This document shows, in pieces, positions 1 through 59,287 of a stretch of DNA of 59,287 bases. Positions within the stretch are counted from its first letter, which is position 1, and the number at the start of each line of letters is the position of its first letter. Under the pieces are notes generated by a model. That model was not told the DNA's origin, ran no database searches, and saw nothing but the letters and a program-made list of their open reading frames with translations. The stretch lies in the NCBI RefSeq assembly GCF_004358095.2, contig NZ_SMZJ02000011.1, forward strand, positions 1 to 59,287, in the 5' to 3' direction. Origin of the DNA: Seonamhaeicola sediminis (GTDB taxonomy: Bacteria; Bacteroidota; Bacteroidia; Flavobacteriales; Flavobacteriaceae). The translations under genes were made by a program, and so were the position numbers.

Positions 1-128
1 ACGCAAAGTCATTTGAAGGGTTTAAGACTAGGATTCTGTCTAAGATAACGGCATTGACTGTTATTCAATATATCAATAAATTTATCTTTGACCGAAATAT
101 TAATAATATTAAAATTAGCATTATTTAA
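1..128 (+). CDS. IS982-family transposase, C-terminal fragment (cut by window start)
   Basis: An open frame runs from base 3 to a TAA at 126-128 and encodes about 41 residues that begin AKSFEGFKTRILSKITALT and end in an Ile/Asn/Lys-rich tail. The pattern FEGFKTRI(L)SKITA followed by QYINKF matches the C-terminus of IS982-family DDE transposases as I know them. Only the tail is in the window, so whether the element is intact cannot be judged. The motif TGCACAACGGGTT at 130-142, just after the stop, could belong to the right terminal inverted repeat; that is inference, because the left end is not visible. It lies on the strand opposite the oxidoreductase that follows. Confidence 0.7.
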   Translation, partial: AKSFEGFKTRILSKITALTVIQYINKFIFDRNINNIKISII

Positions 129-255
129 AATGCACAACGGGTTGATTAAAGTAATATGGTACATGTGTTATTAGTAAAGAAAAAAGTTTGTTAAGTAAAC
201 CATTTTCTACAGAAAAGAAGCGTGTACTTCCAACAAATTAGATAGTGACTATTTA

Positions 256-3192
256 CTACAAATCATTATCTGTATTTAATGCAGCTTTTAGAATACTTAT
301 AGGGTGCATTGAGTTTCTGTTAACAGCATCTTTTATTTGATGACGACAACTGGTTCCAGGTGCCGCAATGATCACATCATCTTTATAATTCCTGATTTTT
401 GGAAACAAACTGTCTTCTCCTACTTGCATACTAACCTTGTAATGTTCTTTTTCATAACCAAAAGACCCAGCCATCCCACAACAACCAGAATTAATAATAC
501 TTACAGAATAACGCTTTGGAAGATTTAGCATTGAAAACGTAGATTCAATACTACTTAATGCCTTTTGATGACAATGCCCATGAATTTTCACAACACGTTC
601 CTGATCTGTAAATTGATTTTCAGAAATATTTCCTTTTAATCGCTCATTATTAATAAACTCCTCTATGGTGAATGTGTTTTTTGAAATCTTTATAGCAGCT
701 TCTTTGTTTTCAGCCAATCTGAAGTATTCATCTCTAAACGATAAAATTGCCGAGGGCTCCAAACCTACCAAAGGAATCTTTTCAGAAACCAAACCCAAAA
801 ATATGGATACGTTTTTATCAACTATTTTTTTAGCTTCATCTAAAAACCCTTTTGAAATAAAACTTCTCCCACTTTCTTCGTGCTCAATTACACGTACTTT
901 ATAACCTAGTTTTGAGAGTAATTCTAAAGCATCTTTACCTACCTCAATATCGTAAAAATTAGTAAACTCATCAATAAACAAATAGAGTTCTCCCTTATCA
1001 AACATGACATTATCATATTTGAATTTATTCTTAATGTACCACTTTTTAAATGTCGTTGGTGCCAATTTAGGAATACTTCTTTTAGTAGCAATTCCAAGAG
1101 CCATTTTCAACAACGTTGTATTTAAAATAGCATTCGTCAGATGAGGAAAAACACTACCCATCTTGCTATACTTAACATTATGCGCAATTATTCGTGTTCT
1201 AAATGTGGGCGGGTTTTCCTTATGATATTGGTATAAAAACTCTGTCTTAAAACTAGCAACATCCACATTACTAGGACATTCACTAGCACAAGCTTTACAA
1301 CTTAAACACAAGTCAAAAACCTGCTTTAATTCTTCATGGTTAAATCTATTCTTCTTATTTGAATTGGTCAAAAACTCTCTTAAAGCATTTGCCCTTGCCC
1401 TAGTGGTATCCTTTTCGTTTTTTGTTGCCCTATAACTAGGACACATGGTGCCTCCTGCTGAAACGGGTTTTCTACAGTCTCCAGAACCGTTACATTTTTC
1501 CGTAGCTTTTAGTAGTCCTTCAGAATCTGAAAAATCAAATAAAGTTTCAATTACTGGTTCTTTTCTATCAACTTCATAGCGCAACGACTCATCCATGGGA
1601 AAAGCATCTACAATTTTACCATTATTAAAAATATTATTAGGGTCAAAAATCTTTTTAATCTCCTTTAATAGTTGATAATTTTTATCACCAATCATGAGCG
1701 ATAAAAACTCAGCGCGAACAATCCCATCTCCATGTTCCCCACTAAAAGAACCTTTATATTTTTTTACCAGTTTGGCTGTATTAGCGGTTATTTCTCTAAA
1801 GAGTTTCACATCCTCAGAGTCTTTTAAATTCAAAATTGGTCGTAAATGAATTTCACCAGCACCTGCATGAGCGTAATACACTGCTTTTTGATTATAGCCA
1901 TCCATCATTTTAGTAAATTCAGCAATATAATTTGGCAAGTCCTTTAAATCTACAGCCGTGTCTTCTATACATGCTACTGCTTTAGCATCTCCAATAATAT
2001 TACCAAGTAACCCTAAACCAGCCTTTCTTAAATCTAACGCCTTTTTTATATCCTCTCCATAAAGTTCAGCAACCGCATATCCAAAATTTGAGTCTTTTAA
2101 ATCTTGAATTAATTTCTGGGCTTTTTCCTTTAAAACTTGCTTTGAATCAGCCCTTAATTCTAACATTAACACAGCTTTTGGATCTCCTTCAATAAAAAAT
2201 CTATTCTTCAACTGTTCTCGGTTATTCTTTGTACAATCAAGAATAGTTTTATCTAATAACTCACAGGCATATAAACTATGTTTCATGGCAACCACAGTGG
2301 CTTCTAAACTTTCTTGAACACTTGCAAAATGTGGGACAATCAGCACTTCTTTTTTAGGAGGCAAACTGTCTAATTGTAAAGTAATTGAAGTAGTAAATGC
2401 CAAGGTTCCTTCACTTCCACAAAGCAATTTTGAAATATTTATATCTTCAAATAATCCGTCTTCTGAATTACTATCTAAAAAAGCATCAACTGCATAACCT
2501 GTATTTCTTCTGTGAATGGTTTTACTAGGAAATTCCTTATGAATTTCAGCCTGAATTTTAGAATTTGAAAGTTTTTCAAAAAGAGATTTGTAGATTTTAC
2601 TTTCTAAACTTTTGCCTTCTGCTTTCTTAGCAATAGTTTCTTTTTTTATAGTTTTGAAAACAGCTTCAGAACCATCAGATAATATAGTTTCAAGTTCTAA
2701 AACTTTATCTCTTGTAACACCATATTTTATAGAAGTTGAACCAGAGGAATTGTTCCCAACCATACCTCCAATCATACAACGGTTACTTGTGGATGTATTT
2801 GGTGAAAAAAACAATCCGTAAGGTTTAAGAAACAAATTAAGATCATCCCTTATAATTCCGGGTTCAACGGTAATAGTTTTGTCCTTCTCGTTAAGTTCTA
2901 AAATTTTCGTAAAATGCTTAGAGACATCAACTACAATACCATCACCTACGCATTGACCAGCTAAAGAGGTCCCTGCTGTTCTTGGAATTAAAGTCGTGTG
3001 ATTTTCATGAGCAAACGCAATAAGTTTTTTTATGTCGTCTTTGTCCTTTGGAAATGCTACGGCTAAAGGTAGTTTACGATACACTGAAGCATCAGTAGCG
3101 TAAATGCTTTTATACAAATCATCAAAAAAGAACTCTCCTTTCAACTCTTCTGAAAGTGTTTTTAACCTTTTATTGCTATTTGATTCCTGCAC
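256..3192 (-). CDS. FAD-binding and Fe-S-binding oxidoreductase (D-lactate dehydrogenase/YdiJ-like)
   Basis: This 978-residue enzyme probably oxidises a 2-hydroxy acid such as D-lactate or D-2-hydroxyglutarate and passes electrons to the quinone pool. Residues about 40-180 form a PCMH-type FAD-binding domain (PRTAGTSLAGQ, MIGGMVGNNSSGS). Residues about 290-535 form the FAD-oxidase C-terminal domain, with the AHAGAGEIHLRP and FSGEHGDG motifs. Two cysteine clusters follow at about 565-585 and 627-640 (CLSCKACASECP, ferredoxin type), and then a GlpC/HdrB-like CCG domain (GHCHQKA and SGCCGMAGSFG at about 870-910). Length and domain order match the single-chain YdiJ-like family, in which GlpD/GlcD-type and GlpC-type modules are fused. 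The start is GTG at 3192. The gene is monocistronic, and its 5' end lies only about 30 bp from the attL repeat of the island, so it was the chromosomal neighbour of the tRNA. The substrate cannot be told from sequence. Confidence 0.88.
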   Translation of the reverse strand: MQESNSNKRLKTLSEELKGEFFFDDLYKSIYATDASVYRKLPLAVAFPKDKDDIKKLIAFAHENHTTLIPRTAGTSLAGQCVGDGIVVDVSKHFTKILELNEKDKTITVEPGIIRDDLNLFLKPYGLFFSPNTSTSNRCMIGGMVGNNSSGSTSIKYGVTRDKVLELETILSDGSEAVFKTIKKETIAKKAEGKSLESKIYKSLFEKLSNSKIQAEIHKEFPSKTIHRRNTGYAVDAFLDSNSEDGLFEDINISKLLCGSEGTLAFTTSITLQLDSLPPKKEVLIVPHFASVQESLEATVVAMKHSLYACELLDKTILDCTKNNREQLKNRFFIEGDPKAVLMLELRADSKQVLKEKAQKLIQDLKDSNFGYAVAELYGEDIKKALDLRKAGLGLLGNIIGDAKAVACIEDTAVDLKDLPNYIAEFTKMMDGYNQKAVYYAHAGAGEIHLRPILNLKDSEDVKLFREITANTAKLVKKYKGSFSGEHGDGIVRAEFLSLMIGDKNYQLLKEIKKIFDPNNIFNNGKIVDAFPMDESLRYEVDRKEPVIETLFDFSDSEGLLKATEKCNGSGDCRKPVSAGGTMCPSYRATKNEKDTTRARANALREFLTNSNKKNRFNHEELKQVFDLCLSCKACASECPSNVDVASFKTEFLYQYHKENPPTFRTRIIAHNVKYSKMGSVFPHLTNAILNTTLLKMALGIATKRSIPKLAPTTFKKWYIKNKFKYDNVMFDKGELYLFIDEFTNFYDIEVGKDALELLSKLGYKVRVIEHEESGRSFISKGFLDEAKKIVDKNVSIFLGLVSEKIPLVGLEPSAILSFRDEYFRLAENKEAAIKISKNTFTIEEFINNERLKGNISENQFTDQERVVKIHGHCHQKALSSIESTFSMLNLPKRYSVSIINSGCCGMAGSFGYEKEHYKVSMQVGEDSLFPKIRNYKDDVIIAAPGTSCRHQIKDAVNRNSMHPISILKAALNTDNDL

Positions 3193-3222
3193 TTAATGTT
3201 TTAAGCGAATATAATTATTTAA

Positions 3223-3290
3223 ACAAAAAAAGCCCAAACTACATTTGTAATTTAGGCTTTTACGTGGTCCCACCTGGGCTCGAACCAGGG
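3223..3290. repeat. attL: 68-bp duplicate of tRNA-Met 3' end plus terminator
   Basis: This copy matches 27170-27237 at 66 of 68 positions. It contains, read on the minus strand, the T-arm and 3' acceptor strand of tRNA-Met followed by the terminator hairpin (AGCC/GGCT with A/T pairs, then a T run). The two mismatches (AC here, TG at the right end) fall exactly in the encoded CCA: the right copy reads ACCA after the acceptor stem, and this one reads ACGT. The 5' two thirds of a tRNA are absent here, so this is an attachment-site scar and not a gene. Confidence 0.9.
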
Positions 3291-3363
3291 CATATATTGT
3301 ACTAATATTCAATAAGTTAATTATTTAAATACTTTTAAGCACCCTTAAATTAAGCCTAATAAC

Positions 3364-3738
3364 CTAGATTTCGTTCGTGGTTTTGTCATGAAACACCAGC
3401 ATATAATCACATACTTTAATATTAAACAAATCGGTCATTTGAATTAGTTTTTTAAAAAATTTCAGCTTCCCCTTAAAGGAATAATAATCATTAAAACTTA
3501 TCCTTTCTATAAGGTATATTGACCGTCCACTGGCTTTTATAATCAAGGAAGTCATATATTTAAAATTAAAATAATTTTCATTAAAACTTCTTGGAGACAA
3601 ATTGTTCAATTCAATAACATTATTATTTGTATCCAATATCAACATCAAAAACTTATTATCTGACTTGTCGTTTTTCAAACAGTATTTAAATGCTTCAATT
3701 GAGGACAAAACCTGTGTATTGCTTTTTATTTTATTCAT
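3364..3738 (-). CDS. RadC-like JAB/MPN-fold protein lacking the metal-binding motif
   Basis: This 124-residue protein aligns by eye with the C-terminal JAB domain of RadC. FLMLILDTNNNVIELN corresponds to the RadC strand 'lvl.Ld..n.vl', TSLIIKASGRSIYLIER to the 'talk..A.siilaHNHPSG' stretch, and FFKKLIQMTDLFNIKVCDYM to 'lt..l...g.llgi.vlDHliv'. The HNHPSG zinc motif is replaced by ERISFN and the following DH by DY, so the catalytic metal site appears lost. RadC-like proteins are common passengers of Bacteroidota mobile elements. The gene is the first in the element beside attL and is divergent from the defence operon, with about 80 bp between them. Start is ATG at 3738. The family call rests on pattern recognition and should be checked by a profile search; a catalytically dead structural role is inference. 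Confidence 0.6.
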   Translation of the reverse strand: MNKIKSNTQVLSSIEAFKYCLKNDKSDNKFLMLILDTNNNVIELNNLSPRSFNENYFNFKYMTSLIIKASGRSIYLIERISFNDYYSFKGKLKFFKKLIQMTDLFNIKVCDYMLVFHDKTTNEI

Positions 3739-3790
3739 TGTTTATCTATTTTATTTTAAAATTGATGGCGTAGAACATCCTGTTTTTACT

Positions 3791-3798
3791 TATATTTG
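3791..3798 (+). promoter_or_regulatory. Possible -7 box of the defence operon (TATATTTG)
   Basis: TATATTTG fits the flavobacterial -7 consensus TAnnTTTG and lies 23 bp upstream of the helicase ATG at 3822. I do not see a well-spaced -33 TTG: the nearest is about 26 bp upstream. The call is therefore tentative. No comparable promoter is evident before the next five genes, which follow with very short gaps or overlaps. Confidence 0.4.
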
Positions 3799-3821
3799 GT
3801 AGGAAAACTTCCCAACTATTA

Positions 3822-6038
3822 ATGAGTCCTTCTAAATTCAAAGAAATCAACTTCCCCCCGACCTATAAGTACAGTTCGGATTCTGAACATATACCTCTAG
3901 AGTTTTACGAAGAAGCATTTCCGATAGCCAATAGGATTGATTTATTATTAGGCTATTTTAGCTCTAATGCAATTAAAGTACTCTCAAGAGCTTTTGCGGA
4001 GTTTATTTATAATGGAGGTGAAATGAGGTTAGTGACAAATCATATTTTCACTTTCAATGATTATGAAAACCTTATTAATAACACTGCTCTGAACAATGAA
4101 GATAAAATCATTGATATTTTTTCTGATATTTCATCTATTCAAGAAAACCTGAGTATGGAAGGGGAGCATTTTTTTGACTGTTTAAAATACCTTCTTAAGC
4201 AAGGAAAACTTAACATTATCCCAGTAAAATTCAATAATGTAGATTTAGCCCATTGTAAAAAAATGATTCTATTCGATGGAGTCGATTATATTTTAACTGA
4301 TGGCAGTATTAATTTTACTTTACCTGCCTTAATTAAAAACTCCGAAAGCTTTCAAGTAGACGCCCCCTGGAATGGAGAAGTTAGCGTTAAAAGAATTGAA
4401 GATGAAAGAAATAATTTTGAAAAAATTTACAATAAGGAACATCCTAGTTATAGATATATTGATGAGAAAGAAATTGAGGTAGTAATAGATGCAATAGGGA
4501 GAGACAAAAACATTGAAGATTTATTAGATGACTCTTTAAAGTTTAATAACAAAAGTTACGGCGAAAGGATAAAAAAACTCTTAGAAAAAAAGAAGTTAAA
4601 GTTCAAGGAGTTAATAGAAAAAATTCACAATACTCCTCATTTTCCAAAATTCAATGGAAAAATTTCCGAACCAAGAGAATACCAAAAAGAAGCTTATAAC
4701 GAATGGGTAAGTAATAATTTCTCTGGCGTATTTGCTATGGCCACAGGAACAGGCAAAACAATTACATCATTGAACTGTTTGCTTAACAGATATAAAGAAG
4801 ATGGATTTTACAGAGCTATAATTTTAGTCCCTTCAATAGCCTTACTCAACCAATGGGAAGAAGAAGTTGAATCCTTTAATTTTAAAATTATTTTAAAAGT
4901 AGGTGGTGGCAATAAATGGGAAAAAGATTTTGCTAACTATGTAAGCAATTACTCATGGGGTATTAAAAAAGATTTAATAATTATTACAACGTACGGTAGT
5001 TTTGTACTTGACAGATTCCAAAGCCTATTTAAAAGAGTCCAAGAAGACTTTCTACTTATAGCAGATGAGGCTCATAATATGGGGGCTAGTGGCATTAAAT
5101 CTATTATGCCAAACATCAATTCAAAAATGAGAATTGGTTTATCTGCAACACCCAAAAGAATATATGACCCAGAGGGAACTTTAGCAATTGATAGTTTCTT
5201 TAATGATTCACCACCTTACACATATAACTTCAGTATGGAAAGAGCTTTAAATGAAGGCTTTTTGACTGAATATAAGTATTATCCAATTATTGTCGAGCTT
5301 ACAGAATTTGAATTTGAAGAATATACAGAAATATCTAAAAGACTGTTAAGGTATTTTGATTTTGAAAATGGCAAATTCAAAGATGACCCAATTGTAGAAA
5401 TGCTTTTATTAAAGAGAAAGAACATCATACATAAAGCCTCTAATAAGCTATTCACATTCAACTCAATTCTTGAAGATTTAAAAAAGCATGATAAACACAA
5501 ATATATATTTGCTTATATCCCAGAAGGTTACTCTGAAAATAACGAAGGAGAAAGTGAAAAGATTTTAAATCAATTTTTAAAGAGTTCTCATAAAAAATAT
5601 CCAGAATTAAAAATGAACTCTTACACATCAGAAGACCAAAATTTAAAAGAAATATTAAGGGGTTTTTCAGAAGGTAAGATAGATTTACTTTTTGCTATGA
5701 AAATGTTAGATGAAGGAGTTGATGTACCAAGAGCTGAAATTGGGGTTTTTGCCAGTAGTACAGGTAATCCAAGGCAATTTATACAAAGGAGAGGTAGGCT
5801 TTTGAGGAAACACAAAGACAAAACCTATTCTACAATATATGACATGATAGTCATCCCCAGGTTAGATGGTTTATCAGATGAATTTTTTAATATAGAAAGA
5901 AACCTAGTCAATAACGAACTAAATAGAGTTGCCTATTTTGCCAGTTTATCAATGAACTATTATGATTCAAAAGACATGTTAGATGCTGTTTGTAAAAAAT
6001 ATGAACTCGACTTGGACACTATAATCAATGAACTATAA
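3822..6038 (+). CDS. SF2 (DEAD/DEAH) helicase with N-terminal PLD-like domain, Dnd-associated
   Basis: This 738-residue protein has an N-terminal phospholipase D-like nuclease region (about 20-200) and then a superfamily 2 helicase core. Visible motifs are motif I MATGTGKT (about 305-312), motif II DEAH (415-418), motif III SAT (about 441) and motif VI QFIQRRGRLLR (about 650-660). PLD-fused helicases of this kind occur as restriction-type partners of DNA phosphorothioation systems. It is the first gene of a rightward set of six packed genes that converges on dndCDE, so I infer that it senses or acts on DNA lacking phosphorothioates. It differs from DndH, which is an FtsK/HerA-like ATPase. Whether the PLD domain keeps its HKD residues is doubtful: I see no clear HxKx4D, so it may bind rather than cut DNA. 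Start is ATG at 3822, with a TAnnTTTG-like box 23 bp upstream. Confidence 0.82.
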   Translation: MSPSKFKEINFPPTYKYSSDSEHIPLEFYEEAFPIANRIDLLLGYFSSNAIKVLSRAFAEFIYNGGEMRLVTNHIFTFNDYENLINNTALNNEDKIIDIFSDISSIQENLSMEGEHFFDCLKYLLKQGKLNIIPVKFNNVDLAHCKKMILFDGVDYILTDGSINFTLPALIKNSESFQVDAPWNGEVSVKRIEDERNNFEKIYNKEHPSYRYIDEKEIEVVIDAIGRDKNIEDLLDDSLKFNNKSYGERIKKLLEKKKLKFKELIEKIHNTPHFPKFNGKISEPREYQKEAYNEWVSNNFSGVFAMATGTGKTITSLNCLLNRYKEDGFYRAIILVPSIALLNQWEEEVESFNFKIILKVGGGNKWEKDFANYVSNYSWGIKKDLIIITTYGSFVLDRFQSLFKRVQEDFLLIADEAHNMGASGIKSIMPNINSKMRIGLSATPKRIYDPEGTLAIDSFFNDSPPYTYNFSMERALNEGFLTEYKYYPIIVELTEFEFEEYTEISKRLLRYFDFENGKFKDDPIVEMLLLKRKNIIHKASNKLFTFNSILEDLKKHDKHKYIFAYIPEGYSENNEGESEKILNQFLKSSHKKYPELKMNSYTSEDQNLKEILRGFSEGKIDLLFAMKMLDEGVDVPRAEIGVFASSTGNPRQFIQRRGRLLRKHKDKTYSTIYDMIVIPRLDGLSDEFFNIERNLVNNELNRVAYFASLSMNYYDSKDMLDAVCKKYELDLDTIINEL

Positions 6039-6049
6039 AATCTAAATTT

Positions 6050-6265
6050 ATGGAAAGAAACGAAATTTTAAGAGAGATACTTTCAGACCCTGCTATTATT
6101 GAAAAATATGGGTTGAAAGAATCTCATATTAAAGAGTTAAAGGCAAACCCACCATATCATCAAAAAATAACTGAAGTTCTTTCTGTCATTATAAATGAAA
6201 ATGACAATCACTTAAACAGTTCTATGATATATAAAAAAATTAAAAAAGTACATAATATAGGATAA
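6050..6265 (+). CDS. Small hypothetical protein in the Dnd-associated operon
   Basis: This 71-residue, charged, probably helical protein begins MERNEILREILSDPAIIEKY. I recognise no domain. It starts 11 bp after the helicase stop and ends one base before the SMC ATPase start, so it is very likely translated with them. The order helicase, small protein, SMC ATPase, about-160-aa protein is reminiscent of a four-gene phosphorothioate-dependent effector module such as PbeABCD. That comparison is from memory of the layout, not from alignment. Confidence 0.7.
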   Translation: MERNEILREILSDPAIIEKYGLKESHIKELKANPPYHQKITEVLSVIINENDNHLNSSMIYKKIKKVHNIG

Positions 6266-6266
6266 T

Positions 6267-8456
6267 ATGGCTTCAATTATAAACAGTATCTCGTTCAAAA
6301 ATTTTTTCAATTATTATGGGGATTATGATGACACTAGATATGAATTTGAGGAAGGTGTAAACATTATTGTTGCCGATAATGGTGCTGGAAAATCAAAATT
6401 CTTCAATGCTTTTTTGTGGCTGTTTTATGACCAAGTATTAGACTCGGATGATAAGCAAAAGAAAAATGTAAAAGATTTTGCAGTTAAAATAATATCTGAC
6501 AAAGCGAAACAAGAAACTTCTATTGGTGACCAAGTAGAAACAGGTATAAAGATAGAGTATTCTACAGGCAGATATAAATATCAAATTATTAAATCTTTTA
6601 CAGCTACAAGAATAAGTGAAAAAATTACAGATTTTGACAGTTGGCAAGTAACAATCAATGACATAGAAATAGATAAGACAGACCATATTTTACCTAAATA
6701 TAAGCCTGTTTATGATGCTGAAGAAAAAGACACAATAGTTAAACAACTTATACTTCCTACCTTGAGACAATACTCCTTTTTCCAAGGCGAAGAGGTTGAT
6801 AAAATGATAGATTTTAGCAAAAAATCAAGTATTGAGGAAGCTGTTAGAACACTAACCAACATAAGCAAATATGAAGAGATTTCTAAGTTAGTAAAAGAGA
6901 TAGCTGAAAAGGCTGAGAAAGACTTAAACAAACAAACTAAAGCTACCAGTGAACATAACGACAGGTTAGACAAGGCCATTGAAGAAAAAGAAGCCTTAGA
7001 ACTAAAACTAGAACAGGAGTCTGAAAAGCTTGGTGAATTTAAGAAATTATATGAGGATGCTGAACAAGAAAAAAACAACTTAGAACAAAACTTTGCTAAT
7101 GCTGAAAAAAGAAAAGACTTAGACGATAAAATTTCAGATAAGAGTAGAATATTAAGAGGGGTTAAAGATGACTATGACAACTTTCTAGATGGTATTAACA
7201 AAAGATTTTTTGATGGGAATTTCTCATGGATTTCTCTAGGTTTTGAAAACTCTATTGAAGAATTTAAGACAAAGATTAAAGAATTTAGACAAGTTAGGTA
7301 TGAAAAACAAGCTTTACTAAATGCTTCTGAAAACCCAAATGACTTTTTTACATTTCTTCCTGTAAATTCACCTGATGCAGTATCACTTGATAGTATGATT
7401 GAAAAAGAACATTGTTTTGTTTGTAATAGAGAAGCAAAAGAAGGTTCAGAACCATATAATCATTTTATAAAGCTTAAGGAAAGACCAAAAAACAAAAACC
7501 CTAAGTCATTTGTAAAAAATGACCTAGAAGACTTCTTTGGCAACTTACAGATAAATGCCACACCTTTCTACAACAAGTTTGATACAATACAGACCAGTGT
7601 TCTTAGAACAAGAGAAAGGGAAATTGAATTAAAGGAAAGGCTAGATAAACTTAACTCTGAATTAAAGTCGTTAAAGTCTCAAAGAAAAGATATTTTAATT
7701 GCAGGTACCGATAGTGAGCATATAGATAATGCCACAACCATAATAAACAATTATAAAGGGGCAATTAGAAGAATGGAGCAAGCTTTTACCAGAATTGAAA
7801 GGTTAGAGGATTCTATTAAGTCTATTAAAGCAGATATAAAAAATACAGAAAAGGAAATTACAAACTTGCGCCCCAAAGATATACCAGAAGGTTATACTAT
7901 TAACTACGAAATAAGTAAAGACCTAGTGGAAGCTTCATATAATGCAAAAGAGCGTGTTTTTGATAAAATGGTAAGCCTCTTAGAGAGTCACGCTAATAAA
8001 CACTTCCAAAACCTAATTAAATACAATGATATTAAAGGAGGTGTATTAAAGTTTGAAAAAACTCCTTCTGGAGGCATATCTCTGGATTATATAGATGAGT
8101 TGGGGAATGAAGTATCTGGTGCTTCTGAAGGTTTTCAAAGAATGAAAAAGTTTGCTGTAGTAATGGCTATTATATCTGCAAATACTTCTCATTACAATTA
8201 TCCACTTTTAGCTGATGCACCATTATCTGCATTTGGCAAAGCCTTTAATAAAGGTTTCTTTGAAGCAATTCCAGATGTATTCCCTCAAAGTATCATTTTA
8301 GTTAAAGACCTTTATGATAAAGATGTACCTGAGAAGCTAACAGATTTAGGCCTAAAACTTCTTAAAAGTGATTTCATCAAAACTTTCCATATAAATGAAG
8401 TAGATGAAGAACTAGCTCAAATAGAAAGAACTACTAATATTGAAAGAAGAAAGTAA
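6267..8456 (+). CDS. SMC/Rad50-like AAA ATPase with zinc hook, Dnd-associated
   Basis: This 729-residue ABC-type ATPase has the SMC layout. Walker A (ADNGAGKSKF, about 36-46) is followed by a long coiled coil rich in K/E/L (about 190-290), a zinc hook CFVC at 383-386, a second coiled coil (about 440-570), a SEGFQRMKKFA region in the place of the signature, and a Walker B-like LLADAPLSAFG at about 645-655. It resembles DndD/Rad50-type proteins but is clearly distinct from the second SMC-type protein in the cluster (DndD, 12368-14455), which has no CxxC hook. It begins one base after the 71-aa gene and overlaps the next gene by one base (TAATG), so translational coupling is likely. I infer that it is the ATPase of the defence (effector) side, paired with the helicase. 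Confidence 0.82.
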   Translation: MASIINSISFKNFFNYYGDYDDTRYEFEEGVNIIVADNGAGKSKFFNAFLWLFYDQVLDSDDKQKKNVKDFAVKIISDKAKQETSIGDQVETGIKIEYSTGRYKYQIIKSFTATRISEKITDFDSWQVTINDIEIDKTDHILPKYKPVYDAEEKDTIVKQLILPTLRQYSFFQGEEVDKMIDFSKKSSIEEAVRTLTNISKYEEISKLVKEIAEKAEKDLNKQTKATSEHNDRLDKAIEEKEALELKLEQESEKLGEFKKLYEDAEQEKNNLEQNFANAEKRKDLDDKISDKSRILRGVKDDYDNFLDGINKRFFDGNFSWISLGFENSIEEFKTKIKEFRQVRYEKQALLNASENPNDFFTFLPVNSPDAVSLDSMIEKEHCFVCNREAKEGSEPYNHFIKLKERPKNKNPKSFVKNDLEDFFGNLQINATPFYNKFDTIQTSVLRTREREIELKERLDKLNSELKSLKSQRKDILIAGTDSEHIDNATTIINNYKGAIRRMEQAFTRIERLEDSIKSIKADIKNTEKEITNLRPKDIPEGYTINYEISKDLVEASYNAKERVFDKMVSLLESHANKHFQNLIKYNDIKGGVLKFEKTPSGGISLDYIDELGNEVSGASEGFQRMKKFAVVMAIISANTSHYNYPLLADAPLSAFGKAFNKGFFEAIPDVFPQSIILVKDLYDKDVPEKLTDLGLKLLKSDFIKTFHINEVDEELAQIERTTNIERRK

Positions 8457-8941
8457 TGACTGCACAAGAATTTAAATCAAATATAACCACCAAAAGACCT
8501 AGATATGCTGATAGTAGAATACCTCTATTAGAAGCATTCTCTGAAAAAGGTAGTAGAAATGCAGATTATAGCAGATTTGGACCGATATATGAATTGTACA
8601 TTTATGCTATGATGTTGGGTATTAAAAGAAAAACACGCTTACCACTACCACCAAGAAACCTTACTTCAGATTTTTTAGAATTAGGTAAATGGAAAAGAGA
8701 TTCTTCACTAGTTGATTTTTTGTTGATGATTATATTTACTCAAACAGAAGATTTAAGCTTTGACTGGAATGAACTAGAAGATATGGAAGAGGAACAATTA
8801 AATAAAGTTGTAAGTGAAGTCATTACTCTTATTGAAGAGTATGCCAATGGTGGTTTAGAATACCTAGAAACACTATGGCAAAAAGGAGAATTAGATACTT
8901 CTCACTATATGTTTATTGATTTGTATAAAAATTTAAATTAA
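8456..8941 (+). CDS. Dnd-cluster-associated hypothetical protein (161 aa)
   Basis: This soluble 161-residue protein contains the stretch SRFGPIYELYIYAMMLGIKRK and an acidic C-terminal half (DWNELEDMEEEQL). The 'GPIYELYIYAMMLG...PL' pattern is reminiscent of the small phosphorothioation-associated proteins that precede or follow SMC genes in Dnd loci. I am not certain of the family and assign no activity. The start codon overlaps the SMC ATPase stop by one base, and the next gene (DGQHR protein) starts 6 bp after its stop, so it is firmly within the operon. Confidence 0.7.
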   Translation: MTAQEFKSNITTKRPRYADSRIPLLEAFSEKGSRNADYSRFGPIYELYIYAMMLGIKRKTRLPLPPRNLTSDFLELGKWKRDSSLVDFLLMIIFTQTEDLSFDWNELEDMEEEQLNKVVSEVITLIEEYANGGLEYLETLWQKGELDTSHYMFIDLYKNLN

Positions 8942-8947
8942 TATTTA

Positions 8948-11179
8948 ATGAATAAAATAAAGCCTGTCAGAATAACAAACACAGATTTATCTACAGAATA
9001 CCAATGTATACATTCAATTCAAAAATTAAATTCTGAATTTGATACTAATGTTTTTGCTGCAACAATTCCTATTGGTGCTTTATTCAAAAACAGAGACATT
9101 CTATTAGTTAATGACTTAAGGGGAGATGCTAGATGGGGTATGAATAAAATTATTCAACGTAATATCTCAAACAAAAGAGTTCTAGAAATAAAAAACGAAT
9201 ATCTAGAATCAAGCAACAGATTAATTAAGTTTTTTCCAGCTATAACAGTTGTATTACTCCCCAAGTCAGAAGGGGAACCAAGACAAAATTACAACTCAAG
9301 TGAAGAGGGTTTTGACAATATTGATTTTATAAAAGTTGAAAAACATTATGAAGATGATAGCTACTTAATGAATCTTCCCGTATCTATATCTTGGGATAAA
9401 AATAAAATTTCTGCATTGGTAATTGACGGACAACATCGAGTAAGTGCAATAAGAGAGTTTTACAATCAAAAAAATGAAACAACTTATAACAATATAAGCA
9501 TCCCTGTTTCTTTTGTAATATTCAAAAATATAACAGATATTGACTTAATTCAAGCAACAAGAGCATTATTTATAGATGTTAATAACACACCAAGGTTAGT
9601 TTCAGAAGAAAAATTAATTTTCATTGATGATAGAAATATTCAAAGAAGAATTACAGCTAAAATTCTTGGAGCAAATGACCCAGGCAACCAAGAAGAGGAT
9701 ATCTATCAAAAAATGCTTAATGATGAAAATTTCTGCTTAGATAAAAATGATTTTATAAACCGCTATCTTTTAGAAGAATCTGGAAAGGATGATGAAGAAC
9801 ATAGAGGTTTTTTATCAAATCATAGAACACTGTTTCCTTGGGAAATTTCAAACATAATGACAGTACACCGAAATATATTAGCTAATATATTGCTAAAATA
9901 TATGGATGCTGACAAGACAAGGGATATAAGAAGTATTGCCAAACAACTAAACTCAACAATTCTTGAAGAGATAGAATTAACTGAATCTGTAGAAGAATTG
10001 TCTGAAAGCAAAATACAGAAAATAAAAGATAGATTAATATCAAATGGTCTTTCAGATAGTGAACTTGAAGTTTTTGACAACTTGCTAATTTTAAGAACTA
10101 GACACCTTGAAGAATTACAGCAAGCTCAAAGAGATTTTATGACAGGAAGTGTAGCAGACTCTGAAGAAGAAGCTGACCTTGAAGAATTTAAACGTATCCT
10201 TAATAATATATATAATCAAGACTGCTCAAAAGATTCTGCATTTGAAATTAACTCAACTAAAATCACAGAGCTATTACAAGAAACTTGTTCTATTTATGTT
10301 ATTTTTATAGTTAACGCATACAACTCTTTATGGTTTACTAAAGAAATTAAAAAATCTATAATTAACCTTTCTGATGATGATAAACAGTTAATATTCAATT
10401 TTATTTTATCAACTCATGAAAGGCTAAAAATAAATAACAATATAAGATTAAGAACAGACAAAGTTGATAGAGCCATAGCTAACTTTTTGAATGAATATGA
10501 CCAAATACCTAATGACAAGAAAGAAGTTTTAAAAAATTGGGCAAATAAACTATCCATCTCACAAGAACCTATTCTTTTAAAAAAAATAGTAGGTCAAGAA
10601 ATGTTATTTATTTATTTAACTGAATTACATTCTAAATTATCTTCAGTTGATTTATCAGAAGAACTTAAATTCATTAACTCTTTAGGTTTAAATTCTTTCT
10701 TTAATTCTGAATATGGTTTAGAATTAAACTTTTTTGAAAAAGATGATTTTAAAATTGAAAATTTCAATATATGGTCTGAAATAATTCTAAAGAAAAAAAG
10801 CATGAAACCTGGCTTCATAAATGCTAAAAAAGGAGCTGATTTAATCTTATTTATTCGTAATTCTTGGTGCACTAGAAATAATGCAATTAGTCAACTTAGA
10901 AAATTAGATAAGCTACAAAAATCTTATGGAATTGAAGTAACTTCTGCAATTTCAAATAATGACCCAAATGTTATATATGAGATGTATAAGGCTACTAATA
11001 ATTTTCAAAATTTTGAAGATTATCTTACCCCAAATGAAATAGAAACAATCAAAGAAAAGTTTGATTCTCCTGAAGCTTTATCTCAAAGAGTTATTGGTGT
11101 AACTAGTAAATTATATGGAGGTTTAGCTTTAGAACAGGTTATCAATCACATCAACAACAAATTAAATGAAACTGTATAA
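8948..11179 (+). CDS. dndB: DGQHR-domain protein, DndB-like, with long C-terminal extension
   Basis: The diagnostic DGQHR motif is at residues 160-164 (VIDGQHRVSAIREFY) within an N-terminal DndB/DGQHR domain of about 270 residues. In studied Dnd systems DndB is a regulator that represses the modification operon. At 743 residues this protein is about twice the usual DndB length. The extra about 450 residues are largely helical and charged, contain no motif I know, and could mediate contact with the effector proteins encoded upstream. It is transcribed with the effector genes and convergent to dndCDE, not clustered with dndC as in many loci. The start is ATG at 8948, 6 bp after the previous stop; its last 14 bp overlap the DUF2971 gene. 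The name dndB is by domain and context. Confidence 0.72.
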   Translation: MNKIKPVRITNTDLSTEYQCIHSIQKLNSEFDTNVFAATIPIGALFKNRDILLVNDLRGDARWGMNKIIQRNISNKRVLEIKNEYLESSNRLIKFFPAITVVLLPKSEGEPRQNYNSSEEGFDNIDFIKVEKHYEDDSYLMNLPVSISWDKNKISALVIDGQHRVSAIREFYNQKNETTYNNISIPVSFVIFKNITDIDLIQATRALFIDVNNTPRLVSEEKLIFIDDRNIQRRITAKILGANDPGNQEEDIYQKMLNDENFCLDKNDFINRYLLEESGKDDEEHRGFLSNHRTLFPWEISNIMTVHRNILANILLKYMDADKTRDIRSIAKQLNSTILEEIELTESVEELSESKIQKIKDRLISNGLSDSELEVFDNLLILRTRHLEELQQAQRDFMTGSVADSEEEADLEEFKRILNNIYNQDCSKDSAFEINSTKITELLQETCSIYVIFIVNAYNSLWFTKEIKKSIINLSDDDKQLIFNFILSTHERLKINNNIRLRTDKVDRAIANFLNEYDQIPNDKKEVLKNWANKLSISQEPILLKKIVGQEMLFIYLTELHSKLSSVDLSEELKFINSLGLNSFFNSEYGLELNFFEKDDFKIENFNIWSEIILKKKSMKPGFINAKKGADLILFIRNSWCTRNNAISQLRKLDKLQKSYGIEVTSAISNNDPNVIYEMYKATNNFQNFEDYLTPNEIETIKEKFDSPEALSQRVIGVTSKLYGGLALEQVINHINNKLNETV

Positions 11180-11957
11180 ATATAGAGGATTCAGAAAAAA
11201 TTCTTCTGAAAAAAAATGGACAAAGAAAATAATTACTGAACAAGAGTTGTTTTTTAGTGGAATAGAAGCATTTAATGACCCTTTTGATGGCAGAGTTAAA
11301 TTAAGGTCTAATGGAAAACTTAATGAAATAAAAGCCGCTCAAGTTAGGGTTCAATACACCAATAAGTTGGTGAAAGAAGAAAAATATGAAGGCATAACAC
11401 TTAATCAAGCCTTTGATTTAGTCAATGAAAGAATTAGCGAAGAACTTATATCTAACGATGAATATAAAAAAGAATTGCAGACTAAAGTACAAAAGATTCA
11501 TAACGAAAAAGGTGTTTTATCATTAAGTTCAATACCTGATAATATTTTAATGTGGTCTCATTATTCTGATAATCATACAGGCATATGTTTTGGGTTTGAT
11601 TGGAATAAGGATGATGAAGTCTTTGGCAATTACAAAAAAATAAGATATCAAACTCATTATGATGATATCTGGTCTTGGCTTCATACAGATAATGAAATTG
11701 TTGAAAGTATAATCTATAATAAATCTATTGATTGGCATTATGAAAAAGAATATAGAATTATATTAGATAGTATAAGTGCTAGAAAGTTTAATAAGGAAAA
11801 TCTCAAAGAAATAATTTTTGGCTGCAAAACCAGTGAAGAAGATATAAATGAGATAATAGAATTGGTCAAAGATAACAACTTAAAAGTCAACTTTAAAAAA
11901 GCTGAAATAGATGTTAACAGATATGCATTAAACATTAGCAAATACAAAAGTAGCTAG
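11166..11957 (+). CDS. DUF2971-family protein
   Basis: This 263-residue protein has the DUF2971 hallmarks. It opens with LYKYRGF and a following ELFFSGIEAFNDPFDGR segment, has LSLSSIPDNILMWSHYSDNH with GICFGFDW in the middle, and ends with SIDWHYEKEYRII. The biochemical role of the family is unknown; it is frequent in defence islands and beside toxin-like genes. The gene overlaps the end of the DndB-like gene by 14 bp, so it is the last gene of the rightward defence operon. The stop codon lies inside the left arm of a strong bidirectional terminator shared with dndE. Confidence 0.85.
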   Translation: MKLYKYRGFRKNSSEKKWTKKIITEQELFFSGIEAFNDPFDGRVKLRSNGKLNEIKAAQVRVQYTNKLVKEEKYEGITLNQAFDLVNERISEELISNDEYKKELQTKVQKIHNEKGVLSLSSIPDNILMWSHYSDNHTGICFGFDWNKDDEVFGNYKKIRYQTHYDDIWSWLHTDNEIVESIIYNKSIDWHYEKEYRIILDSISARKFNKENLKEIIFGCKTSEEDINEIIELVKDNNLKVNFKKAEIDVNRYALNISKYKSS

Positions 11958-11977
11958 AATAAAATTTCTAGCTACTT
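11948..11977. terminator. Bidirectional terminator between the two converging defence operons
   Basis: AAGTAGCTAGAA at 11948-11959 pairs perfectly with TTCTAGCTACTT at 11966-11977 around a short A-rich loop. It serves the rightward DUF2971 gene, whose stop is in the left arm, and the leftward dndE gene, whose stop is at 11992. Confidence 0.75.
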
Positions 11978-11991
11978 GATTCAATTAGCTG

Positions 11992-12384
11992 TTAAAAATT
12001 TTTGAGGTTATTTTCAATTTTACTAGATAAAAAATCAAAGCCATCTAAATTGGATTTTGAATTTACTTCTTCATTTAATAGCTCTAACCCATCATCAATA
12101 TGCATCTTTACATATTTAGCCAAGTCTTTATCAGATATGTGCAGGTTGTAGTGTAAAGCCACCATTCCCGCATAGTAATCCATATATTCACCAAAAAGGA
12201 CCTTGCTGGAATATTCCTTACCACTAGAATTTTGAATATTGGTTATATCCATTTTTCTGTCCAATGATAAGGAATATGTTAATGCTATTCTTGAAATAAT
12301 ATTTTCTGTTCCCAGATTTAGTTTCCTGGTTAATTGAGCAACTACATCTCTGTTCTCTTTACTTGTCCTAATATGCGTAAACAT
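11992..12384 (-). CDS. dndE: DNA sulfur modification protein DndE
   Basis: This 130-residue protein begins MFTHIRTSKENRD. Its N-terminal helix bundle (VAQLTRKLNLGTENIISRIALTY) corresponds to the DndE core 'i..s..a...l..L.r.tgl...nilaR.a...Sl'. DndE is the small tetrameric component of the phosphorothioation complex reported to bind nicked double-stranded DNA. I chose ATG at 12384 over the GTG seven codons upstream because it gives the usual DndE length and start. It then overlaps the dndD end by 17 bp. It is the last gene of the leftward dndC-dndD-dndE operon and ends at a bidirectional terminator. Confidence 0.88.
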   Translation of the reverse strand: MFTHIRTSKENRDVVAQLTRKLNLGTENIISRIALTYSLSLDRKMDITNIQNSSGKEYSSKVLFGEYMDYYAGMVALHYNLHISDKDLAKYVKMHIDDGLELLNEEVNSKSNLDGFDFLSSKIENNLKNF

Positions 12385-14455
12385 CTTTTTCTTTTTTAAA
12401 TTCACTAAATAATTCGCCCACAGGTAAAGATTTTAAACTAGATGCACCCTCTTCATTATGAATTAAAAATGCCTTATTTAGATTAGGCCTCAATAGTTCA
12501 TATTCATTCTCAGAAAGTTCTTTTTCCAAAAGTGGGAACAAAACTACCTGTTCAGAGATAGTTGGGTAAAACTCCTGAATAATATTCTTAGAATGGTACT
12601 TATCAAATTTCTGCAATGGACTATCAATAAAGACAGGGAAACGGATTCCTGATTCATCAACCAATGCTTTTAAAAGTGCTGTTGCATAAAGCTGTTGTTC
12701 ACCCTTTGAAAGTGAATCTTTATCAATAACATTATTGTTCTTATCCAACAAGTCAATATCCATAACATCATCTACAATATTTACTCTTACATTCGCAATA
12801 AAATCTTTTTTATGCATCAACCTTTTTAATCCTAATGAAATTGACTTTTGTAAAGAATATTTTTTCTCCTGTTTTATCTTGAGTATAAGTTGGTTTATTT
12901 TTTCAAGTAATTTTAATGTAACATCATATTTCTTCTTATCCGTTTCAATAAGATTAAATTCCTTTTCATACTCAACTCTCACTTTTTTCTGATTTGCGTG
13001 TTTATGTCTTAAAATCCCAAGCTCTTCTATTAACTGGTTTTTGGACTCGTTGAGTTTCAAAATTTCAGAATCAGCTTGAAGTTTTTCTTCTCTGAATTGC
13101 TTAGCTAAGTGATTATCTTTTCTTGCCTCGGCTTGTTTTATTTTGTTAAGAGTTCTACTCAATACAGCTCTATTGACTCTTTCACTTTGAACTATATCAT
13201 TAAATTGGCTTAAAAATGTAGTTTTGATATTGTTATAGATGGCTTGGAACTCTCTATATTTCTCTTCTGCAAATTCAAGATAAATTTTACCAGTAACTTT
13301 ACTTTTACTCTCAGCATTAAGTTTACTAACTAGCTGAATTTTAATATTCTTCTCGACTTCAGACCATGTTTTATCGTCTAGGTTTAAAGCACTTAAACTG
13401 ACTAAAATATTTTCTGAAAAGTCTTTTAATTCTTTTTCAATTAGCTTTTCATCAATTGCACCATAGAGTAAATTACTTTCAAGTTTTAATTGCTCTTTTA
13501 ACCTTTTCAAATGCTTCCCAGCTAAAACGAGAGGGGCTAAGTCCAATAACTTTTTAAGTCCATTTTTAATAGCTTTAGCTTCTTCTTTCAACTCATCCCT
13601 TTTGGACTTTAACTCTTTCAATTCTTCTAAAGTAATTGAGTTGCCTTCTCGAATTAGCTTTTCCTGAAGATTATCACTCTTTTGTTTAAGAATTGATGCT
13701 TGAGCATCTATTTCAGCTTGTTTATCGGAATTATGATTAATCCTCTTTTCTAAAACCCTTTCTTCAGAGATTAATGCTTCAAGCTTAGTTTGTTGTAACT
13801 CATTAACTCCTCTTCGCCTCAAATTGGTTAATAACGATTCTAAATTTTTCTTTAGTTCTTCGTATTTTTTAATACCTAAAACTTCAGAATATGCCTTGCT
13901 CAAACTTTTTAACTCACTTTTAGATTTTGCTTCCGCTAGTGATACAATTTTTTCTGCATCAAAGAAGAAGAATTTTGCAATTTCTCTAGGTAATATGAAG
14001 TCATTAATAAACACTTCATAACCTACTGATTTAGTTAACTCATTCTCATCCCCATCAATCAAAATCTCTATAGACTCTTCTTGTAATCTAAAATTATAAC
14101 TTCTTTTAATGCTTACCGTTCTACAAGGAATTGATGGTATTAACAAGTCTTCTAATTCTATTTCAACAGAAAGAATATTTGATAACTCCTTTTCCTTGAC
14201 ATCCCTATTCATTAAAGACTTAACATAAGGCTCATACCCTCCTGAGTTCTTAATATCAATTTTGTACTTGTCTTCAACCTGAGCCATTAATTTTCCATAA
14301 AAACACCATATTAAGGAGGTTAGAAATGTTGTTTTCCCAAATCCATTTTTACCTGCAATTACACTAATGTTCTTAGAGTTTTTAGAATTAAAGTCAACTG
14401 TATTATGACCTTTATAAATTCTAAAATTTTCTAATTTTATTTTGTCAATTTTCAT
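12368..14455 (-). CDS. dndD: DNA sulfur modification protein DndD (SMC-like ATPase)
   Basis: This 695-residue ABC/SMC-type ATPase has Walker A at 35-42 (GKNGFGKT), coiled-coil arms (about 190-310 and 430-540), a signature-like LSKGEQQLYATALL at about 580-593 and Walker B FPVFIDSPLQKFD at about 605. It has no CxxC zinc hook, unlike the second SMC protein of the island. In Dnd systems DndD supplies ATPase activity, proposed to nick or open DNA for sulfur insertion by the DndCDE complex. Its start overlaps the dndC stop by 4 bp (ATGA) and its end overlaps dndE, giving a tightly coupled operon. Confidence 0.9.
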   Translation of the reverse strand: MKIDKIKLENFRIYKGHNTVDFNSKNSKNISVIAGKNGFGKTTFLTSLIWCFYGKLMAQVEDKYKIDIKNSGGYEPYVKSLMNRDVKEKELSNILSVEIELEDLLIPSIPCRTVSIKRSYNFRLQEESIEILIDGDENELTKSVGYEVFINDFILPREIAKFFFFDAEKIVSLAEAKSKSELKSLSKAYSEVLGIKKYEELKKNLESLLTNLRRRGVNELQQTKLEALISEERVLEKRINHNSDKQAEIDAQASILKQKSDNLQEKLIREGNSITLEELKELKSKRDELKEEAKAIKNGLKKLLDLAPLVLAGKHLKRLKEQLKLESNLLYGAIDEKLIEKELKDFSENILVSLSALNLDDKTWSEVEKNIKIQLVSKLNAESKSKVTGKIYLEFAEEKYREFQAIYNNIKTTFLSQFNDIVQSERVNRAVLSRTLNKIKQAEARKDNHLAKQFREEKLQADSEILKLNESKNQLIEELGILRHKHANQKKVRVEYEKEFNLIETDKKKYDVTLKLLEKINQLILKIKQEKKYSLQKSISLGLKRLMHKKDFIANVRVNIVDDVMDIDLLDKNNNVIDKDSLSKGEQQLYATALLKALVDESGIRFPVFIDSPLQKFDKYHSKNIIQEFYPTISEQVVLFPLLEKELSENEYELLRPNLNKAFLIHNEEGASSLKSLPVGELFSEFKKEKDVYAY

Positions 14456-15816
14456 TCTTCTAGTTCTTTAACAAATGATTCAATTCGGTTCTCCACATCA
14501 TTGTGAAGCCCATACTTTGATATCATTAAAGTCTTTGTTTCTTGAAGTGTAAGTAGATTATCGATTAAATTATAATAGGACATATCACCTCCACATACGT
14601 CTTTCAATATCCTTCTCTCAGTGTCATCCAAAGACTTGATATTGTTAGTGCTAATCTCTTTGTTGAATACTTTTTTATAGATGTCTCCAACATTAAAATC
14701 AAATATCATTTCTCTACTCCAAATTACTTGAATAGCTATCAACTCTTGATTCGTTATGAGGTTAACATGTGGCTTTTCCTTTTGTACCTCCTTTTGAATC
14801 TCTAATAATTCTCTTAGTTTTTCAGCTCTATACCAATCCCAATAAGGACCATAATTTCTTCCGTCCTCAGAAACTGCGTCCTGTCCATTTTTTCTTTCTG
14901 GCATTCTATGCTCATGTACATTCCTTTCATCCTGAAGGCTATTTCTAAAACCCAATAATGGTTGCATCCAATTTTGGCCATTGTCAATCAATGCAGACAT
15001 AGATTTGTCTTTTTTAACTACGGTACATGTCCAACAACCAAATCTACTTTGACCGCATGATGAATGCTCTTTGTTAGTCACAACTGTTGGGCATTCATAA
15101 TCATCTGCACTTGCATCAGCATAAATTTGAAATAAAATTGAATTATCAAATCCCCAAGGTGATGGCACTGAATTTATGATATACCAGACCTCTTCAAGCA
15201 TCAATTCTTTAATAGGCGCATAAACATAAGTATTGGCTGTAGTGTTATGTTTAGAAAGCCTTTTACCTTCAACTTCATGTTTGCGCATTGACCTCTCTCT
15301 TGTTGCACTCTCATCATATCTAGTACCCAATAGTACAATAGCTTCTCCCGCCTCATCTATTTGTTCTAATAGGAAACTTGAGGTTGGTCTTATTTTAAGT
15401 TTGTCTGTGCACCATCTAAAGGTATTATTTGGCACAGGGTATCCCTTCCCTAAAACATTAATCCAGAAAGACTCATCTAATCGAGGGGTTGTTTTCTTTA
15501 CTATAATTGGAAGTCCTTCATTTCTTGCCGCTTCAGTAATTTTAGCTAATACATCTTCCATATAACTCGCAATAATTGGATTCTCAACCATTGTATCGTT
15601 ACAAACCACATAAACAGGCCTTCTTAACTGATGAGGGTAAGGGCTTTGGTTTTTAAATCTTTGCAAGGCAATCCAAACCAATGTAAGTAAAACTGTAGAG
15701 TCTTTTCCACCACTAAACCCAATAATCCATGGTCTTTCAGAGGTGTCCGCATAAGCATATTGGTCTATAATTTCAGAAATTATTTTTTCAGCTTTTTTAC
15801 TTCTAATTTTTATCAT
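14452..15816 (-). CDS. dndC: DNA sulfur modification protein DndC (PAPS-reductase-like ATP pyrophosphatase)
   Basis: This 454-residue protein has the PP-loop SGGKDS at residues 35-40, the FRWCTDKLKIRP segment typical of PAPS-reductase-like enzymes, and a later cysteine group (DYECP, then SSCGQSRFGCWTCT) fitting the four-cysteine 4Fe-4S site of DndC. It activates sulfur transfer to the DNA backbone. No dndA (cysteine desulfurase) is present in the island, so a chromosomal IscS/SufS-type enzyme would have to donate sulfur; that is inference consistent with other dndA-less loci. It is the first gene of the dndCDE operon and has a well-formed promoter just upstream. Confidence 0.93.
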   Translation of the reverse strand: MIKIRSKKAEKIISEIIDQYAYADTSERPWIIGFSGGKDSTVLLTLVWIALQRFKNQSPYPHQLRRPVYVVCNDTMVENPIIASYMEDVLAKITEAARNEGLPIIVKKTTPRLDESFWINVLGKGYPVPNNTFRWCTDKLKIRPTSSFLLEQIDEAGEAIVLLGTRYDESATRERSMRKHEVEGKRLSKHNTTANTYVYAPIKELMLEEVWYIINSVPSPWGFDNSILFQIYADASADDYECPTVVTNKEHSSCGQSRFGCWTCTVVKKDKSMSALIDNGQNWMQPLLGFRNSLQDERNVHEHRMPERKNGQDAVSEDGRNYGPYWDWYRAEKLRELLEIQKEVQKEKPHVNLITNQELIAIQVIWSREMIFDFNVGDIYKKVFNKEISTNNIKSLDDTERRILKDVCGGDMSYYNLIDNLLTLQETKTLMISKYGLHNDVENRIESFVKELEE

Positions 15817-15833
15817 AACTGTTTGTAATCTTT

Positions 15834-15864
15834 CAAAAATAACTTAATTGGTTTTGCCAGTCAA
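15834..15864 (-). promoter_or_regulatory. Promoter of dndCDE
   Basis: On the minus strand TTG (15864-15862), a 20-bp spacer and TATTTTTG (15841-15834) match the flavobacterial sigma-A consensus TTG-N17-23-TAnnTTTG. The predicted start site lies about 10 bp from the dndC ATG, giving a very short leader. Confidence 0.7.
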
Positions 15865-15973
15865 CAACCCTATTATATATTAATTATTTAATTATTAACA
15901 TAGCCCATATCGCCCATTTATGTAATTTCAAGATTAATCCTCCGACTCTATTTAATGTAATAATTAGACGGAT

Positions 15974-16144
15974 ATGTCAAAAGAAAAAAAATGGCTTTCC
16001 AGCAAGGAAACACAAAGAGCTGCAAAAATAAAAGGATGTGATTTAATGCACTACAGAATTCAGGGTAAACTTGATTTTGAAAAAAGAGGGAATGCATATT
16101 TTTATACTGAAGAAAGTGTTAAGGGATTAAAAAAAACCCAATAG
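15974..16144 (+). CDS. Small HTH / excisionase-like protein
   Basis: A 56-codon frame with a strong protein-like composition begins MSKEKKWLSSKETQRAAKIK and continues with GCDLMHYRIQGKLDFEKRGNAYFYTEESV. The pattern 'WLSSKE...kiKgCDLMHYR..GKL.f.krGNAyfY..ESV' is that of the MerR/excisionase-type helix-turn-helix (HTH_17-like) found in Bacteroidota mobile elements, where it may act as a recombination directionality factor. It stands alone between dndC and the nuclease gene and is followed directly by a bidirectional terminator. In this element it is the best candidate for Xis, though it is about 9 kb from the integrase. Confidence 0.65.
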   Translation: MSKEKKWLSSKETQRAAKIKGCDLMHYRIQGKLDFEKRGNAYFYTEESVKGLKKTQ

Positions 16145-16165
16145 CTAAATTACTATTGGGTTTTA
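16133..16165. terminator. Bidirectional terminator
   Basis: AACCCAATAG and CTATTGGGTT form a perfect stem around CTAAATTA, flanked by an A run on the left and a T run on the right. It can terminate both the rightward 56-aa gene, whose stop is inside the stem, and the leftward GIY-YIG gene. Confidence 0.8.
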
Positions 16166-16176
16166 AAAATTAGGCC

Positions 16177-16824
16177 CTAATTATATTTCCATACAAACCC
16201 ACCACTTTGTCTGCGTTCACCCCTGCATACTCTTGCAATACAAGTTTTAGATGACCCTGTTTTTCTAGAGGCATCTGCCACAGAAATAAATTCCGCTATT
16301 TTCTCCCCATCTAAAGAGTATTGAACCACACGTTTCCTTCTTTTATCTTTAAAAGGACAGAAAGGTTCCTTCAACTCATAGCTCCAAAAGTAGCCTCCGT
16401 AAATATTATTGACAGATAAACAAGCCCTAGATATATGCTGTTTGGTTGAATTGATGGAGCTTGCTGCATCATCTAAACAATCGAATGTATCTAATAGCCT
16501 ACCATTATCCAAGTCAAATTTATACACCGTTTTTTTAAACTCACCACCTATTGAGCTATTATATCCTTCTTCTTTAGAGTTATATTCTAAGACGTATTGT
16601 TGTTCTTTATGAGCTAACTCATCCATTGAACTTGCTGAATCTATTTGCTCCCACCTAAAAGCATCAACACCATGCGTACTGATAGCGTCATAAAATTTGT
16701 TCTCTTCATTTCTATTCGCTCTTTCAACATGGTCCAATTTGCGTTGAAGCATGGAATGGGTTGTGGCACCAATATAGATTAAACCATTTTCTTTATTCTC
16801 AACTTTATAAATAATTCCTTTCAT
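16177..16824 (-). CDS. GIY-YIG nuclease with NUMOD-type DNA-binding repeats (homing-endonuclease-like)
   Basis: In this 215-residue protein the N-terminal about 90 residues form a GIY-YIG nuclease domain (GIIYKVENKENGLIYIGAT, with later YDAISTHGVDAFRW). Two NUMOD1-like repeats follow, one around residues 100-145 (GRLLDTFDCLDDAASSI... YGGYFWSY) and one at 165-215 (GEKIAEFISVADASRKTG... SGGFVWKY). This is the architecture of free-standing homing endonucleases of phages and mobile elements. The gene is single, leftward, and ends at a terminator. It may be a selfish passenger or a defence component; context does not decide. Confidence 0.87.
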   Translation of the reverse strand: MKGIIYKVENKENGLIYIGATTHSMLQRKLDHVERANRNEENKFYDAISTHGVDAFRWEQIDSASSMDELAHKEQQYVLEYNSKEEGYNSSIGGEFKKTVYKFDLDNGRLLDTFDCLDDAASSINSTKQHISRACLSVNNIYGGYFWSYELKEPFCPFKDKRRKRVVQYSLDGEKIAEFISVADASRKTGSSKTCIARVCRGERRQSGGFVWKYN

Positions 16825-16929
16825 TTTTTTCTAATTTTTCTTTTTAGGGAAGACCACTTAAAACCCCTATAAACAAAGGATTTATAAGCTAAATGACTCC
16901 CTGAAAAGAAGTCATGCATTAAAGTTTAA

Positions 16930-18201
16930 TTAACCAATTTTTTTAAGTGAAGTACTTTCAATTAAATATTTACCATCCAACCAATCAATTAAAAGCTTTC
17001 TCATTCTGTGATTAGGAATGAATAAATTCATTTTTTCTTGATTTCTTATACACCCTCTCCATATCCATTGAATAAGTTCAGACAAAGCCCACAAATCCTC
17101 ATTTAAATCAATACCTCTTTCCCTAAAAAAATTCAGCGTCTGAGGGTCAAAATATCTGTTCCCCAAGTAAGCCATTGACTTTTTATGACTAAAATTATTT
17201 GAAGCTCTAGCATTTATTGCAATAAATCCCTTTGTATAACACTTACCAGCAAGTTTAGCCCTATGGGGTTTAAAAGTAGTATATGCGTTTTCATCTGACT
17301 TAGTATTAAAAACTCTCCTAAAAACATTTGATGTAGTGAATGTCAGTTTTTTAGCATTGCTTTTACTTAGATTATCAATCCAAGTTTTACTAAATGAATT
17401 ATTTCCCAAAACATTATTTGCCTTACCTAAATAAATATGCAACAGACTTTTATAATTATCCAATTCTTTACAAGAATCATTTTTAATTATTCCATAATCA
17501 ATCTCATACATCTTAAAATAGGGTGCTAAAAGGCTTCCCTCAAATAAATATGTTAAAATCTGAACTTCTTTAAATTGCTTAAAAATCTCAATTGGAAACA
17601 CCCACACAAAAAAGTATTTGTCTAAATAAAAGACTGTACTATTATTACATATTTTCTTTACTTGCCTAAAACCTGGGTCATCATATTCATCATCAATAAA
17701 CCGTACTTGGTTATTATCATCTATAACTATTAGCCCTTGCTCTTTTAATATATTTATATCACGCGCACCTATTTTATGGGTTTTTAGAGGAGTTACAACT
17801 TCATCTAAAATCAAAATATAGTCACGGAATATCTCATAGTCCTCACGTTTTAATCCTAAAAATAAAGCATGTGTTGAAATTACATTCTTGCCCTCAGATA
17901 CCATCTTCAAAAACTGAGTTCTCTTGTTATTATATTTATAGATTGTACTTGAATTTAAATCCCATGTTCCATCCTCATTAACCAAATCCAACTCACCCTC
18001 ATATGCTCCAGTTTCATCTGGGTCTAAAGGAGCGAACGCATTGTTACTATCCAGTGCAATAAGTACTCGCTTAATTTCATCCTTAAAAGGTGTTATGTAA
18101 ATAAACTTCTTACCGTCTTTTAAATAGTGTTTCATTCTCTCAATTGCATCATAGGTTTTACCGCTACCCATGATAGCATCATAAACTGTAATTTTACTCA
18201 T
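16930..18201 (-). CDS. Phage-type superfamily 1/2 helicase-like ATPase
   Basis: This 423-residue protein begins MSKITVYDAIMGSGKTYDAI, with a P-loop at about 11-16. It has a Walker B LILDEV at about 130, and near the C-terminus WIWRGCIRN, which is placed like the motif VI arginine finger. The fold is that of a helicase or translocase of the kind encoded by phages and integrative elements. I cannot name a closer family. I chose ATG at 18201 over the TTG two codons upstream. A well-spaced promoter lies 200 bp upstream. Likely role: replication or recombination of the element (inference). Confidence 0.65.
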   Translation of the reverse strand: MSKITVYDAIMGSGKTYDAIERMKHYLKDGKKFIYITPFKDEIKRVLIALDSNNAFAPLDPDETGAYEGELDLVNEDGTWDLNSSTIYKYNNKRTQFLKMVSEGKNVISTHALFLGLKREDYEIFRDYILILDEVVTPLKTHKIGARDINILKEQGLIVIDDNNQVRFIDDEYDDPGFRQVKKICNNSTVFYLDKYFFVWVFPIEIFKQFKEVQILTYLFEGSLLAPYFKMYEIDYGIIKNDSCKELDNYKSLLHIYLGKANNVLGNNSFSKTWIDNLSKSNAKKLTFTTSNVFRRVFNTKSDENAYTTFKPHRAKLAGKCYTKGFIAINARASNNFSHKKSMAYLGNRYFDPQTLNFFRERGIDLNEDLWALSELIQWIWRGCIRNQEKMNLFIPNHRMRKLLIDWLDGKYLIESTSLKKIG

Positions 18202-18405
18202 AATCAATAATCATTTATATCCAGTTAAGGATATGTCCAACTTAGTTAACAACTATCAAGCTAACCTTAATTTATTCAAAGAAAATAGGGAATAGTTACT
18301 TAGAAAGAAGAAGAAAACAAATGTCTAAATAACATAAAATGCGACTGTCTTTTTAGGTTTTTCATTATCACTTTCATCTTCCTTCTAACCCAATTTCACA
18401 TATTA

Positions 18406-18437
18406 CAAATATACGAAAAATTTATGACATTTCCAAA
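18406..18437 (-). promoter_or_regulatory. Promoter driving the helicase-like gene
   Basis: On the minus strand TTTG (18437-18434), a 20-bp spacer and TATATTTG (18413-18406) match the Bacteroidota consensus almost perfectly. It reads toward the helicase-like gene at 18201, leaving a leader of about 200 nt. Confidence 0.7.
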
Positions 18438-18848
18438 TTTTTTTTGCATTATTTTCAATATATTTTCTATTTAGATGTATTATTCTCATTTTTTATGTTA
18501 TTATTAAACATTTTTTTGAATATTATTTAATATTTTAACAATTTTAAGCGTCTCTAAGGATGTTTTGATGAGCCAGATAGGGATTTATACTGCTATCTTT
18601 TAAAAATTGCTTAGAATCGTTCTAAATAATCTTAAATTTGATTTTAAGTAGCCATCGAATCTTGGCAAGTATTGAAACACATTCTTTCTAAATAAAAAGT
18701 GCCTTTATTTACCAACAAAGAAAGTAGAGCAAAGAAAGAAATAGTTTCTTTTTGTATATATATTTATATATATATTTTTATATAGTAATATACTGCTAGT
18801 AAAAACTATATTTGGAAGAGTTTCAGAGAAACCTTTGTTACTGAAATT

Positions 18849-18876
18849 TAAAGGAGGCTAAACGCCCCCTTTTTTA
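18849..18876 (+). terminator. Rho-independent terminator-like hairpin
   Basis: AAAGGAGGC pairs with GCCCCCTTT (one mismatch) around TAAAC and is followed by TTTT on the plus strand. No rightward gene precedes it, so it may end a small RNA from the AT-rich region; it can equally be read toward the left. Confidence 0.5.
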
Positions 18877-18976
18877 TTGCAATCACATTTTCAGTGGTTT
18901 TAGGATTATAGAGCCAAAACCTTCTCAAAACTTATCCTAATGAATGGATAATGAAAATACAGCATAATGCTCTGTT

Positions 18977-19228
18977 CTAATCTATGAGAATATTAAAATG
19001 GTGGTAATGGTAAAATTTCCCTTTAATCAAGTAAACAGTCTTTAATTCCATAGTAACCTTTACTTCTTCAACGAGTACAATTTCACCCGTCTTCAATTCA
19101 CCGATATCATGAATTACAGCAACCCTAAACGGACAAAAAAGTTGTTTCAGAAGATTGTTCCAAGTCACTACAAAAAGCTCCCTAGGATTGCTGTATTTAA
19201 GTAATTCTTGCAACTGCTTTTTATTCAT
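18977..19228 (-). CDS. Hypothetical protein of Bacteroidota mobile elements
   Basis: This 83-residue protein contains a central beta-rich stretch VAVIHDIGELKTGEIVLVEE and the end FYHYHHFNILID. The 'G.l..G..v.v..v' spacing resembles a small SH3/OB-like barrel, but I cannot assign a family. It lies 26 bp downstream of the DUF3871 gene in the same direction and is likely co-transcribed. Confidence 0.6.
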   Translation of the reverse strand: MNKKQLQELLKYSNPRELFVVTWNNLLKQLFCPFRVAVIHDIGELKTGEIVLVEEVKVTMELKTVYLIKGKFYHYHHFNILID

Positions 19229-19254
19229 AAAAGAACGTTTTAGCTATATAATAA

Positions 19255-20235
19255 TTAAGGCAAGAAGTAATCCTTAGTCTTAAATTCAATTGAATTACCC
19301 AGTTTATTGATGAACTCATACGCATTGACATTCCGCTCAAAGTTGGAATCGATGTACGAGCTTTTATTGGCTTCTGTCAAAATATTGTACAGATTATAAA
19401 GGTTGATGGAGCCATCTTCATTTCTACTGAAATTAGGACATCTATAATAATCCTTCACCACTTGATTTACTTGGCTATCATTTAAACCAAAAGGAAATAT
19501 CCCATTCCTCTCTTCTTTAGGAAGGTTCTGGTACATCCTTAATTTTCCTATTAGATGGGCAAATTGGTTTTCAAGAAGTTGGTACTTCGACATTTTCTCC
19601 AGCATACCTAAATGCCTTTCTTTATTATAGTTAGAAAGCAACAGTTTTATGTGCTGCTCTAAATCCCCTATCGTTCCAATTCTAATGCTATCCATATAAC
19701 CATCTGTACTAATACACAGATTTAGGCAAACCATATTTTTAAAGCCTATAAATACCTTGAACTTCTCTAAGCTCTTTTTACTGTAAAGATTCTGCTCTGA
19801 GTAAGAACGCACACCTCCAACTGTAAGTGATAAGGAATTTCTATTGACATTCTCCGTTAAGGAAGGTATCTCAATGATAAATGCCATCCGTTCATAGTAG
19901 ATGGTCTTTTGGTGTTCCTTTAATTCTTTGGCTGGTATGCCAATGGCATCTGGTGTTCTGCCCTTGATAATATGTGACACCCTAATCTCGGGTCTGTTTA
20001 TAATCTCATTGGGAAACTGTTGCTTTATAAGGTCATTTACTGCATCTATAAATTCAAAATGACTAATGGTGGACTCGTTATCCTTGGCAAATACAGGTAT
20101 TGTGCAATCCTTCCTTAAATGGTTCAAGCTAATTGATTTAGTATTGGCTTCAATAAAGTTAGTACCGCTTTTAGACACTATTTCCGATGTATCTAAAATC
20201 ATCTGTTGTGGATTCCTATTGGCTATCAGTTCCAT
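19255..20235 (-). CDS. DUF3871-family protein
   Basis: This 326-residue protein begins MELIANRNPQQMILDTSEIV and continues with SGTNFIEANTKSISLNHLRK and FAKDNESTISHFEFIDAV. These are the N-terminal hallmarks of DUF3871, a Bacteroidota family found almost only on integrative elements beside a RecA-like ATPase. Parts resemble phage DUF932-like proteins. A role in element replication or recombination is suggested only by neighbours. I chose ATG at 20235; a TTG eight codons upstream is possible. The gene overlaps the end of the ATPase gene by 20 bp, indicating coupled translation. Confidence 0.75.
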   Translation of the reverse strand: MELIANRNPQQMILDTSEIVSKSGTNFIEANTKSISLNHLRKDCTIPVFAKDNESTISHFEFIDAVNDLIKQQFPNEIINRPEIRVSHIIKGRTPDAIGIPAKELKEHQKTIYYERMAFIIEIPSLTENVNRNSLSLTVGGVRSYSEQNLYSKKSLEKFKVFIGFKNMVCLNLCISTDGYMDSIRIGTIGDLEQHIKLLLSNYNKERHLGMLEKMSKYQLLENQFAHLIGKLRMYQNLPKEERNGIFPFGLNDSQVNQVVKDYYRCPNFSRNEDGSINLYNLYNILTEANKSSYIDSNFERNVNAYEFINKLGNSIEFKTKDYFLP

Positions 20236-21109
20236 GGCTCTTATTTGATTTATTTTCAATTATTTCATTCTTGTCTACCAGTTGACCGTTTAAAGCATCC
20301 AGTTCTACTTTACGTTGTAGTATCATTGGATGTATCTGCTTTTGATAGGTTTTATACTTACTGTAGATATGCCTTAATCCTTCTACATTTGAACATTGTT
20401 CTATTTCCTTTTTGACCATCTCCAGTGATGTACCCATATTGCACCATTGGATTAATTTCTTCCCTGTTGCTGCATTTATCACAAACTCTGGCTTATCCAT
20501 AAACAAACCTGTCCTGTCTTTACTTGCCTTAGCCAAATGCTTATCATTGATAAGTTCAAAATTGGCGGTAAGTTCGTATTCAAAGCCCTCTCTGGTGATT
20601 TCCTTAGTTCCATGCTTAATAACTCTTGTTCTTCCATTGCTATTCATATCCAATGAATAATCAATCTTTCTTCTAACCGTAGTGATGATATGGCAACTGG
20701 ATTGTAGAATAGCATCTAAAAAAGCTTGATGTCTGGGCGAAACCTTACTCCAGTCTTGAAAACGCCCTCCAAGACTTTCATGGATTTGAAGGCAACCTCC
20801 TTTTCCAGACCATTCATGGGTGATGCTGTCAATGATTATCACTTCCTGACTATAGCCTTCACAGGCTTTGATAGCTTCTATATATCTCTCTGGTGAAAAT
20901 GGCTCCTCTAAAGTCAAGACATTATATTCTCCTAGATGGGAATACAAGCTAGCTGAGTTATTCTCTGTATCAATGATAGCTATCTTTGACCAATCTTCTG
21001 TAATACCATATGCCAACAATAAGGCACTGTAGGTTTTACCAAATCCTGAAGCTCCAGACAAACCTAATCTAAGTTTTACCTGACTTCTTTTTGCTTGTTG
21101 TAATTTCAT
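20216..21109 (-). CDS. Sak4-like / RecA-fold AAA ATPase
   Basis: This 297-residue RecA-fold ATPase has Walker A GASGFGKT at 19-26, an early catalytic-strand motif IIDTENNSASLY, Walker B VIIIDSITHEW and an arginine-rich strand ITTVRRKIDY. This set is typical of the phage Sak4/AAA_24 group, single-strand annealing ATPases distantly related to RecA. It sits between the 139-aa protein and DUF3871 and is likely part of one recombination operon. The C-terminal about 60 residues are variable and helical and may contact an SSB-like partner. The family call is by motif; strand-annealing activity is family knowledge. Confidence 0.8.
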   Translation of the reverse strand: MKLQQAKRSQVKLRLGLSGASGFGKTYSALLLAYGITEDWSKIAIIDTENNSASLYSHLGEYNVLTLEEPFSPERYIEAIKACEGYSQEVIIIDSITHEWSGKGGCLQIHESLGGRFQDWSKVSPRHQAFLDAILQSSCHIITTVRRKIDYSLDMNSNGRTRVIKHGTKEITREGFEYELTANFELINDKHLAKASKDRTGLFMDKPEFVINAATGKKLIQWCNMGTSLEMVKKEIEQCSNVEGLRHIYSKYKTYQKQIHPMILQRKVELDALNGQLVDKNEIIENKSNKSHGTDSQ

Positions 21110-21154
21110 AATGTGTTAAAATGTTAATTGTTATACATTCTAAATTTTAAGACA

Positions 21155-21184
21155 TAAAAAAAGGGCTCCATTTCTGAAACCCTT
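21155..21184 (-). terminator. Terminator after the 139-aa gene
   Basis: On the minus strand GGGTTTC (21182-21176) pairs with GGAGCCC (21169-21163), allowing G-T pairs, and is followed by a T run (21162-21156). It separates the 139-aa gene from the ATPase gene and may attenuate read-through. Confidence 0.6.
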
Positions 21185-21207
21185 GATTCATTGTCTTTTG
21201 ATTTAAT

Positions 21208-21627
21208 TTAAGCGACCAATTCCTTATTGACCACTTGGTTCTCCACTGAAGTTTCTGCCAATAAATGACTCCATGCATCAACATCGATACGTTTAGCTGC
21301 TACCAGTTGTGCTTTTGCTAATCCCTTGCCTTCACCTTCTGTTTGCACCATAATTTCAATTTGGCTGCCTGGTGTAAAATGCTCTGGATAAAGCTGGTAG
21401 GATTGCTCAAATAATTGGGCTGTTTGTTCTACCAAGCCCAATGTTGGGTGATTGACCGTTACTGATATCAATCGCCATTTCGTGCCATTGGAGTTCTGTC
21501 TGATTTGCTGAGGAACTGCTTTGACTTCTGCTGGAATCAAAATCACCTTTGTTTCAATCATTTCGCCATCCATTGTGGCATAAGTAACTTCCTCCACTCT
21601 AGGAGGTCTTTCTAAGTGTAAATTCAT
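21208..21627 (-). CDS. Hypothetical protein, possible OB-fold ssDNA-binding partner
   Basis: This 139-residue protein is beta-rich, with strands around RLISVTVNHPTLGLVEQTAQ and GSQIEIMVQTEGEGKGLAKA and a C-terminal helix DAWSHLLAE. I do not recognise a named domain. Alternating beta strands with Gly-rich turns, plus the position directly upstream of a Sak4-like ATPase, make an OB-fold single-strand DNA-binding role plausible, since Sak4 genes are often beside SSB genes. That is inference from context. Confidence 0.55.
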   Translation of the reverse strand: MNLHLERPPRVEEVTYATMDGEMIETKVILIPAEVKAVPQQIRQNSNGTKWRLISVTVNHPTLGLVEQTAQLFEQSYQLYPEHFTPGSQIEIMVQTEGEGKGLAKAQLVAAKRIDVDAWSHLLAETSVENQVVNKELVA

Positions 21628-21787
21628 AACCTTAGTTTTTAAGAATTAATAATTATTTGAAATCGACCATACGGGGGTATAGTCAAAACCAAAAAAGAGT
21701 GGGGGCTGATTATTTAGATGGGCTTGCGCTCTTGTTGAAAATTGATTTCAAAAATTTTTCAAAAAATTTTTTTTCCTAACAGGTTTC

Positions 21788-21997
21788 TTAGGAATGATTA
21801 GAAGATTTTAGATCTAGATAGCTTTCAAAAGCTTCACGCGCCATATCAACAAATTTATCAGGTATAAAAGCAGTGTCCGAATTGTTGAATTTATTCCAAG
21901 CCATTTTAAAATATATAACGGCCTGTTCTGTGTCCTGTTCTTTTAGGGCTTGTTTGCCTTTGAGGTAATAGTGTTCTATATCCATTAAATCATGCAT
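21788..21997 (-). CDS. Small hypothetical protein, TPR-like
   Basis: This 69-residue, mostly helical protein contains YYLKGKQALKEQDTEQAVIY followed by FKMAWNKF, a helix pair with the G..A......A...F.A spacing of a tetratricopeptide repeat. A second helix pair (FVDMAREAFESYLDL) follows. One TPR unit is too little to assign a partner. The gene is leftward and 28 bp from its upstream neighbour (22025-22387). Confidence 0.55.
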   Translation of the reverse strand: MHDLMDIEHYYLKGKQALKEQDTEQAVIYFKMAWNKFNNSDTAFIPDKFVDMAREAFESYLDLKSSNHS

Positions 21998-22024
21998 GGT
22001 ATATTTATAGGTTTATATTGTTAA

Positions 22025-22387
22025 TTAAAATGGAAATCCATCTTCCCTATCTGGAATAGGTTTATTTTTACACTGCTCTACCCTGTAGAATTTATCTCTT
22101 TCTTTGAAAATAACGTAACGGATTATCAATTCATCTGTCTGAGGGTGATGGAAACCAAATGCTGCTTTATCAGGATAACAATATTTGCACTTAGCGTCTT
22201 TAACTTTCAACTGCGATATACCTTTTGATTTAATGCCGTCAAATAATTGCTTTAACTCCTCAATCAATTCTTCTTTGTTGTTATATGAATAGGTGAGCTC
22301 AGCATCTATTTCTTTTAGAGAGGCTATGCTAAGTTTGCAAAATGCCTTTATTATTGAATCTACGGTTGTAATTTCTTTTGATTGCAT
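22025..22387 (-). CDS. Hypothetical protein
   Basis: This 120-residue protein has an N-terminal helical half and a C-terminal half with KCKYCYPDKAAFGFHHPQTD, which could hold one metal through Cys and His, followed by a strand IIRYVIF. It resembles small unknown proteins of Bacteroidota islands, but I assign no family. It is transcribed leftward with the 69-aa gene. Confidence 0.55.
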   Translation of the reverse strand: MQSKEITTVDSIIKAFCKLSIASLKEIDAELTYSYNNKEELIEELKQLFDGIKSKGISQLKVKDAKCKYCYPDKAAFGFHHPQTDELIIRYVIFKERDKFYRVEQCKNKPIPDREDGFPF

Positions 22388-22453
22388 TTAATTCTTCTCT
22401 ATGACAGTCATATTCTTAAAAAATTAAAAATAGTGTACTGCCTTAAACCAAAG

Positions 22454-22900
22454 TCAAGGAAACAAAATGTTCATTAGCATAGAAAAATCATCTTTATTAT
22501 AATTTTCATCAAAAAGACCCATGCATAATTCATTATTTGAATAGCCCATATCATTCATAACTTCATCATGTCCTTTTATTATCAATTTATAAACTAACAC
22601 TCTATTTCTGATTAAAGCCTCTAACTTTTTTTCATCATTTCTAATTGATTGAATATATATACATAAAACCAACATCGGCAAATTTTCTTCAAAAAGAAAT
22701 AACAACTCTTCCATTTGATTTTCATTCAGAAAGTTGTTGTTTGAAAAAATCCTTTGGGCTGCGTTGAAAAAGGATTCTACTACTTCTTGGTCACCTAAGT
22801 AAACTTCTTTATCATAAAAAGTTTTTGTTAATGATTTGACCATAAGATATGGTGAACCCTTTTCAGTAGAATAGATAAACTTCACGAATGAATCTGTCAT
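22454..22900 (-). CDS. Hypothetical helical protein
   Basis: This 148-residue, acidic, all-helical protein (MTDSFVKFIYSTEKGSPYLM at its start, long helices with ENQMEELLFLFEEN) has no signal peptide and no recognised domain. It stands 67 bp upstream of the 120-aa gene in the same direction. Function unknown. Confidence 0.55.
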   Translation of the reverse strand: MTDSFVKFIYSTEKGSPYLMVKSLTKTFYDKEVYLGDQEVVESFFNAAQRIFSNNNFLNENQMEELLFLFEENLPMLVLCIYIQSIRNDEKKLEALIRNRVLVYKLIIKGHDEVMNDMGYSNNELCMGLFDENYNKDDFSMLMNILFP

Positions 22901-22980
22901 TTAATCAAGATTTAAATTCTAAAAAAGATGATTTTTGCATACTAAATATACGATTTTTCCTTACAACGGTATAATGTCAA

Positions 22981-23199
22981 TTAAAAGGAGTATTGATTAA
23001 AGTATAAAGTTAAATAATAGTTTTTGAACTCTTTAAACAGCATGTCTTCTGGGTAAAAATGAGCCTTGTATGAGTAAATATTGTTATAGTTTTCAATACT
23101 TCATTCCTCGCTGAACCATTGGTTAATAACAACAAAATTTAAGCTTTCTTTGCTTTCAAAAGTTAATTTATGCTCTCTGTTAAACAAAAACTTAAACAT
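22981..23199 (-). pseudogene. Small decayed reading frame with internal stop
   Basis: A frame starting ATG at 23199 (MFKFLFNREHKLTFESKESL...) runs 32 codons to a TGA and then continues with protein-like composition (SYKAHFYPEDMLFKEFKNYY) for 40 more codons to a TAA at 22981-22983. The even coding character on both sides of one in-frame stop suggests a recently inactivated 72-aa gene; a real 32-aa peptide or a sequencing error would look the same. This fills most of the 342-bp gap between 22900 and 23243. Confidence 0.45.
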
Positions 23200-23242
23200 A
23201 TTTTCTTACATTTGGATTAATGGAATTATATATTATTAATTT

Positions 23243-23536
23243 ATGAAAGACACTCAAACAATTACTTTTCTTGAAGATAAGTTCTCAAATCATCAAAATT
23301 GTTTCAATGGATGGAGCGAAGATTATGCCCAAGTAATTATTAAAGCGGCTTTAAAGGAAATGAGTTACAATGGAGATACTGATAAAGTAGTTTTTGGCAA
23401 ATATATTTGTAAAGCAATGGATGAGAATAATGAACTTACTCAAGTTTGTTATGTAGAAACAGAACAACCAGGTTTTTTCTATATTATGAGAGATATGGTT
23501 GACCACATCAATGTAGTTTATAACAGATGGGATTAA
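23243..23536 (+). CDS. Hypothetical protein
   Basis: This 97-residue acidic protein (MKDTQTITFLEDKFSNHQNC at the start, ending in HINVVYNRWD) has no signal peptide and no recognised motif. It is followed 17 bp later by a second rightward small gene, so the two form a pair pointing away from the leftward cluster. A TACATTTG box about 25 bp upstream could be its -7 element. Confidence 0.55.
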   Translation: MKDTQTITFLEDKFSNHQNCFNGWSEDYAQVIIKAALKEMSYNGDTDKVVFGKYICKAMDENNELTQVCYVETEQPGFFYIMRDMVDHINVVYNRWD

Positions 23537-23553
23537 TGTTAATATAGTTTAAT

Positions 23554-23913
23554 ATGCCTCAACACTACACCAGGACTATTACTATTACAGTACGGACCGT
23601 CTATGAAAATGGCATGGGGTTAGCTGACCAATATTGGTATGATGATAAATTGACTCTTTCCCCAAATGGAACCATGGATTATGCAGATGAAGATTGGTAT
23701 CAGGGCATTGTTCATTGTGACGATGAAAAAACTATTATTACCTTGTCAGGAAAGGATATTCCTCCTGATTGGGATGGAAAAAAGGGGCATCACATGGAAA
23801 TAAATTTATATGAAATTGGAATTGATGACATCGAAATAAATACCTTACATGAGAATGTAAAGTTAATTGATAGCTCCTTCACATTTACTTATGTGGCTTC
23901 AAAACTAAATTGA
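23554..23913 (+). CDS. Hypothetical beta-rich protein
   Basis: This 119-residue protein has regular beta strands (TRTITITVRTVYENGMGLA, IVHCDDEKTIITLSG, HHMEINLYEIGIDDIEI). No signal peptide or catalytic motif is visible. It is 17 bp downstream of the 97-aa gene and convergent with the secreted protein gene that ends at 23938. Function unknown. Confidence 0.55.
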   Translation: MPQHYTRTITITVRTVYENGMGLADQYWYDDKLTLSPNGTMDYADEDWYQGIVHCDDEKTIITLSGKDIPPDWDGKKGHHMEINLYEIGIDDIEINTLHENVKLIDSSFTFTYVASKLN

Positions 23914-23937
23914 TTAGTGATTTTTTGATTTAACTAA

Positions 23938-24834
23938 CTATAAAATCTCGAAACCAAAGCCAAACCCAAGCCAAGGTTTCCCTCTAAAGTTCCAATCCTT
24001 CCCATTGCTTGATAGGGGAGCATCAATTCCAAATGCCCCAAAAATCGAGAATATCTTGTAATGCCACCCCAAACTAATTCCAAAAGAAGAGGTTAAGAGG
24101 TTTCCTTGAAATGAATTTACGTCTAATGTATTCTTATCATCAATAGTTAATTTATTTATCCCTGCAAAGGCATTTATAGACCATCCATATTCGTAAATTC
24201 TATATTCCTTTTCAGAAGGTAATTTCAGATATCTTCTTGTTCCAAATAATGAACCAAGATATAAACCTATCCCAGCATCAGTTTCAACATTATTGGAATT
24301 ATCAGAATTTCTTGATGATAAATATACTTTAAAAGGCATTGTCATCACACCCGCATGAAATCTACTATAATCAAAGCCCAAATTCTGTCCTGGACTTAAT
24401 TTAATTTGAAATTTATTTTTGCTTAAGAACTTATTGGCTTTCATAAGTCTTTTTTTCTTGTCATTATCAAAACCATCCTCGATAACGAAAGGGTAAAAGT
24501 AAACCTCTAAGTAACCATCTTTTGGACCTAATTCTCCAAAAAGAGTAAAATCACGAATGCCATTTTGCTTAGCTTTGATACTATCAAGAAGGATTGGGTT
24601 CTTCCAGTCTATAAATTCCTGGTTTTGATACGATAAAGTATCACCCTTTTTATCAAAAACAACATTATATTTTTTAGTTTTCTTTGCTGAGGGCACATAA
24701 ACAACTGGGAAATTCTTATTAGCTTTATGGGCTATATTAATTACCGTTTTTTCTTTGAATTTTAACTTTTGAGCATTTGATTGATTAGGAACTATGTGTC
24801 CCATAAATATTAAAAACAATAGAAGCTTTCTCAT
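23938..24834 (-). CDS. Secreted, probable outer-membrane beta-barrel protein
   Basis: In this 298-residue protein the N-terminal 22 residues (MRKLLLFLIFMGHIVPNQSNAQ) form a Sec signal peptide with a likely cut after NAQ. The second half has alternating amphipathic strands rich in glycine and aromatics (GIGLYLGSLFG, WSINAFAGINKL, SFGISLGWHY, FGAFGIDA) and ends FGFGFEIL, typical of outer-membrane barrels. It is unusual cargo for a defence element. It lies 91 bp downstream of the integrase gene in the same direction. Confidence 0.6.
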   Translation of the reverse strand: MRKLLLFLIFMGHIVPNQSNAQKLKFKEKTVINIAHKANKNFPVVYVPSAKKTKKYNVVFDKKGDTLSYQNQEFIDWKNPILLDSIKAKQNGIRDFTLFGELGPKDGYLEVYFYPFVIEDGFDNDKKKRLMKANKFLSKNKFQIKLSPGQNLGFDYSRFHAGVMTMPFKVYLSSRNSDNSNNVETDAGIGLYLGSLFGTRRYLKLPSEKEYRIYEYGWSINAFAGINKLTIDDKNTLDVNSFQGNLLTSSFGISLGWHYKIFSIFGAFGIDAPLSSNGKDWNFRGKPWLGFGFGFEIL

Positions 24835-24924
24835 GAAAAAAGTGATTAAATTAACTATGTAATAAGTAGTATTAATATTTCATTATAAGTAAGTAATATA
24901 TAAAAATAATTAGTGTGGAAATAC

Positions 24925-26127
24925 TTATTTCAGGTCTTTATTTAAATTTTCCATTTCCATACTAATTCGTTTCTCTACAACTTTACCATAACTATCTTGA
25001 GTAACTTTAATACTGGAATGACCCAATAACTCACTGACAATCTCCATCGGCACATTATTATAAAGTAATATTGTTGAAGCAAAAGTTCTCCTTGCCATAT
25101 GTGTTGTAAACTTTTTATCAATTCCTGTAATAGCTCCAATCTCCTTTAAATATGAGTTATACTTCTGGTTAGTGATTCTAGGAAATACAAAACCCTCTTG
25201 ATTATAGCGTTCCATAATTTCTAAAGCTTTTGGTAACAATGGTATTGATAATGGCTTAGAAGTTTTCATTCTGTATATCTTAATCCACAAATTACCGTCA
25301 AAACCTTTTATAATATGTTTAGATTCCAACCTCATTAACTCATTATATGGTAATCCTGTATAACAACAGAAAATAAATAAGTCCTTTACAAACTTTAACC
25401 TAGGTTGTGAGAACTCATGATTTTCAAGTTTATTCAGCTCTTCTGGAGATAGAAATACAATACTGTTTTTAGTTCTTTTAGCCTTATATAACATAAAAGG
25501 GTCTTTATCCAAATTACCTTCTGCTACAGCTATCCTTATAGGCTTTCTAAAGCGTTGTATCATCTTATTTATAGTAGCTTGACCTAATCCTTTCTCAGTC
25601 TTTAAATAATACTCAAAATCAGCTAAAAACTGTAGTTTTAGTTTATTTAATGGATAATCATTACGCTTAAATTTATGCTTGATAAAAGCTTTTACGTGTT
25701 TATATGCATAATCAAATTTTATCCACGTAGCTCTTTGTATATCAATGCCTATAAGCTTTTTTAAGGACTCTAGATAACGTTTGAAAGCTTCAAGAGTTCC
25801 TTGTTCTTTCTGAGCTTTTTCTCCCTTATATTGAAGATATATATCTTCTACTGTAAAACTTTCTTCTTTAACTTGGAGCATTAAAAAAGCCTGACTAAGT
25901 TTAGTTTTAATCAGGCTTAATTGTGTATTTATGAGTTCTGCATCAGGTTCTGGTGGCTTGACCAGTTGTTGTTTACTGTTCCAATGGTCTGGATTAATAA
26001 ATTTACCCGTTGCAAATTGCTTTCTTTTTTTTAAATATGTCAATCTACACATTAGTGAAGCTCTTTTGTCTTTTCTTATTCTACTGCTAGATATAACAAA
26101 TCGTATATTAAGTTTATTTGTGTTCAT
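24925..26127 (-). CDS. Tyrosine-type integrase of the tRNA-Met element
   Basis: This 400-residue protein is an integrase of the Bacteroidota family: an N-terminal arm-binding region (about 1-90, RFVISSSRIRKDKRASLMCR), a SAM-like core-binding domain (about 100-200) and a C-terminal catalytic domain. The catalytic set includes HMARR at about 345 (HxxR), LLGHSS and the nucleophile Tyr at about 380 (VTQDSYGKV). The first catalytic arginine is replaced: the motif reads CCYTGLPYNEL with Pro260 where TGLR is usual. Loss of this Arg is known in some Bacteroides integrases such as IntDOT. The gene lies about 1 kb from attR and is presumed to catalyse integration and excision. Confidence 0.9.
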   Translation of the reverse strand: MNTNKLNIRFVISSSRIRKDKRASLMCRLTYLKKRKQFATGKFINPDHWNSKQQLVKPPEPDAELINTQLSLIKTKLSQAFLMLQVKEESFTVEDIYLQYKGEKAQKEQGTLEAFKRYLESLKKLIGIDIQRATWIKFDYAYKHVKAFIKHKFKRNDYPLNKLKLQFLADFEYYLKTEKGLGQATINKMIQRFRKPIRIAVAEGNLDKDPFMLYKAKRTKNSIVFLSPEELNKLENHEFSQPRLKFVKDLFIFCCYTGLPYNELMRLESKHIIKGFDGNLWIKIYRMKTSKPLSIPLLPKALEIMERYNQEGFVFPRITNQKYNSYLKEIGAITGIDKKFTTHMARRTFASTILLYNNVPMEIVSELLGHSSIKVTQDSYGKVVEKRISMEMENLNKDLK

Positions 26128-26144
26128 TATATTATATTTTAAAC

Positions 26145-26172
26145 TAAAAACCCCACAGGTAGTGGGTTTTAA
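26145..26172 (-). terminator. Terminator after the HEPN gene
   Basis: On the minus strand AAAACCCAC pairs with GTGGGGTTTT (one bulged G) and continues into a T run. It lies between the HEPN gene stop (26222) and the integrase start (26127), so the two leftward genes are probably separate transcripts. Confidence 0.65.
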
Positions 26173-26221
26173 AAAGGTTAATTGACTAAAAATAATTAAG
26201 GTAAAAAAAAGATAGTTGCAA

Positions 26222-27004
26222 TCATTTAAGCAACCGAAACCAATCTTTTAATGCTAAATTTAGTCTTAATATTTCATCTTGAGGAAGTAATACAGAGTGG
26301 GCTATTGAATTTCTAAGAACATTTAAATCTTTAGTGATTTTATTAAAATCCTCAATGTTCTTGAGTATATCGGAAAAAAGATTCCAATTAGACTTAACTA
26401 TAATTCTTAATTCTCCAAAAGTTGTATAATCTATTTTATTTAAAGATTTTTTTGAGTAAATCCCTGAGTTTTCTTTATCTATTTTGGTTTTAACATTACT
26501 CTGGATATTGGTACTTATCCTTAAATTCCACCAATCATTCCCAAACGACTCCCGCATCTTTGTCTGAATCAAATTCCTTATGGATTTTTCTAAACAGTAA
26601 ATTAGCTTGTAATAATCTGCCATTTGCTCTGCCTCAATTGTTAAGTCTTTAGGAAAATCAAATTCAGTGAGGTCAATATTGTTACTATCGTTGACCTTAA
26701 TTTTCTTATGAACACTATGAATCTTTGGAGATTTTGAGAAATATCTTTGGTATGCCTTAATGGCATTTCTGTAAGTTCCATGACCAATATTTCCAAATTC
26801 AGAATATTTACCTTTTAGGTCGTACAGATTAGCAAACTGTTTTAAAAGATATCCGTTATCAAGCTCATATAAATCAATCTTTTGGGGTTTAACGGAAGAT
26901 AGATGTTCAGATAATTTATGAATTGTTCTAGAATAAGTTTTGGCTGTAGTGGGGCTCTTGTTTTCAACTTCTATCAACCAATTCAAAAACTTTTCTTCTC
27001 TCAT
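26222..27004 (-). CDS. HEPN (Swt1-like) protein with integrase-like SAM N-terminal domain
   Basis: In this 260-residue protein residues 1-95 look like the core-binding (SAM-like) domain of tyrosine recombinases (FLNWLIEVENKSPTTAKTYS, later TYRNAIKAYQRYF), with no catalytic domain after it. Residues about 125-260 form a HEPN domain of the Swt1-like type (YKLIYCLEKSIRNLIQTKM, FGNDWW) with the RNase signature R-x4-H at Arg231-His236 (LRNSIAH). HEPN proteins with this motif are often RNases of toxin-antitoxin or abortive-infection systems. It lies at the very edge of the element between the integrase and attR. I infer a stability or defence toxin; no separate antitoxin gene is obvious. Confidence 0.7.
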   Translation of the reverse strand: MREEKFLNWLIEVENKSPTTAKTYSRTIHKLSEHLSSVKPQKIDLYELDNGYLLKQFANLYDLKGKYSEFGNIGHGTYRNAIKAYQRYFSKSPKIHSVHKKIKVNDSNNIDLTEFDFPKDLTIEAEQMADYYKLIYCLEKSIRNLIQTKMRESFGNDWWNLRISTNIQSNVKTKIDKENSGIYSKKSLNKIDYTTFGELRIIVKSNWNLFSDILKNIEDFNKITKDLNVLRNSIAHSVLLPQDEILRLNLALKDWFRLLK

Positions 27005-27043
27005 TACAATTAAATAATATGCAAATCAAAGATAATTAAAAAC

Positions 27044-27150
27044 TGCAACCTTTTTAATTTAGATTGCAACCTCTTATGCAACCTTTTTCTATCAAAAAAC
27101 TTGGCAAGTTGACTTTTAGAGGGAAAATGCACATAATGCACACAATGCAG
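27044..27150. repeat. Two families of short direct repeats next to attR
   Basis: TGCAACCT occurs three times (27044-27051, 27065-27072, 27077-27084). AATGCACA/AATGCAG then occurs three times with a 9-bp period (27126, 27135, 27144). They lie between the HEPN gene and attR, where arm-type integrase or Xis binding sites would be expected. Binding is inferred from position and repetition. Confidence 0.55.
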
Positions 27151-27169
27151 TTATACCAAAGAATAAGGC

Positions 27170-27237
27170 ACAAAAAAAGCCCAAACTACATTTGTAATTT
27201 AGGCTTTTTGGTGGTCCCACCTGGGCTCGAACCAGGG
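27170..27237. repeat. attR: 68-bp repeat forming the 3' end and terminator of tRNA-Met
   Basis: This copy matches 3223-3290 except for two bases. It supplies the T-arm, acceptor 3' strand, encoded CCA and terminator of the functional tRNA. Identity ends at 27237 on the tRNA side, just at the T-stem, so crossover occurred within the T-arm to terminator segment. Confidence 0.9.
27172..27208 (-). terminator. tRNA-Met terminator
   Basis: On the minus strand AGCCTAAATTAC and GTAGTTTGGGCT form a stem with two C-A mismatches and a short loop, followed by seven T. It directly follows the encoded CCA. The same hairpin is duplicated in attL. Confidence 0.75.
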
Positions 27238-27285
27238 ACTTTCTGATTATGAGTCAGATACTCTAACCAACTGAGTTATAGGACC
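27209..27285 (-). tRNA. tRNA-Met (CAT anticodon)
   Basis: The minus-strand sequence folds as a full cloverleaf. The acceptor is GGTCCTA with TGGGACC, including one G-T pair. The D-arm contains AGTTGGTTAGA. The anticodon stem is TCTGA/TCAGA with loop CTCATAA, giving anticodon CAT. The T-arm is CCTGGTTCGAGCCCAGG, followed by discriminator A and an encoded CCA at 27209-27211. A CAT anticodon can also belong to lysidine-modified tRNA-Ile; elongator Met is more likely from the overall sequence. It is the integration site of the 24-kb element, and its 3' part lies in attR. Confidence 0.93.
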
Positions 27286-27361
27286 TATTGCATATAAGCT
27301 GCAATCCTATTTAAATAAGAGTGTGCAATATTACTACATATTTTAAAATCCTACAAGATAT

Positions 27362-27766
27362 TTATTGCTTTATCTCTTGGCATAACTCTATTAACACGCC
27401 ATTGGTACTTTTAGGATGTAAAAAAGCTACCAACTTATTGTCTGCGCCCCTTTTTGGAGTTTCATTTAAAACTTTAAAACCTTCTTCTTTTAGCCGTTTA
27501 ATTTCTGCTTCAATATCATCTACATCAAACGCAATATGATGAATGCCTTCGCCCTTTTTCTCAATAAATTTAGCTATTGGACTATCCGCTTTGGTGGCCT
27601 CTAATAGTTCAATTTTATTTACACCAACTTTAAAAAATGATGTTTTTACTCCTTCACTTTCAACTGTTTCGGTTTTATAACTCGCTTTGCCAAATAGCTT
27701 AGAAAACAACTCGTTAGAAGATGTTATATCTTTAACGGCTATTCCTATATGTTCAATTTTGTTCAT
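27362..27766 (-). CDS. mce: Methylmalonyl-CoA epimerase
   Basis: This 134-residue VOC/glyoxalase-fold protein begins MNKIEHIGIAVKDI and has the family features EGIHHIAFDVDDI and NGVLIELCQ. The His in the first strand, the His in GIHHIAF and the final Glu in VLIELC are placed as the metal ligands. It interconverts (R)- and (S)-methylmalonyl-CoA in propionate metabolism. Full length for the family. It is divergent from rbfA, and this gene order is common in Flavobacteriaceae. Confidence 0.93.
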   Translation of the reverse strand: MNKIEHIGIAVKDITSSNELFSKLFGKASYKTETVESEGVKTSFFKVGVNKIELLEATKADSPIAKFIEKKGEGIHHIAFDVDDIEAEIKRLKEEGFKVLNETPKRGADNKLVAFLHPKSTNGVLIELCQEIKQ

Positions 27767-27875
27767 GATGTTTCTTTCACAGAAAGGTACAAAGTAATTG
27801 TGAACAATCTTAATCTATAACTAATAACGTATAATAAAAGATGATATTCTTTAAAATATCCTTTATTTTTGCACT

Positions 27876-28271
27876 ATGGAAGAAACTCAAAGACAGAAAA
27901 AAATAGCATCGGTTTTACAACGAGATTTGGTTGATGTACTTCAAAGAGCAGCAACTGATGGTGGATTGAAAGGTATCCTTATTTCTGTTACTAAAGTTAA
28001 GGTAACAGTAGACTTGTCTGTTGCTAAAGTTTATTTAAGTATTTTTCCTAATAATAAAGCCAAAGAACTTCTTGAAGGTATTAGGGCAAATACAACTTCC
28101 ATACGCCATGAGTTGGCACAACGCACTAAAAATCAACTTAGACGCATGCCTTCTCTTGAGTTTTTTATTGATGATTCCCTTGAATATATTGATAATATTG
28201 AGCGTTCTTTAAAAGGATTAGATAATCCTATTAACAACCCCGATTTATTAGATAAAAGAAAAAAGTCTTAG
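27876..28271 (+). CDS. rbfA: 30S ribosome-binding factor A
   Basis: This 131-residue KH-fold protein (RQKKIASVLQRDLVDVLQRA, later KVYLSIFPN and RHELAQRTKNQLRRMPSLEF) helps late maturation of the 30S subunit. Length and motif order are normal. A TATTTTTG box (27864-27871) sits only 4 bp before the ATG, so the mRNA may be nearly leaderless if that box is used. Its stop codon abuts the TTG start of the permease gene. Confidence 0.95.
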   Translation: MEETQRQKKIASVLQRDLVDVLQRAATDGGLKGILISVTKVKVTVDLSVAKVYLSIFPNNKAKELLEGIRANTTSIRHELAQRTKNQLRRMPSLEFFIDDSLEYIDNIERSLKGLDNPINNPDLLDKRKKS

Positions 28272-29486
28272 TTGAATGTTGCATTATATATAGCCAAACG
28301 TTATCTGCGCTCCAAGAGCTCTAACAACGCTATAAATTTCATTACCTATTTTGCGCTTTTTGGCGTTATTATTGGGTCTGCTTCTTTGTTTATTGTGCTG
28401 TCTGGTTTTGCCGGTTTAAAAGATTTTACTTTAGAATTTTCAAATATTGTAGACCCAGATTTAACCGCAAAAGCCGCCTCTGGAAAATCATACTATCTTT
28501 CTGATGATGACCTCTTAAAACTTAATAATTTAGAAGAAGTAGCCCTCTTTTCTAAGATTATTGAAGAGCGCGTTTTAATTACTTCTGATGAAAAAACAAG
28601 TTTAGCCTTTATAAAAGGGGTTGATGCCAATTACCAAAAGGTGGTTAACATTGAATCTAAAATAGACTATGGCAGTTGGCTAGACCAAAAATCGAATCAA
28701 ATGGTTGCTGGTTGGGGTATTGCAAATAATTTATCTATTGGGGTTTTAGACTTCACAAAATCTCTAAATATTTATGTGCCTAAACCAGGTAAGAAGCAGA
28801 TTACCTCTACTAAAAATGCCTTTAATAATGTGAGAGCCATTAATGTTGGGGTGTTTTACATCAATGAAAAACTTAATGATAATTATGTTTACACCTCCAT
28901 TGATTTGGCACAAAAACTTTTAAACTATGAATCCAACCAAGTGTCTGCTTTAGAGTTTAAGTTAAATGAAAATGCAGATGAAGCCATAGCCAAACAAAAA
29001 CTGCAACAAATTTTAGGCAACAAAGTTATTATAAAAAACAGAGCCCAGTTAAATGATGCGCTTTACAAAATGTTAAACACCGAATATCTTGCAGTCTATC
29101 TCATTTTTACCTTGGTTTTAATCATAGCCTTTTTTAACATCATTGGTTCTTTAATTATGATGATGCTCGATAAAAAACAAAGCTTAAATACTTTGTTCAA
29201 TCTTGGTGTTCATATAAAAGATATTCGTAAAATTTTCTTTTTACAAGGTAGTTTAATGAGTATTATTGGAGGCTTTATAGGTATCCTATTAGGTTTACTG
29301 CTTATTGTTAACCAACTTTACGGTCCTAATTTTTTAAAGGTTTATATCACACCAACCTTGGCGTACCCCACAAAAATTAAAATAGTAAACCTGTTTTTGG
29401 TTTTTATTACCATATCCGTTTTAGGTATTGTAGCTTCAAAAATAGCCTCGGCCAGAATTACAAGGGCTTTGGTGAAGAATAATTAG
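28272..29486 (+). CDS. FtsX/LolC-type ABC transporter permease
   Basis: This 404-residue membrane protein of the MacB/LolCE permease family has one N-terminal TM segment (about 22-45, FALFGVIIGSASLFIVLSGF), a periplasmic domain of about 220 residues, then three C-terminal TM segments (about 275-300, 320-345, 370-395). It probably moves lipoproteins or lipids out of the inner membrane with an ATPase encoded elsewhere. The start is TTG at 28272, immediately after the rbfA stop, and no in-frame ATG is near. Conserved linkage with rbfA is usual in this family of bacteria. Confidence 0.88.
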   Translation: MNVALYIAKRYLRSKSSNNAINFITYFALFGVIIGSASLFIVLSGFAGLKDFTLEFSNIVDPDLTAKAASGKSYYLSDDDLLKLNNLEEVALFSKIIEERVLITSDEKTSLAFIKGVDANYQKVVNIESKIDYGSWLDQKSNQMVAGWGIANNLSIGVLDFTKSLNIYVPKPGKKQITSTKNAFNNVRAINVGVFYINEKLNDNYVYTSIDLAQKLLNYESNQVSALEFKLNENADEAIAKQKLQQILGNKVIIKNRAQLNDALYKMLNTEYLAVYLIFTLVLIIAFFNIIGSLIMMMLDKKQSLNTLFNLGVHIKDIRKIFFLQGSLMSIIGGFIGILLGLLLIVNQLYGPNFLKVYITPTLAYPTKIKIVNLFLVFITISVLGIVASKIASARITRALVKNN

Positions 29487-29504
29487 TTGGGCAAGTTGCC
29501 ATTT

Positions 29505-29665
29505 TAATGGCAAACAGGCTTTTGGTAGTCGCTTCACAATAAATTGTGAGAGCTCCAACAATACCGCAATCCTTCTTGCAAAAGCGATAGCAGTGTTAGC
29601 TTTTGTAAAATTTTAATCTATGATTTTACAAAACTTAAACGAATAGCGCGGTGGCTTGCCATTTG
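29505..29665. repeat. Structured intergenic region with several perfect hairpins
   Basis: Between the convergent permease and dusB genes are TTGCCATT/AATGGCAA, TCACAAT/ATTGTGA (29534-29549), and TTTTGTAAAAT/ATTTTACAAAA (29602-29634), plus a second TTGCCATTTGCC-like arm near 29655. This looks like a composite of a bidirectional terminator and a dispersed palindromic repeat. No reading frame is supported. Confidence 0.5.
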
Positions 29666-29674
29666 CCAAAAAAA

Positions 29675-30670
29675 TTAATGTGTAAACTGGTAATCGGCAA
29701 ACTTATCCAATACCTCATCAAAAGTAGCAAACACATCTTCGGGTTTATCGCTAGTTACCATTTTGGTGCGGTACTCTTTAAAGTGCGGAATACCTTTAAA
29801 GTAGTTGGTATAATGACGACGCGTTTCAAAAACACCTAAAACAGGTCCTTTCCAATCTATTGCCATTTGTAAATGCCTTCTAGCTGCTTCTACACGCTCT
29901 TCTAAAGAAATTGGTGCTAAATGCTCTCCTGTTTCAAAATAATGCTTAACCTGTTTAAAGAACCAAGGATTTCCAATACTGGCTCGACCAATCATAGCCC
30001 CATCTAGCCCAAACTTATCACGCATTAAAGCTGCTTTTTCAGGCGTATCAACATCGCCGTTTCCAAACACGGGAATGTGCATTCTTGGGTTATTTTTTAC
30101 CGCAGCAATCAGTTTCCAATCGGCACTTCCCTTGTACATCTGCGCGCGGGTTCTACCGTGAATAGAAATAGCTTTACAGCCTACATCTTGCAAGCGCTCA
30201 GCCACCTCAACAATTCTTATAGAATCATGATCCCAACCCAAACGGGTTTTAACAGTAATGGGCAAATTGGTACGCTTCACCATTTCTGCCGTGAGCTTTT
30301 CCATTAAACAAACATCCTTTAAAATGCCTGCACCAGCACCTTTACTCACTACCTTTTTTACGGGACACCCAAAGTTAATATCAATGATATCTGGATTCGA
30401 TTTTTCAACAATATCAATGGTTTGTAACATGCTATCTAAATTGGCTCCAAAAATTTGAATGCCTACAGGGCGCTCTTTTTCATAAATATCTAACTTCATA
30501 ACGCTCTTAGCAGCGTTACGTATTAAACCCTCACTAGACACAAATTCGGTATACACCACATCAGCACCTTGCTCTTTACATAAAGCACGAAACGGCGGAT
30601 CACTCACGTCTTCCATAGGTGCTAAAAGCAACGGAAAATCGGGCAATTCTATGTTGTCTATTTTTACCAC
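29675..30670 (-). CDS. dusB: tRNA-dihydrouridine synthase
   Basis: This 331-residue FMN-dependent TIM-barrel enzyme reduces uridine to dihydrouridine in tRNA D-loops. It shows LLLAPMEDVSDPPFR at the start of the barrel, the catalytic cysteine in INFGCPVKKVVSKGAG, the ITVKTRLGWD strand, the IHGRTRAQMY motif and the FMN phosphate site VFGNGDV. Full length for DusB. The start is GTG at 30670. It is monocistronic. Confidence 0.94.
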   Translation of the reverse strand: MVKIDNIELPDFPLLLAPMEDVSDPPFRALCKEQGADVVYTEFVSSEGLIRNAAKSVMKLDIYEKERPVGIQIFGANLDSMLQTIDIVEKSNPDIIDINFGCPVKKVVSKGAGAGILKDVCLMEKLTAEMVKRTNLPITVKTRLGWDHDSIRIVEVAERLQDVGCKAISIHGRTRAQMYKGSADWKLIAAVKNNPRMHIPVFGNGDVDTPEKAALMRDKFGLDGAMIGRASIGNPWFFKQVKHYFETGEHLAPISLEERVEAARRHLQMAIDWKGPVLGVFETRRHYTNYFKGIPHFKEYRTKMVTSDKPEDVFATFDEVLDKFADYQFTH

Positions 30671-30731
30671 AGCATGATTTTGGTTTGCAAAATTACTGTT
30701 TTTTATTCTACTTGATAAAAGATAATAAAAT

Positions 30732-31493
30732 TTACATTCCCATCCATTGCTTAATAGTTTCGTTATAACTACGCCCAGATGTAATACTTATTGCGCTCTT
30801 ATTATTTAGCGTAATAATAAATCTACTATTAAAATACGTTTGAATATCTTTTACATGGTCCTTGTTGATAATAATACCTCTATGAATGCGTAAAAAATTA
30901 TCAGGTAATTTCTGCTCTAACCCCGAAATTGTTTCTGTACTCAAATGATTTTGGAAGTCGCAATGTATGGTTACATAATTGTCATTGGCTTCAAAATAAA
31001 GTACATCTTCAAGTTTTATAAAAATGAGTTTATCTCTTTTCTTAACCGTTATAGAGGTCATTTTTTTAGGGGCTTTTTTATTTGAAATTTCCTTTAAAAC
31101 ATTAAGTATTTCATCTGTTGATTTACTTTTACTAAAGGTTTTTAGTTTTTCTACCGTTTTTTTAAGACGTTCCTGTTTTACCGGTTTTATCAAATAATCA
31201 ATGCTATTGGTCTCAAAGGCTTGTAGGGCATATTCGTCGTAAGCTGTACAGAACACTACCATGGGTATGGTTTGTAAATTTGCTAACAAATCAAAACCTG
31301 TTTGTCCGGGCATTTCAATATCTAAAAAGATAATATCTGGTGTTTGCCGTTCTATTTTTTCTTTGGCTTGGGTAACATTTTCGGCGGTGCCTATAACTTG
31401 AAACGTTTCAGGGAATGCTTTAAGCATATTTTTCAAACCTAATCTGGCAGGCGCTTCATCGTCTATTATTATAGTGGTGTACGGTGTATTCAT
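30732..31493 (-). CDS. LytTR-family response regulator
   Basis: This 253-residue regulator has a receiver domain at about 5-120 with acidic pocket DDE at 11-13 and phospho-acceptor Asp58 (IIFLDIEMPG), and a LytTR DNA-binding domain at about 150-250 (VLYFEANDNYVTIHC, FLRIHRGIIINKDHV). It is the partner of the histidine kinase encoded immediately upstream. I chose ATG at 31493, one base after the kinase stop, over a TTG that would overlap it. Confidence 0.93.
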   Translation of the reverse strand: MNTPYTTIIIDDEAPARLGLKNMLKAFPETFQVIGTAENVTQAKEKIERQTPDIIFLDIEMPGQTGFDLLANLQTIPMVVFCTAYDEYALQAFETNSIDYLIKPVKQERLKKTVEKLKTFSKSKSTDEILNVLKEISNKKAPKKMTSITVKKRDKLIFIKLEDVLYFEANDNYVTIHCDFQNHLSTETISGLEQKLPDNFLRIHRGIIINKDHVKDIQTYFNSRFIITLNNKSAISITSGRSYNETIKQWMGM

Positions 31494-31494
31494 A

Positions 31495-33381
31495 TTATAC
31501 AATTTCGGGTAGGGTTATCGTAATTACTTTCTTTGGCGTATTTATCCAATTTAGTGAAGCCTTATTGCCATAACTTAGCTTTAGCAAATCATAAACGGTT
31601 TGCAAGCCATGGCCACTTACCAAACCTTCTGGGAAATTGGGCCCATTATCGCTAACGGAAATCAACAACTTACTATCCTTTTTTTCAATTTTTAAATTAA
31701 TTTTTCCTTCCTCTTCATTTTTAGAAATGCCATGTTTTACAGCATTTTCTACCAGTGGTTGAATCAAAAACAAGGGTATCTCGTGATTTAAAAGGCTTTC
31801 ATCAACTTGAATACGAAACTGTAAACGCTCTCCAAAACGTATTTTTTCAATATCTAAATACGACGTTACCATATCTATTTCGTCTTTAACCGTACTCATT
31901 TTTTTGCCTTGTCGATTTATGGAATACTTAAATAATTCGGATAGTGAATGTGCCATTTTTTGGGTTTTACTTGCATCTATTGGTGCTAAACTAGCTATGG
32001 AGTTTAAAGAGTTATATAAAAAATGAGGGTTGATTTGGGATTGCAACAATTTAGTTTCTGCTTGGGCATGTAAAGTTTTTAAGTTGTTAATTTCAACGTC
32101 CTTTTCATTCACTAGCGACTGTGAATAATGGTTTAGGTAAATTAGAATTCCGCGACCAATTGATAAAAACCCATATAATAAAAACCCTGACCAATGATAT
32201 GATAATGTTGAAAGGGAACTGTCGTCTATAATAATTAATAAATAAGGCCAATAGAAAATTATAAACGTAAGTAATATTTTGAAGCCCAAACTTACACTAA
32301 ACCCCCAGGATTTCTTAATTATACGTTTTTCAAAAAACCAAAGCAGTAATGCTCCTAATGATGAAAAAATAATTGATGACAATATATCATCACTTATGTA
32401 ATCCATCCATTTTACGAACAAGCTGAAAGAAGTAAAATACTTATAAACCCTACTCAAACAAGCAAAGCAAATCATAATTAATAAAATTGGGAGAAAATAA
32501 TTTAGATACTCATATTTGAACTTCTTATAATGAAAAACACTGAATAGTAGAATAAAAAACAGAAGTCCTATGCCGCATATAATCAACCAAACTTTTTTCA
32601 AATAGTTGTCTTTATCTAAGAAATGATTGGCATATCTCCAGCCATAAACAACTTTCATGTATGCTTTTAAATCTTGTTCAAAATTTGGACTGTAGAATTT
32701 CTGCATGACAAGTTCGTCAGATAGACTAACATTTTGATTTATATAATCATCCGAGATATGAAAACTATTAGCAGATAAGATTTTAAAAATGACGTTTTTA
32801 AATATCTGGGCTCTTTCTTCAACATTAATTAATTCCAAAAAACTAAAATTCGTTTTAGAATTTAAATACCCTGCTAATTTAAATGGATAAGTTTGTGATT
32901 GGAATGTATTAAAAGTTTCATTGTCATCTACTCCAAGCATTGTTTCTATAGTAAACGGTCCTTTCTTATCAATTTGAGTTATTTTAAATTTGATAATATA
33001 AGGTTTCAAAAAATTAATTGAATAACCATTTACTATACTGTCCTTATCTATTTCATTGCGCTTTATATAACTTGAAAAATAATCTATTTCTAAATGGGGC
33101 AACAAGCCTTTAAAATATTGTAAAGTCTTGTCAAAGGCTAAACTATCTTTATCTACTGCGCCACTAAGTTTAAACAGAATAGGACCTTTATACTTTAAAA
33201 GTGTTTTTGATTTTGATATACCTCTACCATAAACCTGTGTTATAATACGTTCCCAAGTAGGGTCTTTCTGTTCGTTTAATTCATTTTTAAAAATCTTTTC
33301 ATTGATTGATTCAGAATTAGAAGAAACAATTGTAACATCAATTAATATCAATACAAGAACTAAAAAAAATAGGTTTTTCAT
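31495..33381 (-). CDS. LytS-like sensor histidine kinase
   Basis: This 628-residue kinase has an N-terminal signal or TM segment and an extracytoplasmic region (about 25-265) without a known sensor fold. Five or six TM segments (about 270-405) follow, then a short coiled coil (NEKDVEINNLKTLHAQAETK). The His_kinase domain has phospho-acceptor His453 in NPHFLYNSLNS, and the HATPase region has LVENAVKHG and SDNGPNFPEGLVSGHGL. With the LytTR regulator it forms a two-component pair in a two-gene leftward operon. The stimulus is unknown. Confidence 0.9.
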   Translation of the reverse strand: MKNLFFLVLVLILIDVTIVSSNSESINEKIFKNELNEQKDPTWERIITQVYGRGISKSKTLLKYKGPILFKLSGAVDKDSLAFDKTLQYFKGLLPHLEIDYFSSYIKRNEIDKDSIVNGYSINFLKPYIIKFKITQIDKKGPFTIETMLGVDDNETFNTFQSQTYPFKLAGYLNSKTNFSFLELINVEERAQIFKNVIFKILSANSFHISDDYINQNVSLSDELVMQKFYSPNFEQDLKAYMKVVYGWRYANHFLDKDNYLKKVWLIICGIGLLFFILLFSVFHYKKFKYEYLNYFLPILLIMICFACLSRVYKYFTSFSLFVKWMDYISDDILSSIIFSSLGALLLWFFEKRIIKKSWGFSVSLGFKILLTFIIFYWPYLLIIIDDSSLSTLSYHWSGFLLYGFLSIGRGILIYLNHYSQSLVNEKDVEINNLKTLHAQAETKLLQSQINPHFLYNSLNSIASLAPIDASKTQKMAHSLSELFKYSINRQGKKMSTVKDEIDMVTSYLDIEKIRFGERLQFRIQVDESLLNHEIPLFLIQPLVENAVKHGISKNEEEGKINLKIEKKDSKLLISVSDNGPNFPEGLVSGHGLQTVYDLLKLSYGNKASLNWINTPKKVITITLPEIV

Positions 33382-33449
33382 CACAGTAAATTTAAAATTT
33401 ATACCTCAAAAGAACCGAGATAAAAATCTTTTTAAAACCACTTTCTTGT

Positions 33450-33560
33450 AAACTGCAAATTTGGTTTGCAAACTGCATAATAAGGTTATTTGTAGTTTAC
33501 AATTCACAAACATATTTAACTATCTTTGCAGTCGCTGTTTTAAACAGCAACATTTGGACT
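33450..33560 (+). promoter_or_regulatory. lepA upstream region: -7 box and 15-bp palindrome
   Basis: TATCTTTG at 33521-33528 fits TAnnTTTG, but no TTG at proper spacing is seen. Immediately downstream GCTGTTT-T-AAACAGC (33534-33548) is a perfect palindrome that would form a hairpin at the very 5' end of the mRNA. Further up, TGCAAA/TTTGCA flank a short loop near 33455-33471. These could be an operator or a protective 5' hairpin. Confidence 0.45.
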
Positions 33561-35357
33561 ATGAAGAACATCAGGAATTTTTGCATTATTGCCCATATTG
33601 ATCACGGTAAAAGCACCCTTGCAGACCGTTTATTGGATCACACAGGCTCGGTTACCGCCAGAGAAAAGCAAGACCAGCTATTAGATAATATGGATTTAGA
33701 GCGCGAACGTGGTATTACCATTAAAAGTCACGCCATACAAATGGATTATGAATACAACGGCGAAAAATATATATTAAATCTCATTGACACCCCTGGACAT
33801 GTAGATTTCTCTTATGAAGTATCTCGTTCTATTGCTGCTTGTGAAGGCGCTCTATTAATTGTAGATGCCGCTCAAAGCATACAAGCTCAAACCATTTCTA
33901 ATTTGTACTTAGCTTTAGAAAATGACTTAGAAATTATTCCTATTTTAAACAAAGTAGATTTACCTAGTGCCAACCCTGATGAGGTTACTGATGATATTGT
34001 AGATTTATTGGGTTGCGACCCAGAAGAAGTCATTCATGCTAGTGGTAAAACTGGCTTTGGGGTGGATAATGTTTTGGCTGCTATTATAGAGCGTATTCCA
34101 GCGCCAAAAGGCGATCCAAATGCGCCATTACAAGCCTTAATTTTCGATTCGGTTTATAACACCTTTCGTGGTATTGAAACCTATTTTAGAGTGTTTAATG
34201 GTGAAATTAAAAAAGGACAACACATTAAGTTTGTTGCTACTAATAAAGATTATTATGCTGATGAAGTAGGTACTTTAAAATTGACCCAAGTTGCCAAACA
34301 AAGTGTAAAAACGGGTGATGTTGGCTATTTAATCACAGGAATTAAAACAGCTAAAGAAGTAAAAGTTGGTGATACCATTACCGATTTTGCAAAACCTACA
34401 CAAAATATAGTTGAAGGGTTTGAAGATGTAAAACCTATGGTATTTGCAGGTATTTACCCAGTTGATACTGAAGACTACGAAGATTTAAGAGCCTCTATGG
34501 AAAAGCTTCAGCTTAATGATGCTTCTCTAGTATTTCAACCAGAAAGTTCTGCTGCTTTAGGCTTTGGGTTTCGTTGTGGATTTTTGGGGATGCTTCACAT
34601 GGAAATTATCCAAGAACGTTTGGAACGTGAGTTTGATATGACGGTGATCACTACAGTTCCTAACGTATCCTATCACGCATACACCAATAAAGAACCAGAC
34701 GAAGCCATTATTGTAAATAATCCGTCTGATTTACCCGAACCTTCCACTTTAAATCGTGTTGAAGAACCTTATATAAAAGCCACTATCATCACAAAAGCAG
34801 ATTTTGTGGGCAATGTCATGTCGTTGTGTATTGAAAAACGTGGTATCATCAACAATCAAACGTATTTAACTACAGAACGCGTTGAGTTAATTTTTGAAAT
34901 GCCATTGGCAGAAATAGTGTTTGATTTTTATGATCGGTTAAAAACGGTATCAAAAGGGTATGCCTCTTTTGATTACCATCCTATTGGCATGAAACCCTCT
35001 AAATTAGTTCGGTTAGATATATTACTAAACGCACAACCTGTTGATGCGCTTTCGGCACTAATTCATACCGATAATGCACAGCACATAGGTAAAAAAATGT
35101 GTGAGAAGCTAAAAGAACTCATTCCACGCCAACAGTTTGATATTCCTATTCAAGCAGCCATTGGTGCTAAGATTATTTCTAGAGAAACTGTAAAAGCATT
35201 ACGTAAAGATGTAACTGCCAAATGTTATGGTGGTGATATTTCTCGTAAACGCAAACTACTTGAAAAACAGAAAAAAGGTAAAAAACGTATGCGTCAGGTG
35301 GGTAATGTTGAGATTCCGCAACAAGCGTTTATGGCCGTTTTAAAACTAAACGATTAA
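33561..35357 (+). CDS. lepA: Elongation factor 4 (LepA)
   Basis: This 598-residue translational GTPase shows G1 [11 protein letters not shown]3 DTPGH and G4 NKVD, and the LepA-specific C-terminal domain with [21 protein letters not shown]4 remobilises stalled or mis-translocated ribosomes. Full length. It is a single gene transcribed away from the kinase operon. Confidence 0.97.
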
Positions 35358-35369
35358 GGATAAACTATC

Positions 35370-35618
35370 TATCAAAATTGGAAACAAAAGTTTGAAGGCT
35401 CTGAGTTTAAAAACAACTTTACAGTAGGACTTATTAACAAACAAAACATTTTACAATGTCTTTGGTTTGGACTGTAGTAATCGCCAGAAATCGATAAAAC
35501 TTTATTTGAATTAAATCTAAAAACCTTCATTGAAAAACATGAGGGTTTTGTTTCGCCTACCAAGTATCTTGCAGGAACTATAAGGCCATTATTGAACAAC
35601 TTTAAAAAAACCTACTAG
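35370..35618 (+). pseudogene. Remnant of an unidentified gene with two tandem stops and no start
   Basis: One frame encodes YQNWKQKFEGSEFKNNFTVG and then INKQNILQCLWFGL, meets TAG TAA in tandem, and continues SPEIDKTLFELNLKTFIEKH, EGFVSPTKYLAGTIRPLLNN and FKKTY before a TAG at 35616-35618. The even amino-acid composition on both sides of the stops suggests a decayed C-terminal gene piece. I do not recognise the parent protein. It has no start codon and sits 13 bp after lepA. Confidence 0.6.
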
Positions 35619-35863
35619 TGCCTACCAGAACACGGTCTTAATTTTTATAGAATATTACCACCAAAATTCAGTATTTGTTGAATTTCTTTAACTAAAATTT
35701 CAATAATCCTCAATAATCTTTTTTTTTTCTCAAAAATGAGATTTCAACAAAGTTATTAACAATATTTTTGTATGTTTATAAACCAACCTCTCTCCCCTTT
35801 TTTGGTTTCGAGGTATTTTAAGAACTAGAATTATTAACTACCAAACCTTTTGAAAAATCGTTT
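35619..35863. other. Leader region of the glycogen locus
   Basis: This 245-bp non-coding region contains the inverted repeat AAATTCA/TGAATTT (about 35668-35690), a poly-T tract, and TATTTTTG at about 35763-35770, which fits a -7 box, although no TTG at the right distance is visible. I see no gene. Confidence 0.4.
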
Positions 35864-37066
35864 ATGAAAGCTCTTTTTTTTACTAGAGAATTTCCACCTT
35901 ATGTTTATGGTGGTGCTGGAGTTCATGTTGAATATCTGGCTGCAGAATTAGCAAAATTAATGAAGATTGATGTTAGATGTTTTGGAGATCAAAATGAAGA
36001 AAACAATAATCTTACAGTAAAAGGCTTTCCTTATGATAATGCGCTTTTCAATGACTCAAATAGTAAGCTTAAATCTGTTTTTCAAACCTTAAGTACAGGC
36101 ATTCACATGAATGCGGAAGAGATTGATGCTGATGTTGTTCACTGCCATACTTGGTATGCGCATTTTGCAGGTATCGTAGCCAAATTGTGTTACGGCATTC
36201 CGCTAGTAATAACCACGCACTCTCTAGAGCCCTTAAGACCTTGGAAAAGAGAACAATTAGGAAGAGGATATGATGCTTCTTCTTGGGTTGAAAAAACAGC
36301 TATAGAAATGGCCGATGCGCTAATTGCAGTTTCCGAGGAGACCAAAGAAGATGTTATCAAACATTTTAACGTTGATGAAAGCAAAATCCATGTAATTTAT
36401 AACGGCATAGATTTGCAACAATATCAGGTCACCGCTGCAACTAACACTTTAGATACCTATGGTGTTGACAAATCTAAACCTTATGTGCTTTTTGTTGGTA
36501 GAATAACACGCCAAAAAGGAATCATACATTTAGTGAATGCCATAAAATATATAGATTCAGAAACACAAATAGTATTGTGTGCAGGCGCTCCAGACACGCC
36601 TGAAATTGGTAAAGAAATGGAGGATGCTGTTAACGAAGTTAAGAAAACCAGAGCTAATGTGATTTGGATTGATAAAATGGTGACCAAAGAGGAAATTATT
36701 CAACTGTATTCACATGCCAGTGTTTTTTGTTGCCCATCTATATATGAGCCTTTCGGAATTATAAATATCGAAGCCATGGCTTGCAATACAGCTGTTGTAG
36801 CCAGTGCTGTAGGCGGCATTAAAGAAGTTGTAGTTCATGGAGAAACAGGATTATTAATACCGTTAGAACAACAAAATGTGGCACCTTTTGAGCCTGTGAA
36901 CCCCGATAAATTCTCTAGAGATTTAGCCAATGGCATCAATAAAGTCATTGCCGATAAAGAGCTAAGAAACGCTATGGCAAAAAAAGGAAGAAAGCGTGTA
37001 GAAGATTACTTTGATTGGATAGCTATTGCTAAGCAAACCGAAGAACTCTATAAGTCATTGCTATAA
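35864..37066 (+). CDS. glgM: GT4 glycogen synthase / maltose-1-phosphate synthase (GlgM type)
   Basis: This 400-residue GT-B glycosyltransferase has the N-terminal donor/acceptor domain start ALFFTREFPPYVYGGAGVHV, a middle DVVHCHTWYAHFAG, and the C-terminal sugar-nucleotide site VFCCPSIYEPFGIINIEAMA with a following GGIKEVVVHGETGLL. It is the 'Corynebacterium-type glycogen synthase' (GT4), not the longer GT5 GlgA. In actinobacteria this type (GlgM) condenses ADP-glucose with glucose-1-phosphate to maltose-1-phosphate, which GlgE then polymerises. Because glgC and glgE are neighbours, the same role is likely here. A direct glucan-elongating activity cannot be excluded. Confidence 0.85.
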   Translation: MKALFFTREFPPYVYGGAGVHVEYLAAELAKLMKIDVRCFGDQNEENNNLTVKGFPYDNALFNDSNSKLKSVFQTLSTGIHMNAEEIDADVVHCHTWYAHFAGIVAKLCYGIPLVITTHSLEPLRPWKREQLGRGYDASSWVEKTAIEMADALIAVSEETKEDVIKHFNVDESKIHVIYNGIDLQQYQVTAATNTLDTYGVDKSKPYVLFVGRITRQKGIIHLVNAIKYIDSETQIVLCAGAPDTPEIGKEMEDAVNEVKKTRANVIWIDKMVTKEEIIQLYSHASVFCCPSIYEPFGIINIEAMACNTAVVASAVGGIKEVVVHGETGLLIPLEQQNVAPFEPVNPDKFSRDLANGINKVIADKELRNAMAKKGRKRVEDYFDWIAIAKQTEELYKSLL

Positions 37067-37103
37067 CATTTACAACAACTATCACTAAATAAAAATAACT
37101 ATT

Positions 37104-38372
37104 ATGATAAATGACAAGGTTTTATCGATTATTTTAGGAGGAGGGCAAGGTTCAAGATTATATCCCTTAACAGAAAAACGTTCAAAACCAGCAGTTCCTA
37201 TAGCTGGGAAATATCGATTGGTAGACATTCCTATTTCTAACTGTATTAATGCAGATATAAAACGTATTTATGTATTAACCCAATTTAACTCTGCGGGTTT
37301 AAATAAACATATTAAAAACACCTATCAATTTAGTTTTTTTAGTAGTGCTTTTGTTGATGTATTGGCTGCAGAACAAACACCTGAAAATAAGACTTGGTTT
37401 CAAGGAACGGCTGATGCGGTAAGACAATGTATGCCTCATTTTTTAGGGAATGATTTTGAATATGCCTTAATTTTATCAGGTGACCAATTATATCAGATGG
37501 ATTATGATAAAATGATTGAAGCGCATGAAGCAGCAGGTGCAGAAATTTCTATAGCTACCATTCCTGTTAATGCTAAAGATGCTACTGGTTTTGGTATTCT
37601 TAAGGCAAACAACGAAAATATTATTACATCTTTTATTGAAAAACCAGATGCCAGCTTATTACCAGATTGGACATCAGAGGTAAGTGATGATATGAAAAAC
37701 GAAGGGCGTCATTATTTAGCATCTATGGGTATTTATATCTTTAATAAAGATTTGTTGGTTACATTGATGGACAATCAAGACACTATGGATTTTGGTAAAG
37801 AAATCATTCCACAATCTATTGGTTCTCATAAAACCCTAAGCTATCAATATGAAGGGTATTGGACAGATATAGGAACCGTAGAATCCTTTTTTGAAGCTAA
37901 TTTAGGGTTAACTGACAGCATACCACAGTTTGATCTCTACGACAATAATAGACGTATTTACACCCATGCTAGAATGTTGCCAACTACAAAGGTTGCAGGA
38001 ACTCTTTTAGAAAAAGCAGTAATTTCTGAAGGTTGTATAATAGCCGCTACTAAAATTGAAAAATCAGTGATTGGAATTCGTTCCAGAATAGGAAAAGAAA
38101 CTACTATAATCAACACCTATATGATGGGTAATGATTATTTTGAAACACTTAAGGAGATGGAATCCAATAAAATTGAAATCCTTATGGGAATTGGCGAACG
38201 TTGTTTTATTAAAAATTGTATTATTGATAAAAACTGTCGAATTGGTGACGATGTTAAAATTGTTGGTAGCAAGCTTCTTGAGGACACAGAAACAGACACC
38301 TACTGTGTAAGGGATGGTATTGTTATTATCAAAAAAGATGCTATAATTCAAAAAAATACAATCATAGAATAA
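37104..38372 (+). CDS. glgC: Glucose-1-phosphate adenylyltransferase
   Basis: This 422-residue enzyme makes ADP-glucose from ATP and glucose-1-phosphate. Visible features are the nucleotide-binding LGGGQGSRLYPLTEKRSKPA and YRLVDIPISN, the catalytic LSGDQLYQMDY, the sugar-phosphate site FIEKPD, GYWTDIGTVESFFEANL, and a C-terminal left-handed beta-helix. It lies 37 bp downstream of glgM and supplies that enzyme. Full length for GlgC. Confidence 0.96.
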   Translation: MINDKVLSIILGGGQGSRLYPLTEKRSKPAVPIAGKYRLVDIPISNCINADIKRIYVLTQFNSAGLNKHIKNTYQFSFFSSAFVDVLAAEQTPENKTWFQGTADAVRQCMPHFLGNDFEYALILSGDQLYQMDYDKMIEAHEAAGAEISIATIPVNAKDATGFGILKANNENIITSFIEKPDASLLPDWTSEVSDDMKNEGRHYLASMGIYIFNKDLLVTLMDNQDTMDFGKEIIPQSIGSHKTLSYQYEGYWTDIGTVESFFEANLGLTDSIPQFDLYDNNRRIYTHARMLPTTKVAGTLLEKAVISEGCIIAATKIEKSVIGIRSRIGKETTIINTYMMGNDYFETLKEMESNKIEILMGIGERCFIKNCIIDKNCRIGDDVKIVGSKLLEDTETDTYCVRDGIVIIKKDAIIQKNTIIE

Positions 38373-38426
38373 TATTAATTCTTAACAATCAATCGTTTTC
38401 GCGGGGTTTAGGTTGTTTTCATCATT

Positions 38427-38454
38427 TTGAAAATCACTTTATTTATTAATTTTG
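38427..38454 (+). promoter_or_regulatory. Promoter of glgE-mak-glgB
   Basis: TTG (38427-38429), 17 bp, and TAATTTTG (38447-38454) match the flavobacterial consensus. It lies 25 bp before the glgE ATG, so the second half of the locus has its own promoter. Confidence 0.7.
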
Positions 38455-38479
38455 CGTACTTCAAAACCAACAAGATAAC

Positions 38480-40417
38480 ATGCAAAATCAGAAAAGAGTT
38501 GTAATAGATTATGTAGCACCAAAAGTTAATGGTGGTCAATTTTTTATAAAAAGAATAGTTAACGAAATAGTAAATGTTGAAGCTCATATTCTTGCAGACG
38601 GACATGACGTTTTAGGAGCATCGGTTCTTTATAAACACGAAACAGACAACCATTGGAAAGAGACTCGCATGCATTTAGATGTAAATAACGAGTGGAAAGG
38701 AGCTTTCACGGTTGGAAAACAGGGTTTCTATACCTACAAAGTAGAGGCTTGGGTTGATTATGCCCTTAACTGGCAACATGGTATTGAAAGAAAGATTGAA
38801 GACAATCAGTATGTAAAGTCAGAACTACTGGAAGGCATTGAGTATCTTAAAGCCATCAAAGATGGTTTAGAACAAAATGATTCATTTTACTTAGACCATC
38901 TCATCAATATTTTTGGTAATGAACAGCATTATGATGAAGCCATTGCTGAAGCACAAAGCGATAGGTTACATTATATATTTTTCAACAACCCTCAAAAAAT
39001 ATTAGCAAATACCTCTGCTGAATATCAAGTTTACGTAGATAGAAAAAAGGCTAGATTTAGCACATGGTATGAATTTTTTCCTCGTTCTGCCTCAGAACAC
39101 AAGGGGGTTCATGGAACGCTTAAAGACTGTGAGCGTTTATTACCTCGCGTTCAAAAAATGGGTTTTGACACCCTATATTTACCCCCTATTCATCCTATAG
39201 GAGAGGTGAATAGAAAAGGAAAAAACAACACCACAGAAGCTTTTGAGGGCGATGTAGGCTCTACTTGGGGAATTGGGTCACAATATGGCGGACACAAAGA
39301 TATTCATCCTCAACTAGGAACTTTAGACGATTTTAAATCTTTAATACATAAGGCAAAAGAACACGGTATTGAAATAGCCATGGACTATGCGTTGCAAGCA
39401 GCTCCAGACCACCCATGGGTAAAAGAACACCCGCAATGGTTTAAATGGCGACCAGACGGCACCGTACAATATGCTGAAAATCCGCCAAAAAAATATCAGG
39501 ATATATTACCAATTTATTGGGAAAGCAAAGACTATAAAGCCCTGTGGCAAGAATGCTTAGATATTTTATTGTATTGGATTGATTGCGGTATTAACGTATT
39601 TAGAGTAGATAATCCACATACCAAGCCCTTCTATTTCTGGCATTGGATTATTGAAAATGTAAAAGCAAAACATCCTGATGTTATCTTTTTGGCTGAGGCC
39701 TTTACAGCGCCTAAAGTCATGCAGCAATTGGCAAAACAAGGCTACACACAATCTTATACCTACTTTACATGGAGAAACTCTAAACATGAACTCATAGAGT
39801 ACGTTGAAGAGTTAACCCAAAGTAATTCGCGGGAATATATGCAGCCAAATTTTTGGCCTAATACCCCAGATATAAACCCTTACCATTTACAAGGAGCTAA
39901 TGAGTCTAAGCACATTCAGCGCTATGTGCTAGCAGCAACGTTAAGTTCCAGTATTGGTATTTACGGTCCGGTTTACGAATATATGTTAAGCGATGCTTTA
40001 TTGGGGCGTGAGGAGTACAATAACTCTGAAAAGTTTCAAATTACACACTACGATTGGTCTATTGAAAATAAATTAACTATAGTTATCTCTAAAATCAACC
40101 ATTTAAGACATCAAAATGAGGCGCTTCAACAAACAAATAACATCAAGTTCTGTTATGTTGAAAACGATAAATTAATGGCTTTTTACAAATGGAACGATGC
40201 TAAAACTAACGAACTGTTAATTGTTATTAGTTTAGATGACCATGGTATGCAACAAGGCTCTGTACAAGTGCCTCTAAATGATTTGGGCATGGATAACAAC
40301 CATTCATTTCAAGTTAAAGATTTAATTACCAATAGCAGCTACAACTGGAGAGGAGCATGGAACTTTGTAGAATTACACCCAACATTACCATTCCATATTT
40401 TTGAAATAAAGAAATAG
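38480..40417 (+). CDS. glgE: Alpha-1,4-glucan:maltose-1-phosphate maltosyltransferase
   Basis: This 645-residue GH13_3 enzyme transfers maltosyl units from maltose-1-phosphate to the non-reducing end of alpha-1,4-glucans. An N-terminal beta-sandwich domain (about 1-120) and helical region precede the TIM barrel. Signature segments are FSTWYEFFPRSAS, LYLPPIHPIG and FRVDNPHTKPFYFW with the nucleophile Asp377, and FLAEAFTAPKVM with the acid/base Glu406. Length is typical of GlgE. It is the first gene of glgE-mak-glgB, with a 3-bp gap to mak. Together with glgC and glgM it completes the GlgE route. Confidence 0.93.
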   Translation: MQNQKRVVIDYVAPKVNGGQFFIKRIVNEIVNVEAHILADGHDVLGASVLYKHETDNHWKETRMHLDVNNEWKGAFTVGKQGFYTYKVEAWVDYALNWQHGIERKIEDNQYVKSELLEGIEYLKAIKDGLEQNDSFYLDHLINIFGNEQHYDEAIAEAQSDRLHYIFFNNPQKILANTSAEYQVYVDRKKARFSTWYEFFPRSASEHKGVHGTLKDCERLLPRVQKMGFDTLYLPPIHPIGEVNRKGKNNTTEAFEGDVGSTWGIGSQYGGHKDIHPQLGTLDDFKSLIHKAKEHGIEIAMDYALQAAPDHPWVKEHPQWFKWRPDGTVQYAENPPKKYQDILPIYWESKDYKALWQECLDILLYWIDCGINVFRVDNPHTKPFYFWHWIIENVKAKHPDVIFLAEAFTAPKVMQQLAKQGYTQSYTYFTWRNSKHELIEYVEELTQSNSREYMQPNFWPNTPDINPYHLQGANESKHIQRYVLAATLSSSIGIYGPVYEYMLSDALLGREEYNNSEKFQITHYDWSIENKLTIVISKINHLRHQNEALQQTNNIKFCYVENDKLMAFYKWNDAKTNELLIVISLDDHGMQQGSVQVPLNDLGMDNNHSFQVKDLITNSSYNWRGAWNFVELHPTLPFHIFEIKK

Positions 40418-40420
40418 CCT

Positions 40421-42049
40421 ATGACCAAAATGGCAGGAGAGATAACTGTTGAGCAAACCTTCAATTTTGATACCAATTGGGAGGTATTATTGGAAAATGA
40501 AGCGTTTGTAAAAGCATTCCTGTCTGATGTTTTAGGTGATTACATGCTAAAACAGCGTTGGTATGGTGGTAAAGCCAGTAATATTAAGTACATTGAACTT
40601 GCAGAATATTTTAAAATTCAGCAAGATGGCGAAGTGTATTTTGGATTAATTCTAGAAGTTAATTTCGTTGAAGCTTTTTACCAGCATTACTTTTTACCTA
40701 TAGCCTTTGTAACCGATGAGAATTTTGCAAAGAAAGACAGGATTCTTTCCATTAGCATTAAAAATCAAAAAGGACATATTATTGATGCTGTAAATCTGGA
40801 GTCTTTTAGGAAATTAGTGTTTGAACGTATTCTTACAGCACTTCCAAAAGATACTACCAAAGTTCAGTATCATAAAAGTCATTTATTAGATGGTGTAGTT
40901 TACGAATCATCTAGATTTATGGGACTTGAACAAAGTAACACCTCTATTGTTTACAATGAAAACTATGTTCTAAAATTCTTTAGACGTATTTATGCCGATA
41001 AAAATCCAGACTATGAGATGTCTCGTTTCTTATCGGAAAAGAAAGAATTTAAAAATACCCCACCTTATTTGGGTAGTATCAATGTTCTTGACTCTGAAGA
41101 AAACAATATTACCATTGCACTCATGCAACAAATGATTCCTAATGAAGGGGATGCTTGGGAATATATGTTGAAAGAGTTTCATACCGTATTTGAAAATATT
41201 GGGCAAAAAAAAATTGACATCAACACATTGCCCAATACCGAATTATATCAGCGACTTTCAGTTAACGATATACCGCCCCAAATAATTGATTGGGTTGGGT
41301 TAGATCTATTTTTAAAAATTCAAAAACTAGCAAAACGTACTGCAGAAATGCACATTGCTCTTGGTTCTGAGTTTGAAGAAACCGCCTTTACACCCGCCAA
41401 CTTTAATGGAGATTACACCGTTTGGTTAAAGAACCGTATGTTATATCAATTTCAAAACAGATTGAATATTATTGAAAATAATCTTCATAATTTAGAAGGG
41501 CTTTCATTGCAGCTTGCCAAAGAATTTTTAGATAAAAAAAATCAAATAAGAAAACGCTTTTTGTCTTTTGATTGGACGAAGCTTAAAAGTGAACGCATTA
41601 GGATTCATGGTGATTATCATTTAGGACAAATTTTGGTACATGACAATGATTTCTATATTCTTGATTTTGAAGGCGAACCCGAAAGCACCATCAGAGACCG
41701 TAAAGTAAAGCAACCTGCTTTAAAAGATGTTGCGGGCTTATTTAGGTCGTTTCATTATGCTATTTATGGAACTATTTTTAATAATTTTAAGACCTATAAT
41801 ATCTCTCAAGACAATTTATTTAAAGCTGGAGAGTTATGCTACCGCTACTTAACTGGTTTGTTTTTAGGTACTTATGTTGCCGAAATACAAGAAGCCAACT
41901 TAAATCTAGGATATAACCAAGAACGCATATTTATTTTAAAATACTGTTTACTTGAAAAAGCAGTTTATGAGTTGGGTTATGAACTCAATTCGCGCCCACA
42001 ATGGGCAGTCATCCCTTTAAAGGGTATTTCTAATATTATAAACCATTAA
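40421..42049 (+). CDS. mak: Maltokinase (Pep2/Mak-like)
   Basis: This 542-residue protein begins its conserved N-terminal cap at YMLKQRWYGGKASNI and carries the kinase core HGDYHLGQILV (Asp398) and LDFEGEP (Asp414), the standard maltokinase motifs. It phosphorylates maltose to maltose-1-phosphate with ATP, feeding GlgE. In many bacteria Mak is fused to or beside trehalose synthase TreS; no treS is visible in this window, so maltose may come from elsewhere or treS may lie outside. It is coupled to glgE (3 bp) and glgB (13 bp). Confidence 0.88.
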   Translation: MTKMAGEITVEQTFNFDTNWEVLLENEAFVKAFLSDVLGDYMLKQRWYGGKASNIKYIELAEYFKIQQDGEVYFGLILEVNFVEAFYQHYFLPIAFVTDENFAKKDRILSISIKNQKGHIIDAVNLESFRKLVFERILTALPKDTTKVQYHKSHLLDGVVYESSRFMGLEQSNTSIVYNENYVLKFFRRIYADKNPDYEMSRFLSEKKEFKNTPPYLGSINVLDSEENNITIALMQQMIPNEGDAWEYMLKEFHTVFENIGQKKIDINTLPNTELYQRLSVNDIPPQIIDWVGLDLFLKIQKLAKRTAEMHIALGSEFEETAFTPANFNGDYTVWLKNRMLYQFQNRLNIIENNLHNLEGLSLQLAKEFLDKKNQIRKRFLSFDWTKLKSERIRIHGDYHLGQILVHDNDFYILDFEGEPESTIRDRKVKQPALKDVAGLFRSFHYAIYGTIFNNFKTYNISQDNLFKAGELCYRYLTGLFLGTYVAEIQEANLNLGYNQERIFILKYCLLEKAVYELGYELNSRPQWAVIPLKGISNIINH

Positions 42050-42062
42050 CTGACAACTGACT

Positions 42063-43970
42063 ATGGCACACGTAAAACCTTATAGTTTATTTACAGATTT
42101 CGATATTGACTTATTTAAAAGCGGAAAGCACTATCGCCTATACGAAAAGTTTGGGTCGCATATTGTTACCGTAGACGGTATAGATGGCACCTATTTTGCC
42201 GTTTGGGCTCCAAGTGCCAAAGCCGTTTCTGTAGTAGGCGATTTTAACTACTGGATTGAAGGTGAACACCAATTAAATGTACGTTGGGATTCCAGTGGTA
42301 TCTGGGAAGGCTTTATACCCATGGTTGGTAAAGGAAATCTTTACAAGTACAAAATTCAGAGTCATAATAACGATGTAAAAACGGAGAAGGCAGATCCATA
42401 TGCCAGACGATGTGAGCATCCACCTAGTACGGCTTCCATTGTTTGGGATGATAATTACAAGTGGAAAGATAAAGACTGGATGAAAAAGCGCAAAAAAAAC
42501 AATGCTATTGATGCGCCTTATTCTGTTTATGAAGTGCACTTAGGATCTTGGAAAAAGCATGTTGAAGAAGATAGATTCATGTCATATTATGAGTTGGCCG
42601 ATGATTTGGTAAACTACGTAAAAGAAATGAACTTTACCCATGTAGAGCTAATGCCTATCATGGAATACCCATTTGATCCGTCTTGGGGTTATCAATTAAC
42701 TGGTTATTTTGCACCAACATCGCGCTTTGGTTACCCTGAAGAATTTAAATATTTAGTAGATAAATTACATCAAAACGATATAGGCATCATTCTAGATTGG
42801 GTACCATCGCATTTTCCTGAAGACGCCCATGGTTTAGGCTTTTTTGATGGCTCACATTTATATGAACACCCAGATAGACGTAAGGGCTATCACCCAGATT
42901 GGAAAAGTTTAATTTTCAACTATGAAAGAAATGAAGTAAGATCGTTCCTTATTAGTAATGCCTTGTTCTGGTTAGAGCAATACCATGCTGATGGGTTGCG
43001 TGTAGATGCCGTAGCTTCTATGTTATTCTTAGACTACTCGCGTGAAGATGGCGAATGGGAGCCAAACATCTATGGCGGTAGAGAGAATTTATCAGTTATC
43101 AGTTTCTTAAAAGAACTCAATGAAGAAGTTTATAAATCATTCCCTGATGTTCAAACCATTGCCGAAGAGTCTACAGCATTTCCTATGGTATCTAAACCAA
43201 CCTTTCTTGGCGGTTTAGGCTTTGGTATGAAATGGATGATGGGCTGGATGCATGATACCTTGGAGTATTTTAGTAAAGATCCTGTGTATAGAAAATACCA
43301 TCAAAACGATATCACGTTTAGTTTGGCTTATGCTTTTACCGAAAACTTTATGCTGCCTTTATCTCATGATGAAGTCGTTTATGGAAAAAACTCCATATTA
43401 GGAAGAATGCCTGGTGATGAATGGCAACGTTTTGCTAACCTAAGGTTATTGTACGGTTATATGTTTACTCACCCGGGGACTAAACTCTTGTTCATGGGTG
43501 GTGAATTTGGACAATATAACGAATGGAATTTCCAAGAAAGTTTAGACTGGAATTTGTTAGAATTTAAACCACATAAAGACACGCAAACGTATTTTAAAGA
43601 ACTAAACACCCTTTATAAAAACACGCCGGCTTTATATGAAAAAGCCTTTAGTAGCGAAGGTTTTGAGTGGATTAGTTTTGATGACCATGACAATTGTGTG
43701 ATATCATACATGAGAAAAGGGTATCAAGAAGAAAATAACGTTATTGTGGTTTGTAATTTAACCCCAACTATTAGAGAAAATTATAAGATTGGTATTCCAA
43801 CAAAATCAAAAATTAAAGAAATCTTTAATAGTGATGCTAAAAAATTTGGAGGTAGTGGAGTAGGAAACCCAAGGCAAATAATAGCCAAAAAAGATCCTTG
43901 GAATGGTAAAGAGTATTCGGCGGAAATAACACTCCCTCCATTATCGGTTACAGTTTATGAGTTAAAATAA
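42063..43970 (+). CDS. glgB: 1,4-alpha-glucan branching enzyme
   Basis: This 635-residue GH13_9 enzyme has an N-terminal CBM48 domain (about 30-125, GTYFAVWAPSAKAVSVVGDF), the barrel with GVPSHFP-like DWVPSHFP, nucleophile Asp315 in LRVDAVASML, acid/base Glu368 in TIAEESTAFP, and LPLSHDEVVYGK. It adds alpha-1,6 branches to glucan made by GlgE. It is the last gene of the glgE-mak-glgB operon. Confidence 0.96.
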   Translation: MAHVKPYSLFTDFDIDLFKSGKHYRLYEKFGSHIVTVDGIDGTYFAVWAPSAKAVSVVGDFNYWIEGEHQLNVRWDSSGIWEGFIPMVGKGNLYKYKIQSHNNDVKTEKADPYARRCEHPPSTASIVWDDNYKWKDKDWMKKRKKNNAIDAPYSVYEVHLGSWKKHVEEDRFMSYYELADDLVNYVKEMNFTHVELMPIMEYPFDPSWGYQLTGYFAPTSRFGYPEEFKYLVDKLHQNDIGIILDWVPSHFPEDAHGLGFFDGSHLYEHPDRRKGYHPDWKSLIFNYERNEVRSFLISNALFWLEQYHADGLRVDAVASMLFLDYSREDGEWEPNIYGGRENLSVISFLKELNEEVYKSFPDVQTIAEESTAFPMVSKPTFLGGLGFGMKWMMGWMHDTLEYFSKDPVYRKYHQNDITFSLAYAFTENFMLPLSHDEVVYGKNSILGRMPGDEWQRFANLRLLYGYMFTHPGTKLLFMGGEFGQYNEWNFQESLDWNLLEFKPHKDTQTYFKELNTLYKNTPALYEKAFSSEGFEWISFDDHDNCVISYMRKGYQEENNVIVVCNLTPTIRENYKIGIPTKSKIKEIFNSDAKKFGGSGVGNPRQIIAKKDPWNGKEYSAEITLPPLSVTVYELK

Positions 43971-44113
43971 TTTTTCTTTTTATAAATATAAAATATTTAG
44001 TGCCTGTACATTGCATTTTACTTAATGAACGGGCATTATTTTTAATAAATAGTAGCCTAAATTATTTTCCAATTTTAGTATTTTGGTCGTTTCAATAATT
44101 GACTCTCAGAATT

Positions 44114-46513
44114 ATGATTTTAAACACGGAATTAGAGTATAAAGGTGATTTATTCCCTTCCAGCATAATTAACTACAAGAAAGATGTTGATGTATTACAT
44201 TTTACAACATCAAATAATGTAAAACTACAACTTACTGTTTTAAGAGACAGCGTTTTAAGGTTTAGATATTCCACGGTTGGAAAGTTTAATAAAGACTTCT
44301 CTTATGCCATAGACCAAAACGCTAGCAGAGGCTATAATCATCTTGAAATTTCGGATGATGCCGAAAAATATATTGTTACTACAGCTAAGTTAATTTGTCA
44401 TATCTATAAAGTTGACTTAAGAATATCCATTCTTGATGCAAAAGATCAAACGGTTATTTGTCAAGATGAATTAGGGTTTCACTGGGAAGAAAGCTATGAA
44501 TTGGGTGGAGACATAGTGAAAATGAGTAAAGTGGCTCAAAACGGTGAAAGTTATTACGGTTTAGGTGATAAACCAGAGCACATCAATTTAAAAGGTCGTC
44601 GTTTTGAAAACTGGGCAACAGATTCTTATGCTTACGGTAAAAATACCGATCCTATATACAAAGCCATTCCTTTTTACACAGGGCTTCACAATGGAAAATC
44701 TTATGGTATTTTCTTTGATAATAGCTTTAGAACGTATTTTGATTTCTGTCAAGAACGTCGTAATGTAACCAGTTTTTGGGCTGCTGGTGGTGAAATGAAT
44801 TACTATTTCTTCTATGGTCCTAAAATGGAAGATGTTGTAGTGAGTTATACCGATTTAACTGGAACGCCTGAGTTACCGCCTTTATGGGCCTTAGGATACC
44901 ATCAGTGTAAATGGAGTTACTATCCAGAGTCAACCGTAAAAGAAATCACCAAAAAGTTTAGAGATCTAAAAATTCCATGTGATGCTATTTATTTAGATAT
45001 TGACTATATGGAAGGGTTTCGATGCTTTACATGGAGTAAAGAATATTTCCCAGAGCCAAAACGCATGGTTAAGGAATTAGCCGATGACGGTTTTAAAACC
45101 GTAGTAATTATAGACCCGGGAATAAAGATTGATATGGAATACGACGTATTTCGTGAAGGTTTGGAAAAAGACTATTTCTGTAAACGCGCCGATGGACCTT
45201 ACATGAAAGGCAAAGTATGGCCTGGGGAGTGTTATTTCCCAGATTTTACAAGACCTGAAGTGCGCGAATGGTGGGCAGGTTTATTTAAAGAATTAATTGA
45301 AGACATTGGTGTTAAAGGGGTTTGGAATGATATGAATGAGCCAGCAGTTATGGATGTTCCCGGTAAATCATTCCCTCCAGATGTGCGTCATGATTATGAT
45401 GGCAACCCGTGTTCTCACCAAAAAGCACATAACATTTATGGTATGCAAATGGCTAGAGCCACCTACCATGGTCTAAAACGATTTAACTACCCTAAGCGTC
45501 CGTTTGTTATTACACGTTCGGCTTATTCTGGCACCCAGCGCTATACCTCAACGTGGATGGGAGATAACGTAGCTACCTGGGAGCACCTACAAATTGCTAA
45601 TATCCAAGCGCAACGTCTAGCATTATCAGGATTCTCTTTTGCAGGATCTGACATTGGTGGATTTGCAGAACAACCCAATGGTGAACTTTATGCGCGTTGG
45701 ATTCAATTAGGTGTATTTCACCCATTCTGCAGAACACACTCATCAGGTGACCATGGCGATCAAGAACCTTGGGCATTTGATGATGAGATTACTGACATTG
45801 TTAGAAAATTTATTGAAATAAGATATGAATTGTTGCCGTATTTATATACAACCTTTTATCAGTATCATAGCGATAATGTACCAATGCTAAAATCATTGGT
45901 ATTATTTGATCAAGAAGATACCCAAACACACTACAGAACTGATGAGTTTATATGTGGTAACCAAATTTTAGTGTGCCCCATAAACGAGCCTAACTCTAAG
46001 GGAAGGCGTATGTACATTCCAAAAGGCGAGTGGTATAATTACTGGACTAAAGAAGTTGTTATTGGAGGCAAAGAAACATGGGTAGATGCAGACCTAGACA
46101 GTATGCCTTTGTTTGTTAAAGCAGGAGCTATTATTCCTAAATTCCCAGTACAACAATATGTTGGAGAAAAGGAGATTACCCAGTTAACGCTAGACGTTTA
46201 TTACAAAGATGGTAAAGAAGATTCTGAATTATATGAAGATGCTAATGATGGTTACGATTACACAAAGGGGCGTTACAGTTTAAAGAAATTTAATTTTGCT
46301 GGTAACGATGATAAAATGATTATCAGAATTCATAAACGCGGTCAATTCAATACCGCTTATGATACCTTTAAAATTAATATTCATGGCTTACCATTTAAGG
46401 TGAAATCTATTAAAGTAGATAATGAATATGTAGATTTGAAAGATGTTAAGTTTAAAAATAACTCGTTAGTGGTTACAAAACTGTTTACAAATTTACAGTT
46501 AAAAGCAGACTAG
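44114..46513 (+). CDS. GH31 alpha-glucosidase
   Basis: This 799-residue GH31 hydrolase has an N-terminal beta-sandwich (about 20-240), a TIM barrel with the nucleophile Asp406 in GVWNDMNEPAVMD and acid/base Asp484 in STWMGDN, then HPFCRTHS and C-terminal beta domains. There is no signal peptide, so it is probably cytoplasmic and acts on maltodextrins, fitting the adjacent glycogen genes. I chose ATG at 44114; a TTG five codons upstream is also open. Substrate preference (alpha-1,4 or alpha-1,6) cannot be read from sequence. Confidence 0.92.
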   Translation: MILNTELEYKGDLFPSSIINYKKDVDVLHFTTSNNVKLQLTVLRDSVLRFRYSTVGKFNKDFSYAIDQNASRGYNHLEISDDAEKYIVTTAKLICHIYKVDLRISILDAKDQTVICQDELGFHWEESYELGGDIVKMSKVAQNGESYYGLGDKPEHINLKGRRFENWATDSYAYGKNTDPIYKAIPFYTGLHNGKSYGIFFDNSFRTYFDFCQERRNVTSFWAAGGEMNYYFFYGPKMEDVVVSYTDLTGTPELPPLWALGYHQCKWSYYPESTVKEITKKFRDLKIPCDAIYLDIDYMEGFRCFTWSKEYFPEPKRMVKELADDGFKTVVIIDPGIKIDMEYDVFREGLEKDYFCKRADGPYMKGKVWPGECYFPDFTRPEVREWWAGLFKELIEDIGVKGVWNDMNEPAVMDVPGKSFPPDVRHDYDGNPCSHQKAHNIYGMQMARATYHGLKRFNYPKRPFVITRSAYSGTQRYTSTWMGDNVATWEHLQIANIQAQRLALSGFSFAGSDIGGFAEQPNGELYARWIQLGVFHPFCRTHSSGDHGDQEPWAFDDEITDIVRKFIEIRYELLPYLYTTFYQYHSDNVPMLKSLVLFDQEDTQTHYRTDEFICGNQILVCPINEPNSKGRRMYIPKGEWYNYWTKEVVIGGKETWVDADLDSMPLFVKAGAIIPKFPVQQYVGEKEITQLTLDVYYKDGKEDSELYEDANDGYDYTKGRYSLKKFNFAGNDDKMIIRIHKRGQFNTAYDTFKINIHGLPFKVKSIKVDNEYVDLKDVKFKNNSLVVTKLFTNLQLKAD

Positions 46514-46528
46514 CAATAAATCATATTT

Positions 46529-48352
46529 TTAATCATCAAAAGGCTTTCCTAGGTAAACTAGTTGAAAGCCTTTTTCTATTTTCATAGACTTGCTATAAGA
46601 AGATATAATTTCAAGAATACCTTTATTATCCTTTACCAGTAAAGGAATTATGTCCTCGTCATTATTGGTGATTTCAATCAATGCTTCGTAGTGTTTTCTA
46701 TCTTTAAGTTCTATTTCGTGTATTACTGGGTATTTTAAAGCCACCTCAGTTAATGAATTAAAATCATCGGTATGCGAAAAGAGTCCTTCTTTAGGGGTGC
46801 TATCGGGCTTACTCATTTCATCAGCTGTTAATAATCTAAACGACCCATTTTCTCCAAACTGTTCGCTAAATTTATTAATGGCATAATTATTTATATCGGC
46901 ACTTCCTGTAAGTGCCATTAAAAACCCAACATCATTCAACTCTATGTTATCTTCAAGTTTTACAGAATAAATATCGGTATTAATAGCTTCCAGCCCCATA
47001 TCTTGAGCTTCTTTTACATTGTATTGGTTACTATCAATAAGTACCACATGCCTATTATTATCAACTAAATACTTTGCAATAATTCTAGCCACAGGAGAAG
47101 CTCCTACAATTAAAACACCATATGAATGCTTTAAAAACACCCCAATCCATTTGGCAAAATAGCGTGCCGTAGTGGCGTTTAAAAGCACAGTTCCAAGCAC
47201 TACCATAAAGACAAGTGGTGTTATATATTCTGCTCCAGGAACGCCTTGGTTTGCAAGTTTACCGCCAAATAACGAGGCTATACCCGCAGCTACAATACCA
47301 CGAGGCCCTACCCAACTAATAAATAGTTTATCGTTTATTTTTAGTGTAGATTGGGTAGTACAGATAAAAACGGCTAAGGGTCTAATTATAAATACAATAG
47401 CTGCAAAAAGTATGACGGTATTCCAGTTGTAAAGCAGTAATAAATCTTCCATATTCATATTGGCTGCCAACAAGATAAATAGGATAGAAATAAGCAACAC
47501 ACTAAGTGATTCTTTGAAATATAAAATTTCCTTAATATTTTCCAATTTACCATTACCCAAAACCATTCCCATAACTACAACAGCTAGTAAACCAGACTCA
47601 TGGGCAAAAATTTCAGACTCTACAAAAACCAATAGTACCGTAGATAAAGACACCACATTGAGTAAATAATGCGGAATTAATTTCTTATTGATTACAAAAG
47701 CCAAGGCATGCGCAAATGTAAATCCAAAGGTCGTACCAAAAAGCAAAATTTTACCAAATTCAATAAGTGCGGTTTTTGTAAAACCACCCTCACCACCAAC
47801 GCTAATAAATTCAAACACCAATACAGCTACCAAAGCCCCAATAGGGTCAATTAAAATACCTTCCCATTTTAGAACCGTAGAAATATCCTTTTTTAACGGA
47901 ATATTTCTTAAAATGGGTGTAATAACGGTTGGGCCTGTAACAATAACTAAAGCTGAAAACAGAAATGATAACTCCCAATTTAGATGGAAAACAAAGTGGG
48001 CTAATACACCTGCCCCAAAAAAAGTGATGGCAGAACCCACTGTAATTAATTTTGTAATTACGGGCCCCAAACTTTTAATTTCTGCCCTTTTTAAGGTTAA
48101 GCCACCTTCAAAAAGAATAACACTTATAGCTAAAGAAACAAAGTAATATAAACCTTCACCTGGAAATAAACCTTTTTCACCATTCCATACGGGCTCAATC
48201 CATTTTTGACCATCATCACTTAGGTACTCTGCAGCTATAGGGCCTACAAACAGCCCAATTAATATTAACGGTAAAATAGCTGGAATCTTAAATTTCCATG
48301 CAAACCATTGCGCTAAAATTCCAAGAATTATTATTCCGGCAAGTTCTAACAT
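46529..48352 (-). CDS. Cation:proton antiporter with TrkA-N (RCK) domain
   Basis: This 607-residue protein has about 12-13 TM segments in residues 1-400 (CPA-family Na+/H+ exchanger fold, with the conserved FEGGLTL and WVGPRGIVAA motifs typical of NhaP-type CPA1 exchangers). A cytosolic TrkA-N nucleotide-binding domain follows at about 415-540 (VLIVGASPVARIIAKYLVD, VVLIDSNQYNV). It exports Na+ or K+ in exchange for H+. It is convergent with the GH31 gene and divergent from the stress protein gene. Confidence 0.9.
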   Translation of the reverse strand: MLELAGIIILGILAQWFAWKFKIPAILPLILIGLFVGPIAAEYLSDDGQKWIEPVWNGEKGLFPGEGLYYFVSLAISVILFEGGLTLKRAEIKSLGPVITKLITVGSAITFFGAGVLAHFVFHLNWELSFLFSALVIVTGPTVITPILRNIPLKKDISTVLKWEGILIDPIGALVAVLVFEFISVGGEGGFTKTALIEFGKILLFGTTFGFTFAHALAFVINKKLIPHYLLNVVSLSTVLLVFVESEIFAHESGLLAVVVMGMVLGNGKLENIKEILYFKESLSVLLISILFILLAANMNMEDLLLLYNWNTVILFAAIVFIIRPLAVFICTTQSTLKINDKLFISWVGPRGIVAAGIASLFGGKLANQGVPGAEYITPLVFMVVLGTVLLNATTARYFAKWIGVFLKHSYGVLIVGASPVARIIAKYLVDNNRHVVLIDSNQYNVKEAQDMGLEAINTDIYSVKLEDNIELNDVGFLMALTGSADINNYAINKFSEQFGENGSFRLLTADEMSKPDSTPKEGLFSHTDDFNSLTEVALKYPVIHEIELKDRKHYEALIEITNNDEDIIPLLVKDNKGILEIISSYSKSMKIEKGFQLVYLGKPFDD

Positions 48353-48459
48353 ATAAACGTTTGTTTTATGAAGTCACTAATTTAAGTAAATCCAATCAAT
48401 TTTGTCCTTTTTAAAAAAATACTATCTTTCAACTTTATAAAAACTAACTACTAACAATT

Positions 48460-49308
48460 TTGTCCTTAAAACCATTCAAAACCATTGGTATGGGTGCTGC
48501 TTTTTCTCCCAATTTAAAAGCAAACCTTTATGAAGCTGCTCGTTTATCGCTTTTTTTTAATTGTAAATTGGTTTTAATTCATGTGGGCGAAGCTTCCGAA
48601 GACAAAACAAAAACACTTAAAGTTTTTTTGAATGCTTTTAAAAAAGACCATTTAAATTATGAAGTTGTTTTTAAACCTGGTGATCCGGTAGCGTCTATTT
48701 TATCTGCTACTAAAGAAAAACATATAGATCTTTTGATTCTTGGGGCAGTTCAAAGGGAGCGTTTTATCACATATTATGTAGGATCTATAGCCCGAAAAAT
48801 TAGCAGAAAAGCTCAATGCTCAATATTACTACTAATAAAACCTTCGGTTGAAAGAGTGCCTTGTCAACATATTGTGGTTAACGGACTTAAAGACCCCAAA
48901 ACAGAACAAACTATTACAACCGCTTTTTATGTTGGCAAACAACTAGAGACTGAAAAGATAACCATTGTTGAAGAGATTGAACAAGATCAAATACCTGTAA
49001 AGGTTGATGATGACAAATCATTAAGGAGAGCCAACATAATGAAAGAACGAATTAAACTACGTGAAAACTCTAGAATTAAAGAGATCATTGAGCATATTCC
49101 AGAAAAGTACACCAAAGATGTAACAATAAAATTGCAAGCTATTTTTGGAAAACAGGGCTACTCCATTGGTCATTATGCCCAAGTATCCAGAGCAGATTTA
49201 TTGGTAATGAATGCCCCTAGTAAAATGACGTTTTGGGATAGACTTTTTCCGCATGATATAGAACATATTTTAACCGAACTCCCAACCGATGTCCTAATTC
49301 TTCAATGA
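48460..49308 (+). CDS. Universal stress protein family protein
   Basis: In this 282-residue protein the first about 130 residues form a UspA domain, with CKLVLIHVGE at strand 2 and DLLILGAVQRE near the nucleotide-binding loop. The second half is a degenerate Usp domain that ends ILTELPTDVLILQ. The TTG start (48460) keeps the first beta strand; the next in-frame ATG (48490) would cut it. It overlaps the SulP transporter gene by 4 bp (ATGA), so the pair is one operon and the Usp domain protein may regulate the transporter. Confidence 0.8.
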   Translation: MSLKPFKTIGMGAAFSPNLKANLYEAARLSLFFNCKLVLIHVGEASEDKTKTLKVFLNAFKKDHLNYEVVFKPGDPVASILSATKEKHIDLLILGAVQRERFITYYVGSIARKISRKAQCSILLLIKPSVERVPCQHIVVNGLKDPKTEQTITTAFYVGKQLETEKITIVEEIEQDQIPVKVDDDKSLRRANIMKERIKLRENSRIKEIIEHIPEKYTKDVTIKLQAIFGKQGYSIGHYAQVSRADLLVMNAPSKMTFWDRLFPHDIEHILTELPTDVLILQ

Positions 49309-51509
49309 GTCCGAAAAAAAATAACATAAAAGAATTTTTTAAGGCCTTACCCAAAAATATATTTTCGGGCTTTGTGGTTAGTCTTATTGCTTTACCTCTT
49401 GGGCTGGGTTTAGCTATGGCTAGTGATGCACCCCCAATAGCCGGTATTATTGCAGCTATTGTTGGAGGTATTGTGGTCTCTATTGTTGGAGGGAGTCATA
49501 TTACCATTACGGGTCCGGGTAATGGTTTGGTAGGCGTACTTTTAGTGGCTATTACAACTTTGGGCTTAGATAGTGCTTATGTAGCTATTGCCTGTTCAGG
49601 CGGGTTAATAATGCTACTAGGGTTTTTTAGAATGGGTAAACTGGCCGATTTCTTTCCCTCTTCGGCCATTCAAGGTATGCTAGCTGCCATAGGACTCATC
49701 ATTCTTGGAAAACAGTTTCATATTATGTTAGCTCATAAAATAAAACGAGAAGACACCTTAGATTATCTTATTGAGATTCCGTTCACAATAAATGATGCTG
49801 TTCATTATGAAAATAAAGCCCTCATATATGCTGCTTTAGCAGGTATTTTAAGTTTGGCTATTATGCTATTTTATGCCAAACTTAGAAACAAGTTTTTTCA
49901 ACTAATTCCCGCACCCATGTGGATTGTTATTTTATCTGTAGGGTTTAGTTATTACTTTGAGTTAGTCTTGCACGAAGACAATCCTATTTCGCGCCAATAT
50001 ATGATTTCTGGCATTCCAGAAATTCAGGAAATTATTGCAGATATCCATATGCCAGTGTTTTCAAAAATTGGAACAACTACCTTTTGGACCAGTGTTTTTG
50101 CTATTACTTTAATTGCCAGTATTGAATCCCTTTTAAGCATTAAAGCAGTTGATAAACTAGACCCCGAAAAGCGTCGTTCCAATGTGAATAGAGATTTAAA
50201 AGCTCTAGGTTTAGCAACTATAGGGAGTGGTTTTTTAGGCGGGTTAAATGTGGTAACCGTAATAGCGCGCAGTTCTGTAAACGTAAATAATGGGGCAACA
50301 AATAGATCCTCTAATTTTGCACACGCCTCCTTTTTGGTGCTATTTATTGTACTATTTAGTACACAATTAACTCGTATTCCGTTACCAGCACTTATGGCTA
50401 TTTTGGTTTACACGGGTTACAAACTAGCCTCGCCAAATGTTATCAAGAAAATTTTCTCAATAGGAAAAGAGCAACTCGTTATTTTTTTTGTAACCCTTTT
50501 TGTTACCCTTAAAGTGGGCCTTATTACGGGTATTTTTGCTGGGGTTTTAACCACCTTTATCATTCACATCATCCTTAATAAAGGCATATTGTTGTTTGTA
50601 AGAAATGTTTTAAAACCCAATGTATTAATGTATCAGGAGGCTGAAGGAGATCACAGCTTTTATGTAAGTGTTAAGCATTTTTGTAGCTTCTTAAATTATT
50701 ACAAACTAAAAGACAAACTAGATAACATCCCCGAAGACCATGACGTTATTGTGGATTTCTCACTTTGTGGTTTTGTAGATCATACTGTTATGGAAAATAT
50801 GCATGACTATCAGGAACTGTTTAAAAAAAGAGGCGGGCATTTTGATGTAATTGGTTTAGATATGCACGATACCGATTCTAAGCACCCTTTTGCTTTAAGA
50901 CGATTGCTTCCCGTGCCAAACATTATTAAAAATAATTTAACCAGACGGCAAACCAGTATGGAAGAGCTGGCTAACAATTATGGCTTAAAATACCACTCTG
51001 AAAAACAAAAAGAAGTAGACCATTTAAACAGTTTCTTATTTTTTAACACCAAGCATATAGATCATATATATAACCAATTAACCTTTGAAAAAGGAGGTAT
51101 CAATCTATTTGATATTGAATTTTCTGAAGGTGAATTTATAGCCAAAGAGGTTATCAGGTCTACCATGTTATATATAAAACTTGATGTTTTTATTCCAGAG
51201 TTTACATTAGACAGAGAAGGCTTTTTAGAACGTGTTTATGCTTTTGCTGGCTTTAAGGATATTCCTATCCAAGACCACTCTGATTTTTCTAGAAGATTCT
51301 TCCTCTTAGGTGATAATGAAGCAGCCATTAAAAAACTTTTTAATGACGATTTAATTCATTTTTTTGAAAGTAATCCGTATTATCATGTTGAGTCTAACAG
51401 ATCTGCTTTATTAATATTTGGTAAAGAACGATTGGCCAGCATTAAAGAAATTAAAGGGCTTTTTGATTTTGGAAAACGCCTTAGAGACGTTATTTGCACT
51501 ATGCTATAA
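49305..51509 (+). CDS. SulP-family anion transporter with STAS domain
   Basis: This 734-residue SLC26/SulP protein has an N-terminal transport domain of 10-14 TM segments (about 15-430; SLIALPLGLGLAMASDAPP, ITITGPGNGLVG) and a STAS domain (about 440-560, VDFSLCGFVDHTVMENM). A further C-terminal about 150-residue soluble domain (KEVIRSTMLYIKLDVFIPEF ... FGKERLASIKEIK) resembles the EIIA/PtsN-like regulatory module found in some bacterial SulP proteins. Likely substrate is bicarbonate or sulfate; the sequence does not decide. It is translationally coupled to the universal stress protein gene. Confidence 0.9.
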   Translation: MSPKKNNIKEFFKALPKNIFSGFVVSLIALPLGLGLAMASDAPPIAGIIAAIVGGIVVSIVGGSHITITGPGNGLVGVLLVAITTLGLDSAYVAIACSGGLIMLLGFFRMGKLADFFPSSAIQGMLAAIGLIILGKQFHIMLAHKIKREDTLDYLIEIPFTINDAVHYENKALIYAALAGILSLAIMLFYAKLRNKFFQLIPAPMWIVILSVGFSYYFELVLHEDNPISRQYMISGIPEIQEIIADIHMPVFSKIGTTTFWTSVFAITLIASIESLLSIKAVDKLDPEKRRSNVNRDLKALGLATIGSGFLGGLNVVTVIARSSVNVNNGATNRSSNFAHASFLVLFIVLFSTQLTRIPLPALMAILVYTGYKLASPNVIKKIFSIGKEQLVIFFVTLFVTLKVGLITGIFAGVLTTFIIHIILNKGILLFVRNVLKPNVLMYQEAEGDHSFYVSVKHFCSFLNYYKLKDKLDNIPEDHDVIVDFSLCGFVDHTVMENMHDYQELFKKRGGHFDVIGLDMHDTDSKHPFALRRLLPVPNIIKNNLTRRQTSMEELANNYGLKYHSEKQKEVDHLNSFLFFNTKHIDHIYNQLTFEKGGINLFDIEFSEGEFIAKEVIRSTMLYIKLDVFIPEFTLDREGFLERVYAFAGFKDIPIQDHSDFSRRFFLLGDNEAAIKKLFNDDLIHFFESNPYYHVESNRSALLIFGKERLASIKEIKGLFDFGKRLRDVICTML

Positions 51510-51732
51510 AAAAATATAGGTTTTTGTCAAAAAAAAAACTGACTTTTTACCGAAATACAGACTGTTTTTGCTTTAAAATTTCTTAATAAATTCTTAACTT
51601 TTCTTAGGAATCGTTTAAGATTTCTTAATTTTACTCGCTAAGTGAAAGTTTATTGCTCCATGAGCTATTTTAACATTAAAAACACCTTCAAAAATAAGTG
51701 TTTATAACTACTTTTCGCTGAGAAAAAATACT

Positions 51733-52596
51733 ATGACGCTGTATCCAATAAATGCTGGAAATTTTAAATTAGATGGTGGCGCTATGTTTGGCGTGGTTCC
51801 TAAATCATTGTGGCAAAAAACAAATCCTGCCGATGCCAATAATATGATTGATATTACAGCACGCTGTTTGCTTATTGAAGACGGTGACAGATTGATTTTG
51901 ATAGACAATGGTATGGGCCATAAGCAATCAGATAAATTTTTTGGATATTACCACCTTTGGGGAGATGATTCTCTAGATGGGTCTTTAAAAAAATACGGTT
52001 TCCATAGAGATGATGTTACCGATGTGTTTATGACCCACTTGCATTTTGACCATTGCGGAGGAAGCATTCAATGGAACAAAGACCAAACGGGTTATGAGCC
52101 CGCTTTTAAAAATGCTCATTATTGGAGTAATAAAGACCATTGGCAATGGGCTACCCAACCAAACCGTAGAGAAAAAGCCTCGTTTTTAAAGGAAAATATT
52201 CTGCCTATGGAAGCCAGTGGCCAGCTTAAATTCACTGCAATTCCTAATAGTGATACGCTAAAAAATTCCGCATTGGGCTTTGATATCCTTTTTGTTGATG
52301 GCCATACTGACAAACAAATGTTGCCCATGATACAATATCAAGGTAAAACCATTGTATTTATGGCAGATTTAATACCCACAGTAGGACACTTACCGCTTCC
52401 ATATGTTATGAGTTATGATACCAGACCTCTGTTAACATTAAACGAAAAAGAAAAATTTTTAAATAATGCAGCAAATAATGGGTATTACCTGTTTTTAGAA
52501 CACGATGCCCACAACCAAATAATAACCTTAAAACACACAGAAAAAGGGGTAAAACTTAATAACGTTTTTAGCACCCAAGATATATTTCAAAATTAA
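51733..52596 (+). CDS. Metallo-beta-lactamase-fold hydrolase
   Basis: This 287-residue hydrolase has the zinc motif HLHFDH at residues 102-107 (THLHFDHCGG), a later FVDGHTDKQM and VFMADLIPT, and FLEHDAHNQ. No signal peptide is present. The layout resembles AHL-lactonase-like or alkylphosphonate-type MBL enzymes, but the substrate is unknown. It is followed 12 bp later by the S8 protease gene. The 220-bp leader (51510-51732) carries four TTCTTAA/TTCTTAG repeats (about 51580-51630) that could be an operator. Confidence 0.88.
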   Translation: MTLYPINAGNFKLDGGAMFGVVPKSLWQKTNPADANNMIDITARCLLIEDGDRLILIDNGMGHKQSDKFFGYYHLWGDDSLDGSLKKYGFHRDDVTDVFMTHLHFDHCGGSIQWNKDQTGYEPAFKNAHYWSNKDHWQWATQPNRREKASFLKENILPMEASGQLKFTAIPNSDTLKNSALGFDILFVDGHTDKQMLPMIQYQGKTIVFMADLIPTVGHLPLPYVMSYDTRPLLTLNEKEKFLNNAANNGYYLFLEHDAHNQIITLKHTEKGVKLNNVFSTQDIFQN

Positions 52597-52608
52597 ACAA
52601 AGCACACT

Positions 52609-54219
52609 ATGAGAACATTAAAAGTGTTAAGCATTTCGGCATTTTTAGCCATTATTATTTTAAGCTGTGGATCAGCCAATATCATTTCAACACCTATTGA
52701 AAATGTTGATAAAAATCCATTAAAAGTTTCAGAATTAACGAAGGCCGAAAAAGAAAATTGGGGGCATTTAGATTTAATTAAAGATACCATCCCCGGTATG
52801 AGTGTTGATAAGGCTTACGCCGAAATTATCAAAAATAGAAAAGGAAAAAAAGTTATTGTAGCCGTTATAGATTCTGGTATAGATATAGACCATGAAGATT
52901 TAGACGATGTTATTTGGGTAAACAAAGATGAAAAACCCGGTAATGGCATTGATGACGACAATAACGGATACATTGATGATATTCACGGTTGGAATTTTTT
53001 AGGAGATGGCTATGATGAGCAATTAGAGTTTGTTAGAATTCTAGCTAGTGGTGAAACCAGTCATCCAGACTACGATAGAGCTCAAGCCGAATACAACAAA
53101 GAGCACGCCAAATGGAGTGAGCGTAAAATGCGCTACGAGCAAATACTTACCCAAGTTAAGAGTGCCCATGAAACTTTAACTGACCATTTTGGAAAGAAAG
53201 ACTACACCAAAGAAGAGGTAAATGCCATTGAAACTGAGGATAAGGGGTTACAGCAGTCTGTACAGTTAGCAAAATATATGTATAGCAATGAATTAGAATC
53301 ATTAGAAGCAGCTGTTAAAGAGCTAGAAGATGGTTTAGTAAGTATTAACGATCGTTTAAACTACAACTTAAATAAAACATTTAATGGACGCGTTAATGGC
53401 GATGACCCCAATGATTTTACAACCAAATACTACGGCAATGGCAACGTAAAACCCGTAAAAAAAGACGAAAGTCATGGCACACATGTAGCAGGTATTATTG
53501 CGGCAGAACGCAACAATGGTTTAGGGGCAAATGGCGTTGCAAATAACGTAGAAATTATGTGTGTTAGAACCGTACCCAATGGTGACGAGTATGATAAAGA
53601 TGTTGCTTTATCTATACGTTATGCGGTAGATAATGGTGCCAAAGTAATTAACGGTAGTTTTGGTAAAAGTTTTTCACCCCACAGTGCTTATGTGAGAGAG
53701 GCAATTGCCTATGCCAGTGATAATGATGTGGTATTTGTACATGCTGCCGGAAATGACAGTAAAAATGTTGATACAGAGCCTAATTTTCCTGATGACAATG
53801 TAGATTATGTTGAGGTTTCAAACACCTATATTAGAGTAGGTGCTTTAGCGCCCAAATATGGTTCTAACATGTTAGCTAGTTTCTCAAACTACGGTAAGAA
53901 AAATGTCGATATTTTTGCTCCGGGAGCTTCGGTTTATTCTACCACGCCAGAGAATGAATATATGACTAAAGGCGGTACCTCAATGGCAGCTCCTGCAGTT
54001 GCTGGTATTGCAGCCTTAATTCGTTCGTATTATCCTAATTTAAGTGCTGCTCAGGTAAAGCAAATTATTATGGATTCTGGTTTGCCCATTAATACTCGAG
54101 TTATTGTTGGTGGTAATAGTGATGATATTAAACCTTTTTCAGAGGTTGTAAAATCTGGTAAAATAGCCAATGCCTACAATGCCTTAATTATGGCATCAAA
54201 GGTTTCACAAGCTAATTAA
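52609..54219 (+). CDS. S8 (subtilisin-like) serine protease, lipoprotein
   Basis: This 536-residue protein has a lipoprotein signal peptide (SISAFLAIIILSCGSAN, lipobox Cys at about 21). The catalytic triad is Asp88 in AVIDSGIDIDHED, His289 in SHGTHVAGII and Ser458 in GGTSMAAPAVAG. Between Asp and His is a roughly 100-residue charged, coiled-coil-like insertion (about 145-240) absent from classic subtilisins. A calcium-site-like segment GNGIDDDNNGYIDD follows the Asp motif. It is expected to face the periplasm or cell surface. Probably co-transcribed with the MBL gene. Confidence 0.93.
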   Translation: MRTLKVLSISAFLAIIILSCGSANIISTPIENVDKNPLKVSELTKAEKENWGHLDLIKDTIPGMSVDKAYAEIIKNRKGKKVIVAVIDSGIDIDHEDLDDVIWVNKDEKPGNGIDDDNNGYIDDIHGWNFLGDGYDEQLEFVRILASGETSHPDYDRAQAEYNKEHAKWSERKMRYEQILTQVKSAHETLTDHFGKKDYTKEEVNAIETEDKGLQQSVQLAKYMYSNELESLEAAVKELEDGLVSINDRLNYNLNKTFNGRVNGDDPNDFTTKYYGNGNVKPVKKDESHGTHVAGIIAAERNNGLGANGVANNVEIMCVRTVPNGDEYDKDVALSIRYAVDNGAKVINGSFGKSFSPHSAYVREAIAYASDNDVVFVHAAGNDSKNVDTEPNFPDDNVDYVEVSNTYIRVGALAPKYGSNMLASFSNYGKKNVDIFAPGASVYSTTPENEYMTKGGTSMAAPAVAGIAALIRSYYPNLSAAQVKQIIMDSGLPINTRVIVGGNSDDIKPFSEVVKSGKIANAYNALIMASKVSQAN

Positions 54220-54240
54220 AATTAATTCTGTAACCCAAAA

Positions 54241-54322
54241 CTGTCAGACTAAGCGCAGTTTGAGTCTTGTTTCAGGGCCTCATAATTCATGTTTGAGATG
54301 CTGAATTAAGTTCAGCATGGCA
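54241..54322. repeat. REP-like intergenic repeat with two hairpins
   Basis: CAGACT...AGTCTTG and the perfect ATGCTGAA/TTCAGCAT hairpin (54298-54318) resemble dispersed palindromic repeats of flavobacteria that I recall in the form 'gagatgctgaa...ttcagcatgac'. It occupies the gap between the S8 and M1 protease genes. Confidence 0.5.
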
Positions 54323-54339
54323 TAAAATAGTATTTATAA

Positions 54340-56196
54340 ATGAATCGTTTTCTTTTCGCGTTTTTAGGTGTATTTTTAATCTGGTCTTGTAGTAGTTCTA
54401 AGGAAACTGTGGAAACTGCTCCAACGGTACCTACCCCGCCACAAACCCCTTCTACTTCTAAATTGGTTTCTACGTATTGGCAACAACATGTTGATTATAA
54501 GATGGTTATTGATATGGATGTAAACACGTATCAGTATAAAGGCACCCAAACTTTGGTTTATACCAATAATTCACCCGATGTTTTAAATAAGGTATTTTAT
54601 CATTTATACTTTAATGCCTTTCAACCAGGAAGCGAAATGGATGTGCGTTCTCGCACCATAGCAGATCCAGATGGCAGAGTAAAAGACCGTATTAGCAAGC
54701 TACAACCCGATGAGATTGGCTATATAAATGTGCTTTCGTTAAATCAAAACGGTACAGCTTTAACCTATAAAACGGTAGGCACCATTTTAGAAGTTGATTT
54801 AGCAAGACCAATTCAACCGGGAGAAAAAGTTACTTTTAATATGGTTTTTGATGCTCAGGTGCCCGTTCAGATTCGTCGTTCGGGGCGTAACAATAATGAA
54901 GGTGTAGCCTTATCAATGGCACAATGGTATCCTAAATTGGCAGAGTATGATTTTGAAGGTTGGCATGCAGACCCCTATATAGGTAGAGAATTTCATGGTG
55001 TTTGGGGTAATTTTGATGTAAAACTTTCTTTAGATAAAACCTATGTAGTTGGTGGTACTGGATATTTACAAAACCCTAACCAAGTGGGCCATGGTTATGA
55101 AACAGCAGTGGTAACACCTACTAACGGAAACAAATTAACTTGGCACTTTGTAGCACCCAATGTTCACGATTTTACTTGGGCGGCAGATCCAGATTATATA
55201 CATGATACAAAGCAGGTTCCTGGAGGGCCGTTGTTGCATTTTTTTTACAAAAAAACCATGCCCCAAGCAAAATTGAATAACTGGAAAAAATTACAACCCA
55301 AAGCGGTAGAACTCATGCAGTTTTACAGTAATCATATTGGCTCCTATCCTTACAAACAGTATTCCATTATTCAAGGGGGTGATGGTGGTATGGAATATGG
55401 TATGTGCACACTAATAGCTGGTGAAGGCGAATTTAATGGTTTGTTTGGTGTTACGGCTCATGAAATGGCGCATTCTTGGTTTCAGTTTTTATTGGCTACC
55501 AATGAGCTTACAAATTATTGGATGGATGAAGGTTTTACAGAGTATTTTGGTGAACTTGCTGAATGTTATATTTTTAATAAGCCGTTTGAAAAACCTACCC
55601 AAAGGGTTTATGATATTTATTATTATTATGTAGATTCTGGACATGAACAACCACAAACTACACATGCCGATAGGTTTAATTACAATCAATCTTCGGCTAT
55701 TTCGGCCTATTATAAGGGGTATGTATTCTTAAATCAGTTAGATTATGTTATTGGCCATGAAAATTTTGAAAAAACTATAAAATCCTATTTTAATGAGTGG
55801 GCGTTTAAACACCCTACACCCAATGATTTTATTAGAATAGCAGAAAAGAATTCTGGTTTAGAACTAGATTGGTATTTAAATGATTGGACCCGAACCATAA
55901 ACACCATTGATTATGGCGTAAAATATGTAGAAGGCAATACCATTACCTTAGAGCGCATTGGCCTTATACCTATGCCTATAGATTTAACTGTTACTTATAC
56001 TGATGGCACTACTCAAGATTTTTATATTCCATTACAAATGATGCGTGGCGAAAAACCAACCACTGCAACCATTATTCCAGATTGGGCTTGGGCGTACCCA
56101 ACATATACCTTTAAAACATCAAAAGCGGTTCAAAGCATCATCATTGACCCAAAAGATATGTTGGCCGATGTAAACAAAAGCAACAATAAAAAGTAG
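54340..56196 (+). CDS. M1-family metallopeptidase, lipoprotein
   Basis: This 618-residue protein has a lipoprotein signal (FLFAFLGVFLIWSCSSSKE, lipobox Cys). Gluzincin motif His374-Glu375-x-x-His378 (AHEMAHSW) is followed by Glu397 in DEGFTEYF, the exact HEXXH-x18-E spacing of M1 aminopeptidases. The substrate-anchor motif reads GGMEYGM, a variant of GAMEN. It is predicted to be anchored in the outer or inner membrane and to trim peptides. Confidence 0.92.
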   Translation: MNRFLFAFLGVFLIWSCSSSKETVETAPTVPTPPQTPSTSKLVSTYWQQHVDYKMVIDMDVNTYQYKGTQTLVYTNNSPDVLNKVFYHLYFNAFQPGSEMDVRSRTIADPDGRVKDRISKLQPDEIGYINVLSLNQNGTALTYKTVGTILEVDLARPIQPGEKVTFNMVFDAQVPVQIRRSGRNNNEGVALSMAQWYPKLAEYDFEGWHADPYIGREFHGVWGNFDVKLSLDKTYVVGGTGYLQNPNQVGHGYETAVVTPTNGNKLTWHFVAPNVHDFTWAADPDYIHDTKQVPGGPLLHFFYKKTMPQAKLNNWKKLQPKAVELMQFYSNHIGSYPYKQYSIIQGGDGGMEYGMCTLIAGEGEFNGLFGVTAHEMAHSWFQFLLATNELTNYWMDEGFTEYFGELAECYIFNKPFEKPTQRVYDIYYYYVDSGHEQPQTTHADRFNYNQSSAISAYYKGYVFLNQLDYVIGHENFEKTIKSYFNEWAFKHPTPNDFIRIAEKNSGLELDWYLNDWTRTINTIDYGVKYVEGNTITLERIGLIPMPIDLTVTYTDGTTQDFYIPLQMMRGEKPTTATIIPDWAWAYPTYTFKTSKAVQSIIIDPKDMLADVNKSNNKK

Positions 56197-56261
56197 ACTC
56201 TTATCATAATATTTAAAAAACTATAGTAGTTATTTTGTATTATTTTACATATATTTATTAT

Positions 56262-57437
56262 ATGTATAATAATAAGCCTGCTGTAGTTCTTGAAAACAAG
56301 TTGCATAGAAATGCTGAGCAAATATTAATTAAGTTTGCTTATAATGAATCGCTTATAGCTATTGTTAAAGCCATTCCTGGCGCTCTATGGAGTACCCGAT
56401 TAAAGAGTTGGTATACCCCGCTTTCAGCAAAAAATCTTAACCATATAAAAGCAGCCTTACAACCAGTAGCATTGGTAAAAGATCAGGTTGTATTTACCCA
56501 ATTGAATAGTAGCAGACATCAAAAACGAAAGCGTGTTCTTAACGAAAGTTCTAGAAAAATATTATTGGGGTATATGCAATATTTAAAAGGCAAACGCTAC
56601 AGTGATAGTACTGTAAGAACCTATTTAACTTTAACAGCAGATCTTATTGAGTTTTATAATGATGTTGATATTATAAATTTAAACAACCGTAGTGTAGAGG
56701 TGTTTATAGAACAAGTTATGGTGCCAAAACAATATGCTATTAGCACACATAGGCAATTTATAAGTTCATTAAGGCATTTTAAAGCCTACTACCCCGAATG
56801 CCAGATAGATGAATTACAATTAGAGCTTCCTAAAAAAGACAAGTTGCTTCCAACGGTACTCTCAAAAGAAGAGGTTATAGATTTAATTAGAACTACTGCC
56901 AACTTAAAACACCGCTGCATTATTGCTTTACTTTACGCCTGCGGACTGCGCATTGGCGAATTAATTAACTTAGAACTAAACCATATTGATATAGACAGAA
57001 AACAGTTATTTATTAAAAAAGCAAAAGGCAGAAAAGACCGTTATGTAATTCTTGCCGATTCGTTTTTACCATTATTAAGTAATTATTTAAGTACCTATAT
57101 GCCATCTTTTTATTTATTTGAAGGACAAGGTAAAAATAAATATAGTGCCGAAAGTATCCGCTCATTTTTAAAGCGTAGTTGTAAAACAGCGCGTATAAAA
57201 AAACGTGTTACACCGCATACATTACGGCATAGTTATGCCACCCATCTTTTAGAAAATGGTATAGACATTAGGTATATTCAAGAACTTTTAGGACATGCTA
57301 GACCCGAGACCACTATGGTATATACTCATGTTACCAAAAAAGATTTACTAGATATTAAAAGCCCATTAGATATTGCTGTAAAAAGCTTAAAACTTAGCAA
57401 TGATAATGCCCCTTTATTGAAAAGTAGAAATTTGTAA
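56262..57437 (+). CDS. IntI-like tyrosine recombinase of the cassette array (no additional domain)
   Basis: This 391-residue recombinase starts at ATG 56262; a TTG nine codons upstream is open but less likely. Residues 1-65 look like a HARP-type DNA-binding domain (IKFAYNESLIAIVKAIPGAL, KSWYTPL). Residues about 95-180 are the SAM-like core-binding domain. Residues about 195-375 are the catalytic domain with a complete set: Arg230 (ACGLRIGEL), Lys254/258, His319 and Arg322 (PHTLRHSYATH), His345 (LLGHARPET) and Tyr354 (TTMVYTHV). The end YTHVTKKDLLDIKSPLD matches integron integrases (YTHV...vrSPLD). However, the stretch between the beta hairpin and HxxR (about 265-315) is too short for the IntI additional domain. 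It is transcribed toward the cassettes, opposite to classical integrons. Confidence 0.85.
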   Translation: MYNNKPAVVLENKLHRNAEQILIKFAYNESLIAIVKAIPGALWSTRLKSWYTPLSAKNLNHIKAALQPVALVKDQVVFTQLNSSRHQKRKRVLNESSRKILLGYMQYLKGKRYSDSTVRTYLTLTADLIEFYNDVDIINLNNRSVEVFIEQVMVPKQYAISTHRQFISSLRHFKAYYPECQIDELQLELPKKDKLLPTVLSKEEVIDLIRTTANLKHRCIIALLYACGLRIGELINLELNHIDIDRKQLFIKKAKGRKDRYVILADSFLPLLSNYLSTYMPSFYLFEGQGKNKYSAESIRSFLKRSCKTARIKKRVTPHTLRHSYATHLLENGIDIRYIQELLGHARPETTMVYTHVTKKDLLDIKSPLDIAVKSLKLSNDNAPLLKSRNL

Positions 57438-57556
57438 ATTTTTTATGACAAAGACGAAAATAAATTTATATTTTTAACTTATAAATCCAATATGAAAGTT
57501 TGTTTATACCGCACAATTTCACAGAATAAACAAACCTTTTGATTGGATATAACACG
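57438..57556 (+). other. attI-like primary insertion site region
   Basis: This is the 119 bp between the recombinase stop and the first cassette boundary G57556|TT. It contains a perfect 10-bp inverted repeat GTTTGTTTAT/ATAAACAAAC (57498-57507, 57526-57535) and ends ATATAACACGTTGG, where TATAAC and GTTGG face each other at the crossover. No 5' partner long stem of the attC kind is present, as expected for an attI. Assignment is by position and by the cassette boundaries downstream. Confidence 0.65.
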
Positions 57557-57571
57557 TTGGCTGTAATTGAA

Positions 57572-58273
57572 ATGAAACAAACTTTATACTTTATAATACT
57601 AACCGGACTTTTAAGCTGTCAGAACTCTGAAAAGAAAGTTGAACTGAAAAGTAAAGACTGTAATAACACAAAACTTGTGAGCTACATTTATCCGATTAGC
57701 AATTTTACTAATGAAAAAACTTTTGTCTACTCTTTAAAATCGAATAGTGAATCTAAAACTGAATTGTTTAAAAAAAGATATTCATTAAAAGTTGATAAAG
57801 ATTCTTTACTTTTTAGTGTTACAGAAAACTCTCAAGGAATAGTAACTGACTCAACTATATTTACTCTGACCAATGGAATTCCGAAAGTTCTAGAATCTTT
57901 CACAAGAGTAGATGTATATCCCGAATTGTTACCAACCAAGGATTCTATCGTTGGAAATAGATTTTGTGAATTCGGAACTTTTGGAAATTCATTTGAGTAT
58001 GAAATACCTTTTAATGGTAAAATGGTTTCAAGAAAGTTTCAGGGACATACAACTCATAAAGAATACGTGAAAAAAGTGTTTAATGGAATAGAATATAACT
58101 GTGCAATAATGGAATCACGAAAAACATTGACAGCTGAATTTAATGGGCAAACGGAAAAATTAAATGGAACTTGGACAGGTTGTACTTGCGAAGGTTTGGG
58201 AGAACTATATTCGACAACTAAAACCGAAAATGGAATGGTGATTGAACACAAACTTGAAGAAATAATTGAATAA
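57572..58273 (+). CDS. Cassette-encoded lipoprotein of unknown function
   Basis: This 233-residue protein from ATG 57572 has a lipoprotein signal MKQTLYFIILTGLLSCQNSE (lipobox Cys at 16). The rest is beta-rich and has two neighbouring cysteines near the end (TWTGCTCEGLGELY). I recognise no family. An upstream in-frame TTG at 57539 lies outside the cassette boundary, so the ATG just inside it is the proper start. It is expressed from either its own promoter or one upstream of the array; none is clear. Confidence 0.75.
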   Translation: MKQTLYFIILTGLLSCQNSEKKVELKSKDCNNTKLVSYIYPISNFTNEKTFVYSLKSNSESKTELFKKRYSLKVDKDSLLFSVTENSQGIVTDSTIFTLTNGIPKVLESFTRVDVYPELLPTKDSIVGNRFCEFGTFGNSFEYEIPFNGKMVSRKFQGHTTHKEYVKKVFNGIEYNCAIMESRKTLTAEFNGQTEKLNGTWTGCTCEGLGELYSTTKTENGMVIEHKLEEIIE

Positions 58274-58281
58274 AAAACAAC

Positions 58282-58411
58282 TACAGCCAACAATGTATAA
58301 CCGCAATTACGGCGGATTCGACTACGTCCGAATCCACTCGGAATTGCTAACGTCTGTTCTAAACCGAAAAACATTAACTTTAAATCCGTAACTGACGGTT
58401 ATACGAGACCG
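58282..58411 (+). repeat. attC1-like recombination site
   Basis: Left end: TACAGCCAAC (58282-58291), a 3-nt spacer, then GTATAACCG. Right end: CGGTTATAC, a 6-nt spacer GAGACC, then G|TT at 58411. GTATAACCG/CGGTTATAC pair perfectly, and inside them TTACGG/CCGTAA and then GGATTCG/CGAATCC form further stems. In the excised circle the left decamer pairs with G58411 plus the cassette's own first nine bases. Length 130 bp. This is the R''-L''-L'-R' order of attC. Confidence 0.8.
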
Positions 58412-58438
58412 TTGTGTTTAATTTAAAAACCACGATAG

Positions 58439-58876
58439 ATGAAAGAAAGTGAGGAAAATATTGAATTATATTATGCAGACCCAAGAATAATTAGGTTTGA
58501 TGTCAACACTTCTTTTTTAGATAAAAAAATTCAGCCTCTAGGAAGTTTAAATATGGTCGTAGAACCAAAATGTTGGCAAAAAGAAAAACCAGAAGACAAA
58601 ATATTAATAATGTTGCGCTTTAGAGCAAGCATAGTTAATTACAATGTAAACACTGAAGTATTTGGATGTGTTTATGAATTTATCGCAGGAGTTGTACCTC
58701 AATATAATGAAATTGATATAGAAGGCATCAAGGAATATGTCGGTGACGCGTTTTTAAACTTCCAAACTTATTTTGAACAAAACGTTCCAAAAGAAATAAA
58801 ACACATAAGATTTGACACGGATGTGGATAAAGAAGAATTGTCAGTTAGGTTACTAGATTTAGTCTATAAAGGGTAG
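58439..58876 (+). CDS. Cassette-encoded hypothetical protein
   Basis: This 145-residue soluble protein (IELYYADPRIIRFDVNTSFL, later MLRFRASIVNYNVNTEVFGC and a final VDKEELSVRLLDLVYKG) has an alternating beta pattern and no signal. The strand order vaguely recalls SecB-like chaperones, but I would not assign that. It is the only sizable rightward frame in cassette 2, starting 28 bp after the cassette boundary. Confidence 0.7.
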   Translation: MKESEENIELYYADPRIIRFDVNTSFLDKKIQPLGSLNMVVEPKCWQKEKPEDKILIMLRFRASIVNYNVNTEVFGCVYEFIAGVVPQYNEIDIEGIKEYVGDAFLNFQTYFEQNVPKEIKHIRFDTDVDKEELSVRLLDLVYKG

Positions 58877-59019
58877 TTTTTATAGACAGCAATGGAATCT
58901 CCTTCGATTGGTTTAATGCTTTTAATACGCTCCAATTCGGAATTAGAAAGGAATTTAACTTTTGTTTTTGACTTGTTAGACCAAACGAATTTACCATTTG
59001 CGAAATACTGTTCTGACAT
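58864..59019 (-). CDS. Possible small antisense-oriented cassette gene
   Basis: A 51-residue frame (starts MSEQYFANGKFVWSNKSKTK, ends SIAVYKNYPL) on the minus strand overlaps the end of the 145-aa gene by 13 bp and stops before attC2 begins. Its composition is protein-like and more convincing than the other frames over the same bases. A convergent small gene in the same cassette would suit a toxin-antitoxin or modulator pair, but it may be chance. Confidence 0.35.
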   Translation of the reverse strand: MSEQYFANGKFVWSNKSKTKVKFLSNSELERIKSIKPIEGDSIAVYKNYPL

Positions 59020-59027
59020 AAAAAAAC

Positions 59028-59153
59028 TAAACACAACACAGGCTATAATTCATTGCTTTTTAGGGCGTACTTTGAAAATTACAGACCACCATTGTTTTTC
59101 GTTGACCTAATTTTTTAACGGCTCGACCACGCAACGAAATCATAGCCAAACCG
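59028..59153 (+). repeat. attC2-like recombination site
   Basis: Left end: TAAACACAAC, a 3-nt spacer ACA, then GGCTAT. Right end: ATAGCC, a 5-nt spacer AAACC, then G|TT at 59153. GGCTATaATT pairs with AATcATAGCC, and TTGC/GCAA pair further in. Length 126 bp. Sequence differs from attC1, but the geometry (short left spacer, longer right spacer, paired L boxes, terminal CAAC/GTTG) is the same. Confidence 0.78.
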
Positions 59154-59287
59154 TTGCCATTCATTGGCGGAACGCACTCAAACTGAAAATAAAAAATGAA
59201 AAAAGTATTAAAAATAATTTCTACAATATCTATTATATTATTTGGAATCTTATGGATTTCAAGCAAATTTGATTTCTTGACCGAATA
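59154..59287 (+). mobile_element. Start of gene cassette 3 (runs off the window)
   Basis: It begins after G59153 with TTGCCATTC. By the rule seen twice above, its own attC should begin with GAATGGCAAC or a close match to it, beyond the window end. Confidence 0.6.
59196..59287 (+). CDS. Cassette 3 protein, N-terminal fragment (cut by window end)
   Basis: A frame starting MKKVLKIISTISIILFGILW encodes a hydrophobic N-terminal segment (signal anchor or one TM helix) in its first 30 residues and is open at the window end. It starts 43 bp after the cassette boundary. Nothing more can be said. Confidence 0.6.
   Translation, partial: MKKVLKIISTISIILFGILWISSKFDFLTE

What the first reader, a model, noticed from the sequence alone, without database searches (positions are those of the whole stretch)
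56262..59287. Integron-like gene cassette array in a flavobacterium
Seen directly: downstream of a tyrosine recombinase are two consecutive units (57557-58411, 58412-59153) and a third start, each beginning at G|TTG. In both complete units the boundary decamer (GTTGGCTGTA; GTTGTGTTTA) recurs as an exact reverse complement at the left end of a 126-130 bp imperfect palindrome that closes the same unit. Each unit carries one or two small unrelated genes. Known: in integrons the start of a cassette pairs with the inverse core of its own attC because the cassette was once a circle. Two independent 10-nt matches at the predicted places are very unlikely by chance. Inference: this is a mobile cassette system, possibly with its own core consensus, in a group where integrons are little described.
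Basis: partly seen in the sequence, partly recalled or inferred. Interest (0 to 1): 0.93.

Follow-up and report, generated by a model that had tools for sequence, protein, structure and literature searches.

The report
Unrecognised integron-like gene-cassette arrays in flavobacteria
A DNA-recombining enzyme in this bacterium sits at the head of a row of interchangeable gene cassettes, built like the integrons that spread antibiotic resistance but with an enzyme that falls outside the known integron-enzyme family, and the same kind of array turns up in many related bacteria.

Summary
In detail: two complete units and the start of a third follow the recombinase, and both boundary decamers recur as stated. 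The window ends because its contig ends; 37 such sites, two of them in the window, lie on nine contigs of this genome. A covariance model of the site (R1) found 129 bottom-strand sites in 28 recombinase loci (44 were training sites), none upstream of the recombinase. Of 128 units, 108 match their own far end over at least 8 nt, against 2.5% of mismatched pairings. Chains of up to 39 units obey the rule. Seven tested pairs of near-identical cassettes from different genomes share edges at G|TT and no flanks. The bottom strand folds better than the top in 106 of 107 units, through conserved G.T pairs. The recombinases fall outside the IntI clade and lack the IntI-sized insertion. In one family sample, 172 of 199 genomes hold sites. 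Best reading: an integron-like cassette-capture system acting on folded single strands, run by non-IntI tyrosine recombinases. Recombination was not tested here; published experiments on a Polaribacter phage site and on a Riemerella gene fit it. I found no paper describing these arrays, but only open-licence papers were searchable.

The parts
56262..57437 (+). tyrosine recombinase, 391 aa; catalytic R, K, H, R, H and Y invariant in the 26 aligned sequences
   Evidence: NF040815 (XerA-type) 210.1 bits, cut-off 220; TIGR02249 (IntI) 191.7 bits, cut-off 265; Pfam Phage_integrase 4.5e-41
56262..56516 (+). N-terminal extension of the recombinase, predicted fold like HARP / XPB-DRD (weak)
   Evidence: Pfam HARP E 0.0064, below its cut-off; Foldseek top hits SMARCAL1 HARP 4o66 (E 0.017) and archaeal XPB
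57482..57555 (+). attI-like site: imperfect inverted repeat 57482-57507 / 57526-57551, then ATATAACAC just before G|TT
   Evidence: ATA(A/T)AACNN|GTT-type motif behind the recombinase in 27 of 28 loci, in the other (L017) the contig ends there (pattern written after reading)
57557..58411 (+). cassette 1
   Evidence: ends complementary over 10 nt
57572..58273 (+). gene of cassette 1, 233 aa, no Pfam or NCBIfam match at E 0.001
58285..58417 (-). attC-like site of cassette 1, folds on the bottom strand
   Evidence: (74.8 bits), fold; training site
58412..59153 (+). cassette 2
   Evidence: ends complementary over 10 nt
58439..58876 (+). gene of cassette 2, 145 aa, no Pfam or NCBIfam match at E 0.001
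58864..59034 (-). small reverse-strand ORF in cassette 2 (56 aa), doubtful gene
59031..59159 (-). attC-like site of cassette 2
   Evidence: 79.4 bits; training site
59154..59287 (+). start of cassette 3, cut by the contig end; an 88% identical relative lies at G000:C14:3057-3194

Best explanation
This is the recombinase-proximal end of a large chromosomal array of mobile gene cassettes that works like an integron. An attI-like site lies directly behind the recombinase gene, and a cassette is usually one gene plus a hairpin site. The likely cycle: the bottom strand of a cassette site becomes single-stranded and folds; the recombinase binds the two stems, cuts the bottom strand at C|AA (top G|TT) and joins it to attI or to another site; replication resolves the product, so cassettes leave as circles and enter at attI. 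Shown here by sequence: the G|TT edges, the self-complementary ends, the conserved fold with compensatory changes, the bottom-strand polarity, one orientation per array, replacement at attI|GTT between relatives, and sharing of whole cassettes between genomes. Inferred: that this recombinase does it, that the substrate is single-stranded, which strand is cut, a promoter in attI, and resolution by replication. The enzyme belongs to flavobacterial recombinases outside the IntI clade.
For: Rule: 108 of 128 units in the 28 loci match over 8 nt or more (38 of 44 whose closing site trained R1, 70 of 84 others), against 402 of 16,256 mismatched pairings; own genome 18 of 22 units, mismatched 8 of 462. 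Longest chains 39, 36, 20 and 16 units; four control stretches, 80 kb in all, gave two chance units and no linked pair. Structure: 20 consensus pairs in 44 sites, 12 with compensatory changes. Location: 129 bottom-strand R1 matches (E up to 0.1) in 24 of the 28 loci, none upstream; 8 weak top-strand matches over the same sites. Polarity: in 107 units, mismatches that are G.T on the bottom strand versus on the top strand are 116 to 3 in the R stem (70 other) and 186 to 9 in the L stem (68 other); the excised form folds better as bottom strand in 106 of 107, the in-array form in 99 of 107. Mobility: 14 same-unit pairs across genomes among 530 units; 7 of the 14 tested, no flank similarity on the right in 7 of 7, on the left in 6 of 6 testable; identity of 76-91% before G|TT, 49-53% after it (shuffled 45-51%), in nine close pairs. 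Longest ORF forward in 398, reverse in 21, none of 60 aa in 97 of 516 units. Outside experiments: IntI1 recombined one of two tested sites of Polaribacter phage P12002L, bottom strand only (PMC9892861, section read); R1 finds ten matches in that phage. In Riemerella a gene with 140 bp of 3' sequence inserted without homology (PMC13148043, section read).
Against: No recombination was observed; no reads or circles were available. Recombinase and array are linked by position only. R1 sites occur in 172 of 199 genomes but a recombinase match at E 1e-40 in 126 of 199, so sites also occur without a near relative of this enzyme. 20 of 128 units break the 8-nt rule; nine of them match over 5-7 nt, eleven over 3-4 nt, the latter often with a missed site between, not all explained. 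Arrays in two of the complete genomes looked at are poor: G131 gave 5 rule units and G123 one, none linked. A relative on a Chryseobacterium oryzae plasmid (L192) had no R1 match within the 9 kb fetched on either side. It is not known here which R1 match in P12002L is the one that IntI1 used.
Confidence: 0.9

Rival explanations
1. The units are classical integron cassettes moved by an IntI, and the neighbouring Xer-like recombinase is a bystander.
For: IntI1 can recombine a site from a Polaribacter phage (PMC9892861); sites also occur in genomes without a close match to this recombinase.
Against: An attI-like motif lies behind the recombinase in 27 of 28 loci, and first cassettes differ exactly there in ten compared pairs. 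In the own genome the five recombinase matches found include none of IntI kind that I identified; the next best is 34% identical. No IntI-specific search of the own genome was made.
Confidence: 0.06
2. The sites are dispersed repeats or terminators with no role in recombination; cassettes are spread by homologous recombination between repeats.
For: Sites are abundant and fall into sequence families; six matches lie away from the array contigs in the own genome.
Against: Homologous recombination would not put the edges at G|TT with unrelated flanks, nor keep 10-14 nt of complementarity between opposite ends of a unit, which are not paired with each other in the array.
Confidence: 0.03
3. It is a Xer/dif or transposon-like module that happens to lie beside small genes.
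For: The nearest NCBIfam models and solved structures include XerA, XerC and XerD.
Against: Dozens of sites in one orientation, each closing a different unit, in many genomes; dif systems have a single site (recalled).
Confidence: 0.01

Closest known systems
Integrons with IntI (class 1, Vibrio superintegron)
   Same: Head recombinase, attI, tandem cassettes with hairpin sites, G|TT edge, R'/R'' pairing, asymmetric spacer, bottom-strand polarity, usually one gene per cassette, large arrays
   Different: Recombinase outside the IntI clade and without the IntI-sized insertion; core GTT(G/A) followed by variable bases instead of RRRY; no conserved extrahelical base found in the L stem, polarity marked by G.T pairs; in this class the recombinase reads toward the array
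Treponema chromosomal integrons
   Different: Treponema uses an IntI, as that paper describes it; the enzyme here does not pass the IntI tests
XerA / archaeal Xer recombinases (5hxy, 4a8e)
   Same: Best matches of the recombinase core by sequence and by Foldseek
   Different: Cassette arrays are not known to me for them (recalled)
SMARCAL1 HARP domain and XPB DRD
   Same: Fold-level resemblance of the N-terminal extension
   Different: Scores are middling; seven array recombinases of other classes lack the extension (L172-L178 as listed in the report)

Membership tests
IntI-type integron | Recombinase with the IntI-specific additional domain | tested here: not met
   Catalytic K to HxxR spacing is 64-67 residues in 27 of 27 flavobacterial recombinases measured, against 106-108 in the 17 IntI-like rows where the pattern caught the K box (it missed or mis-hit the others); TIGR02249 191.7 against cut-off 265; 35 rows that I labelled IntI-like lie on one side of a branch, 100/99, without the flavobacterial rows. 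Caveat: a published classification says that the insertion is not fully conserved within its integron-like subgroup (PMC8138268, passage), and NCBI names NF040815 'site-specific tyrosine recombinase/integron integrase'
IntI-type integron | attI beside the recombinase where cassettes enter | tested here: met
   Motif before G|TT in 27 of 28 loci; identity stops at G|TT. Entry itself was not observed
IntI-type integron | Tandem cassettes in one orientation, each closed by an attC | tested here: met
   344 of 357 matches run in the array's direction, 12 are weak second-strand copies of stronger matches and one (L164:4948-5077) is opposite
IntI-type integron | R' and R'' of a cassette complementary, edge at G|TT | tested here: met
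   108 of 128 units
IntI-type integron | Core consensus GTTRRRY | tested here: not met
   Among 108 rule-obeying starts a purine is at position 4 in 107, at position 5 in 48 and at position 6 in 59
IntI-type integron | Conserved extrahelical base in the L stem that sets strand choice | tested here: not met
   Uninterrupted 11-pair L stem in the consensus of 44 sites; an optional one-base bulge in 12 of 44; feature as described in PMC2727003 passages
IntI-type integron | Unpaired, asymmetric central spacer | tested here: met
   5 nt in 39 of 44 sites on one side, 2 nt in 44 of 44 on the other
IntI-type integron | Bottom strand is the folded, recombining strand | tested here: inconclusive
   Folding bias 106 of 107; recombination itself cannot be tested here
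IntI-type integron | Cassette promoter Pc | tested here: inconclusive
   TANNTTT (Bacteroidota -7 motif, recalled) at -22/-23 from the edge in 15 of 27 loci and anywhere in -40..-7 in 16 of 27, against 23% of shuffles and 9% of random windows; not seen there in the window, L006 or L007
IntI-type integron | Excision as circles and insertion at attI | not testable with these tools
   No reads, no experiment
HARP / XPB-DRD domain | Pfam or fold match | tested here: inconclusive

The most novel reading that the evidence does not exclude
Flavobacteria carry their own class of integrons: cassette capture by recombinases that never had, or lost, the IntI domain, acting on folded single strands whose polarity is written in conserved G.T pairs, with cassette-specific paired tags at both ends. 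Part of the class may use an N-terminal HARP/XPB-like structure-specific DNA-binding domain to hold the hairpin. It would make IntI integrons one case of a wider way of moving genes.
Probability: 0.6. Interest if true: 0.95.

Novelty: new variant of a known kind. Interest (0 to 1): 0.88.

Why it matters
The IntI-based survey IntegronFinder 2.0 reports for Bacteroidetes only earlier In0 elements and one complete integron, in Salinibacter (PMC9024848, passage). Here 172 of 199 sampled genomes of one family hold sites of this kind, and single arrays hold many dozens of sites. If the recombinase does the work, the IntI domain is not needed for cassette capture, and this enzyme set offers a natural test of what is. 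It also gives a testable mechanism for the homology-free insertion of a gene with a 3' hairpin reported in Riemerella, whose authors call the mechanism not fully elucidated (PMC13148043).

Tried and rejected

Literature: the listings (and 53, 77 for the HARP domain) showed no paper that describes these arrays with a non-IntI recombinase; listings show at most 20 papers per search, and only open-licence PMC papers are held, so this is no proof of novelty. A review lists Bacteroidota among phyla with integrons (PMC8618304, passage). Papers: sections read in PMC9892861 (section 13) and PMC13148043 (section 11); passages only in PMC8618304, PMC9668308, PMC9024848, PMC2426708, PMC2727003, PMC8352920, PMC8138268, PMC3607928, PMC4035279 and PMC11445577; everything else is listing or recall.
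Full report
WHAT WAS CHECKED. The window is the whole of contig G000:C3. Behind a 391-aa tyrosine recombinase (56262-57437) lie an attI-like stretch, two complete units and the start of a third. In the rest of the window (1-56000) 4 of 1044 GTT 10-mers have an exact reverse complement 300-1500 nt downstream.

RELATIVES. A scan of species genomes found 100 relatives and kept the best 80. 27 of these (L006-L032) are from Flavobacteriia or metagenome bins named so or Bacteroidia, with 43-92% identity in the best segment; the other 53 are distant Xer/IntI-like enzymes. In 27 of the 28 loci (window included) the recombinase is followed by an ATA(A/T)AACNN|GTT-type motif; in L017 the contig ends there. 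The pattern was written after reading. The nearest relative is Seonamhaeicola aphaedonensis (92%), so the window is probably from that genus or close to it (inference).

THE SITE. 44 sites from 17 loci were aligned on the bottom strand. RNAalifold gave 20 pairs, 12 with changes on both sides that keep the pair; three pairs are G.T in 44, 35 and 43 of 44 sites. Model R1 gave 137 matches at E up to 0.1 in the 28 loci: 129 on the bottom strand, all downstream of the recombinase, and 8 weak ones on the top strand over the same sites. The 44 training sites are among the 129. The four loci without a match (L012, L017, L028, L030) have only 90-200 nt behind the recombinase.

THE RULE. Sites placed by R1, not by the rule, gave 128 units. 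108 have start and far end complementary over at least 8 nt (67 over 10, the most possible because position 11 always differs): 38 of 44 closed by a training site and 70 of 84 others. Mismatched pairings reach 8 nt in 402 of 16,256. Among the 108, position 11 is A in all starts and G in 95 far ends, again G.T on the bottom strand; positions 12-14 match in 79-94%. In the own genome 43 matches at E up to 0.001 were found, 37 on nine contigs with one orientation per contig; 18 of 22 testable units obey the rule over 9 nt or more, mismatched pairings in 8 of 462 over 8 nt. In stretches of seven single-contig genomes, chosen because they hold sites, 349 matches lie in 400 kb. Repeating this in two parts gave 357 matches: 344 in the direction of the array, 12 weak second-strand copies, one opposite site (two of the 357 are halves of one site cut by my 20-kb pieces). 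Longest rule-obeying chains: 39 (G113), 36 and 20 (G014, two places), 16 (G068), 9 and 11 (G157), 4 (G025), 1 (G131, G123). Four control stretches, 80 kb in all, held two chance units and no linked pair.

STRAND POLARITY. In 107 units, stem mismatches that are G.T on the bottom strand outnumber those that are G.T on the top strand 116 to 3 (R stem, 70 other) and 186 to 9 (L stem, 68 other). With DNA energies the excised form is more stable as bottom strand in 106 of 107, the in-array form in 99 of 107, and the excised bottom strand is more stable than the in-array one in 106 of 107. An optional bulge in the L stem is present in 12 of 44 sites; no conserved one was found.

MOVEMENT. Ten pairs of relatives were compared. 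Nine close ones, not all independent, are 76-91% identical over 300 nt before G|TT and 49-53% after it, against 45-51% for shuffles; the tenth, more distant pair gave 68% and 46%. Among 530 rule units, 14 pairs across genomes are the same unit at 75% identity or more over 85% of both. The seven highest (88-98%) were tested for flanks: none on the right in 7 of 7, none on the left in 6 of 6 that could be tested. Two of the seven share one partner, as G113 holds two copies. One cassette is first in the array of L027 and inside the array of L185, whose recombinases are of different classes. One cassette of the window's own genome (C13) is shared with G014 at 88%.

THE ENZYMES. The catalytic residues are invariant in the alignment of 26. 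The core resembles XerA and IntI4 in fold. In 27 of 27 flavobacterial recombinases measured the spacing K to HxxR is 64-67 residues, against 106-108 in the 17 IntI-like rows where the pattern caught the box. The tree puts 35 rows that I labelled IntI-like on one side of a branch (100/99) and 14 rows of this class on one side of another (100/100). The deeper forks are weak (73/82), and the four divergent-array recombinases fall on the IntI side of that weak fork, outside the IntI rows. So whether the flavobacterial enzymes have one origin is open. Arrays occur in two layouts: recombinase reading toward the cassettes (this class, L145, L172, L175, L176, L179, L181-L185) and away from them (L173, L174, L177, L178). 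The first layout is the atypical one described for Treponema (PMC3607928, passage). The N-terminal extension is predicted at mean pLDDT 90; its best fold matches are the SMARCAL1 HARP domain and the XPB DRD, at middling scores. Seven array recombinases lack it (L172-L178 except L179, that is L172, L173, L174, L175, L176, L177, L178), so it cannot be required by all.

SPREAD AND CARGO. In a family sample 126 of 199 genomes hold a recombinase match at E 1e-40 and 172 of 199 hold R1 sites at E 1e-6 (at most 16 sites scored per genome). In a phylum sample 91 of 345 genomes hold sites. On a Chryseobacterium plasmid (L191) four R1 sites follow a related recombinase; on a second one (L192) none was found. 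Of 516 units up to 3 kb (14 longer ones left out), 398 have the longest ORF forward, 21 reverse and 97 have none of 60 aa or more. 102 cassette proteins match 37 Pfam families at E 0.001; of the 25 listed, 23 match one protein each: methylase, Fic, SMI1, barstar, glyoxalase and others; ParE matches two.

WHAT IS KNOWN. IntegronFinder 2.0 reports one complete integron in Bacteroidetes proper, Salinibacter (PMC9024848, passage). One of two tested sites of Polaribacter phage P12002L was recombined by IntI1, from the bottom strand only (PMC9892861, section read); R1 finds ten matches in that phage at E up to 0.001, some of them short. In Riemerella a PCR fragment inserted with 27 bp of 5' and 140 bp of 3' sequence and without homology; the authors note a likeness to attC and leave the mechanism open (PMC13148043, section read). 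I take these as outside support, not as proof for this enzyme. Pairing of 9-11 nt between R' and R'' is known in classical integrons (PMC2727003, passage). A published classification notes that the IntI insertion is not fully conserved in its integron-like subgroup (PMC8138268, passage), so such enzymes may already sit inside that subgroup without having been tied to arrays.

VERDICT. It works like an integron by the sequence tests made. By the tests of the enzyme, of the core consensus and of the extrahelical base it is not an IntI integron. I rate it a new variant of a known kind.

Noticed in passing
window 58411-58458; L177 10701-10748: The first ~48 nt and much of the closing site of window cassette 2 recur at the first cassette of L177 with the same tag, but the gene between them differs: a shared shell with other cargo.
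   Followed up: partly
L152-L155 (G113): 36 units of 425-465 bp, largely one repeated family, with four different tags, each matched at both ends (the units were chosen by that rule); the three printed have no ORF of 45 aa.
   Followed up: partly
L191 9013-17712: A Chryseobacterium plasmid carries a related recombinase followed by four R1 sites in one orientation, so plasmid-borne versions exist.
   Followed up: partly
L193 6892-7733: On a Flagellimonas plasmid two R1 sites lie on either side of a dihydrofolate reductase-family gene, near a Tn3 transposase and erm(F).
   Followed up: no
L151 14499-14628 and 30005-40952: Ten R1 matches in the lytic Polaribacter phage P12002L, several near methyltransferase genes.
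   Followed up: partly
G000 C34:746176-746308, C1:47468-47600 and four weaker places: Single matches away from the array contigs in the window's own genome.
   Followed up: no
window 24970-25371 (minus): A second, distant tyrosine recombinase in the window (32% identity over residues 225-360).
   Followed up: no
L006, L012, L017, L028, L030: Draft contigs stop 90-1021 nt behind the recombinase, perhaps because repeated sites break the assembly; arrays may be under-counted in draft genomes.
   Followed up: no
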